Source: a virus
DNA: 34,582 nt
Direction: 5' to 3' (one strand)
IMG/VR virus record: IMGVR_UViG_3300002460_000091
Location: 1 to 34,582 of that record
Each line of letters starts with the position of its first letter. Position 1 is the first letter of the stretch. The notes under the pieces were generated by a model that was not told the origin of the DNA, ran no database searches, and saw only the letters and a list, made by a program, of their open reading frames with translations. Of this stretch, positions 1 through 34,582 are shown in pieces. Made by a program: the position numbers and the translations under genes.

Positions 1-155
1 CCAATCCTACCGTTTGGATTTCCAGCACGATCAATCAGGCTTCTTCATCTCCGCAACAGGACTTGATTACCAAACCGATAGCGGCGTGGAGATTGACTGT
101 TGTTTCTTCGGTCGCCGCCTCGTCGGCAACCTTGTCGGTGCTTCAGAGCGGATGA
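1..155 (+). CDS. C-terminal end of a phage structural protein (partial)
   Basis: The reading frame beginning at base 3 is open from the window edge to TGA at 153-155, giving about 50 residues. It contains ISSTINQASSSPQQDLITKP and AWRLTVVSS and ends in SVLQSG. This Ser/Thr-rich beta-strand pattern ending in 'LQxG' is common at the C-termini of small virion proteins next to capsid genes. A second open frame (2-214) exists, but it would overlap the next gene by about 50 bases and reads as low-quality protein. The stop lies 7 bases before the next start, as expected in a packed late operon. Function is unknown. Confidence 0.5.
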   Translation, partial: NPTVWISSTINQASSSPQQDLITKPIAAWRLTVVSSVAASSATLSVLQSG

Positions 156-162
156 GGATGAT

Positions 163-543
163 GTGGCTGTTACCTATAACACCGCTCTCACGAATACTCG
201 TCTCACGGACGTAATCAACGCGATTGATGCGGGAGCCGGTGCTGGCTATATGGAAGTCGGCACGACTGGTATGGCGGCGGTACTTTCCACTATTGTTCTA
301 GCTAAACCATGTGGGACTGTAGCCGCCCGCGTACTGACATTCTCGACCATGCCTAGAGTTGACGTAGCGGCGTCAGTAGCTGGCGTTGCAGCGGCGGCAC
401 AGATTAAAACATCGGCTGGAACGCTAGTGGTCAGCGGGTTGACGGTCGGACTTGCAGGTTCCGGTTCAGACGCTATTATCAATTCGGTCAATATCTCAAT
501 CGGGGATATTGTGACTTTAACTTCGGCAACCATCACAGGATAA
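163..543 (+). CDS. Small phage structural protein, 126 aa
   Basis: I chose the GTG at 163, which gives the N-terminus MAVTYNTALTNTRLTDVINA. This matches a recurrent phage family that begins MAVTYNTAL and continues with an AIDAGxGAGxxxxGTxGMA segment. An AGG at 155-157 lies 5 bases upstream as ribosome binding site. An ATG at 100 in the same frame would add 21 Arg-rich residues and overlap the upstream gene, so I reject it. The protein is Ala/Gly/Val-rich, with alternating strand-like segments, no signal peptide and no membrane helix. It is probably a virion or tail accessory protein; the role is unknown. Confidence 0.7.
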   Translation: MAVTYNTALTNTRLTDVINAIDAGAGAGYMEVGTTGMAAVLSTIVLAKPCGTVAARVLTFSTMPRVDVAASVAGVAAAAQIKTSAGTLVVSGLTVGLAGSGSDAIINSVNISIGDIVTLTSATITG

Positions 544-546
544 AAA

Positions 547-1431
547 ATGAACCTGCAAGCAAGATTGACTCCTCCGCATGAACTGATTTCAAATCCTGGT
601 GGTCCTCAGTGGTCGCCGTCTGCAAGTCCGAAATTAACTCCTACTACTACAGAACAGCTAAAGATGACGCCACCCGTTCATCTTGTGACTAGCGAGGTCG
701 CTAAAACAGATGAGCCGAAGGCTGAAGAAGCAATTTCAAAGATTGCAATTATCGGCACCGCTCCATCATCTCGTATGCTGGCTCCATTTAATGACCCGAC
801 ATGGAAGATATGGTCGTGCTCACCTGGAAACATGAATATTCTTCCGCGTGTTGATATGTGGTTTGAGATTCATAATAATCTTCTCTGGCCGGAACACCAG
901 AGTTATGGAGTTCCGTATGTGGAATGGTTGAAGAAGCAAACCTTCCCGGTCTATATGCAGGATCAGTCAATGATCCCAACTGCGCTTTCCTTGCCGAAGG
1001 ATGAACTGATTAAGGAATTCGGGCCATACTTTTTTACTTCCAGTTTTGCGTGGATGATTGCGTTTGCTTTGTGGAAACATAAGGCATCCCTCACCGACAT
1101 TGGATTGTTCGGAATAGATATGGCATCAAAGGATGAATACATTCTTCAACGTCCTGGTGGGCACTATTTCATGGCAGAAGCATCTCGTCGTGGGATCAGA
1201 GTTCATCTCCCGCTTGAATCCGATCTTATGCAACCGCCCGGCTTGTATGGCTATTCTTCCTCCACACCGTTCGGTCGGAAGCTGGCTGTTAGAAAACACG
1301 AACTGAAAACCCGTGTTGATGAGATGGTGAAGCAGAGAGATGCTCTGACAAACAATATTACATATCTTCAGGGAGCACTTGAGGACCTCGATTATACCGA
1401 AGCGATATGGATTGGAGTTGGTGATAGATGA
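547..1431 (+). CDS. Conserved phage protein with Rossmann-like core, 294 aa
   Basis: A proline-rich N-terminal stretch (about residues 1-60) is followed by a compact domain. This opens with KIAIIGTAPSS (about 65-75), a beta-strand and glycine loop as in Rossmann-type folds. Further on are WKIWSCSPGN, DMWFEIHN and LTDIGLFGIDM. The C-terminus (about 240-285) looks like a short coiled coil. The pattern recalls phage proteins distantly like MptE/DUF115 or nucleotide-sugar enzymes. I cannot assign a catalytic residue, so the function stays open. The stop overlaps the next start (ATGA). Confidence 0.7.
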   Translation: MNLQARLTPPHELISNPGGPQWSPSASPKLTPTTTEQLKMTPPVHLVTSEVAKTDEPKAEEAISKIAIIGTAPSSRMLAPFNDPTWKIWSCSPGNMNILPRVDMWFEIHNNLLWPEHQSYGVPYVEWLKKQTFPVYMQDQSMIPTALSLPKDELIKEFGPYFFTSSFAWMIAFALWKHKASLTDIGLFGIDMASKDEYILQRPGGHYFMAEASRRGIRVHLPLESDLMQPPGLYGYSSSTPFGRKLAVRKHELKTRVDEMVKQRDALTNNITYLQGALEDLDYTEAIWIGVGDR

Positions 1432-1727
1432 GAAAACCAGGAGGACTAGCTACAATTTTTTCTCCTACTGATTCAACGGCCAATCTAACTGGCAGGGGGA
1501 TAGTTGAAATTAAGGAAGGGGTTTTTGAGAGTGACACCGCACAATGCGGGCATTGCCAGAAAATCATTCATGTCCCTCCTAGAGCACCAGCAAACTTTCT
1601 TAGCATGTGCCGTGTTTGCATGAGAGTAGTTTGTGAGGAATGTTCTGCCAAAGGCTGTGAGCCTTGGGAGAAGAAAATAGAGCAGATGGAGGAACGTGAA
1701 CGCATTCTGAAGTCTTATGGGTTGTGA
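1428..1727 (+). CDS. Cysteine-rich zinc-ribbon protein, 99 aa
   Basis: The start overlaps the upstream stop by 4 bases, showing translational coupling. The core has paired cysteines, C40-x2-C43 and C61-x2-C64, followed by C69-x2-C72 and C77, which could bind one or two zinc ions. The C-terminal 20 residues are charged and probably helical (EKKIEQMEERERILKSYGL). Such small zinc-ribbon proteins recur in late operons of phages, often beside the protein encoded just upstream. No enzymatic motif is visible, and the role is unknown. Confidence 0.65.
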   Translation: MRKPGGLATIFSPTDSTANLTGRGIVEIKEGVFESDTAQCGHCQKIIHVPPRAPANFLSMCRVCMRVVCEECSAKGCEPWEKKIEQMEERERILKSYGL

Positions 1728-1730
1728 TCC

Positions 1731-2540
1731 ATGCCGACTGTTTTTCTTACCGCTGGTGCTGGCACAAATCAGAACTGGACCGTTCCGCAGGACTGGTCTG
1801 AAAATAATATTGTAGAATGTATTGGTGGTGGTGGAACTGGTGGTGGTAGCACCCCTGGTGCCAATGGTGGCGGAGGGGGAGGCGGCGGGGCATACGCAAG
1901 AAGTGTCAATCTAACAGGAATTTTTGGTGGCGGGCTTGTAACGTATAGATGCGGGGCAGTTGCCGGGGACACATGGTTCAACTCATCGGCACTTCCTACT
2001 ACTGGTCAAGCTTGTGGAGCCAAAGGGGGAATTTCAGGTAGTTCTGTTGGCGGCATAGGCGGGTTAGCGGCAAGTTGCTATATCATAGGAACTGGTTCTT
2101 TCGCATTTAACGGAGGCGATGGTGCGGACGGAGCTATAGGCTCTAGCAATGTAGCTGGCGGCGGCGCTGGCGCAGCGGGCGGTCGATTCGGAGCCGGACA
2201 AAATAGCTCTGGAACTGTTGGCGGAGATGGGGATGCAGGATTTGGAGGGTTAGGTGGAACGACAAACAGTGTCGGAAATCCAGGCTCGGAATTTTCCGCA
2301 AGCGGAACCACGGCAGGAAGCGGTGGTGGGGGAGGGCCAACGAGCGCGGGACCAAATCCTGGCCAGACAGGGGGACTTTATGGTGCTGGTGGTGGTGGCG
2401 GCGGGGCTAATGAAGGTAGCGGGACGGCAGGAGGGGCTGGAAGACAAGGATTTATTGCCGTGACATACTTTCCACCAGTTACAGTGTTTGAACAAGGTAT
2501 GGGTGAAACATACCGGAAGATCAATGTAGCGGCATATTAA
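1731..2540 (+). CDS. Glycine-rich phage surface or tail protein, 269 aa
   Basis: After an N-terminal segment with a tryptophan pair (QNWTVPQDWS) the protein becomes about one third glycine, with GGGG runs from residue 35 to about 240. It closes with a strand GFIAVTYFPP and a short polar tail. This composition matches glycine-rich tail-tip or adhesin-like proteins, which can form polyglycine-helix bundles or flexible exposed domains. It sits between structural genes and before a tail-fibre gene, which supports a surface location. Several open frames on the opposite strand are by-products of the GC-rich glycine codons. Confidence 0.7.
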   Translation: MPTVFLTAGAGTNQNWTVPQDWSENNIVECIGGGGTGGGSTPGANGGGGGGGGAYARSVNLTGIFGGGLVTYRCGAVAGDTWFNSSALPTTGQACGAKGGISGSSVGGIGGLAASCYIIGTGSFAFNGGDGADGAIGSSNVAGGGAGAAGGRFGAGQNSSGTVGGDGDAGFGGLGGTTNSVGNPGSEFSASGTTAGSGGGGGPTSAGPNPGQTGGLYGAGGGGGGANEGSGTAGGAGRQGFIAVTYFPPVTVFEQGMGETYRKINVAAY

Positions 2541-2553
2541 ATGGAAAACTCAG

Positions 2554-3540
2554 ATGTCACTTCCCTTATTTAACAGAGCAGGCGTAGCTTCAACCACTGC
2601 TGGTTCAAGCTATATAATTCTTGGTTCCGCACTTGCTTCTGGGATATCTCCATATCTTTGTAGTTTTATTACGTTTGCTAACTCAGGAGTAACTGGCGGG
2701 TCTTCAGTTTCATATTTGCTGCTAGATTCAAACGGATCATGGGAATTAGGAACAACAACTTATTTATCAAGCAATACATCACTTCAGCGCGGGGCAGCAG
2801 GAGTAACAATATCATCAACTGGGCCTACTGTTGTATCGACTAGCCCGATAAGTTTATCTGGCAATGCTCAAGTATTTATATCTATGCGAGCGGAAGATTT
2901 GGTAAATGCGACTACATCGGTGGCGGGGGTTTCTGAGCTTGCGACAGATGCAGAGACCGTAACCGGCACCGATACTGTGAGAACAGTTACTCCGTCAAAT
3001 TTGACCGCTGCCGTGTCAAAGCAGGGTAGGCAGACTATTTTCATTCCTGCCGCTGCTATGATCTCCCGCACGACGAATGGGGCGGCGTCGGGGAGCGCGG
3101 AGAAAACCACCAACAAAAATATGATTAAGTCGTTGGACTTCGACACAACGACGCAGGAGTTCGCGCAGTTCGAGGTCTGGTTTCCGAAGTCGTGGAACTT
3201 AGGAACAGTGACGTTTCAGCCCATGTGGTCTCACGCAGCGACCACGGTAAACTTCGGGGTCGTGTTTCAGTTGGCTGGAATTGCCCGGTCTAATGACGAT
3301 GTTCAAGACGTGGCCTTCGGGACCGCACAGACTTCTACTGATACGGGTGGCACTACCGATGATCTGTATATCGGGCCGGAGAGTTCTGCCATTACAATCG
3401 GGGGCACTCCCACAGCGGAGGATAGCGTACTGTTTCAAGTTGCTCGCGTCCCCGCCGATGGCAGCGACACGCTGGCAGTTGACGCACGGCTTCAGGGCAT
3501 ACGCCTGTTCTTTACCACGAACGCGGCGACGGATGCTTGA
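2554..3540 (+). CDS. Tail fibre protein with hinge motif, 328 aa
   Basis: The N-terminal 120 residues are a Ser/Thr/Gly-rich beta domain. A hinge follows at about 125-154, with GVSELATDAETVTGTDTVR and VTPSNLTAAV. This is the short repeat often seen in side-tail fibres just before the receptor-binding domain. The C-terminal part (about 157-328) starts GRQTIFIPAAAMISR and has FDTTTQEFAQFEVWFPKSWN, a beta-sandwich type domain frequent in phage tail proteins. The DNA changes from AT-rich to GC-rich codons at the hinge (about 3010), so the gene looks mosaic. It is probably a receptor-recognition or host-range protein. Confidence 0.75.
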   Translation: MSLPLFNRAGVASTTAGSSYIILGSALASGISPYLCSFITFANSGVTGGSSVSYLLLDSNGSWELGTTTYLSSNTSLQRGAAGVTISSTGPTVVSTSPISLSGNAQVFISMRAEDLVNATTSVAGVSELATDAETVTGTDTVRTVTPSNLTAAVSKQGRQTIFIPAAAMISRTTNGAASGSAEKTTNKNMIKSLDFDTTTQEFAQFEVWFPKSWNLGTVTFQPMWSHAATTVNFGVVFQLAGIARSNDDVQDVAFGTAQTSTDTGGTTDDLYIGPESSAITIGGTPTAEDSVLFQVARVPADGSDTLAVDARLQGIRLFFTTNAATDA

Positions 3541-3542
3541 CC

Positions 3543-3911
3543 ATGAAATACGCGCGAGTTGAGAACGGAATGATCGTCGAGCGGCGGGAGATGGACCCCG
3601 CCTCAATTCCATCGCACAAGGCCGCGATCTGGAAAGAGTGTGTTCTCGTCGATGCTGTCCCGACAGCGACGCAGGTACGTGAAGGCCCGGCGTTGGTGAT
3701 TGAGCCAACGCGCGTGATTGAGACGTTTACGGTTCGCGACAAGACGGCTGCGGAGATAGGCGCTGAAAAAGAAGGCACCTTAAATAGCTTTGATCGTCTT
3801 GCGTTCGAGGTATTGTTCGACCACGAGAACAGACTAAGGGCGTTGAAGGTTCCGCCCTTGTCGGCGCTTACAAAGTTACAATTTCGCGCGGCTCTGAAGG
3901 TGCGTCTATGA
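3543..3911 (+). CDS. Small tail-fibre-associated protein, 122 aa
   Basis: I chose ATG 3543, two bases after the upstream stop, over a TTG two codons earlier. The N-terminus MKYARVENGMIVERREMDP resembles the small tail-fibre assembly-like proteins that follow fibre genes. The C-terminal half is helical and charged (AFEVLFDHENRLRALK). There is no signal peptide and no membrane helix. Codon use is GC-rich like the C-terminal half of the preceding fibre gene, so the two were probably acquired together. A chaperone or attachment role is possible but not shown. Confidence 0.6.
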   Translation: MKYARVENGMIVERREMDPASIPSHKAAIWKECVLVDAVPTATQVREGPALVIEPTRVIETFTVRDKTAAEIGAEKEGTLNSFDRLAFEVLFDHENRLRALKVPPLSALTKLQFRAALKVRL

Positions 3912-4708
3912 TTGAACTTGCCGCACCGCCAGCAATTATCAAGCCGGCAAATGGCCTCTGGAAACCTGCCGCGCCTGCGATTTTGCGGGGGAAAGACCTC
4001 ATATTCCCGCGAACCAACGCGATGTTGATGGTAAATCAGTTGATTGGGTTCGGGGTGGCGGCCGTTCCCAATATCGCTATACTGGAAAGTTTCGCTACGA
4101 CCGGATCAACCGGAACAACGACTAGAACCTTCACCAGCGTAACGGTCTCGGCCGCGCGGACGCACCTTCTGATCGGTGTGGCTAGTCGTGGCGACGGCGT
4201 AATCTCACAGATTACGTCGATGACGGCGAATGGCATATCGTGTACACAGATTGGCGAACAAGCGGCAGCAAGTGGCATCCAAAGTGTCGAGCTTTGGGCC
4301 GTTGCGGATGGTTCCGGCGGCACGTCGCTTTCGATCGTGGCGGTGTTTGACAATAATCCGGTCCGCGCAATCGGGATGGCTGGCGTATCGCTCACCGGGC
4401 TGCAAAGCCTCACGCCCACAAGCACGGGGGCGGACACCACGGACCCGCTTGCGACAACGGTGAACGTCGATATTGGTGGAGTAGCCTTCTACATTGCGTC
4501 TGCTTACGACAATGCGGGTGCCCCGCCTTTTACCCCTTCCGGGGTTTCAGAGATTGCAGACAGCGCGATGGCCGGTGCCTTCGGCACGTACAACGGATAT
4601 TCAGCCGGAGCTAGCGTCTTTGCGACGGCTCAATCGGGTCTTTCGATTGGTGCCGACCCGGTAGGAACGATCGGCGAGCCTACCTTCTTCGGGGCATCGT
4701 TCCGGTGA
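3908..4708 (+). CDS. Beta-rich tail or virion surface protein, 266 aa
   Basis: The start overlaps the preceding stop by 4 bases. The first 50 residues are Pro/Ala-rich (MIELAAPPAIIKPANGLWK). A beta-sandwich-like domain follows, containing TTTRTFTSVTVSAARTHLL, a recurrent motif of alphaproteobacterial phage and prophage surface proteins of unknown function. The rest alternates short strands and Gly/Ser/Thr loops. The last GC-rich gene of the 3010-4740 island, it is followed by about 70 bases with no visible signal. It is probably a decoration or tail-tip component. Confidence 0.65.
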   Translation: MIELAAPPAIIKPANGLWKPAAPAILRGKDLIFPRTNAMLMVNQLIGFGVAAVPNIAILESFATTGSTGTTTRTFTSVTVSAARTHLLIGVASRGDGVISQITSMTANGISCTQIGEQAAASGIQSVELWAVADGSGGTSLSIVAVFDNNPVRAIGMAGVSLTGLQSLTPTSTGADTTDPLATTVNVDIGGVAFYIASAYDNAGAPPFTPSGVSEIADSAMAGAFGTYNGYSAGASVFATAQSGLSIGADPVGTIGEPTFFGASFR

Positions 4709-4776
4709 GTTGTGCTCGTGATCTAAAACGCCCGGCTATAGAGCGATAACCGAAGTCGCGCTGATGGAATAAAACA

Positions 4777-6078
4777 ATGCCAGGCTTTGGCGCAGTAGGT
4801 CAATTTGCTGTAGGTGATGTTGGCGGAGGGCAACATAATTTTGTAGGACAACCATTATCCGAACCAATAAATCCTATAAATTCTAGAAAAATAGCTGTTG
4901 CACTTATTGCTGCTGGTGCGTTCAATGTAATTGTTCCATCACCGGCACCAGCATATTTCCCATCAGGCTGGTCTCAGCCACCAGCGCAAATCAGGCAGAT
5001 ACAATATCAAGCCACAACTAGACCAGTCTCAGTCGTTGCCGAAGATATTTTTGCCGATAAATGGTTCAATCCATTTTCAGAACCAGTCAGGATAAAACTT
5101 GGACTTCTAGCGTCACTACAACAAGTATCTCCTGAAAATCCGTTTGGTCTTACTCAACCGGAATCTGTTACCGAAGATCGCTGGCACCAACCTTGGTTTG
5201 AACCTGTTCGCTTTAAGCCAAGATTGATTGAAGGAGGGCAACAAGACCTTGCTTTCCACTCTGCCCCACAAGTCTCTTTCAGTTGGTTCAATAATCTTTC
5301 TGAACCAGTCAGAATATTGCCTGCGCTACCCGCTTCCCAACAGCACTATTTTGAATCCCAACCCACTCCAATCATCAACATTGGATGGTTCAGTCCGCTT
5401 TCCGATCCGTCCGTTTTATCATCTCCACGGCTTTTTGAGGCATCTCAGCGGGCACTCACGACCGATCTCAACCCGATCGTTTCGTTTAGTTGGTTCAACA
5501 ATCTATCTGACCCTGTTCGTACCCCACCAAGATTACAAGAAGGGCTGCAACAATATTTTACTTTCAATCCAAATCCGTTTGTTTCGTTCGGGTGGTATGG
5601 ATGGCTTTCCGATCCAGTTCGTACTCCATCAAGATTATTGGAAGGAATACAACAGACACTTGCCTTTAATCCAATCCCGGTAGTCCCGAAAGATTGGTAT
5701 AATTGGCTATCTGATCCTGTTCGTGTTCTTCCTGGTCTTACTGCTGCCACGCAACCATCATTCTATTTCTCACAATTTGTCTTTCAAGAACTGATTTTCC
5801 CGGACAAGTGGTACGCCAACTTCTCACTTCCAGTTCGCTATCCTCCAATTCTTCTTCCCGGCCTGCAACAGACATTGGTGCAGGTGATCTCGCCGATTAC
5901 GCTCTATCTGCAAGCCACCGAGACGCCGGATATGATGGCGGCGGCACTTGCCAGATATTCGGAATTGACCGGAGCAAGAGTCAGCGTAGTTGAAATTGTG
6001 CCGAATTTCGCTTATACGTCTACGGCTGTCGTATCGACGATCTTTGCTCACGTCGGTATCATCGAAATATCGTCTTAG
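4777..6078 (+). CDS. Repeat protein with eight W-x(5)-PVR units, 433 aa
   Basis: Eight tandem units of about 34-40 residues occupy roughly residues 95-355. Each centres on W[FY]xx[LF]S[ED]PVR (for example WFNNLSEPVR, WYGWLSDPVR, WYNWLSDPVR) and is followed by a proline-rich turn, a Leu-x-x-Gly-x-Gln-Gln segment and a strand. Degenerate units precede them (LSEPINP). The C-terminus (about 375-433) is unique: an alanine-rich helix followed by strands. There is no signal peptide or catalytic motif. Its position among fibre and adaptor genes indicates a virion protein. The family is unknown to me by name. Confidence 0.7.
   Translation: MPGFGAVGQFAVGDVGGGQHNFVGQPLSEPINPINSRKIAVALIAAGAFNVIVPSPAPAYFPSGWSQPPAQIRQIQYQATTRPVSVVAEDIFADKWFNPFSEPVRIKLGLLASLQQVSPENPFGLTQPESVTEDRWHQPWFEPVRFKPRLIEGGQQDLAFHSAPQVSFSWFNNLSEPVRILPALPASQQHYFESQPTPIINIGWFSPLSDPSVLSSPRLFEASQRALTTDLNPIVSFSWFNNLSDPVRTPPRLQEGLQQYFTFNPNPFVSFGWYGWLSDPVRTPSRLLEGIQQTLAFNPIPVVPKDWYNWLSDPVRVLPGLTAATQPSFYFSQFVFQELIFPDKWYANFSLPVRYPPILLPGLQQTLVQVISPITLYLQATETPDMMAAALARYSELTGARVSVVEIVPNFAYTSTAVVSTIFAHVGIIEISS
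5059..5842 (+). repeat. Eight tandem protein repeats, about 34-40 codons each
   Basis: The units start near 5062, 5182, 5283, 5385, 5490, 5592, 5696 and 5809, judged by the tryptophan codon TGG of each W-x(5)-P core. Spacing is 101-120 bases. Neighbouring units share DNA as well as protein sequence, such as TGGTTCAACAATCTATCTGA against TGGTTCAATAATCTTTCTGA, which suggests duplication followed by drift. The fourth unit has lost the PVR core (SDPSV). Confidence 0.8.
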
Positions 6079-6087
6079 GAGAAGAAT

Positions 6088-6369
6088 GTGCCAACGAATT
6101 TGACGAGAGGAAATACCGCCCAATTCGTTGCCGAATTCGTCAATGCGGCTGGCACGCTTGTCAATCCGTCATCAGCATCCATTACGATTACCTATAACAT
6201 CAGTGGTGTTGCAACATCGACGACTTCTGATTTAACTTTATCGGGCAGTTTTTGGATAGGGACGTGGGATTCGACACCGGCAGATTTGGGAAATGCGGAT
6301 TGGTCGGTTTCTTCATCCGTCACCACAAATCCGGCGCAGACGGGAACTATCAGGGTAATTGACCCATGA
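6088..6369 (+). CDS. Small Ig-like beta protein, 93 aa
   Basis: GTG 6088 is the start, with TTAGGAGAAGA just upstream as ribosome binding site. The protein has alternating strands: GNTAQFVAEFVN, ASITITYNI and FWIGTWDS, closing with ADWSVSSS and TGTIRVIDP. This is the pattern of a single immunoglobulin-like domain of about 90 residues. The stop overlaps the next start by 4 bases, so it is probably co-translated with the adaptor protein. It may be a small virion decoration protein. No enzymatic residue is visible. Confidence 0.65.
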   Translation: MPTNLTRGNTAQFVAEFVNAAGTLVNPSSASITITYNISGVATSTTSDLTLSGSFWIGTWDSTPADLGNADWSVSSSVTTNPAQTGTIRVIDP

Positions 6370-7055
6370 CCGTGAATCTCTCAAAAACCTACGATTGGAA
6401 TCCTCCGGGTGGAGAACTAATCATCAACGCCTTCGGTCGCATCCAGATTCGCCCGACTGAAATTACCCAATCTCATTTGTACCAAGCACAGTTATCAGCA
6501 AATGCTGTTCTTTCCGAATGGAGTAATTTGCAGCCTTCGTTGTGGACGGTAGGATTACAAACTGTTCCGCTTCTTCAAGGTACAGCTACCTATACTGTCC
6601 CGGCTGAAACAGTGATGATTCTTGATCTTTATATTTCTTCTGGTTCACCTACTACAGACCGTTATCTTTATCCATTGAGCCGTACAGAATACGCGGCGTT
6701 GCCTGTCAAGACACAGCAGGGAACACCGAATCAATTCTGGTTCGACAGACTTATCTCCCCGACGATTACTTTTTATCCAGTACCAGATGGTAATGGTCCT
6801 TATGTGGCAAAATATTTCTCCTGCCGACAAACTATGGATGCCATTCTTGCTGGTGGGCTGAACGTGGAAGTTCCGTATCGGGTTTTGGATGCTTTTCTAG
6901 CTGCTCTTGCTTGGAGACTTGCTGAGATTTACAAGCCTGAGATGGAACAGCGGATGCAGCAGAAAGCTGAGAGGGCGTGGAGTCTCGCAGCAACCCAAGA
7001 CCAAGAAAATGTGAGTCTCCAAATTATGCCGGGCTTGTCAGGATATTTTAAGTGA
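6366..7055 (+). CDS. Head-tail adaptor (tail tube A-like) protein, 229 aa
   Basis: The N-terminus has SKTYDWNPPGGELIINAFGR, followed by EWSNLQPSLWTV, VPAETVMILDLYI and a C-terminal helical region ending MPGLSGYFK. This arrangement, with helices followed by a beta barrel and a WRLAEIYKPE helix, matches a family of podovirus adaptor proteins lying between portal and nozzle. The length fits (usually 200-240 aa). It would form the ring connecting the portal to the tail. The gene is followed without gap by an HNH gene whose GTG start overlaps this stop. Confidence 0.7.
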   Translation: MTVNLSKTYDWNPPGGELIINAFGRIQIRPTEITQSHLYQAQLSANAVLSEWSNLQPSLWTVGLQTVPLLQGTATYTVPAETVMILDLYISSGSPTTDRYLYPLSRTEYAALPVKTQQGTPNQFWFDRLISPTITFYPVPDGNGPYVAKYFSCRQTMDAILAGGLNVEVPYRVLDAFLAALAWRLAEIYKPEMEQRMQQKAERAWSLAATQDQENVSLQIMPGLSGYFK

Positions 7056-7555
7056 AAAGATCATTACCAGAAGGCTATGTTTCAAGTTTGCTATCATATG
7101 ATAGCAATACTGGAATATTTGTTTGGTTAGTATCGCGCGGAAGTATCAAACCTGGTCGTACTGCTGGGACAATAAGTATTGGAAGGAATCGACCGTACTT
7201 GATGATTAAGATAGATAAGAAATTTTATTATGCTCATAAGTTGGCATGGCTTCTTGAGCATGGTGAATGGGCTAAACAACTAGATCATATTAATGGAGAT
7301 GGTCTAGATAATAGAATTGAGAATTTAAGAAAATGTAATCTGTCTCAGAATAAAGGAAATTCTCGTACTTACAAAAATAATAAAAGTGGAGCTAAGGGCG
7401 TATTTTTTGATAAAGAAGCTGGAAAATATAAAGTTACAATTCAATGTAAAAGGAAACGAAAATATATTGGTAGTTTTCATGTATTCAGAGAGGCCAAGGC
7501 GGCTTATATAAGAACCGCTACAGAACTTTTTGGTGAATTTGCGAGGGCTGTATAA
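7052..7555 (+). CDS. HNH homing endonuclease with AP2 domain, 167 aa
   Basis: Residues about 77-103 hold the HNH core, LDHINGDGLDNRIENLRKCN, with the conserved DHxxGDxxDNRxxNLR signature. The C-terminal 55 residues (about 112-166, KSGAKGVFFDKEAGKYKV onward) form an AP2-type DNA-binding domain. Together these define a free-standing homing endonuclease. The GTG start overlaps the adaptor stop and the TAA overlaps the next ATG. Codons are strongly AT-rich compared with the neighbours, pointing to recent transfer. It would cut uninfected alleles of the neighbouring structural genes and spread its own gene by repair. Confidence 0.9.
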   Translation: MKRSLPEGYVSSLLSYDSNTGIFVWLVSRGSIKPGRTAGTISIGRNRPYLMIKIDKKFYYAHKLAWLLEHGEWAKQLDHINGDGLDNRIENLRKCNLSQNKGNSRTYKNNKSGAKGVFFDKEAGKYKVTIQCKRKRKYIGSFHVFREAKAAYIRTATELFGEFARAV

Positions 7556-8313
7556 TGCGCCCGCAAGGACATGCTTCAGTTGATCCGAATCGTCCTTCAG
7601 CACACGCTATTTGTGATCGGTGTGGCGGTCGATATTTGCATCGCCAACTCCAATGGCAATTCCAATGGTCAGGAACAAAGCTACAGAACCTAAGATTGCT
7701 TGTCTGCCCATCATGTATGGACAAACCCAATGAGCAACTTCGTACAATTCTAATACCGCCCGATCCTGTTCCCATTCTCAACCCGCGTCTTGAGAATTAT
7801 ACTTCGGCCAACAATCCACTATCTCCCATCGCCATTAGTTCCATCATCGGTGCAGGCGATGCCATCGGGACGATGGCTCAGGGCGGTGGCCTGAATGCAG
7901 CCTTTGACCGCAACACGAACAAGGGATTTGCTTTCTGCGCTTCGCTTGGACCATCAACTGTTGGATATTTTAACACGGTAGGAAAGAACTGGGGTGTAGC
8001 AACACAGCCCATTACAGCGGATGCCACGACGCAGACCTACAATGTTTCCAGATTTATCACCACCGCGCCGAACAACACTCCGTTTCTAGCTTCCGGCGCT
8101 GTGGCATACAGATTTGAAGGATCAACCAACAATACGACATGGACAAGTCTCTATACCGGGACCACGACGGGAACCAATGGGGAGTCCATAGATGCAACAC
8201 CTACGGGCGGCGATTATCAGTATCATAGAATTAATTTTTTGGGAGACGGAGTAAGTATTATTGCTATAGCTCAACTAGCGTTGTATGCTTCCCAACCAAA
8301 CTCTGGGATATAA
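7555..8313 (+). CDS. Virion protein with N-terminal zinc ribbon, 252 aa
   Basis: The first 80 residues carry two CxxC pairs (C20/C23 and C51/C54) around LQWQFQWSGTKLQNLRLL, a zinc ribbon typical of a conserved phage protein. After IPPDPVPILNPR comes a beta domain (about 95-250) resembling a discoidin-like or carbohydrate-binding sandwich. It would be a structural protein of the tail or head-tail region. The last 30 codons are AT-rich, unlike the rest, and run straight into the second HNH gene. Flanked on both sides by homing endonucleases, it may be one of their targets. Confidence 0.7.
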   Translation: MRPQGHASVDPNRPSAHAICDRCGGRYLHRQLQWQFQWSGTKLQNLRLLVCPSCMDKPNEQLRTILIPPDPVPILNPRLENYTSANNPLSPIAISSIIGAGDAIGTMAQGGGLNAAFDRNTNKGFAFCASLGPSTVGYFNTVGKNWGVATQPITADATTQTYNVSRFITTAPNNTPFLASGAVAYRFEGSTNNTTWTSLYTGTTTGTNGESIDATPTGGDYQYHRINFLGDGVSIIAIAQLALYASQPNSGI

Positions 8314-8317
8314 ACTT

Positions 8318-8827
8318 ATGTCATTAACCGTTAAAAGATTAAAAGAGGTACTTTACTATTCAGATGAAACTGGAAAGTTTTATTGGAAGTCTATGACTCA
8401 TAAAAATTCTTCTATGATAAAAGCTGGTAAGATTGCTGGTTGGGAAAACGGATGGAGAAATGGAAGACAATATTCACGCATTTGTATAGATCAAAAATCT
8501 TATTACACCCACCGCTTAGTATGGTTGTATTTCAATAGTAAATGGCCAGAAGAACAACTTGATCACATTGATGGAGATACTTTTAACAATAAAATTTCAA
8601 ACTTGCGAGAGGCCACAAGATCGCAAAATAAGGCAAATTGTGGTGTATATAAATGTACTAAGTCTGGGTATAAGGGCGCTTACAAAAGTAAGAATAAATG
8701 GATTTCCACAATAAGAATTAATAATAGATTAATCTATCTAGGAAGATTTGATACTCCTCAACAAGCAAATAAGGCATATTCTTATGCGGCTTGTAAGTAT
8801 CATGGCGAATATTCGAGGTCGTCATGA
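8318..8827 (+). CDS. HNH homing endonuclease with AP2 domain, 169 aa
   Basis: I chose ATG 8318, 4 bases after the upstream stop, over an upstream in-frame ATG at 8285 that would overlap the preceding gene. The HNH core is at about 81-107: QLDHIDGDTFNNKISNLREA. The AP2 domain follows at about 115-168 (KSGYKGAYKSKNKW, YLGRFDTPQQANKAY). It is a paralogue-like relative of the first HNH protein but clearly divergent. Base use is AT-rich. The stop overlaps the ATG of the next adaptor gene, so the insertion leaves operon spacing intact. Confidence 0.9.
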   Translation: MSLTVKRLKEVLYYSDETGKFYWKSMTHKNSSMIKAGKIAGWENGWRNGRQYSRICIDQKSYYTHRLVWLYFNSKWPEEQLDHIDGDTFNNKISNLREATRSQNKANCGVYKCTKSGYKGAYKSKNKWISTIRINNRLIYLGRFDTPQQANKAYSYAACKYHGEYSRSS

Positions 8828-9540
8828 GTTTAACTTACCAGACGTACACGAATCAGCTTTCCAATTTACTCGTCATTGGATCAACCGATGCAAATTTCAT
8901 TACGTTTTTGCCGGGGTGCATAGATTATGCGGAAGGTCGGTGCTACAGAGAACTCGACCTCATCTCCACCCGCGTCACCGACAGTTCTGCTTCTCTTGTA
9001 GCAGGAACAAGAACCTTTACGCTTCCTACTGCATCTGGGACTTTTGTTGTTGTCGAGGAAATGAATGCAATTACTCCTGCCGGGGCGGCGGCAGCGACAG
9101 GAGTTCGCAATCCTCTGACAGCGGTTTCAAAGGAATGGATTGATGCCGTCTATCCTTCCGCCGCGCAATATAGAGCGTTACCGGCATTTTTTGCCATGAT
9201 GAGCAATACACAGGTTGTTCTTGGGCCGTCGCCGGATGCCGCTTATGTAATGGAAGTTACCGGAACAATCAGGCCAGCGGCTTTGTCTTCCACCAACACG
9301 ACTACATTTTTGACAACGAATTTGCCTGATTTATTTATTGCCGCGTCGATGGTGTTCGCTAGCGGTTATGTGCGTGATTTTGGGAGTCAAAGTGATAACC
9401 CTCAGCAAGCCCAATCATGGGAAAATCAATATAAACAATTATTCGGATCAGCCGGTGTTGAGGAGTTACGTAAAAGATATCAAAGCCAAGGATGGACAAG
9501 CCAGATACCCAATCCCATTGCAACGCCTCCGCGAGCATGA
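8824..9540 (+). CDS. SU10-type phage adaptor protein, 238 aa
   Basis: The N-terminal helical part (YTNQLSNLLVIGSTDANFIT, then DYAEGRCYRELDL) and a beta region (ASLVAGTRTFTLPTASGTF) are the hallmark of phage adaptor proteins related to the SU10 adaptor. Length is typical. The C-terminal helix (QQAQSWENQYKQLF) is also usual for the family. In the particle it would form a dodecameric or hexameric ring under the first adaptor. It directly precedes the nozzle gene, the order seen in many podoviruses. Confidence 0.8.
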   Translation: MSLTYQTYTNQLSNLLVIGSTDANFITFLPGCIDYAEGRCYRELDLISTRVTDSSASLVAGTRTFTLPTASGTFVVVEEMNAITPAGAAAATGVRNPLTAVSKEWIDAVYPSAAQYRALPAFFAMMSNTQVVLGPSPDAAYVMEVTGTIRPAALSSTNTTTFLTTNLPDLFIAASMVFASGYVRDFGSQSDNPQQAQSWENQYKQLFGSAGVEELRKRYQSQGWTSQIPNPIATPPRA

Positions 9541-9543
9541 ACA

Positions 9544-11568
9544 ATGGCAATGGGATCGGTTCTGCTCCGGCCCGGCGTACAAGTTGAAGCAACGCCCAGT
9601 TTGAACGAGGCTGGTATTTCCGAAAGCAATCTCGTTCGCTTCAAGGACGGGATGATACAGAAATATGGCGGTTGGCAATCCTATTATGGATTTCCTATCG
9701 GTTCTACCATCAAGGAAATTCATCCGTGGCAGGGATTGTCTTCTGACAAACATTTAGGAGTAGGAGCTACAGCAAGTCTCAGTGTGATTACACTGGGATC
9801 AAATAATGATATTACTCCTCAAACAAGAACCACAAATCCTTCTCCTGTTTTTTCTGTCGGGGCAAATTCGAACATCGTCACCGTTCAAGACCCGAATAGC
9901 AGCGCATCGTTATTCGATACAGTGTATTTCAATACGCCCGTCAATGTCGGAGGGATTCTTCTTAATGGTGCCTATCATATCAATACGGTCGGCGGTTCCA
10001 GTTCATGGACGATCATAGCGTCTGAGAATTCTTCAATCGCCATAGCCAGCAGCGGAATACTTCCGACCTTCACGGCCGCATTGAATAGTGCGATGGTAAT
10101 GGTCGTTCTGCCCGATCATGGATTTACCGATACGACCGGACTTTATCAGCAATTCATTGCCGGGACGAGCATTGCCAGTCAGACAATTCAGGGAAAATAC
10201 GCAATTGATACCGTAATTGATACGACTTCGTTCACCATCAATCTCACTGCTCAGGCGTCCGCTGTTGCTACGGCTACGATGAACAGCAGTCTGGTGCAGA
10301 TTGTCTATTATGTGACTTTGGGGCAGCCGCCAGCAGGAAGTGGATACGGCATAGGTGGGTATGGATTGGGCGGATACGGAACAGGAAGCACGACGACCTC
10401 AGCTATTGGGACTCCTATCACTACTACAGATTGGACACTAGCGAACTGGGGAGAAGCCCTGCTGGCCTGTCCAGTTGATGGGCCGATTTATGTATGGTCG
10501 CCCAATAGTGGTTTTACCAACGCGAGCGTGATTCATACCGCCCCGTTTTTCAATGGCGGCATTTTTGTTTCCATGCCGCAACAGATTCTGGTGGCGTGGA
10601 GATCGTGCCAAAGCAGCGGAGTGCAGGATCAGCTTCTGGTTCGCTGGTGTGACGCTCTTGATTATACCAATTGGACGGTTTCTTCCCAAACCACGGCTGG
10701 AAGTTTTCACATCCCGACTGGCTCGATGATTATGGGGGGGCTTCAAGCTCCGACCCAGGGGATCATCTGGACTGATCTTGATGTATGGGTAATGCAGTAT
10801 GTGGGCGGGGGTGTAATTTACAATTTCAACCGAGTCGGCACAGGATGCGGATTGATAGGCCCTCATGCCGCCGGAGTATTGAATGGTGAAGTCTATTGGG
10901 CGGGCGTGAATAATTTATATATTTTGGGAGCGAATGGCGTTTCCGATATTCCGTGCTCGGTATGGGATTTCATGTTTCAGAATTTGAACTCAACCTATCA
11001 GACGAAAGTACGTTGTGCCACCAACAGCATGTATAACGAAGTGACTTGGTTCTTCCCGTCCGCCACCAGTACGGGAGAAAACGATTCGTATGTCAAATAC
11101 GACACGACCAGAAAAGTTTGGGACTATGGATTACTTCAGCGCACCGCATGGACAGATACGTCCGTATTGGGAAATCCGATAGGAACGGACGCCAGCGGAT
11201 TTATCTGGCAGCACGAACTCACCAATGATGCCGGTGGCGTTGCCATGAGTCCATCTTTCAAGAGCGGGTGGTGGGCTATCAATGACGGCAACGAATTGGC
11301 CTTCATCGACTGGATCATTCCTGACTTCAAGTTCGGAACCTATAGTGGAGCCAAGACCGCGAGTGTGCTAGTGACGTTTTATGCGGTTGATTATCCTGGT
11401 GATCCTGTACGAACCTACGGACCTTATACCGTCACCTCGGCAACTGAATATTTGAACGTAAGAATTCGTGGTAGGTTAATGTCCATGAAAGCTGAAAGCA
11501 GCGATCTTGGCAGCTTTTGGAGATTAGGTAGAGTACGCTATCGTTGGGCACCGGCAGGACGACGCTAA
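9544..11568 (+). CDS. Tail nozzle / DNA-stabilisation protein, 674 aa
   Basis: The N-terminus LLRPGVQVEATPSLNEAGIS followed by NLVRFKDGMIQKYGGW is a conserved opening of phage proteins that play the role of P22 gp10 or the tubular B-like nozzle. The middle holds many tryptophans and repeated strands (LANWGEALLACPVDGPIYVW), as in a beta-propeller. A glycine loop SGYGIGGYGLGGYGTG lies near residue 266. The C-terminal domain has VTFYAVDYPGD and ends RVRYRWAPAGRR. It would form the distal tail tube. The stop overlaps the next start. Confidence 0.8.
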   Translation: MAMGSVLLRPGVQVEATPSLNEAGISESNLVRFKDGMIQKYGGWQSYYGFPIGSTIKEIHPWQGLSSDKHLGVGATASLSVITLGSNNDITPQTRTTNPSPVFSVGANSNIVTVQDPNSSASLFDTVYFNTPVNVGGILLNGAYHINTVGGSSSWTIIASENSSIAIASSGILPTFTAALNSAMVMVVLPDHGFTDTTGLYQQFIAGTSIASQTIQGKYAIDTVIDTTSFTINLTAQASAVATATMNSSLVQIVYYVTLGQPPAGSGYGIGGYGLGGYGTGSTTTSAIGTPITTTDWTLANWGEALLACPVDGPIYVWSPNSGFTNASVIHTAPFFNGGIFVSMPQQILVAWRSCQSSGVQDQLLVRWCDALDYTNWTVSSQTTAGSFHIPTGSMIMGGLQAPTQGIIWTDLDVWVMQYVGGGVIYNFNRVGTGCGLIGPHAAGVLNGEVYWAGVNNLYILGANGVSDIPCSVWDFMFQNLNSTYQTKVRCATNSMYNEVTWFFPSATSTGENDSYVKYDTTRKVWDYGLLQRTAWTDTSVLGNPIGTDASGFIWQHELTNDAGGVAMSPSFKSGWWAINDGNELAFIDWIIPDFKFGTYSGAKTASVLVTFYAVDYPGDPVRTYGPYTVTSATEYLNVRIRGRLMSMKAESSDLGSFWRLGRVRYRWAPAGRR

Positions 11569-12038
11569 TGGCTGAAGAAACCACCAGGAATATCGCTCAA
11601 TCTCCTGCCTTTCTGTCCGCCGCGCAGAACAATGTTACCGCGATCAATAATGTCGGGGAACAGATTCCAAGTGTGATTACCGCATTAAGCAGTATAGCTA
11701 ATACACTGACTACAGCCTTGAGTGCTACATTCCCGACAATCACTTTAAGCGAGGCAACGATCAACTCAAGTGCTGGAAGCAATATGATAGTGGCGGCGGT
11801 AGCTAATCAGACGATCAGGGTTTACAAATTATTCTATACTGTTTCTGCCGCCGCCAATATCACGATACAAAGTTCAGTTGTCTCATTGACCGGCCCAATG
11901 CCATATACGGCGGCAGCTTCCACATTTTTTGACTATGATGCCCATCCGTGGTTTACGTTTGCGTCCAACTCCGCGTTTATCCTCAACGTCAGCGCGGCTG
12001 TCCAGGTATCTGGACGAACCTATTATACACAAGTATGA
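11568..12038 (+). CDS. Small fibre or tail accessory protein, 156 aa
   Basis: ATG 11568 overlaps the nozzle stop (TAATG) and is preferred to an upstream in-frame codon. The N-terminal 50 residues are helical and Ala/Asn/Ile-rich (AAQNNVTAINNVGEQIPSV), suggesting a trimeric coiled coil. The C-terminal 90 residues are a beta domain (IRVYKLFYTVSAAANITIQ). The gene sits between the nozzle and another fibre-like gene. It is most likely a short tail fibre or spike component; the specific function is unknown. Confidence 0.65.
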   Translation: MAEETTRNIAQSPAFLSAAQNNVTAINNVGEQIPSVITALSSIANTLTTALSATFPTITLSEATINSSAGSNMIVAAVANQTIRVYKLFYTVSAAANITIQSSVVSLTGPMPYTAAASTFFDYDAHPWFTFASNSAFILNVSAAVQVSGRTYYTQV

Positions 12039-12658
12039 GCGGCATTTCATATAATCCCAATGTTATTCCGCTTGGCGGGACGGGAGGTTCTACGTTTGCT
12101 GCTCATGGAGTTCTTTTAGGAGAAGGAACAAGTCCTTTCACGACTGTATCTGGTTCAAGTGCAGGACAAGTTCTGACATGGGTTAGCACTTCTGCCGATC
12201 CCACATTTCAAACACCATCTGCTACTGGATGGAGACTAATAAGTTCATGGACGTATTCAAGCGATGTTTCATCACTTCCATTTATTAACCTTTCTGGGTA
12301 CTCTGCTGTTTATGTTGTTTTACTAGATGTTACGAGTTCGGCGGCCTCAATACGCAGAGTTCGTGTCAGTACGAATAATGGTGCAACATATTTAAGCGCG
12401 TTAGGAGATTATCGTTCAATGGGTGCTGGAGGATTTACGACTAATCAAACTTCTATTGAATTAAATGGAGTATTTGCTGGTGCTCTTTCTCCATATACTT
12501 GTATTTATGGATTTAATGTATCCGGTGCTTCAAAGCCAGCCAAGGTTGTTGGTACAACAGATTATATACTTCCTACAACAACAGCGTTGAATGCTATTGA
12601 ACTATCTCCAAGCGTAGGCAACTTCACTGGTGGGTCAATTTACATTATTGGAATGTAG
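12035..12658 (+). CDS. Tail-fibre-like protein, 207 aa
   Basis: ATG 12035 overlaps the preceding stop. The first 60 residues contain NVIPLGGTGGSTFAAHGVLL followed by SSAGQVLTWVS, the repeated stalk motif of many phage tail fibres ('AAHGVLLGEG', 'AGQVL'). The remaining 140 residues form a beta-rich head domain (SAVYVVLLDVTSSAASIRRV) resembling fibre-tip domains. The codons are AT-rich. It is probably a receptor-binding or tail-tip component. Confidence 0.7.
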   Translation: MSGISYNPNVIPLGGTGGSTFAAHGVLLGEGTSPFTTVSGSSAGQVLTWVSTSADPTFQTPSATGWRLISSWTYSSDVSSLPFINLSGYSAVYVVLLDVTSSAASIRRVRVSTNNGATYLSALGDYRSMGAGGFTTNQTSIELNGVFAGALSPYTCIYGFNVSGASKPAKVVGTTDYILPTTTALNAIELSPSVGNFTGGSIYIIGM

Positions 12659-12684
12659 TGATATGGACCCATCTAGGTGAACAC

Positions 12685-13290
12685 ATGCCGCTGATAAAAT
12701 CAGGAAGCAAAAAAGCCATATCAAAGAACATCTCTGAACTTATTCATTCTGGCCGCCCGCAGAAACAGGCTGTTGCAATCGCACTTTCCAACGCCCGCAA
12801 ATATGGAAGACAGGCTGGTGGCACGACACCGATGTTCATGCGCGCAGCAGCCAGAAATCTTTTCCGGCAAGGACTTATCCGCTCTCCCATTCTAGGCAGA
12901 ACCGACAAGATAAATATAGGTGTTCCATCCGGTTCGTCCATCATTCCAGCAGATGTGGTGTCTGGATTGGGTCAAGGTAATACAGACGGGGGGGCCAAAA
13001 TCTTGGATCACATGTTTCATACCGGACCTTACGGCATGAGATTGCCTAGAACTGGTGGAAGACCAAGGATGCCAAGAATGTTGCGGGCTGAAGGCGGCGA
13101 AGTTGACGACGAAAGTGAAGTCACACAGATCATGGCAGCAGGTGGTGAATATGTGATTAGCCCAGAAAAGGTCATGGAGATAGGCGACGGTGACTTGGAT
13201 AGGGGCCATCAGATTATGAATGAGTTTATTACCCAAGCACGAAAGAAGCATGTCAATGAAACAAAAAATCTGGCGGGGCCGCATAAATGA
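12685..13290 (+). CDS. KxGSKKA-type phage protein, 201 aa
   Basis: ATG 12685 has AGGTGA (12675-12680) upstream; an earlier in-frame ATG at 12658 lacks a site. The N-terminus LIKSGSKKAISKNISELI followed by GRPQKQAVAIALSNARK is a recognisable short domain (DUF6496-like) of phage virion-associated proteins. Around residue 133 is RAEGGEVDDE, related to the GYxEGG motif in the ejection genes. The C-terminus has AAGGEYVISPEKVMEIGDGD, common in these phages. The role may be assembly or packaging of ejection proteins; this is inference. Confidence 0.7.
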   Translation: MPLIKSGSKKAISKNISELIHSGRPQKQAVAIALSNARKYGRQAGGTTPMFMRAAARNLFRQGLIRSPILGRTDKINIGVPSGSSIIPADVVSGLGQGNTDGGAKILDHMFHTGPYGMRLPRTGGRPRMPRMLRAEGGEVDDESEVTQIMAAGGEYVISPEKVMEIGDGDLDRGHQIMNEFITQARKKHVNETKNLAGPHK

Positions 13291-13808
13291 CCTGTCCTTC
13301 AACCGTCAGAACGGCAAAGCCGGAAGATAGAGTAGAATGCTGGCGTCTTCTGCTTCAAGGCCATCGTGAAAACGGAATGTTCCCGCTCTCGCCAGAAAAG
13401 GTGGATTTCTTCCTGACCAGAGTTTTGCAGCCGGAACTTATTCCAGAGTGGGATACTGGCCCACGCGGAGTGATTGGTGTTATCGGTCCTATAGGAGCGT
13501 TGGAAGGATTAGCCTTCATCACGATAGGTTCTTACTGGTACTCATCCAAATTTCATCTTGAGGAATTTCTTGTTTTCGTCGATCCAGAATGCCGCAAGTC
13601 TGAACATGCCAAGTCTCTTATCAGATGGATGAAGGATCAGACTGACGCTACTGGATTACCGTTATTGACTGGTGTAGTGTCGAATGAAAGGACGGAAGCC
13701 AAGTGTCGTCTGTACCGGCGTATGTTGCCAAAGGTAGGGGAATTTTTCCTATATGGTGGTAAGGGTAGCGGAAGTGTGTATGGATCAAGCATAGCTATGG
13801 CAATTTGA
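13287..13808 (+). CDS. GNAT-like acetyltransferase-fold protein, 173 aa
   Basis: The start overlaps the preceding stop by 4 bases. The order of elements fits a GNAT fold: TVRTAKPEDRVECWRLLL (strand and first helix), a central hydrophobic pair GLAFITIGSYWYSS, then HLEEFLVFVDPECRKS leading into a helix AKSLIRWMKDQ. The usual acetyl-CoA loop R/Q-x-x-G-x-G/A is replaced by CRKSEHA, so activity is uncertain. Phage operons often carry such proteins beside the ejection genes. The substrate is unknown. Confidence 0.65.
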   Translation: MTCPSTVRTAKPEDRVECWRLLLQGHRENGMFPLSPEKVDFFLTRVLQPELIPEWDTGPRGVIGVIGPIGALEGLAFITIGSYWYSSKFHLEEFLVFVDPECRKSEHAKSLIRWMKDQTDATGLPLLTGVVSNERTEAKCRLYRRMLPKVGEFFLYGGKGSGSVYGSSIAMAI

Positions 13809-15817
13809 TAGGAGAGCGTGTCATTTGCGGCGGCGGTAAAGGCAGGAGCACATCGACTTATACGCCCAATGCGGCGGTAGGAGCTTCAGCCAATCAAGCT
13901 CTTACAATGGCGCAGAACGCTGCCAATCAGTCATTTCAGCTACCTGCACAGCCAGTAGCTGGTTTTACCCCCGACCAATTGACGGCTTTTCAGAACGTAA
14001 GAGATACACAAGGATTTGCCCAACCGTATTTTGATACTGGTGCAGGCTATATGACCCAGAGCGCCGCTCCGGTTACGGGCGCGGAAACAGCCAATTATCT
14101 TAATCCATATTCCAAGTTTGTCATGGATAATCTAAACGAACAATTCGGCCAGCAGCGCCGAGACATAACCGGAAAACTGACAGGCGTTGCTGGCGGCGTG
14201 GGTGCTGATCGTATTGCAGTCGGGCAATCTGAGCTAGGGCGGCAGCAAGGATTGGCTACTGGTCAGACAATGGCCGGTATCTATGACCGCGCCCTGCAAG
14301 CCGCTCAAGCCGACAAGATGCGGCAGGCCAATGCCGGTTTTGGTTTTTCCATGATGGGACCAGCGGCACAACAAGCGCAATTGCAAGGAACTGGCGCATT
14401 GCTTGGAACCGGAGGCCAGCAACAGCAGCTAGAACAAGCCAAGCTGATGTCGCCGTTCCAACAGGAATTGGCCCGTATTGCTTATCCGTTTCAGACTTCA
14501 CAGTTTCTGTCTGGTGTGACCAGCCAGTTGGCTCCCGGCATGGGCGGCACAACTCAAACTCAACAGCCTGCGCCTTCGATATGGAGCCAACTCTTAGGTG
14601 CGGGGACAGCCGCTGCTAGTATGTATGGTGGATTAGGGGGTGGAGGATTCAGCGGACCATTCGGTACTGTTCCTGGCAGCGGGCTTTTTGGCGGCTATGA
14701 TCCTTGGGCTGGTATTCGGGCGCGAGGCGGTACCGTCTCTCCATACCCCGCATATCAAGGCTATGAAGAAGGCGGCGATGTCGAGGAAGAACAGCCAATA
14801 CTCGGTCTTATGGACCCGACAAATGCTCCAAACCTAGGCCAATACCCGTTCCTCGCCCAAAACATGCCATCCATTGTGCCCCAGTTGGCCGCCCAACGCG
14901 CGCAAGGCCCTCAGCCTACCCCGTTACCCTTAAAGCCGGGAATACCGCCTGTAGGGCCTCCCCAAGCCCAAGGCGCGGAATATGGTAGCTCGCCCTACCC
15001 AATGGCCCCCCAAAGTGAGATCATGGCCCCACAAGAAGGTACTAGAGCACAGCAATTCGCCAGATCACCCTCTCTAGCTCTTACGGCGGCAGGACTGGGT
15101 ATGATGGCCGGGACTTCCCCCTATGCTGGGGTGAATATCGGAAGGGGTGGGTTGGAAGGGGTGAAGGTGCTTGAGCAACAGCGGACACAAGAAGGACGCG
15201 AGCGGCAGGTTGATCTGGTTGCCAAACGGTTGTTGCAGCAGGCAGAACAGCATCGAGACAAATATACCAAGATGACTCCGTATCAGAGCGGGTTGCTCTC
15301 GCGTGAGAACCTTCAATACATCGGGAATAATTCAGAAAATCTTCCTGTCTATCTTGACAGGCGTACAGGCAAGGAACGTATTGGATCAACGCCGATCAGC
15401 GCAAAAGCAAGTTCAAAAGGACCGTCTGCTACAGAATGGAAATATAATGCTTGGCTTTCTGCCCATCCTGAAGATGCCAATACAGAAGACGGCAAACAGC
15501 GCGCCTTAGAATTTGCATCTGGGAGACGGCAGATGGGAGATGCAGACATAAACAAATCTGCACTCTCTATGGCGCAGCGTGAAGTCAGTGGAATGTGGCC
15601 GCAACCGAAAAACCCTGCGGCATTAATTCGACAGCGTGCTATTGAATATGCTTCACAGATCAAAGGTGGAATTTCTACAGAGACTACAGGAAATTCTTCT
15701 AAATCAGAAGCATTGTCGAGAGCCAAGAAAGTTATCAGCGAAGGAGCCGACCAGAATAAAGTGAGAGCATGGCTGGAGAAGAATGGTATTGATCCTAATG
15801 AATTGAATGAGCCGTAA
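13805..15817 (+). CDS. Ejection-type internal virion protein, 670 aa
   Basis: The frame starts at TTG 13805 overlapping the previous stop. An alternative is an ATT at 13823, 7 bases after the purine-rich GGAGAG at 13811-13816; neither is a standard ATG. The N-terminal part (ICGGGK, then STYTPNAAVGASANQAL) is typical of phage internal or injected proteins. A long Ala/Gln/Gly-rich helical region follows (about 90-250), then a proline-rich central stretch with GYEEGGDVEEEQP (near 14759). The C-terminal 200 residues are charged helices. It is likely injected with the DNA. The stop lies inside the next gene's first codons. Confidence 0.7.
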   Translation: MIGERVICGGGKGRSTSTYTPNAAVGASANQALTMAQNAANQSFQLPAQPVAGFTPDQLTAFQNVRDTQGFAQPYFDTGAGYMTQSAAPVTGAETANYLNPYSKFVMDNLNEQFGQQRRDITGKLTGVAGGVGADRIAVGQSELGRQQGLATGQTMAGIYDRALQAAQADKMRQANAGFGFSMMGPAAQQAQLQGTGALLGTGGQQQQLEQAKLMSPFQQELARIAYPFQTSQFLSGVTSQLAPGMGGTTQTQQPAPSIWSQLLGAGTAAASMYGGLGGGGFSGPFGTVPGSGLFGGYDPWAGIRARGGTVSPYPAYQGYEEGGDVEEEQPILGLMDPTNAPNLGQYPFLAQNMPSIVPQLAAQRAQGPQPTPLPLKPGIPPVGPPQAQGAEYGSSPYPMAPQSEIMAPQEGTRAQQFARSPSLALTAAGLGMMAGTSPYAGVNIGRGGLEGVKVLEQQRTQEGRERQVDLVAKRLLQQAEQHRDKYTKMTPYQSGLLSRENLQYIGNNSENLPVYLDRRTGKERIGSTPISAKASSKGPSATEWKYNAWLSAHPEDANTEDGKQRALEFASGRRQMGDADINKSALSMAQREVSGMWPQPKNPAALIRQRAIEYASQIKGGISTETTGNSSKSEALSRAKKVISEGADQNKVRAWLEKNGIDPNELNEP

Positions 15818-18800
15818 AATGTTTAAGAAGATAAAAGGATACCAAGAAGGAGGAGAACTTCCCGAAATTGATTTACCCAAAATTCCTCGTCCGTCTTCCG
15901 AGCGTCCACAAATACTTATTACTCCAGGTCCTGTTAAAACCGACCCGAGAGCGCCCGAAGAAGCATTTAGTAGCCAACCAAAATATAACTTTTCAGAACT
16001 TGATGATCTAATCCCATCTAAAGATTTTTCTCCAGCAGCGCCTGTTAAATATGAACAGTCTGGGCCATTTGCTGAATTAGATGCACTAATTCCAAAACCT
16101 GATAAACCAAGTTTTCTTGGAACTTCAGTAGAAGCTCTACGCAAGGGTTTTGTAGAGGGATTGGAAGAAGCAGAAGCAGGGCTTGACACTCCATTTAAAG
16201 AAACAACCCAAGAACCTGATACAAGTCATGTAGGACAGTTATTACAGCAACCAATTTCTGAGGGATGGACTGATCCTCAGTGGTGGTCGGCAAACATTCT
16301 CCATGGAGCCGCAAGAGGATGGCCATCATTAACTACTGGTGCTCTTGGAGCGTTGGCTGGTAGTCAAGTAGCTCCCGGCGCTGGAACATTGATTGGTGGC
16401 ATGGGAGGATTTGCACTAGGATCGGCGATTCAATCACTTGCTCCTGCTTACCAGCGCGCTCGCAAGCGTGGGTTAGAACACGACGCGGCTGTTAATGAGG
16501 CTTATGTTCAGTCAGGAATTGCTGCTGTTTTTGGTGCAGCAATGGCAGGTGCTCCTGCATTAAAGGTGATCCCAGGTGAAGCCGCTGCCAAGCGGGCAAT
16601 CTCGGAAGCTCTTGCACAGATTTTTGCAGTTCAGCCTAGCTTGCAAGTTGGCCAGCAATTAACATTTTCTACCGTTATTGGGGAGATGCCAAGTGTGGAA
16701 GATATTGCAAAGACCTATGTGATTGGAGCAGGAGTGGGCGTTCCGATTGTTGCAGGTCACTACATTGCTCCTAAAATAGCGTCTTCCGCGAAAAAGGCCA
16801 TTGAGCCAATAGTTAGTGATTTTCAAATGAAAATTGCTCCCATGTCTATGGGTTCCCCGCAAGCTAGGGCTGCTGCCAAGGATACAATGAACAATGTTAG
16901 ACTTGCTCGTTACGAGTGGAATCAAATTGATGCTCATCTAGCCAAGAAGTTTACTCCTGAACAACTAAAAAATATGTGGGAAGCAGCGGATGAAGAAAGT
17001 GTTGCTCGTCAATCAGGCGCACCAACAGTAGGTATTGGACTTTCTCGCTTGAATCATAGTGACCGCGCTGTTGTAGAAGCATTGCAGGACTCGGCACAAA
17101 GAACATTTGAAACCGCACGGAATCTAGGAATGGTGGAAGGCGAAGGTCTTCCTTCTTACGTTCCTAGAATGATGGTTAAAATGACAGAAGATGGACAATA
17201 CGGGTCTTCAGTTTCTGGTAATGTTCCAGGCGGAGCACGCGGGCTAGACAGCATTGGAACTAATGTTCGTACATCAACCCCTCAATTACGCCACCGAAAA
17301 TATCTGACGGCAGAAGAAACTGAGACTGCTGCTAGGTCTAAGCTAGGTGAAGATGTTGAAGTAGCCCGCAACATTCGCGCATTACCACTTGTGACGGCAC
17401 GTTTACAGGAAGCAATTGCGTGGCGTTCCCTTATCAATCAGATAAAAGAAATAGGGAAGACGGTTGGAGATGAAACTGTTTCTGAAGGACGGCCAGGTGA
17501 ACGACATGAAAATTGGTTCCATATTGATCATCCGTCTTTCAAGACGTGGAGACCAAAGTTTCAGAATAATGAGGAAGGTAAAATAGTTCCTATCTTAAAT
17601 AACAGAGGAGAACCTGTTTTCGAGCAAATCCCGCTTTATATGCGTAAAGAGTTTGAAGGTCCCATGCGCTCTATTCTTACAAAAAAATCTGGCGCGTTGT
17701 ATGATTTTTTGATGTCCCTTAAAGGAAGAACTATGAGCGTTATTATGTATTCGCCACTGATTCATAACATGGTGGAGTGGGGACGAGCCTTACCTGCGAC
17801 GCCAGGAAAAGTTGCTACTGGAAAAATATATTTCGAGGGCAATAAGGCAAAGCATAATATCGGAACAATGCAGGAAGCAATTCAGGCTGGTCTTGATCCT
17901 ATTGGCCGCAGATATTTCAATCAGGACATATCCTCAATCATGGAGGAACCTACCTTAACTCCTGGTCGGTCATGGACTTCTCAAATTCTTGCTCACACTG
18001 TTGGTTATCTTCCTCAAAAAGGAATGACGACCAAACAAGTCCAGCGACAAGTAATGGAATCAATAGATAAAGCTGGAGACTTTTGGCACAATACTTTGCT
18101 TTGGGATCGTGTAGGTGATCTTCAAGTTGGTCTCTACACAAACATTCGTGATGACATGATGGGGAAAGGTTTTGATCGTGGGTCATCTAGCAGATTTGCT
18201 GCCCATTTTGCCAATCGTTATGCCGGTGCTCTACCGCGTGAGGCCATGTCTGATAATGCTAGAAAGATTGCCAACATGGCATTGTTCTCCAGAAGTTTTA
18301 CTCTTGGAAATCTTGGTGCGATGAAAGATATGTTTGTCGGGTTGCCGAGAGATGTCCAAGCACAGATAGCAAGAGATTCTGGTATTGAATCTCTTTCCAA
18401 GATACAAAGTTACGCAAAGCGTAAAGCCATAGCTATTGTCGCGATGGATATTGCGTTGCTTTATGCTGGCAATTCAATTCTTCAAGACACCGTTGATAAA
18501 ATGCGGGGCGAAAAAGATTGGGATAATATTGGACGTGGTTATCTTGACAGATTAGATAAATTGACAAACCGGGTTAGAGAACACCCAGCTTCGGTTTTAA
18601 TGAATCCATTCTCAACTCTTGAACACCTAGGAGTCACTTCAGAAAATGAACCCGGTAAACAGGACCGTGTATTTGTTGGATATACAAAAGACGGAACTGG
18701 TATTTATATGCGGCTACCGCCGGGAAAGATTGGAGAGGAATTTATTGGCTGGTTCAAAATGCTTGGAGGCAATCCCGATCTTCTCGTTCGCAAAATGGAA

Positions 18801-19490
18801 ACCTTAGCGCGTCCAGTTCTCCAATGGATGTCAAATGACAGAGGGTTTGGCCGCAAAGTTTATAATCCCTATGCCGAAATACCAGTAGAGCATGTTAAAA
18901 ATACTGGACGAGTGGTGAAGTTATTCATGGAATCAAGATTACCTATGCAGTCTGTACGGTCAACACATGACATTTTTACAGGTGAAGGAGATCAAAAATT
19001 AAATTGGCTTCAAACTGTTGGTCCTTTTGCCGGTATGACATTTTCAAGAGGAGCGCCAGGCGGACCAGCCGCAGGAGAGTTATTCCGAGCAAGCGAAATT
19101 CAACGCTTCAAAATTAATCAATCATTGCCGTCCATTCGGCGGATGATTCAAAGAGATGATATTGAGGGCGCAATATCAGAAATGTCAAAGTTGGGCATGA
19201 CCAAAGGTTATCAGAAATATATTGTTGGTACGACCATAGACCCTACGAAGCGTCTTCGCCTACAAAGCAGAACCTTTAAGGACTTCAAACTTTATGGAAC
19301 GGAAGAACAAAAAGAACGCTTTGAGCGGGCATTAAGAATGTCTCGCCCGCAGATCAATGAACTTCCGTTTTCCAGCGGCGGTCGAGTTGTCGGTTATCAG
19401 GAAGGTGGGGAAGCCCAAGAAGAACTTCCTTCACAATCACCTGCACAGCAAAGGAGGCCGCACCAAACCAACGAAAGCCAAGCCCTTTAA
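15807..19490 (+). CDS. Large ejection protein (internal virion protein), 1227 aa
   Basis: ATG 15807 overlaps the preceding stop; ATG 15819 is an alternative, and neither has a strong ribosome site. The protein opens with KKIKGYQEGGELPE and ends with VVGYQEGGEAQEE plus a Gln/Pro tail. Residues about 165-225 are Gly/Ala-rich and hydrophobic (LTTGALGALAGSQVAPGAG), as in membrane-inserting regions of phage DNA-ejection proteins. The middle holds charged helices and conserved aromatic patches (MSVIMYSPLIHNMVEWGRA). Size, position after the 670-aa protein and composition fit a protein released into the host to form the DNA channel. I see no lysozyme motif. Confidence 0.7.
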   Translation: MSRKMFKKIKGYQEGGELPEIDLPKIPRPSSERPQILITPGPVKTDPRAPEEAFSSQPKYNFSELDDLIPSKDFSPAAPVKYEQSGPFAELDALIPKPDKPSFLGTSVEALRKGFVEGLEEAEAGLDTPFKETTQEPDTSHVGQLLQQPISEGWTDPQWWSANILHGAARGWPSLTTGALGALAGSQVAPGAGTLIGGMGGFALGSAIQSLAPAYQRARKRGLEHDAAVNEAYVQSGIAAVFGAAMAGAPALKVIPGEAAAKRAISEALAQIFAVQPSLQVGQQLTFSTVIGEMPSVEDIAKTYVIGAGVGVPIVAGHYIAPKIASSAKKAIEPIVSDFQMKIAPMSMGSPQARAAAKDTMNNVRLARYEWNQIDAHLAKKFTPEQLKNMWEAADEESVARQSGAPTVGIGLSRLNHSDRAVVEALQDSAQRTFETARNLGMVEGEGLPSYVPRMMVKMTEDGQYGSSVSGNVPGGARGLDSIGTNVRTSTPQLRHRKYLTAEETETAARSKLGEDVEVARNIRALPLVTARLQEAIAWRSLINQIKEIGKTVGDETVSEGRPGERHENWFHIDHPSFKTWRPKFQNNEEGKIVPILNNRGEPVFEQIPLYMRKEFEGPMRSILTKKSGALYDFLMSLKGRTMSVIMYSPLIHNMVEWGRALPATPGKVATGKIYFEGNKAKHNIGTMQEAIQAGLDPIGRRYFNQDISSIMEEPTLTPGRSWTSQILAHTVGYLPQKGMTTKQVQRQVMESIDKAGDFWHNTLLWDRVGDLQVGLYTNIRDDMMGKGFDRGSSSRFAAHFANRYAGALPREAMSDNARKIANMALFSRSFTLGNLGAMKDMFVGLPRDVQAQIARDSGIESLSKIQSYAKRKAIAIVAMDIALLYAGNSILQDTVDKMRGEKDWDNIGRGYLDRLDKLTNRVREHPASVLMNPFSTLEHLGVTSENEPGKQDRVFVGYTKDGTGIYMRLPPGKIGEEFIGWFKMLGGNPDLLVRKMETLARPVLQWMSNDRGFGRKVYNPYAEIPVEHVKNTGRVVKLFMESRLPMQSVRSTHDIFTGEGDQKLNWLQTVGPFAGMTFSRGAPGGPAAGELFRASEIQRFKINQSLPSIRRMIQRDDIEGAISEMSKLGMTKGYQKYIVGTTIDPTKRLRLQSRTFKDFKLYGTEEQKERFERALRMSRPQINELPFSSGGRVVGYQEGGEAQEELPSQSPAQQRRPHQTNESQAL

Positions 19491-19557
19491 TCCCATACAA
19501 ATACATGGTAAAGAACAGGAACGATTTGATAAAGCGGCCCGACTAAGCCGCCACTGA
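19405..19557 (+). CDS. Possible small basic protein, 50 aa
   Basis: In the frame one base ahead of the ejection gene, a GTG at 19405 preceded by AGGAAG opens a 50-codon frame ending at 19557. The part beyond the ejection gene reads KPFNPIQIHGKEQERFDKAA and ends in RLSRH, which looks protein-like and is Lys/Arg-rich. It overlaps the C-terminal repeat-like tail of the ejection protein by 86 bases. Alternatively a frameshift would extend the ejection protein into this frame. Evidence is limited to sequence character and one ribosome-site-like stretch. Confidence 0.35.
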   Translation: MGKPKKNFLHNHLHSKGGRTKPTKAKPFNPIQIHGKEQERFDKAARLSRH

Positions 19558-19561
19558 ACAG

Positions 19562-19652
19562 CAGACTATTCCCGCGCCGGGAATGATGGTCTGACTACCG
19601 CCGCAGCGCCTGCGGTTACTATCTGCCACGCTGGCAAGCAATATCAGCAGAT
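19562..19652 (+). other. Three consecutive hairpins with CGC loops
   Basis: Three inverted repeats lie in the gap before the next fibre gene. The first is ATTCCCG-CGC-CGGGAAT (19568-19584), extended by CAGACT (19562) pairing with GGTCTG (19588). The second is CCGCAG-CGC-CTGCGG (19601-19615). The third is TGCCA-CGC-TGGCA (19624-19636), with an alternative outer pairing ATCTGC/GCAGAT (19621-19652). All three have a CGC loop. There is no U-run, so they are not typical intrinsic terminators. Confidence 0.55.
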
Positions 19653-19669
19653 GTGACTATAGGTGAAAC

Positions 19670-21025
19670 GTGGCCTCACCCACAAGTAATAAAGCCCTAA
19701 CTTATGCAACCCACGGTGGTAGTATCAATAGCTGGGATTCTCAGCTTAATTCAGATATGGAAATTCTCGACACAGTTTTAGGCGGCACTCTCTCCGTTGC
19801 TTTAGCCGCAGCCAATGTTGTTCTTTCTGTAGCTCAATCACAAAATCTCAACTATCAACTGACCGGCGTATTGGCAGCCAATGTAAGCATTCAATGGCCT
19901 GCCGTTGGCGGGTTTTACATAGTAGATAATCAAACGACTGGTGCTTTCACTGTTACGTTGCAAACCGCTGGTGCAGCCACAACTACCATAGCCCCACAAG
20001 GATACAGAATATTAGTCTGGTCAAATGGACCTGACATGCTTCCAGCGGCTACTGCTGTACCTGGGGCATATTCAGTTGGTGGGGTTCCAAGTTTTACTTC
20101 CACGTCTCATGCTTTGATACCATCCGGCACCACCGCGCAACGGCCTGGTGTTCCTGCCGCCGCCAATTTCAGATACAACTCCACGCTTGGCCTTCTTGAA
20201 TTCTATGACGGCACTTCTTGGAATCAGCCAAGCAATGCACAGCCTATCGCGGCGGGGTTCAAAAATCTTCGAACCCAGAATAATGCCGGAACTCCGAATA
20301 CACAAATAGATATTACGGCGGACGCAGTAACAGTAGAAACATCCGGTGGAACGGCTTATCGTCTCAGAACAGTAAGCGTCACAATCAACTTTGCTGTTTC
20401 TGGCGCGGCGGGAGGAAACGATCTTGATGCAGGCGCGATTGCTCCAAGCACATTCTATTTCATGTATGTGATCTATAACCCATCGACAGGAGTTACGGCA
20501 GGTCTAGGTTCTCTTTCCGCAACTGCCCCAACATTACCAGCAGGATTTACTGCATTTGCACGATTGGGAGCCAACAGAACTACAGCAGCATCTATTTTCA
20601 ATCGTGTAATTCAATACGGTAGAATTGCACAATATGTTGTTGCCGCAGGAAGCCCCACACTTTTCTCTCCAATTATAGGAAGTGGAATTACAGGAACATT
20701 TTCAATAACAAGCCCAACATTAGTTGCTGCTTCTATTACGAGCGTAGTTCCGACAACTGCGAGTCGCATTCATGTTGGCGCATCCAACGTATGGAAAAGT
20801 GCAGGAGCAGGGTCAGTATTGGTAGCACCAAATCAGTCCTATAGTGGGGCTAATAACGGACCTGGCGGCAGCGTTGGTATGGTATTTCCAATACACGTAC
20901 TAGCAGGCTCTGTGGTAAATTCTGGTTCTTCAGCTTGGATGACACTAGAAACAACTACAATATCTTGGGCGGCAGGTGGAGCAGGAGGAGCAATAGCATG
21001 TCTGGGTTGGGAAGATAACATATGA
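19670..21025 (+). CDS. Tail fibre protein, 451 aa
   Basis: GTG 19670 follows AGGTGAAAC as ribosome site. The N-terminal part (SNKALTYATHGGSINSWDSQ, then a collar-like Ala/Val-rich beta stretch to residue 120) occurs in phage fibre proteins that attach to the tail. RPGVPAAANFRYNSTLGLLE followed by YDGTSWNQ (about 155-182) is a widespread fibre beta motif. The remaining 270 residues are Ala/Thr/Gly-rich strands, closing with CLGWEDNI. It is probably a side-tail fibre or tail-tip protein. The stop overlaps a 13-codon frame (ATG 21022) of doubtful meaning. Confidence 0.75.
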   Translation: MASPTSNKALTYATHGGSINSWDSQLNSDMEILDTVLGGTLSVALAAANVVLSVAQSQNLNYQLTGVLAANVSIQWPAVGGFYIVDNQTTGAFTVTLQTAGAATTTIAPQGYRILVWSNGPDMLPAATAVPGAYSVGGVPSFTSTSHALIPSGTTAQRPGVPAAANFRYNSTLGLLEFYDGTSWNQPSNAQPIAAGFKNLRTQNNAGTPNTQIDITADAVTVETSGGTAYRLRTVSVTINFAVSGAAGGNDLDAGAIAPSTFYFMYVIYNPSTGVTAGLGSLSATAPTLPAGFTAFARLGANRTTAASIFNRVIQYGRIAQYVVAAGSPTLFSPIIGSGITGTFSITSPTLVAASITSVVPTTASRIHVGASNVWKSAGAGSVLVAPNQSYSGANNGPGGSVGMVFPIHVLAGSVVNSGSSAWMTLETTTISWAAGGAGGAIACLGWEDNI

Positions 21026-21059
21026 AAATTTTCCTAGTTTTGTTGGAAAGGAGCACACC

Positions 21060-21200
21060 ATGAATCTCACTCTAAGCTGGACTACCATCTTCATTCTGTT
21101 CTCGGCTGGTTTTGTGGTCGGCTGGATTACCAGCAAATCTCTATGGCCTTATGTCGTAGGCAAGATCAAGTCTGCTTATCATAGTGTAAGGGGAAACTGA
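21060..21200 (+). CDS. Small single-helix membrane protein, 46 aa (holin candidate)
   Basis: ATG 21060 has GGAAAGGAG 7 bases upstream, a strong ribosome site. The protein is one hydrophobic helix (about 9-24, TIFILFSAGFVVGWIT) followed by a basic tail (YVVGKIKSAYHSVRGN). It ends 3 bases before the endolysin start. Position and shape fit a small holin-like or lysis-timing protein. Other holin candidates are the two membrane proteins at the end of this cassette, so the assignment is tentative. Confidence 0.55.
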   Translation: MNLTLSWTTIFILFSAGFVVGWITSKSLWPYVVGKIKSAYHSVRGN

Positions 21201-21203
21201 AAG

Positions 21204-22097
21204 ATGTTCTCCGATCAAGTTGTCAAGGAAATCGTAGCTACTGCTAGACGCGATCAGATTGACCCCGCTTCGTTGTTGGCAGTGTCTGAGGTTGAAAGTG
21301 CTGGGCGTCCTCTTGAGTCAGACAATTTGACGCCGCGCCTTCTATTCGAGCGTCATGTTTTTTACCGTGAACTGAAAAAGCGTAATAAGGACGCTCTTGC
21401 GAAAGCCGTCAGTCAAGGATTGGCAACCCCGAAATGGGATCGCAGTGTTGCCTATCGTGACCAAGGAACATCGCAAGGCCGTCTTGCCGTGCTCGCCAAA
21501 GCTAGAGCCGTCGATGAGGAATGCGCGAACCGTGCTTGCTCATGGGGGTTAGGGCAGGTTCTAGGCGCGAACGCGGAGAGCCTAGGTTACTCTTCTGCAA
21601 ATAACATGGTAAACGAACTACAGGCTGGCGGCATCGTCGCACAAGTTGAATCCATGTTGCGGTTTATCAAGAAAAACCGCCTTCAACCGTATCTCAATTT
21701 GCACGATTGGGCATCATTCGCGCTGAAATATAACGGCCCTGGCTACGCTCAAAATCGCTATGATGTTCGCATGGCAGCAGCATATCAGAAATGGGTTGTG
21801 AAGATTGATGGCATGGCAATCGAGACAGAACAACTTGAAACGAATAAGCCAGTTGAGGAAAAGATTGACGAGCTACCGCCTCCCTATGTCGAACCTCAGA
21901 CGAAAGCCAAGAGCACAACGCTGTGGTCAACCATCTTCGGAACGATCTCTACATTCTTTATCGGTATCTGGACATGGTTCATGAATCTGCCGTTCCAAGA
22001 CAAGGCGCTCATTCTCGGCTTCATGGGTTTTGTGGTCCTGCTATTCGTCTATATCGCCAAGGAACGCATTCGGAAGATAGTTGAGGATCATGTGTGA
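21204..22097 (+). CDS. Endolysin: N-acetylmuramidase with C-terminal membrane hairpin, 297 aa
   Basis: Residues 1-200 match the N-acetylmuramidase family (DUF3380, PF11860). ASLLAVSEVESAGRPL carries the likely catalytic Glu31. LTPRLLFERHVFYRELKK, ACSWGLGQVLG and FALKYNGPGYAQNRYD are further family motifs. It would cleave the MurNAc-GlcNAc glycan backbone. After a Glu/Pro-rich linker come two hydrophobic segments (about 241-262 and 268-286) separated by NLPFQDK. A C-terminal membrane hairpin is unusual for an endolysin and would tether the enzyme to the inner membrane. The ribosome site is AAGGGGAAA. Confidence 0.88.
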   Translation: MFSDQVVKEIVATARRDQIDPASLLAVSEVESAGRPLESDNLTPRLLFERHVFYRELKKRNKDALAKAVSQGLATPKWDRSVAYRDQGTSQGRLAVLAKARAVDEECANRACSWGLGQVLGANAESLGYSSANNMVNELQAGGIVAQVESMLRFIKKNRLQPYLNLHDWASFALKYNGPGYAQNRYDVRMAAAYQKWVVKIDGMAIETEQLETNKPVEEKIDELPPPYVEPQTKAKSTTLWSTIFGTISTFFIGIWTWFMNLPFQDKALILGFMGFVVLLFVYIAKERIRKIVEDHV

Positions 22098-22342
22098 TGG
22101 CGATTCTAGCATGGCTGATCGGATCGAAGCTCGGTCGATATGTTGCTCTAGGGGGGTTGATCGCCGCCGGGCTAGCCATCCTCTACTTCAAGATTCGAGC
22201 GTCAGGTGCGGAAGCCGAACGGTTGAAAATGCTGCAACAGTCCCTAGAGAATCTGAGAACACGCATAAAGGTGGACGATGAAATTCGTGCGCTTCCTAGC
22301 GATCAGCGGCTTACTCGTCTCAATCGCTGGCTGTCAGAATAG
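22097..22342 (+). CDS. Inner-membrane spanin-like protein, 81 aa
   Basis: I chose ATG 22097, overlapping the endolysin stop. One N-terminal membrane helix (about 14-31, RYVALGGLIAAGLAILYF) is followed by a charged coiled-coil stretch (EAERLKMLQQSLENLRTRIK). This is the architecture of the Rz-type inner-membrane spanin. Its 3' end overlaps the lipoprotein gene by 65 bases in another frame, the typical spanin arrangement. With the next gene product it would bridge inner and outer membranes and complete lysis. The assignment rests on architecture, not on sequence identity. Confidence 0.7.
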   Translation: MAILAWLIGSKLGRYVALGGLIAAGLAILYFKIRASGAEAERLKMLQQSLENLRTRIKVDDEIRALPSDQRLTRLNRWLSE

Positions 22343-22511
22343 CGGTGCATTTCATTGTGACGGGTGGAAGCCTATCAGGATGAAAGCTGCTACCGCGTCC
22401 TACATTGTCAAGAACGATCAGGAATTTGCCGCTGACGTTTTGGGACATAATGAATTTGGCGAGCGGACGAAATGTTGGGACGCAGGCAAGACCAATGTAG
22501 GAAAGAAATGA
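22278..22511 (+). CDS. Outer-membrane spanin-like lipoprotein, 77 aa
   Basis: The protein starts MKFVRFLAISGLLVSIAGCQ, a lipoprotein signal peptide with lipobox SIAGC (Cys19). The mature part contains CDGWKPIRMKAATASYIVKN and ends with HNEFGERTKCW, a conserved small-lipoprotein pattern in phage lysis cassettes. The gene starts inside the preceding one, in a different frame. Overlap plus lipobox fits an Rz1-like outer-membrane spanin. The mature region lacks the high proline content of lambda Rz1, so its exact mode is uncertain. Confidence 0.7.
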   Translation: MKFVRFLAISGLLVSIAGCQNSGAFHCDGWKPIRMKAATASYIVKNDQEFAADVLGHNEFGERTKCWDAGKTNVGKK

Positions 22512-22795
22512 AAACATTATTGCAAGCAGGCGCGGCAGCAGCAGCTATTGTTTCCATTGTTGGCTTATGGCTTTTTCTCGGCGGCCCGCTGCCAGCAAGT
22601 TCAGGCGATATCAAACGCCTCGATAGATCACAAGCCGATACAGCGGAGGATATCTATGCGCGTCAGTTACGCGGCTACATTCTCAATCCGCCTCCGAATG
22701 ATCCGATAGCGCGGAAGTTCTATGAGGAAGAAATAGCAAATCTTCGGGATAAACTGCGCAGAGCATCAGAACGCAAAATCGAGTTGAGCAAATGA
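22508..22795 (+). CDS. Single-helix membrane protein of the lysis cassette, 95 aa
   Basis: ATG 22508 overlaps the preceding stop by 4 bases. The N-terminal helix (about 6-25, QAGAAAAAIVSIVGLWLFLG) is followed by a periplasm-type charged region with a helix near the C-terminus (YEEEIANLRDKLRRASERK). The topology N-in with a long soluble tail resembles i-spanins and some holin-like proteins. Its neighbours are a lipoprotein and another membrane protein. I cannot separate a second spanin subunit from a lysis regulator. Confidence 0.55.
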   Translation: MKTLLQAGAAAAAIVSIVGLWLFLGGPLPASSGDIKRLDRSQADTAEDIYARQLRGYILNPPPNDPIARKFYEEEIANLRDKLRRASERKIELSK

Positions 22796-23067
22796 ACATG
22801 AACGAAATTCGTATCGACCCGACTATCACCGTAGGTCATATACTAACGACGCTTGCTATTCTTGCAGGAGGGGCTGGGATTTATTTCGGCGTTAAACTCG
22901 ATATTGCGAGTGTGGCAAGCGATGTGCGTACCGTCTCGCAGAGAGTTGAGAAGGTTGAAAATGCCCTACATCAATTAACCGCTATCACTATTACCGCTGC
23001 CAGATTGGAAGAAAAATATCAGGCGCTTGGATCGCGAGTTGATCGAATTGAAGGAGCGAAGAAATAA
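22792..23067 (+). CDS. Membrane protein with coiled coil, holin candidate, 91 aa
   Basis: The start (ATG 22792, or 22798) overlaps the preceding stop. A hydrophobic helix (about 15-36, VGHILTTLAILAGGAGIYFG) is followed by a heptad-like coiled coil (VRTVSQRVEKVENAL, then RLEEKYQALGSRVDRIEG). Small phage proteins with one helix and a long coiled coil are often annotated as holin-like. It is the last gene of the rightward operon, 70 bases before a terminator. A holin role is plausible but unproven. Confidence 0.55.
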   Translation: MNMNEIRIDPTITVGHILTTLAILAGGAGIYFGVKLDIASVASDVRTVSQRVEKVENALHQLTAITITAARLEEKYQALGSRVDRIEGAKK

Positions 23068-23137
23068 TCGCATTGACAATCTGACTTTCTAGGCTTATTT
23101 ATATCTTGTTCGTGACAACCTCCCTCTGTGGACAGAC

Positions 23138-23168
23138 TAGCCCGTTCCGGTCAGCGGGCTAATTTTTT
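23138..23168 (+). terminator. Intrinsic terminator of the rightward late operon
   Basis: Perfect 7-bp inverted repeat TAGCCCG (23138-23144) and CGGGCTA (23155-23161) with a 10-base loop, followed by six T residues (23163-23168). It lies about 70 bases after the last rightward gene and points towards the convergent leftward genes. Confidence 0.8.
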
Positions 23169-23177
23169 AGGCAAGAG

Positions 23178-23206
23178 AAAAGCCGCGCTCGTCCATAGAA
23201 CGCGGT
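23178..23206 (-). terminator. Probable terminator of the leftward operon
   Basis: Read on the minus strand, CCGCG (23205-23201) pairs with CGCGG (23187-23183), optionally with one more G-U pair, around a 13-base loop. A CTTTTCTCTT stretch follows. It lies 8 bases after the last leftward gene. The short T-run makes it weaker than the opposite-strand terminator. Confidence 0.45.
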
Positions 23207-23213
23207 CCTTGAT

Positions 23214-23714
23214 TTAGAACCTCCACCACTTACGCACCCTACGCGAGAGCTTGGGGTATTGCTGCCACGGTATAGGCACTCCATTGGTTCTGGTGTCACA
23301 GATCAGTCCATGACTTACCGCAACGTAATGTCGTGTGGTCTCTACGATGAACGGTCCCATGTGCGCCCGGTTCTCGCAAAAGGATCGGAGCGACCGATTC
23401 GGCAGTGAAATGGTGCGGGCAAGCGAGAACGCGATCTCGTCGCCGCTTCTTTCTTTAACTGGCCACCCGAGCCGCTTCATGGTTTCGACTATCTCGCCAT
23501 TATACATCCCACGAATAGGGATGCGCTTTCCGTCAAGGGCGAAAACACTACCGCCTAAAAGCCTGTTACCTTGACGTATGCTTTTCTCTCTGGTGTTCCT
23601 GATCCTACGAATCTTTTTGTAGATCAGGCTGGTCTTAGCTCCGGTGATGGAGGAAATAGCAGCCGGTCCGCAGTAGGGCCGACCTCCGCTATCATTGTTG
23701 ATGGGGCGTAGCAT
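23214..23714 (-). CDS. C39-like cysteine peptidase-fold protein, 166 aa
   Basis: ATG 23714 overlaps the preceding stop (TGATG), preferred to a GTG nine bases upstream. GGRPYCGPAAISSITG puts Cys15 at the N-terminus of a helix, and FIVETTRHYVAVSHG with ICD gives His129 and Asp140. This is the Cys-His-Asp order of papain-like C39/BtrH-type folds. The middle is basic (KKIRRIRNTREKSIR). There is no signal peptide, so it acts in the cytoplasm or is packaged. The substrate is unknown. It is last in a leftward envelope-oriented gene set and has its own promoter upstream. Confidence 0.6.
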   Translation of the reverse strand: MLRPINNDSGGRPYCGPAAISSITGAKTSLIYKKIRRIRNTREKSIRQGNRLLGGSVFALDGKRIPIRGMYNGEIVETMKRLGWPVKERSGDEIAFSLARTISLPNRSLRSFCENRAHMGPFIVETTRHYVAVSHGLICDTRTNGVPIPWQQYPKLSRRVRKWWRF

Positions 23715-23965
23715 CACAGGCACCCCCTCGCTTTGAACTCGGCTCGGACTTCCTTGATGAGCCGAGAGAGGCGAGGCTTGCGTAAAGCTACCGTTGTATG
23801 GCGGCGCTTGATCGCAATCCTGCGAATCTCTTGCTCGGTCTCCTGCTTCGGCGTGGGCTTCTTTGCGCGTTCTCGCTTCGGCTCGGACTTCACTTCGACC
23901 ACTAGCTCAGGGTGGAGTTTGCGATCAAGGAAGTCCGGGATCGACAGGTCCATGTCAATCTGCAT
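23714..23965 (-). CDS. Small basic protein, unknown, 83 aa
   Basis: ATG 23965 follows GAGGGAGAAGAATT, a good ribosome site. The N-terminus is acidic (MQIDMDLSIPDFLDRK) and the rest is very Lys/Arg/Glu-rich (KSEPKRERAKKPTPKQETEQ), probably disordered, ending in helices (LSRLIKEVRAEFKARG). It is translationally coupled to the C39-like gene. Charged linkers of this type often bind nucleic acid or a partner protein. I recognise no family. Confidence 0.6.
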   Translation of the reverse strand: MQIDMDLSIPDFLDRKLHPELVVEVKSEPKRERAKKPTPKQETEQEIRRIAIKRRHTTVALRKPRLSRLIKEVRAEFKARGCL

Positions 23966-23996
23966 AATTCTTCTCCCTCATTTTCAAACAGCACGC

Positions 23997-24014
23997 CGGA
24001 TGAAAATTCATCCG
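23997..24014. promoter_or_regulatory. Palindrome at the start of the transcript
   Basis: CGGATGAA-AA-TTCATCCG is a perfect 8+2+8 palindrome placed about +2 to +19 relative to the predicted start site of the 24025 promoter. It could be an operator or, in RNA, a leader hairpin. Confidence 0.5.
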
Positions 24015-24022
24015 ACAATTGC

Positions 24023-24053
24023 ATTATAGCATATCGACTTTTCTGATTTTCAA
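24023..24053 (-). promoter_or_regulatory. Leftward promoter with extended -10
   Basis: On the minus strand TGCTATAAT gives an extended -10 (hexamer 24028-24023). TTGAAA (24053-24048) lies 19 bases upstream as a -35, a slightly long spacer compensated by the TG extension. Transcription would begin near 24016, about 50 bases before the 23965 start codon. Confidence 0.6.
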
Positions 24054-24059
24054 AAATCA
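24044..24059. promoter_or_regulatory. Palindrome covering the -35 region
   Basis: TGATTTT-CA-AAAATCA is a perfect 7+2+7 palindrome that covers the -35 of the leftward promoter. A further half-site copy (CAAAAATCAA) lies near 24075. This looks like a repressor or activator operator. Confidence 0.5.
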
Positions 24060-24118
24060 ATGACTTAGCAGGAGCAAAAATCAAAATTCTCTTTTCGGTT
24101 CAATGTAACAAAAAGTGA

Positions 24119-24499
24119 TTAGGTGAGCTTTCTCCGATTCCAAACAATCCACCCGAATGCCCTCACTGCAAGCCAAATCAGCCGCCGCCGCCACGGCTTG
24201 ACGTTCGATGTAGTCATGGCTTCCAAAAATATTTGATCCGCTCTATGACGCGGTACGGAGCGGACCTGATAGGCATAGAGATAATCGTGAATTACGGCTG
24301 CGCGCGAATGGCGGCCAGCACGATCAATCAAGCTGCGGAATGGTTTTGGTACGGATGCAAAGTCGGTCGGGAAATTCACTGGCACCCAATATTGCTCGCC
24401 TGATTCGGTGATGTAGGAAAACTCTAGGCATACCTCGAACATCGTTCGGTCGTCGTCTAGAACCTTGACGATCAAGGGGCGAGGGTAGCTGGCGGTCAT
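24119..24499 (-). CDS. DUF1353 family protein, 126 aa
   Basis: The central motif VPVNFPTDFASVPKPFRSLI, followed by HSRAAVIHDYLYAYQVRS and RHRADQIFLEAM, is the signature of DUF1353 (PF07087). Members are about 100-150 residues and occur in phages and prophages. The function is unknown; conserved D, H and D residues suggest metal binding or catalysis. The start overlaps the stop of the RlpA-like gene (ATGA). The C-terminal part is aromatic and basic (RLIWLAVRAFGWIVW), possibly membrane-associated. Confidence 0.8.
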   Translation of the reverse strand: MTASYPRPLIVKVLDDDRTMFEVCLEFSYITESGEQYWVPVNFPTDFASVPKPFRSLIDRAGRHSRAAVIHDYLYAYQVRSVPRHRADQIFLEAMTTSNVKPWRRRLIWLAVRAFGWIVWNRRKLT

Positions 24500-25023
24500 C
24501 TAGTAACCATCGGCCGTTTGAAGTCCTTTGGCGACGGCCTCGGCGCATTGTAGCTCATGCCTTTCTCGATGATATCGATCTTGGCTTGAGCCCCCTGCAC
24601 CTTGTTGATTCCTAACTCTTTCCCAATGCGCGGCGACAAATACAAAATCCTTCCATCTTCCAATGACAGCCGGTGTGTGACGACCGCGAAAGTCTCTTTG
24701 CCAGTCTCAACATCGACCACATGAATGCGAGTGCCGCACTTGATGGTCGGATGGGCAGCACTAGGCTGGCCCGGTATTCGGTCGCACCTGGGGCGCTGCA
24801 CTATGTACGGGTCGATGACGACTTCCCCGTACTGGATGCGCTTAGGGGTGGGTAGCCGGGACCGTTTCTTGGCTTCCAGGTCCAAGGGAGGTGCTAACGG
24901 AGCCTCAGAAACGGGGCTAGATTCAATTAGAAGGTCAGCGGGGTGGTCTATGGGGGGGAGTTCCCTTTCTACCGCGCAAGCGACCACTGTAATGAGACCA
25001 AAAACCGCAATCAAATAACGCAT
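24496..25023 (-). CDS. RlpA-like double-psi beta-barrel lipoprotein, 175 aa
   Basis: ATG 25023 has GGGAGGG 4-5 bases upstream; a longer in-frame reading is rejected because it lacks a site. The N-terminus MRYLIAVFGLITVVACAVE is a lipoprotein signal with Cys16. Residues 88-152 align with the RlpA barrel: SAAHPTIKCGTRIHVVDVET, DGRILYLSP and KELGINKVQGAQAKIDII. The RlpA catalytic His corresponds to His91. The usual NDRGP with catalytic Asp is replaced by THR-LSLED (116-122), so transglycosylase activity may be lost and glycan binding kept. It would sit in the outer membrane or periplasm. Confidence 0.7.
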   Translation of the reverse strand: MRYLIAVFGLITVVACAVERELPPIDHPADLLIESSPVSEAPLAPPLDLEAKKRSRLPTPKRIQYGEVVIDPYIVQRPRCDRIPGQPSAAHPTIKCGTRIHVVDVETGKETFAVVTHRLSLEDGRILYLSPRIGKELGINKVQGAQAKIDIIEKGMSYNAPRPSPKDFKRPMVTR

Positions 25024-25250
25024 AGCGCCCTCCCGATAAACGGCCCGAATAGAATTGTGAAGGCAACCCCCAAGGCAACATATCTGGCTATATCTGTTTG
25101 CCGTCGCGTTTGGCGTAAATGAGTGAGGCAATTAGTTTGACGTGGGGTATCCTCGTCAGGCGCGCACGATGGCGATTCCCCCACGGCGGCCCCTTGTGTA
25201 GCTACCACTGGCGCATCGCCGCGACGGATAGCGTCTTTGTGTGGCCGCAT
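25011..25250 (-). CDS. Small C-terminally anchored membrane protein, 79 aa
   Basis: ATG 25250 has AGGAG 8 bases upstream (GGAGATCAAAGA). The first 55 residues are polar. A hydrophobic helix (about 56-75, RYVALGVAFTILFGPFIG) lies almost at the C-terminus, so the protein would be tail-anchored. The 3' end overlaps the RlpA-like gene by 13 bases in another frame, a spanin-like overlap of a membrane protein and a lipoprotein. I do not recognise the family. Confidence 0.5.
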   Translation of the reverse strand: MRPHKDAIRRGDAPVVATQGAAVGESPSCAPDEDTPRQTNCLTHLRQTRRQTDIARYVALGVAFTILFGPFIGRALCVI

Positions 25251-25261
25251 TCTTTGATCTC

Positions 25262-25552
25262 CTAATCTGCAAAGTCGCAAATGCGAAGCGCATCGTCAAT
25301 TACCGGCAGCGCGCTCTTGGCGTCGGCGCGTAGTGGTTCATGACTAATGTGCCACCGATCAAAAATAGCGCCTTCATTTTCCAATGCCATATTGCCGAGA
25401 ATTGTTTTGGCTCGTTTAAGCGCCAATCTCAAAGTCCTAAGTTCGCCAAGAGTCAAATCGGCGATCTCTTGCTGATCGTTGTAGGTTGGCGACCTAACGA
25501 TTTGAGGGGTAGTAGTATGCCAGCTTTGAGGCGGGTCAGGTGCTCTTGTCAT
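25262..25552 (-). CDS. Small helical protein, unknown, 96 aa
   Basis: ATG 25552 follows GGAGCAACAA. The N-terminal 28 residues are proline/threonine-rich; a helical region follows (LTLGELRTLRLALKRAKTIL) and the end is acidic (LPVIDDALRICDFAD). No signal peptide, membrane segment or known motif is visible. It sits between a small zinc-type protein and a membrane protein in the leftward operon. Confidence 0.55.
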   Translation of the reverse strand: MTRAPDPPQSWHTTTPQIVRSPTYNDQQEIADLTLGELRTLRLALKRAKTILGNMALENEGAIFDRWHISHEPLRADAKSALPVIDDALRICDFAD

Positions 25553-25561
25553 TTGTTGCTC

Positions 25562-25858
25562 CTACTTTGTGTCGTGTAATATTTGAACTGATTTGGCTGA
25601 TGGCGGCCCGAGGCGACTTTCTAGGCTCTTGATCCATTCAGTATCGTCGATACACTTTTGACAGTGATCGTAAGGACACCCGGCAAAATGCCAAAGACGT
25701 TTCAGTTCATCTTCGCTTGCTGATATTGCAAGGTAAAGCGCAGTCTTGGCGCGCTCCACAACATCGGCGTATTGTTCATCTGTCGCACAGCCTCGGATAG
25801 GGCGCGCGATTTGTTCCACCATTATTTCTATCGGTGGAATTTGTACGGGAATAGCCAT
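25562..25858 (-). CDS. Small protein with Cys/His cluster, 98 aa
   Basis: ATG 25858 overlaps the transglycosylase stop (TGATG), preferred to an in-frame start 33 bases upstream. The middle contains helices (DVVERAKTALYLAISASEDE), then WHFAGCPYDHCQKCIDD, where Cys-x4-Cys-x2-Cys with nearby His residues could bind zinc. No enzyme motif is recognised. It is coupled to the SLT gene and may assist or regulate it. Confidence 0.5.
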   Translation of the reverse strand: MAIPVQIPPIEIMVEQIARPIRGCATDEQYADVVERAKTALYLAISASEDELKRLWHFAGCPYDHCQKCIDDTEWIKSLESRLGPPSAKSVQILHDTK

Positions 25859-26346
25859 CACATTTTCTCCACAGCTACCAACAACCGGCATTCGTACCGC
25901 TGTCTATGGGTTGGCCAATTCCATTGCTTCCAGCATTCTACTGGCTTGCGCCTTGATTGGTAGCCTTCATTAAAGTAGATGGCAGTTTGTTTCGGATTGC
26001 CGTTTGATTTTTCCCACCCGACCTTCAAGTAACGAACTCCATAATGAATGTTCGTCTCCGGCTTGTATAGCTCGGATATTTCTCCGGTGAAGCCCATGTG
26101 GCGCGCCGTCTGCGGCATGATTTGAAACGCTCCCCGTTCCCCGTTGCTGCCCTTCAAGTTAACATTGAAATTGCTTTCAATCTTGGCGACCGCGACGGCA
26201 AGCATTCTAGGCACACCTTGACGGTCGGCCTCGGACTTTATCATCTGCACCAACGTAGGTTTCGGGACAGGCTTGAAGTGAGTAGGCGCGTCAGATTGCG
26301 GCGAAAACAGAGCGCAGATGAAGGCGAATGATGAGGCGCATGTCAT
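25858..26346 (-). CDS. Secreted SLT-type lytic transglycosylase, 162 aa
   Basis: The N-terminus (MTCASSFAFICALFSP) looks like a short signal peptide. Residues 34-150 form an SLT domain (PF01464): AVAVAKIESNFNVNL with the catalytic Glu57, GERGAFQIMPQTA (69-81) and NIHYGVRYL (99-107). It would cleave peptidoglycan with formation of a 1,6-anhydro ring. The cassette is on the opposite strand from the muramidase lysis genes, so it may act in entry, exclusion or wall remodelling rather than late lysis. The start overlaps the upstream stop. Confidence 0.85.
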   Translation of the reverse strand: MTCASSFAFICALFSPQSDAPTHFKPVPKPTLVQMIKSEADRQGVPRMLAVAVAKIESNFNVNLKGSNGERGAFQIMPQTARHMGFTGEISELYKPETNIHYGVRYLKVGWEKSNGNPKQTAIYFNEGYQSRRKPVECWKQWNWPTHRQRYECRLLVAVEKM

Positions 26347-26630
26347 TTCTTTTCCTGCATCATGGATTGAATTTTCCGGTCCATTTCATCGGCTGCTTGC
26401 GCGACATCATGCGCCGTTGCGACCGACTCTATGATAAGCCGCTGTAGCCCGTCGCTCGATTCCTGTAGAATGTCGATCAGCTTTTCCATCTTGTTAATCG
26501 ACCGCTTGACGATCTCGACGGCGTTCTTGGCGGCGGCGTCGACTTCGGCAGCGGCTTTCTTGCCGGGGTCATTGATAGTCGGGCTGGCCGCAAGCGTGGC
26601 CGCCATGTCGGTTGCAATGGGATCGGTCAT
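26343..26630 (-). CDS. Helical coiled-coil protein, 95 aa
   Basis: ATG 26630 follows GGAGGTCAGC, a strong ribosome site; an in-frame start 66 bases upstream is rejected. The protein is almost fully helical, with AAAEVDAAAKNAVEIVKRSI and EKLIDILQESSDGLQ, and ends in lysines (SMMQEKK). There is no membrane helix or known family. Overlaps of 4 bases on both sides show tight coupling with the two-helix membrane protein and the SLT enzyme. Confidence 0.6.
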   Translation of the reverse strand: MTDPIATDMAATLAASPTINDPGKKAAAEVDAAAKNAVEIVKRSINKMEKLIDILQESSDGLQRLIIESVATAHDVAQAADEMDRKIQSMMQEKK

Positions 26631-27172
26631 GCTGACCTCCGGGGGATTTTGACTTGAGGAATGGGGCCGTTTTGTTGCAGGCCGTGAGCAAGCCAATTCG
26701 GAACGGCTGGCTTGAGTAGCCCGTTAGGATCAAGAGATAATTCAGCAAATGATCTTGTTGCTGGGTTCAATACTTTCTCGATCTCAGCCAGCACTTGCGG
26801 GGCCTGATCCTTGTATCCTCTGCGTCGGTTGGGGTCGGTTATATAACCTTGGGCTTGCTCGATGGCATGAAGCAATTGATTCTCGCGATTATCAAATGCT
26901 CTAGCGCGCTCGCGGTCACGCTGCGCCGAGTCGAACATATCGCTATATTTCCGATGCCAATGCTGCGCGTCTGACATACGATCGAAGGCATTATTGATGA
27001 TCCAGGCGCAGACGCAGAATATGAAGGCTACCGTCATCCCGGCCCAAAAGCTTCGCACGTTGAATTCATTAAGCGTGAATAGCCACGGGATAACAATCCC
27101 CGCCACCATCATCATAAACAATACGACAGCGGCGATGGAGAGTGAAAAACGATCTATGATGATGCGTGGCAT
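26627..27172 (-). CDS. Two-helix membrane protein with cytoplasmic domain, 181 aa
   Basis: Two N-terminal membrane helices (about 11-33, LSIAAVVLFMMMVAGIVIPW; 43-61, WAGMTVAFIFCVCAWII) form a hairpin. A charged helical domain follows (about 62-140, with QHWHRKYSDMFDSAQRDRER) and a proline-rich end. Start ATG 27172 follows GGAGCACTC. The shape recalls phage inner-membrane regulators or superinfection-exclusion proteins, but no family is recognised. It is the first membrane protein of the leftward envelope set. Confidence 0.6.
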   Translation of the reverse strand: MPRIIIDRFSLSIAAVVLFMMMVAGIVIPWLFTLNEFNVRSFWAGMTVAFIFCVCAWIINNAFDRMSDAQHWHRKYSDMFDSAQRDRERARAFDNRENQLLHAIEQAQGYITDPNRRRGYKDQAPQVLAEIEKVLNPATRSFAELSLDPNGLLKPAVPNWLAHGLQQNGPIPQVKIPRRSA

Positions 27173-27336
27173 GAGTGCTCCTTATTATTGCAACCACAAT
27201 CCCCAGCGGCGATGCAGGAACGCGCAGTAAGATTGCCGTTGATTGGATACGGGCAATACCAGCGAAAGAAAATGCGCGCGACGAGATCGCCAATCCAATC
27301 GCCTCGCATTGTGATTCTGTAGATTAGGTTAATCAT
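27154..27336 (-). CDS. Small cysteine-rich protein, 60 aa
   Basis: ATG 27336 overlaps the stop of the RHH gene by 8 bases and the 3' end overlaps the next gene by 19. The N-terminal half is amphipathic (MINLIYRITMRGDWIGDLVA), the C-terminal half contains several cysteines (SCIAAGDCGCNNKEHSCHAS). It fills an otherwise empty 156-base gap in the operon, which supports it. No homologous family is recognised. Confidence 0.5.
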   Translation of the reverse strand: MINLIYRITMRGDWIGDLVARIFFRWYCPYPINGNLTARSCIAAGDCGCNNKEHSCHASS

Positions 27337-27502
27337 TTTTTTCGTCCGCCTGAATGCCGCGCTTGATGTAATGTAGGATTTGTCCGGTTACGCTGCGGCT
27401 TTCTTCTTTCGCTCTGCGTTGGACGGCTTGTTTTTCCTCCGCTGTCAAATAGACATGCGTTTCAAACTTCGGTTTGGTGTCGCGGCGCGGCTTGATTGTC
27501 AC
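27329..27502 (-). CDS. Ribbon-helix-helix-like regulator, 57 aa
   Basis: The conserved part is PKFETHVYLTAEEKQAVQRR followed by SRSVTGQILHYIKRGI: a strand and two helices, as in CopG/Arc-type DNA-binding proteins. I chose GTG 27502, which starts just after the upstream stop. A longer frame from TTG 27577 (82 aa) would overlap the winged-helix gene by 71 bases. The basic N-terminus (MTIKPRRDTKPK) fits a DNA arm. It is probably an autoregulator of this operon. Confidence 0.6.
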   Translation of the reverse strand: MTIKPRRDTKPKFETHVYLTAEEKQAVQRRAKEESRSVTGQILHYIKRGIQADEKND

Positions 27503-27506
27503 GGGC

Positions 27507-27710
27507 TTATTTGCCTTTTCTAGTAATGGCAGCTTCGCCGGCTTCCGTAAGTTGGGCATAGCCGTCATCTTGGTCAAATGTAATCAACCCTTTTTCTTTG
27601 AGCCGTGTGAGTAGCGAGACAGCACGTTTTGACTTCAACGCTACATCGGAAATAAATCCGTTGTAGGAAAGCTGCAAAAGTGCCTTCTGTTCGTTGAATG
27701 AGAGCGTCAT
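27507..27710 (-). CDS. Winged-helix DNA-binding protein, 67 aa
   Basis: ATG 27710 follows AAAGGAAAC. The sequence MTLSFNEQKALLQLSYNGFI, then LKSKRAVSLLTRLKEKGLIT and YAQLTEAGEAAI, has the helix-turn-helix and wing of a minimal MarR/PadR-like domain: about 60 residues with no effector domain. It is the first gene after a strong promoter and could repress it. No cysteine or ligand motif is visible. Confidence 0.65.
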   Translation of the reverse strand: MTLSFNEQKALLQLSYNGFISDVALKSKRAVSLLTRLKEKGLITFDQDDGYAQLTEAGEAAITRKGK

Positions 27711-27736
27711 GCGGATGTTTCCTTTTGATTTGCCGT

Positions 27737-27766
27737 ATTATAAACATAGGATTGAAAAGTAGTCAA
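27737..27766 (-). promoter_or_regulatory. Strong sigma70-type leftward promoter
   Basis: On the minus strand TTGACT (27766-27761) and TATAAT (27742-27737) are separated by 18 bases. The -10 is a perfect consensus and the -35 differs at one base. Transcription would start near 27730, about 20 bases before the winged-helix start codon, so the promoter controls the 27710-23965 gene set. Confidence 0.75.
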
Positions 27767-27782
27767 TAGGGATAAATTAGAA

Positions 27783-28307
27783 TTATTTACGCCTAGCTAA
27801 TGCCTTCACATCGGCTATTATTTCCTTGATTAGTCCCCTATCGCTTGGCATTGTCACATGCGGCAACGCTTCCTTTCGTTCAACCAATATCGTGTTATGG
27901 TTCGCCTTGGTTTTGGTAAGCCTGCCGCGCCCTAGTAGCTCGCGGGTTTGGTAGTAATTGATGGCTTGAAGCGTGTTGGCCCGTATCGGCTTCATTTCAA
28001 GTCGGGCCGCCGGGTCAAAAGTCACCAACAGATCGACCGGAAATTCCTGGTCGTACAGAATTTGAGCAACTTCCAAAGCGATGTTGCTGCCTTTTGAGTG
28101 AGCGATGATAACGATTCGACAATGACTACGGCTTTGGCTTTTGATTTTTGAAACGATTTCTTCAAGATCATAATTTCCGATCAGGTCGGGGCCAAATTTA
28201 GCTATTTGGACATAAGATATTTTCTCAAGTTCATCGGCAAGTTTCCATGTGCCAACGCCCCATATATCAGTAAGACCGCTGATTAGGATAGCTAGTACAC
28301 ATGTCAT
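27783..28307 (-). CDS. Alpha/beta-hydrolase-like protein, 174 aa
   Basis: RIVIIAHSKGSNIALEVAQ gives a nucleophile elbow with Ser71, and LLVTFDPAAR (Asp98) and LPHVTMP (His150) complete a Ser-Asp-His triad in lipase/thioesterase order. The N-terminus is hydrophobic (TCVLAILISGLTDIWGVGTW), with an oxyanion-type Gly region. At 174 residues it is a minimal hydrolase. Esterase or lipase activity on host lipids is possible; substrate unknown. It ends the first leftward operon, just before the 27766 promoter. Its ribosome site is partly covered by a hairpin. Confidence 0.6.
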   Translation of the reverse strand: MTCVLAILISGLTDIWGVGTWKLADELEKISYVQIAKFGPDLIGNYDLEEIVSKIKSQSRSHCRIVIIAHSKGSNIALEVAQILYDQEFPVDLLVTFDPAARLEMKPIRANTLQAINYYQTRELLGRGRLTKTKANHNTILVERKEALPHVTMPSDRGLIKEIIADVKALARRK

Positions 28308-28313
28308 GTATCA

Positions 28314-28332
28314 CTCCCCCTTATCTGGGGAG
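28314..28332 (-). promoter_or_regulatory. Hairpin masking the ribosome site of the hydrolase gene
   Basis: On the minus strand CTCCCC (28332-28327) pairs with GGGGAG (28319-28314) around a 7-base loop. The pairing covers the GGGGGAG ribosome site lying 6 bases before ATG 28307. The TAA of the upstream gene (28323-28321) is in the loop, so translation of that gene would open the hairpin. Confidence 0.4.
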
Positions 28333-28668
28333 GGGGAGAGCGAGGATTTTATCTTCAATCTCTTGAAGAAGCCCGTTACGATTGTCCCCTGGCTGCCAGC
28401 CGACAATATCTTGATGGCGGCGAACGACCGCCGCAGCCGCCTCACGCATTGCCGCCGCGCCCCCCTCTCCCCTAGTGCGGGAGGCGGTGAGGTAGGCGGT
28501 GATGGCTTCTTTAACGTCGAAAATCCATTCTGCTTTTATACTGTCAGGTTCTTCACCCCATCCAATATAATTGATGCCCTTGCGCTTGCCCTTTTGCTCG
28601 TAGCTTTTTCGAGCCGCCGCTTCCAGCGCCACAGGATCAAGGTCGGGTGGGGGTGTGGGGGAGGTCAT
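28321..28668 (-). CDS. Small helical protein, unknown, 115 aa
   Basis: ATG 28668 follows GGAGGGATCGGCCC. The sequence is Ala/Glu-rich and helical (DLDPVALEAAARKSYEQK, then AEWIFDVKEAITAYLTA and AAAMREAAAAVVRRHQ). Short proteins of this sort, with 'LDPVALEAAARA' openings, are common in phage early regions, and none has a known function to my knowledge. The frame is coupled to the gene upstream by an ATGA overlap. A longer reading starting at 28770 is a shadow of that upstream gene. Confidence 0.6.
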   Translation of the reverse strand: MTSPTPPPDLDPVALEAAARKSYEQKGKRKGINYIGWGEEPDSIKAEWIFDVKEAITAYLTASRTRGEGGAAAMREAAAAVVRRHQDIVGWQPGDNRNGLLQEIEDKILALPLPR

Positions 28669-28823
28669 GGGCCGATCCCTCCGAAATCCCACTCGTCGAT
28701 AAGAAATTGGAGACATGCGTATTCGGCCGCAGAAACGCTGTGCGCTGGCGTCGGTTTGCGCCATAGCCAACTAGGAAGAAGCTGGTAGCCGTGTGCTTCC
28801 AAAAACGCTATAGGCCCCGGCAT
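28665..28823 (-). CDS. Small protein, 52 aa
   Basis: This 53-codon frame fills the gap between two leftward genes: ATG 28823 starts 2 bases after the previous stop, and the TGA overlaps the next ATG (ATGA). The sequence MPGPIAFLEAHGYQLLPSWL, then WRKPTPAHSVSAAEYACLQF, ends LIDEWDFGGIGP, with a plausible helical pattern. It has no known motif. Junction spacing on both sides is strong evidence that it is a gene. Confidence 0.65.
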   Translation of the reverse strand: MPGPIAFLEAHGYQLLPSWLWRKPTPAHSVSAAEYACLQFLIDEWDFGGIGP

Positions 28824-28825
28824 AG

Positions 28826-29083
28826 TTAGGTGTTCTTCCCGGTGAGTTTTGCGAGGGCAGCAACGATGTGCAAACGCATAGCTACATTGAACCCGCTGGC
28901 TTTCAGCTCCGCGATAGCGGCTCCGGTAGGCTCAGGCAAGGCGAACTCTAGATCGCGCTCGCCGGTCCTGTAATCGAAGCCGCCGCCGCTACCAGTGCAG
29001 CCGTGGCGGTCTGCGATCGCTTCCGCTATCCTGTCGCGCTCTGGGTCGTACCCACGGTATTTCACTCTGAGATGTGTACTCAT
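28826..29083 (-). CDS. Small alpha/beta protein, unknown, 85 aa
   Basis: The start overlaps the upstream stop by 4 bases. The pattern STHLRVKYRGYDPERDRIAE, then DLEFALPEPTGAAIAELKAS, alternates strands and helices, as in small ferredoxin-like folds. The last residues ALAKLTGK are nearly the same as the end of the next gene upstream (ALAKLTEK), matched by a 19-base DNA repeat. No function is known. Confidence 0.6.
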   Translation of the reverse strand: MSTHLRVKYRGYDPERDRIAEAIADRHGCTGSGGGFDYRTGERDLEFALPEPTGAAIAELKASGFNVAMRLHIVAALAKLTGKNT

Positions 29084-29448
29084 GCGTCGTTGTCTTTCTC
29101 GGTGAGTTTTGCGAGGGCGCTGCGGGCGGCGTCATGTACCGCTACAGAATGTAGGTAAGCAGGTTCGCCGATCCACTCGTCTCTATGTGGCTTGCCATGG
29201 AGGGCCAATATAGTTTGTAGCGTCTCCACCAACTCCGGCCCCGCCGCGAATAAGCGGGCGTGAGCTTCCGTGCTGGTCCCACCGATAATAACTCCGTCCG
29301 CGTCTTCGATAAACCACTCATACGCTAGATCGGTGTGTGGATTACGGCGAGAAGTCCACGGCCTCCTTGCTGTTTCGTTGCTCATGGCGCTACTCTGTAA
29401 GCGCTCCCGCAACTCCGCGATCCGCTCCGGTGTGAGTGGGGTGGTCAT
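29080..29448 (-). CDS. Small phage protein, unknown, 122 aa
   Basis: ATG 29448 overlaps the previous stop by 4 bases. The N-terminal 25 residues are helical (TPERIAELRERLQSSAM). A middle section YEWFIEDADGVIIGGTS leads to HARLFAAGPELVETLQTILA, a motif often seen in phage early proteins of unknown role. The end repeats ALAKLTEK. No catalytic residues are evident. Confidence 0.6.
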   Translation of the reverse strand: MTTPLTPERIAELRERLQSSAMSNETARRPWTSRRNPHTDLAYEWFIEDADGVIIGGTSTEAHARLFAAGPELVETLQTILALHGKPHRDEWIGEPAYLHSVAVHDAARSALAKLTEKDNDA

Positions 29449-29657
29449 AGTCTTGTTTTCTCCCCCTTTTCTGTAAGATGACAGATGTAACGCACGCCAA
29501 CGTAACCGCCGTATGAACTGCGATGGCCGTATGCATTTGACATGATGATAAGTCCCATCGCCTTTAATGCCAAAAGAGCTTTTCGTGCGCGGCCATCAAA
29601 CTCCGTCCCAGCGTTACGGGCTATACGATTAAAATTCTTTCGTTGAGCCTTTGTCAT
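29445..29657 (-). CDS. Small basic protein, possible winged helix, 70 aa
   Basis: ATG 29657 overlaps the HNH stop by 4 bases. The sequence AQRKNFNRIARNAGTEFDGR, then KALLALKAMGLIIMSNAYG and YVGVRYICHLTEKGEKTRL, reads as helices followed by a wing, resembling a minimal winged-helix domain ending in 'LTEKG'. It may bind DNA. The assignment is based on pattern only. Confidence 0.5.
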   Translation of the reverse strand: MTKAQRKNFNRIARNAGTEFDGRARKALLALKAMGLIIMSNAYGHRSSYGGYVGVRYICHLTEKGEKTRL

Positions 29658-30088
29658 GTCCTTCGCTCCCTCAATCTAGGATTTCTGACCGGCGTGCCGT
29701 CGAACTTGCGCCAGCCGAAGAACGGATGTTTCGCCCGCTTCGCTCCGATATTTTTGACGTGAACCCGCTTCGCCTTCGCAATGTTGGATTGATCTTTCGC
29801 CGTAACCGGCTTGTCGCAATTACGGGTCAACACCTGACAGTTATCCAGTGTCGGTTCGCCGCCCATCCAATCCGGTATTCGATGGTTGTAGCGAATGTTG
29901 CCGGTGATGAGCGGAACCCCGCATTTCTGATCGCACTCACAGAAACCGCCCGATCGCTTGAAGGCTTCTTTCTTCACGACATCTGGAAATTCTCGCCTTG
30001 TGCGTCTTACCTGCGTAAGCCGCGCGTTGCCGTTGTCTTTGTCGATAGTCATATGCTGTCGCTTTGAGCGAAGGCGGTGGGGTGTCAT
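29654..30088 (-). CDS. HNH endonuclease of the recombination module, 144 aa
   Basis: ATG 30088 overlaps the upstream stop (ATGA); a longer frame from 30187 is a shadow. C50-x-C52 and C56 (GFCECDQKCG) are followed by IRYNHRIPDWMGGEPTLDNC with His69 and Asn83. Next comes TRNCDKPVTAKDQSNIAKAK, the zinc-stabilised HNH fold of phage nucleases. It lacks an AP2 domain, unlike the two late-block HNH proteins, so it probably acts in replication or recombination rather than homing. The tail HPFFGWRKFDGTPVRN is typical of this group. Confidence 0.85.
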   Translation of the reverse strand: MTPHRLRSKRQHMTIDKDNGNARLTQVRRTRREFPDVVKKEAFKRSGGFCECDQKCGVPLITGNIRYNHRIPDWMGGEPTLDNCQVLTRNCDKPVTAKDQSNIAKAKRVHVKNIGAKRAKHPFFGWRKFDGTPVRNPRLRERRT

Positions 30089-30507
30089 CCTGCTAGTTTC
30101 CATGCGGTGAATTTGGAATGAAGTTCTTCCCAGCGTTGTTTTGCGGTCTCTTGAGTATTTAGTTCCGCACGCGATAGAACGCCACAAAACTTTCGAATGC
30201 GTATAGCTGCGTCATGTTCATCCGCAGAGCCGAAATATTTCCAGAATACCGGATCATTGGCCGTAATGCCTGCCTGCTCTGCCGAGCTTAATTCATGCCA
30301 AGTCCGCTTGCCTTTCGCCTTCATTGATTCTTCGGGCGGACTTTTCAACAACGCAACCGCTACCCAAGCTCCATGAATAGCAATCTTGGCTACTTTGGCC
30401 TGATCCTCGATCTTACATTCCACAGTGACCTGTACAACGCCTCGCGTCGGGACTGTTCTAAGCCCATGGATGGTTCCTTGGAACATGGCGGGGGCGTCAT
30501 CACTCAC
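30085..30507 (-). CDS. Conserved protein of the ERF module, 140 aa
   Basis: GTG 30507 overlaps the ERF stop by 4 bases. The N-terminal 55 residues are a beta domain (TIHGLRTVPTRGVVQVTVEC). Helices follow (TWHELSSAEQAGITANDPVF) and then IRIRKFCGVLSRAELNTQET, a motif repeatedly found beside ERF genes in phages of alphaproteobacteria. It may be an accessory or single-strand-binding factor, but no OB-fold motif can be claimed. Confidence 0.6.
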   Translation of the reverse strand: MSDDAPAMFQGTIHGLRTVPTRGVVQVTVECKIEDQAKVAKIAIHGAWVAVALLKSPPEESMKAKGKRTWHELSSAEQAGITANDPVFWKYFGSADEHDAAIRIRKFCGVLSRAELNTQETAKQRWEELHSKFTAWKLAG

Positions 30508-31211
30508 TTGGCGAGCCTTTCTTGATGCAGTTTATATGAAGCGGCGATAGCCTTGGAATCAGATGTGCTTACCGCGTCATCATCAACAGCCGGGGCGATA
30601 GTATCATTCCATGCGGCCTCAAGATCGGCAAGCGTAGGAACTTTCGCCATTAAATCCTCTGCCCACTTGGTTAGGCTTTTCTTGGGGAGCGTCGGGGGGA
30701 GTGGTTTGCTTCCGTTCTCGTCAATCTCTTGGTAAGTGATACGCTCCCGTCTCATCGGAGCTTGGCGCTCGCGCTTGGGGGCCGCAGGTTCGGATGCTAT
30801 CTCGCCGTCCACGTCATCGTCAGCGGCGATGCCCAGGATCGAGCATAAGGCATACCGACGCGCGTAGGTAAGAGCGGCCCCCATCTTTTGATGATCGCCC
30901 TGGATCGAACAAACAGGATATTCGCTTTCAATCCACTGGCCCGATGAATGAGCAACGCGAGTGCCGATAAAAATAGCACCCGTGTCAATCACTGTAGCCT
31001 GCATGACAGCCAAGCCGTTCTTGCCTAGGATCGGGAGCATGGCTTTGAGAATGTCCGCTATATCGGCGTATTTGTATTCGTATTCATAGCGAGAACCGTC
31101 CTTGGTCGTTCCCTTGATCTTGGCAGTTCTTGCCTTGTCGATCACCGGAAACTCTTTTTGAGCCGCAGCAATAGCCGCAGCAACCTCATTGATGGTTTCA
31201 GAAGTTTTCAT
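30504..31211 (-). CDS. erf: ERF-family single-strand annealing recombinase, 235 aa
   Basis: ATG 31211 follows AGGAGCCACC. TSETINEVAAAIAAAQKEFP, EYEYKYADIADILKAMLPIL, and GAALTYARRYALCSILGIAA followed by DDDVDG are the ERF superfamily signature (PF04404). The C-terminal 80 residues are a less conserved Arg/Lys and acidic tail. It anneals complementary single-stranded DNA during phage recombination or replication. It lies directly after a PD-(D/E)XK nuclease and before an HNH nuclease, the usual recombination module. Confidence 0.92.
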   Translation of the reverse strand: MKTSETINEVAAAIAAAQKEFPVIDKARTAKIKGTTKDGSRYEYEYKYADIADILKAMLPILGKNGLAVMQATVIDTGAIFIGTRVAHSSGQWIESEYPVCSIQGDHQKMGAALTYARRYALCSILGIAADDDVDGEIASEPAAPKRERQAPMRRERITYQEIDENGSKPLPPTLPKKSLTKWAEDLMAKVPTLADLEAAWNDTIAPAVDDDAVSTSDSKAIAASYKLHQERLAK

Positions 31212-31219
31212 GGTGGCTC

Positions 31220-31861
31220 CTATGCCGCGCGTTTTTTTAACTGCTTATCCAAATCGTATAGACGGCGCATTAGTTTGAATGCTTCCCATGCGTCGTCTAG
31301 TTTTGGGTAGTGATGATGGGAAAAATCGCCGCCCTCTTTTGAGAACCGGCAAAGATGATAGCCGCCCGTGATTGGGAACGTAGGATAGTTTTCTTCCCAA
31401 AGCGCACCATAGGCAGCTAGTTGTATTAGATAATCTTGATAAATTGCATTACTGGATTTCCAATCCAAAAGCACAAGTTTCCCGTCAACCTCACCGATAG
31501 CATCGAGCGTGCCGCCAAAGTCATGTTTAGCGCTGGTGAGAGAAACTTCGGAGTGTTTGATTTCTAGTTTTGTCGTCTTTTCCCAAGTAAGATAGGCTGA
31601 ATACGCAGCGCGGGCGTTGCCAATCAATTCAGGATCAGCCTCCCCGCTCCATTCTTCGCCGCGCAAGTGAGCCTCGACCATTTGATGTGCTAAAGTTCCT
31701 GCATTAGCAGCCTTGTCTCGCTCCGCGCGGTAGTCCTTGCCATCTATGCCTAACTGCCAAGCCCAATGGATCAGCCCGCCGGAATCCTTAAAGCGGCCAA
31801 TAATAGATGTTACGGACGGAAGACGAGTCCCTATCTTGTTTTTATAGACTTGAGTCGCCAT
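31220..31861 (-). CDS. PD-(D/E)XK exonuclease, 213 aa
   Basis: ATG 31861 overlaps the upstream stop (TGATG). Motifs in order: AGTLAHQMVEAH with His59, FGGTLDAIGEVDG with Asp120, LVLLDWKSS with Asp133 and Lys135, then DYLIQLAAYGALWEENYP. This is the RecB/Cas4-type PD-(D/E)XK nuclease fold. It would resect double-stranded ends to supply single strands to ERF. No Cys cluster of the iron-sulfur type is present. Confidence 0.85.
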   Translation of the reverse strand: MATQVYKNKIGTRLPSVTSIIGRFKDSGGLIHWAWQLGIDGKDYRAERDKAANAGTLAHQMVEAHLRGEEWSGEADPELIGNARAAYSAYLTWEKTTKLEIKHSEVSLTSAKHDFGGTLDAIGEVDGKLVLLDWKSSNAIYQDYLIQLAAYGALWEENYPTFPITGGYHLCRFSKEGGDFSHHHYPKLDDAWEAFKLMRRLYDLDKQLKKRAA

Positions 31862-32094
31862 CACTCCCCCTCCGTTGCATCTTTCAACTGCCGGATTATC
31901 CCGCGCAGTTCCTCGATCTTCTGAATGAAAATCATTTCCCGCTCTGTCGGTACAACACCAGCCCGCAACAGTTCATCGACGATGCTTTGAACGGTATGGG
32001 GCGGATCACGCCATAGGTTCTCACGAATTGGTATGATGACGCATTCATGGTCTAGCGCGCGGGCAAGATCGGCGGGGTTGCCGTCGTTGGCCAT
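31861..32094 (-). CDS. Small protein with C-terminal helix, 77 aa
   Basis: ATG 32094 lies inside the upstream gene, a 43-base overlap. The N-terminal part MANDGNPADLARALDHECVI and WRDPPHTVQSIVDELLRAG is followed by a helix (EREMIFIQKIEELRGIIRQL), perhaps a coiled coil. There is no known motif. It is coupled to the nuclease gene, so it may be its partner. Confidence 0.55.
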   Translation of the reverse strand: MANDGNPADLARALDHECVIIPIRENLWRDPPHTVQSIVDELLRAGVVPTEREMIFIQKIEELRGIIRQLKDATEGE

Positions 32095-32306
32095 GGCTCT
32101 TGATCCTTCTCTGCTGTAACCCTCCCGATCCGTTCAATCATCCCGTTAATTTCCATTAGCGCCCGCACATGCGCCGCCGACATGCGCCGCCTATACTCGC
32201 GGAGCTTCTTGTCGTGAATGATCTGTGCCGCTACGGCGAATACAATCGCTGCCGCTAGAACAGCGCAGATGATGACGATTAGGGTTTGCTCGAAGGTCAT
32301 TATCAT
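32052..32306 (-). CDS. Small single-helix membrane protein, 84 aa
   Basis: ATG 32306 (or 32300) overlaps the upstream stop. A hydrophobic helix (about 9-28, LIVIICAVLAAAIVFAVAAQ) is followed by a basic helix (IHDKKLREYRRRMSAAHVR) and a proline-rich end. A short membrane protein in an early region could be an inhibitor, anchor or toxin-like protein; nothing in the sequence decides this. Confidence 0.55.
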   Translation of the reverse strand: MIMTFEQTLIVIICAVLAAAIVFAVAAQIIHDKKLREYRRRMSAAHVRALMEINGMIERIGRVTAEKDQEPWPTTATPPILPAR

Positions 32307-32530
32307 TCGCCACTGTCAACTTGCACGCGGAATTTTGCGTGCTTGAGTGCCGTTAAAAACTGCTTCATTCTTTTCTCAGGTATAGTCCATTGAATATCGC
32401 GCATTAGCGTAGGAAGAAATGTGCCGCTACCTTCTAGCTTAGCGCGGTAGCGGTTGGCGATGCGATTGGCTTCGGCATCGCGATGAAAATCGTGGCCATG
32501 AATTTTGTAGAAAGCAGTTATTGTTGTCAT
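32303..32530 (-). CDS. Small alpha/beta protein, unknown, 75 aa
   Basis: The frame reads MTTITAFYKIHGHDFHRDAE, then ANRIANRYRAKLEGSGTFLP and MKQFLTALKHAKFRVQVDSG. It alternates strands and helices and has a His-rich N-terminus (HGHDFH). The order resembles the small 85-aa protein encoded further down. No function is known. Confidence 0.55.
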   Translation of the reverse strand: MTTITAFYKIHGHDFHRDAEANRIANRYRAKLEGSGTFLPTLMRDIQWTIPEKRMKQFLTALKHAKFRVQVDSGE

Positions 32531-32543
32531 CGTTTCATTCCTT

Positions 32544-32789
32544 CTATTTGCTCAAGTTCACTTTGCCGATTAGCTGGTCACGTTCATGCCGATCCCAAAA
32601 ATAAAGTTCTCTCGCTACTGGAATTATATAGCCGTGCGTTGTTGGTAGTCCTTGGCGCTCTTGAAAGGCTCGCGCCCGCTCAAGATATGATTCGCGTTCA
32701 GCGGTAGTGAGTTCACGCCATAAACGATTATCTTGCGGGCGGATTATCCCCGCTTGTTCGAGAGCGTATGCAAGACCGCGAGTATTCAC
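32544..32789 (-). CDS. Small helical protein, unknown, 81 aa
   Basis: GTG 32789 overlaps the preceding stop by 4 bases. The sequence LAYALEQAGIIRPQDNRLW, then TTAERESYLERARAFQERQG and ARELYFWDRHERDQLI, is helical and charged, typical of phage early proteins of unknown function. A 13-base gap separates it from the next gene. Confidence 0.55.
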   Translation of the reverse strand: MNTRGLAYALEQAGIIRPQDNRLWRELTTAERESYLERARAFQERQGLPTTHGYIIPVARELYFWDRHERDQLIGKVNLSK

Positions 32790-33286
32790 GTCTCACCGCC
32801 TTTCTGCTTGGGGATGGCGGCGCGGGCTTTCTTGGCGGCGATGTACTTTCCCCGTCGTAAATCTCTGCGACGCTTGCGTTCTGTCTCGAATGCTTCCTCG
32901 AATGCGTTCATCGCCGTGGTATCATATTCAGGCCGATGACCTGTAATGAGGTGATCTTGTTCGATCTGTTCTTCGACAAGCCGCCAAGTCTCAGCGTCGT
33001 ACTCAGCCTTTGTCATTGCTCGATTAAGCATTTCATCGGGGTCGCACGGAAATACAGCGTTGCCCTGATCGGCAAGAATACATTGCCGCGCTTCCTTTAA
33101 CGCCGCGATCAAGTCGGCATGGCACATGCTAGAGCGAGTCTCGGCCACGACCATCATGCGCGCTGTATTTATAGCCGCCTTGATATTGATGGTCTTGTCG
33201 CGAGGCCCAGCGTGACTAATCTTTATTGCCGAGAGTTCTGCGAACTTCGGGAGCGGCGTACGCGCTGGCTTGGTAGTGGAGGTCAT
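32786..33286 (-). CDS. First gene of the leftward operon, unknown, 166 aa
   Basis: ATG 33286 follows GAGAGGAACC. The N-terminus is basic and proline-rich (STTKPARTPLPKFAELSA). The middle has helices (NTARMMVVAETRSSMCHAD, LIAALKEARQCILADQGNAV), and the C-terminus is rich in Arg/Lys (ERKRRRDLRRGKYIAAKKA). It has no known motif. As the promoter-proximal early gene it might be a regulator or host-takeover factor, but this is inference. Confidence 0.6.
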   Translation of the reverse strand: MTSTTKPARTPLPKFAELSAIKISHAGPRDKTINIKAAINTARMMVVAETRSSMCHADLIAALKEARQCILADQGNAVFPCDPDEMLNRAMTKAEYDAETWRLVEEQIEQDHLITGHRPEYDTTAMNAFEEAFETERKRRRDLRRGKYIAAKKARAAIPKQKGGET

Positions 33287-33318
33287 TGGTTCCTCTCTGA
33301 TCGGGAGCGGTCTCTGTT

Positions 33319-33330
33319 GTCTATGTAGAC
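33319..33330. promoter_or_regulatory. Palindrome over the leftward -10 (operator candidate)
   Basis: GTCTA-TG-TAGAC is a 5+2+5 inverted repeat that covers the -10 box of the leftward promoter. It overlaps a GACCTAC motif (33328-33334) that recurs in the rightward promoter (33429-33435). Confidence 0.4.
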
Positions 33331-33350
33331 CTACGGTTAACTGCTGTCAA
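33322..33350 (-). promoter_or_regulatory. Leftward early promoter
   Basis: On the minus strand TTGACA (33350-33345) is a perfect -35, with TACATA (33327-33322) as -10 after 17 bases. The -10 matches consensus weakly, so activation or repression is likely. It would start the leftward operon about 30 bases before ATG 33286. Confidence 0.5.
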
Positions 33351-33371
33351 CAGTAACCTTACATAAGTTAA

Positions 33372-33385
33372 TCACAACTTTGTGA
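33372..33385. promoter_or_regulatory. Central palindrome between divergent promoters
   Basis: TCACAA-CT-TTGTGA is a perfect 6+2+6 inverted repeat midway between the two -35 boxes (33350 and 33414). Its position suits an operator acting on both promoters. Confidence 0.45.
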
Positions 33386-33413
33386 ACGCCCATTTTACGG
33401 GCCTTTCTATGGG

Positions 33414-33442
33414 TTGACAGGAGTTAATGACCTACCTATTGT
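33414..33442 (+). promoter_or_regulatory. Rightward promoter, predicted leaderless start
   Basis: TTGACA (33414-33419) is separated by 17 bases from TATTGT (33437-33442). The next ATG begins 8 bases after the -10 (33450), so the transcript would start at or within a base or two of the start codon. No ribosome site is visible upstream of this ATG. Confidence 0.6.
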
Positions 33443-33449
33443 AACCGCC

Positions 33450-33623
33450 ATGACAGCGAAGGTTCTACTTTCGGTTAAGATACCGCCTGAGCATTTGGTG
33501 GGGCTAGAGAAACTGGCGCTCAAGGATGACCGCCCACTGCCTGAATACGTTCGGGAGCTAATCCGTGGTCATTTGAGGACGGAACCCACTGTAGCGCCAC
33601 CGGAAGGTGAGGAAACACGCTAA
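33450..33623 (+). CDS. Ribbon-helix-helix regulator, 57 aa
   Basis: MTAKVLLSVKIPPEHLVGLE followed by LALKDDRPLPEYVRELIRGH has the strand-helix-helix pattern of Arc/CopG-type proteins; the C-terminal 12 residues are acidic and loose. I chose ATG 33450 since a TTG 36 bases earlier lies inside the -35. Position next to a divergent promoter with palindromes indicates an autoregulated repressor that controls the leftward operon, as lambda cI does from a leaderless transcript. No lysogeny genes are visible in the window. Confidence 0.7.
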   Translation: MTAKVLLSVKIPPEHLVGLEKLALKDDRPLPEYVRELIRGHLRTEPTVAPPEGEETR

Positions 33624-33641
33624 CCAATGGAGGCTTTAGGG

Positions 33642-33755
33642 GACTGTGGCGGCGTGGATGGACACGCAGGGAGAAGATCGGCAGCTTCGGCTTTGTATCT
33701 ACAACTCCCGTCCGTAGCCGGAATTCGGAGCCGGTATCAAGCCCGGCCCACAGTC
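33642..33755 (+). ncRNA. Candidate structured RNA with tRNA-like geometry
   Basis: GACTGTGG (33642-33649) pairs perfectly with CCACAGTC (33748-33755). Two bases after the 5' strand is a hairpin GCGTG-GATGGA-CACGC (33652-33667). GGGAG (33669-33673) pairs with CTCCC (33705-33709) around an inner AGC-TTCG-GCT hairpin. The last arm GCCGG-TATCAAGC-CCGGC (33730-33747) stacks directly on the closing stem. Layout recalls acceptor, D, anticodon-like, variable and T arms, but the 31-base central loop is not an anticodon loop, and alternative pairings exist (CGGCT/AGCCG). A 44-codon frame (33627-33761) spans it. Confidence 0.35.
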
Positions 33756-33757
33756 AC

Positions 33758-33770
33758 CTAGAGTCTCTAG
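33758..33770. promoter_or_regulatory. Palindrome CTAGAG-T-CTCTAG
   Basis: A perfect 6+1+6 inverted repeat lies 2 bases after the closing stem of the structured region and about 30 bases before the next start codon. It may be a regulatory site or the end of the RNA; no T-run follows. Confidence 0.35.
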
Positions 33771-33801
33771 CGCGGTAAGTGAACTTAAAGGGAGAACGCA
33801 A

Positions 33802-34113
33802 ATGATCCGCCAAGGCGATGTTCTAATTGTTCCAGTGGAAGAAATTCCGGCCACTGCTGAAGTCGTTGAGCGCGAGAATAGTTGTATTATTCTTGCTCAT
33901 GGCGAGGCCACCGGCCACGCGCACAAGATCAAGGATCAGCACGCCGCGCTATTTCGTGACCCAAAACTCATGGCGGTTTTCTTACACGTTACAGGAAACG
34001 GAGTGGCTATTGAACATGACGAGCACGACACAATCATCGCGCCACCCGGTAAGCATCAGGTTATCCGCCAACGTGAATATTCCCCAGGGGCAATCCGCAA
34101 TGTCACAGACTGA
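33802..34113 (+). CDS. Conserved His-rich small protein, 103 aa
   Basis: ATG 33802 follows AAAGGGAGAACGCA. RQGDVLIVPVEEIPATAEVV, ILAHGEATGHAHKIKD, EHDEHDTIIAPPGKHQVIRQ and REYSPGAIRNVTD are motifs of a widespread family found in phages and bacterial genomes, function unknown. The protein is beta-rich with several histidines, as in small cupin-like barrels. It overlaps the start of the ARD-repeat gene. The pair occurs together in several phages as I recall, which suggests a joint role. Confidence 0.7.
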   Translation: MIRQGDVLIVPVEEIPATAEVVERENSCIILAHGEATGHAHKIKDQHAALFRDPKLMAVFLHVTGNGVAIEHDEHDTIIAPPGKHQVIRQREYSPGAIRNVTD

Positions 34114-34582
34114 CTTAGAACGCTACACCGAGGCATGTAACTATCCAGGTCAACTCAACGAGTCTGCTGTTGAGCGGCACTTACGAGAATATTTATTGGC
34201 GTTAGGCGTTGACCGAACGATTGTAAGACTGCGGCAGAATTGGACATTAGACGAGCACCCATCTTTGGCGCGGTCAATTGATGGGATAATAAAGAATTTT
34301 TCTAATCGGCTAACACCACCTCACGCTACCCGCGATGCCCGCGTTGCCCGCGTTGCCCGCATTGCCCGCGATGCCCGCGATGCCCGCGATGCCTGCGATG
34401 CCGTCGATGCCCGCGATGCCCGCGATGCTCGCGATGCCCGCGTTGCCCGCGATGCCCGCGATGCTCGCGATGCCCGCGATGCCGTCGATGCCCGCGATGC
34501 CGTCGATGCCCGCGATGCCCGCGATGCTCGCGTTGCCCGCATTGCCCGCGATGCCCGCGATGCCGTCGATGCCCGCGATGCC
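34100..34582 (+). CDS. Protein with tandem Ala-Arg-Asp repeats (partial)
   Basis: ATG 34100 overlaps the preceding stop by 14 bases. The unique N-terminal 77 residues (TDLERYTEACNYPGQLNESA, REYLLALGVDRTIVRLRQNW, SLARSIDGIIKNFSNRLT) are helical. From residue 78 the protein is a run of (R/C/V)-(D/V/I)-A triplets to the window edge, 28 units so far. The gene continues outside. Similar phage proteins have a short helical head followed by AR/DA-rich repeats, with unknown function. A long charged helix is the expected structure. Confidence 0.65.
   Translation, partial: MSQTDLERYTEACNYPGQLNESAVERHLREYLLALGVDRTIVRLRQNWTLDEHPSLARSIDGIIKNFSNRLTPPHATRDARVARVARIARDARDARDACDAVDARDARDARDARVARDARDARDARDAVDARDAVDARDARDARVARIARDARDAVDARDA
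34331..34582 (+). repeat. 28 tandem 9-bp repeats, unit CGCGATGCC
   Basis: The unit CGC GAT GCC recurs in frame without interruption to the window end, with variants GTT or ATT for GAT, GTC or TGC for CGC, and GCT for GCC. Larger blocks repeat too: the order GTT, ATT, GAT, GAT occurs near 34350 and near 34530. The array continues past the window. Confidence 0.9.

What the first reader, a model, noticed from the sequence alone, without database searches (positions are those of the whole stretch)
33642..33755. Four-armed RNA candidate with tRNA-like layout but no anticodon loop
An 8-bp closing stem, a D-arm-like hairpin two bases inside it, a GGGAG/CTCCC arm, and a 5-bp arm with loop TATCAAGC stacked directly on the 3' strand occur in tRNA order. 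The 8+5 stacking recalls tRNA-Sec and allo-tRNAs. The central arm has a 31-base loop containing a TTCG hairpin, so it is not a normal tRNA. It may be a tRNA-like decoy, a regulatory RNA or a decayed tRNA. Pairings were found by eye and alternatives exist.
Basis: partly seen in the sequence, partly recalled or inferred. Interest (0 to 1): 0.65.

Follow-up and report, generated by a model that had tools for sequence, protein, structure and literature searches.

The report
Phage tRNA-like RNA with swappable insert
The 114-base RNA in this phage belongs to an undescribed, widespread family of phage RNAs that keep the tRNA "elbow" but replace the anticodon arm with an insert that is different in almost every phage, so it is a real RNA class of unknown function rather than a broken tRNA.

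Summary
The fold at 33642-33755 is real (MFE -47 kcal/mol, z -2.7). A covariance model built from this one sequence, plus two DNA-pattern scans, recovered 120 members in 118 loci (diverse phages and prophages). The family scaffold is P1 (5-16+ bp), C(G/A), a 5-bp hairpin with loop GANGGA, a variable middle, A, a 5-bp hairpin with an 8-nt T-loop (NNUCRANY), then P1'. Covariation is overwhelming (score 0.659 against 0.148 +/- 0.012 shuffled). D-loop and T-loop change together (p = 4.7e-4), as in a tRNA elbow. The middle replaces the anticodon arm: 116 of 120 middles are mutually unrelated, even between loci with 90-98% identical flanks, yet they are enriched for pseudoknots abutting the T-arm, and some contain an Rfam-scoring tRNA. 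Promoter -10 boxes sit exactly 12 nt before P1 in 19 members. Some members lie inside phage tRNA arrays. There is no Rfam match and no annotation in six isolated phages. It is not a tRNA, not a decayed tRNA and not a cis-regulator of one gene. Most likely it is a stable trans-acting tRNA mimic presenting a swappable pseudoknot, probably a decoy; the function is inferred.

The parts
33642..33755 (+). whole tRNA-like RNA (114 nt)
   Evidence: MFE -47, z -2.69; model R1 from it finds family members at E down to 1e-9
33642..33649 (+). P1 5' strand GACTGTGG (acceptor-like)
   Evidence: all 7 inner pairs covary in 48 distinct scaffolds
33650..33651 (+). two-base linker CG (tRNA positions 8-9 equivalent)
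   Evidence: CG 105, CA 13, CC 1, CT 1 of 120 members
33652..33667 (+). P2, D-arm-like hairpin GCGTG-GATGGA-CACGC
   Evidence: in members found only through the T-arm, the 5-bp stem is 80/80 paired with many stem sequences; loop GANGGA
33668..33728 (+). hypervariable middle (cassette) replacing the anticodon arm; holds GGGAG/CTCCC (33669-33673/33705-33709) and the AGC-TTCG-GCT hairpin (33683-33692)
   Evidence: 116 of 120 cassettes unrelated; swapped between loci with 90-98% identical flanks; pseudoknot-enriched as a class
33729..33729 (+). conserved A before the T-arm
   Evidence: A in 89 of 91 T-arm-selected members
33730..33747 (+). P4, T-arm-like hairpin GCCGG-TATCAAGC-CCGGC with 8-nt T-loop
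   Evidence: conserved although not part of the first search pattern; T-loop changes together with the D-loop
33748..33755 (+). P1 3' strand CCACAGTC, stacked directly on P4
   Evidence: covaries with 33642-33649
33627..33761 (+). 44-codon reading frame over the RNA; judged fortuitous
   Evidence: no PHROG match; relatives keep pairs and not sequence, and cassettes are unrelated
33414..33623 (+). upstream small gene (ribbon-helix-helix-like by eye; ends 18 nt before the RNA)
   Evidence: ORF list; no PHROG or Pfam match
33802..34113 (+). downstream RQGD gene (phrog_27831, function unknown)
   Evidence: RNA and RQGD gene are in the same order in L003, but not in other members

Best explanation
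SHOWN: this is one member of a large, undescribed family of phage-encoded structured RNAs. A constant scaffold (P1, a D-arm-like GANGGA hairpin, and a T-arm-like hairpin with a UCRA T-loop stacked on P1) carries a swappable middle where a tRNA has its anticodon arm. STRONGLY SUPPORTED: the two loops interact as in the tRNA elbow. Many members are made as discrete transcripts starting at the first base of P1; others lie inside tRNA arrays, from where they would be released by the tRNA-processing machinery. The middle is often a pseudoknotted domain whose 3' helix abuts the T-arm. INFERRED: the elbow scaffold makes the RNA stable and recognisable to host factors that bind tRNA elbows. The hypervariable pseudoknot is the working part, a trans-acting decoy or antagonist of host (or rival-phage) RNA-binding or RNA-cleaving factors, diversified and exchanged under arms-race selection.
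For: A model from one sequence finds members at E 1e-3 to 1e-9. Covariation score is 0.659 against 0.148 +/- 0.012 shuffled and at most 0.10 when slid; 12 of 12 P1 and P2 pairs have two-sided changes. P2 stems are unbiased in members picked only by the T-arm. D-loop/T-loop: GATGGA goes with UCRA in 21/24, other D-loops in 0/5, p = 4.7e-4. -10 hexamers (TAnnnT) sit at exactly -12 of P1 in 19/118, with 0-4 at other positions; phiKX1 has a terminator just after P1' (read from sequence). The RNA lies in tRNA arrays or beside tRNAs: L144, L147, Myxococcus phage Mx1, phiKX1/2. Cassettes: 116/120 unrelated; L188, L243 and L257 have 90-98% identical flanks and unrelated middles. Pseudoknots 26 against 7.0 +/- 2.6 shuffled. 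A tRNA (Rfam 35-47 bits) lies inside the cassette of L158, L228 and L250. Neighbour genes are diverse.
Against: There is no expression data and no functional assay. The decoy role rests on tRNA mimicry plus hypervariability, not on a known target. Cassettes are only slightly more stable than shuffles by MFE (mean z -0.46 against -0.11 in controls), so part of the middle may be loosely constrained filler. P1 length varies, so the molecule need not be bound as a tRNA. Proximity to tRNAs is only 8 against 4.1 expected overall. In the window and L003 the RNA sits within an operon, so a cis role there is not excluded. The pseudoknot of the window member itself is not resolved.
Confidence: 0.4

Rival explanations
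1. The scaffold is a general stabiliser or assembly module, as in ornate phage RNAs such as GOLLD and ROOL. The RNA self-assembles or protects or delivers its cargo (including tRNAs), and the variable middle is a tolerated linker without a target of its own.
For: tRNAs sit inside the cassette of some members, as in the GOLLD linker, and both occur near tRNA islands (PMC12286853). Cassette MFE is only mildly better than shuffled. In L188 and L243 the RNA is itself nested in a larger conserved ncRNA.
Against: Middles are enriched for pseudoknots and turn over completely between near-identical flanks, more than passive linkers need. The RNA is about 100-230 nt, much smaller than GOLLD or ROOL. 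No Rfam match.
Confidence: 0.25
2. RNA antitoxin or anti-abortive-infection RNA: the pseudoknot binds a specific host toxin nuclease (as type III ToxI-like pseudoknots do), with each cassette matched to a different toxin.
For: Pseudoknot enrichment, extreme cassette diversity and cassette exchange fit target-specific recognition.
Against: No repeats as in ToxI arrays were seen, no cognate protein travels with the RNA, and no toxin target is known.
Confidence: 0.15
3. Cis-regulatory element of the downstream RQGD gene (riboswitch-like or leader).
For: In the window and in L003 the RNA lies upstream of an RQGD gene in the same order.
Against: Of the other RQGD homologues' loci (up to 80) only this one and L003 have the RNA, and the RNA occurs next to unrelated genes, on either strand, elsewhere. 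In many members it has its own promoter at P1.
Confidence: 0.04
4. DNA-level element (recombination, packaging or replication hairpin) rather than RNA.
For: Several members lie upstream of terminase genes (9 loci), and cassette exchange looks recombinational.
Against: Single-strand orientation, G-U pairs, promoters placed to the base, location inside tRNA arrays, a T-loop consensus, and embedded functional-looking tRNAs.
Confidence: 0.03
5. Decayed or atypical tRNA (tRNA-Sec-like, allo-tRNA).
For: Acceptor/T-arm stacking, D and T loops, A after a 7-bp P1 in 17 of 22, location in tRNA arrays.
Against: No anticodon arm in the family, ARAGORN negative, P1 5-16+ bp, encoded NCCA in only 3/120, strong purifying covariation.
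Confidence: 0.02

Closest known systems
tRNA (including tRNA-Sec and allo-tRNAs)
   Same: Order of arms; two-base linker; D-arm/T-arm elbow with GG in the D-loop and UCRA in the T-loop; T-arm stacked on the acceptor-like stem; some members inside tRNA arrays.
   Different: No anticodon arm; 45-309 nt variable middle instead; T-loop 8 nt with an extra first base; P1 of 5 to 16+ bp; CCA rarely encoded.
Phage T4 species 1 RNA (rnaC)
   Same: Stable RNA of unknown function next to the phage tRNA cluster; a T-arm (CCGGG-TTCGAAT-CCCGG) near the 3' end and no anticodon arm.
   Different: No GANGGA hairpin after P1; ordinary 7-nt T-loop; no covariance-model match to rnaC or rnaD.
GOLLD and ROOL ornate phage RNAs
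   Same: Phage-encoded, often near tRNA islands, a conserved half plus a variable half, tRNAs sometimes inside (PMC12286853).
   Different: 100-230 nt in most members rather than about 800 nt in many GOLLD RNAs; different sequence and fold; no Rfam match.
Bacterial Y RNAs (YrlA)
   Same: Noncoding RNA that mimics the tRNA elbow (own knowledge).
   Different: In YrlA the tRNA-like module is not closed by the 5'/3'-end stem in acceptor position (own knowledge); no Rfam match here.
tmRNA
   Same: tRNA-like end joined to pseudoknots.
   Different: ARAGORN and Rfam find no tmRNA; here a D-stem is present; no tag reading frame is expected in a middle this short and variable.

Membership tests
tRNA | anticodon arm with 7-nt loop | tested here: not met
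   none in the window; the middle is unrelated between members, and only a minority have a helix enclosing it
tRNA | 7-bp acceptor stem of fixed length | tested here: not met
tRNA | D-loop/T-loop elbow | tested here: met
   conserved GG and UCRA that change together, p = 4.7e-4; no 3D proof
tRNA | CCA 3' end | tested here: not met
   NCCA encoded in 3/120; post-transcriptional addition not testable
tmRNA | match to the tmRNA model | tested here: not met
   ARAGORN; Rfam
GOLLD / ROOL | match to the Rfam covariance models | tested here: not met
GOLLD / ROOL | homo-oligomeric assembly | not testable with these tools
   needs cryo-EM or light scattering
YrlA / bacterial Y RNA | match to the Rfam model | tested here: not met
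YrlA / bacterial Y RNA | binding to a Ro60 protein | not tested
   no Ro60 gene was searched for
T4 species 1/2 RNA | homology to rnaC or rnaD | tested here: not met
   cmsearch without filters, no match at rnaC or rnaD
cis-regulatory RNA of a gene family | conserved downstream gene | tested here: not met
   neighbour clustering: the largest shared family (terminase) is near 9 of 118 loci
type III (ToxI-like) RNA antitoxin | pseudoknot repeats next to a toxin gene | tested here: inconclusive
   pseudoknots enriched; no conserved neighbouring protein; toxin families not searched with dedicated models

The most novel reading that the evidence does not exclude
Phages have evolved a natural 'tRNA scaffold' display system: a constant tRNA-elbow frame into which functional RNA inserts (pseudoknots, even whole anticodon-less tRNAs) are swapped between phages, as an RNA counterpart of modular anti-defence genes.
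Probability: 0.4. Interest if true: 0.92.

Novelty: new variant of a known kind. Interest (0 to 1): 0.78.

Why it matters
Rfam 15 has no model for it, and six isolated, sequenced phages carry it unannotated, so a whole class of phage RNA has been overlooked. It shows tRNA mimicry uncoupled from translation, with a constant scaffold and a turnover of inserts that is extreme for a structured RNA. If the inserts act against tRNA-targeting or RNA-based immunity, the family would be a reservoir of RNA anti-defence elements. It also bears on the old question of what the non-tRNA stable RNAs in phage tRNA clusters (for example T4 species 1) do, and that is directly testable in laboratory phages.

Tried and rejected
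BLASTN of the region against annotated phages: no match. Relatives of the window's virion structural protein (phrog_3287), 44-63% identical: none carries the RNA. RQGD homologues: only L003 of up to 80 loci has the RNA, so a cis role was dropped. Rfam at lax thresholds: nothing for the window RNA. T4 rnaC and rnaD: no model match. Pattern hits that are coding and not RNA: portal genes (AAWMDTQ) and mycobacteriophage tape-measure genes (AGIKPG). Common sequence motifs in cassettes: only GNRA tetraloops and tRNA-arm words were enriched. A GANRRA hairpin directly upstream of long-P1 members: 5 against 0.5 expected, too few to generalise. Literature searches found no description; the library holds only open-licence papers, largely without preprints. 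Resemblance of the T-loop to the twister ribozyme and of the D-arm to purine riboswitch P2 was considered from memory and rejected: other members do not keep those letters and Rfam is negative.

Full report
OBSERVATION. ARAGORN finds no tRNA or tmRNA in the window, and Rfam 15 has nothing there, even at E <= 10. The window is part of a 37,587-base IMG/VR virus record. The RNA begins 18 nt after the stop of a small gene (33414-33623) and ends 46 nt before the RQGD gene (33802-34113, phrog_27831, function unknown).

FINDING RELATIVES. A covariance model made from the single sequence was run over loci of RQGD homologues. It found one relative, L003:4387-4489 (E 5e-4), with a wholly different but still complementary closing stem (GGCAACAG/CTGTTGCC) and the same hairpin GCGTG-GATAGA-CACGC. 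A scan of viral contigs for that hairpin (GCGTGGATNGACACGCAG) returned 57 loci. About 40 of them score E < 0.005 and show, 45 nt or more downstream, a second hairpin that was not part of the pattern (GCCGG-TATCAAGC-CCGGC and variants) followed by the complement of the closing stem. There the first hairpin appears with many different stems: GCGTG/CACGC, GCACG/CGTGC, GCGCT/AGCGC, GTGTG/CACAC, CGGTG/CACCG, ATGCG/CGCAT and others, with loop GANGGA. Of 113 distinct second-hairpin sites, 79 have such a GANGGA hairpin 40-330 nt upstream; the background is 2.2%. In all, 120 members in 118 loci were parsed. The parser, which asks for complementarity, passes only 3 of 6,960 random sites. A genome scan gave prophage copies in Acetobacter, Asaia, Komagataeibacter, Devosia, Sphingomonas, Novosphingobium and others. 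Prevalence at E <= 0.001 is 8 of 249 genomes in one such family and 2 of 398 across the phylum, so the RNA is accessory. Isolated phages with unannotated copies are Pseudanabaena phage Pan3, Caulobacter phage DMCA, Myxococcus phage Mx1, Iodobacter phage PhiPLPE, and Komagataeibacter phages phiKX1 and phiKX2. The Mx1 copy is the weakest of these (model E 0.2; accepted on its closing stem GATGTCAG/CTGACGTC, the hairpin and its place in a tRNA array).

STRUCTURE. The consensus is P1 - C(G/A) - 5-bp hairpin with loop GANGGA - variable middle - A - 5-bp hairpin with 8-nt loop - P1'. On 48 distinct scaffolds with the middle removed, 99.3% of cells pair (74.4% shuffled). All seven P1 pairs and all five P2 pairs have two-sided changes. 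The covariation score is 0.659 against 0.148 +/- 0.012 shuffled and at most 0.10 when slid. P1 pairing was used in parsing, so its 98.5% is partly selected; P2 in members found through the T-arm, and the T-arm in members found through P2, were not searched for as sequence. The second loop reads N-N-U-C-R-A-N-Y, a T-loop with one extra first base. Among the 29 members chosen without regard to it, GATGGA D-loops go with a UCRA T-loop in 21 of 24, and GATAGA or GATCGA D-loops in 0 of 5 (Fisher p = 4.7e-4). This is what a tRNA elbow (D-loop GG against T-loop UC; review PMC4810234, listed) would demand. The sequence family is new; the tertiary contact is inferred.

THE MIDDLE. It is 45-309 nt long (median 79.5), and 116 of 120 middles share no similarity. 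L188, L243 and L257 have 90-98% identical flanks and three unrelated middles, while the truly close pairs L149/L155 and L170/L278 keep theirs. The middle is therefore a cassette that is replaced, not one that drifts. As a class, cassettes favour a pseudoknot in which one helix starts near the D-arm and the crossing helix ends against the T-arm: 26 of 109 at the strict threshold, 7.0 +/- 2.6 in shuffles; crossing-helix scores in general are also raised. By nested folding alone they are only slightly better than shuffles (z -0.46 against -0.11). In L158 (phage Pan3), L228 and L250 the cassette contains a sequence scoring as tRNA in Rfam (34.9-47.2 bits, above the 29-bit gathering score); by eye its anticodon loop is degenerate. 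The window's own cassette holds GGGAG/CTCCC and a UUCG hairpin; its crossing helix is not resolved.

TRANSCRIPTION AND CONTEXT. In 19 of 118 members a TAnnnT hexamer stands at exactly -12 from the outer end of P1; other positions have 0-4. A sigma-70-type promoter would therefore start the RNA on the first base of P1. These are mostly 7-bp P1 members; across all 7-bp members P1' is followed by A in 17 of 22. In phiKX1 a terminator-like hairpin and T-run follow about 20 nt after P1' (read from the sequence). In L144, L147 and Mx1 the RNA is inside a tRNA array on the same strand (2 nt from tRNA-Ser in L144), and in phiKX1/2 it is about 120 nt after tRNA-Met. Over all members the tRNA proximity is only 8 within 1 kb against 4.1 expected. 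Neighbouring genes are not conserved; the most frequent is terminase, near 9 loci. L188 and L243 carry the RNA inside a larger conserved noncoding region whose counterpart in Bordetella phage IFTN2 has a different insert at the same point and a tRNA-Arg-like gene downstream (read by eye).

MECHANISM. Shown: a covarying scaffold, elbow-like loop coupling, a swapped cassette, and a free-standing gene. Inferred: the elbow and acceptor-like stack give stability and recognition by tRNA-binding factors; the cassette is the variable working part. Phage tRNAs are known to counter tRNA-cleaving defences (PMC11555353; PMC10264068, listed), so a tRNA mimic without an anticodon, rapidly replaced between phages, is most economically a decoy or antagonist in that conflict. 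A stabilising or assembling RNA in the manner of GOLLD and ROOL (PMC12286853), or a pseudoknot antitoxin, are serious rivals. I put 0.97 on the family and scaffold, about 0.4 on the decoy/antagonist reading.

COMPARISON AND NOVELTY. It is not a tRNA (no anticodon arm, variable P1), not tmRNA, and matches no Rfam family including GOLLD, ROOL and YrlA. T4 species 1 RNA resembles it in place and in having a T-arm but lacks the GANGGA hairpin and is not matched. Literature searches found no description, within an open-licence library. It works like a tRNA mimic; as a family it is new.

Noticed in passing
window 34321-34582 and L011 1583-1604: Imperfect 9-base tandem repeat (GCCCGCGAT...) in frame in the gene after RQGD (RDA/VDA repeats); the record has 7 Ns in the repeat, beginning right after the end of the window, so its length is unreliable. 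L003 has a different repeat (GGGGACTCTGTCAGG...) in the gene at the same position.
   Followed up: partly
L188, L243, L257, L303, L304: A second, larger structured-looking noncoding region near a tRNA-Arg-like sequence in Burkholderiales phages, with different inserts at one point (our RNA in L188 and L243, other hairpins in L257 and Bordetella phage IFTN2).
   Followed up: partly
L228 (tRNA at 3788-3858 -), L250 3797-3866, L158 3058-3123: tRNAs with degenerate anticodon regions embedded inside the variable middle of the RNA.
   Followed up: yes
L127, L267, genome G020: Records or genomes with two copies of the RNA.
   Followed up: no
L142, L161, L205, L283: Hairpins with a GANRRA hexaloop directly upstream of long-P1 members, possibly an outer scaffold of the same style.
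   Followed up: partly
G000 35813-36625 (L011 2814-3626): Outer-membrane beta-barrel-like gene of bacterial appearance (by eye) near the end of the virus record; may mark a prophage boundary.
   Followed up: no
L188 1542-1615 (-), L257 9017-9090 (-): Burkholderiales-2 RNA (RF02917) in the same phage contigs.
   Followed up: no
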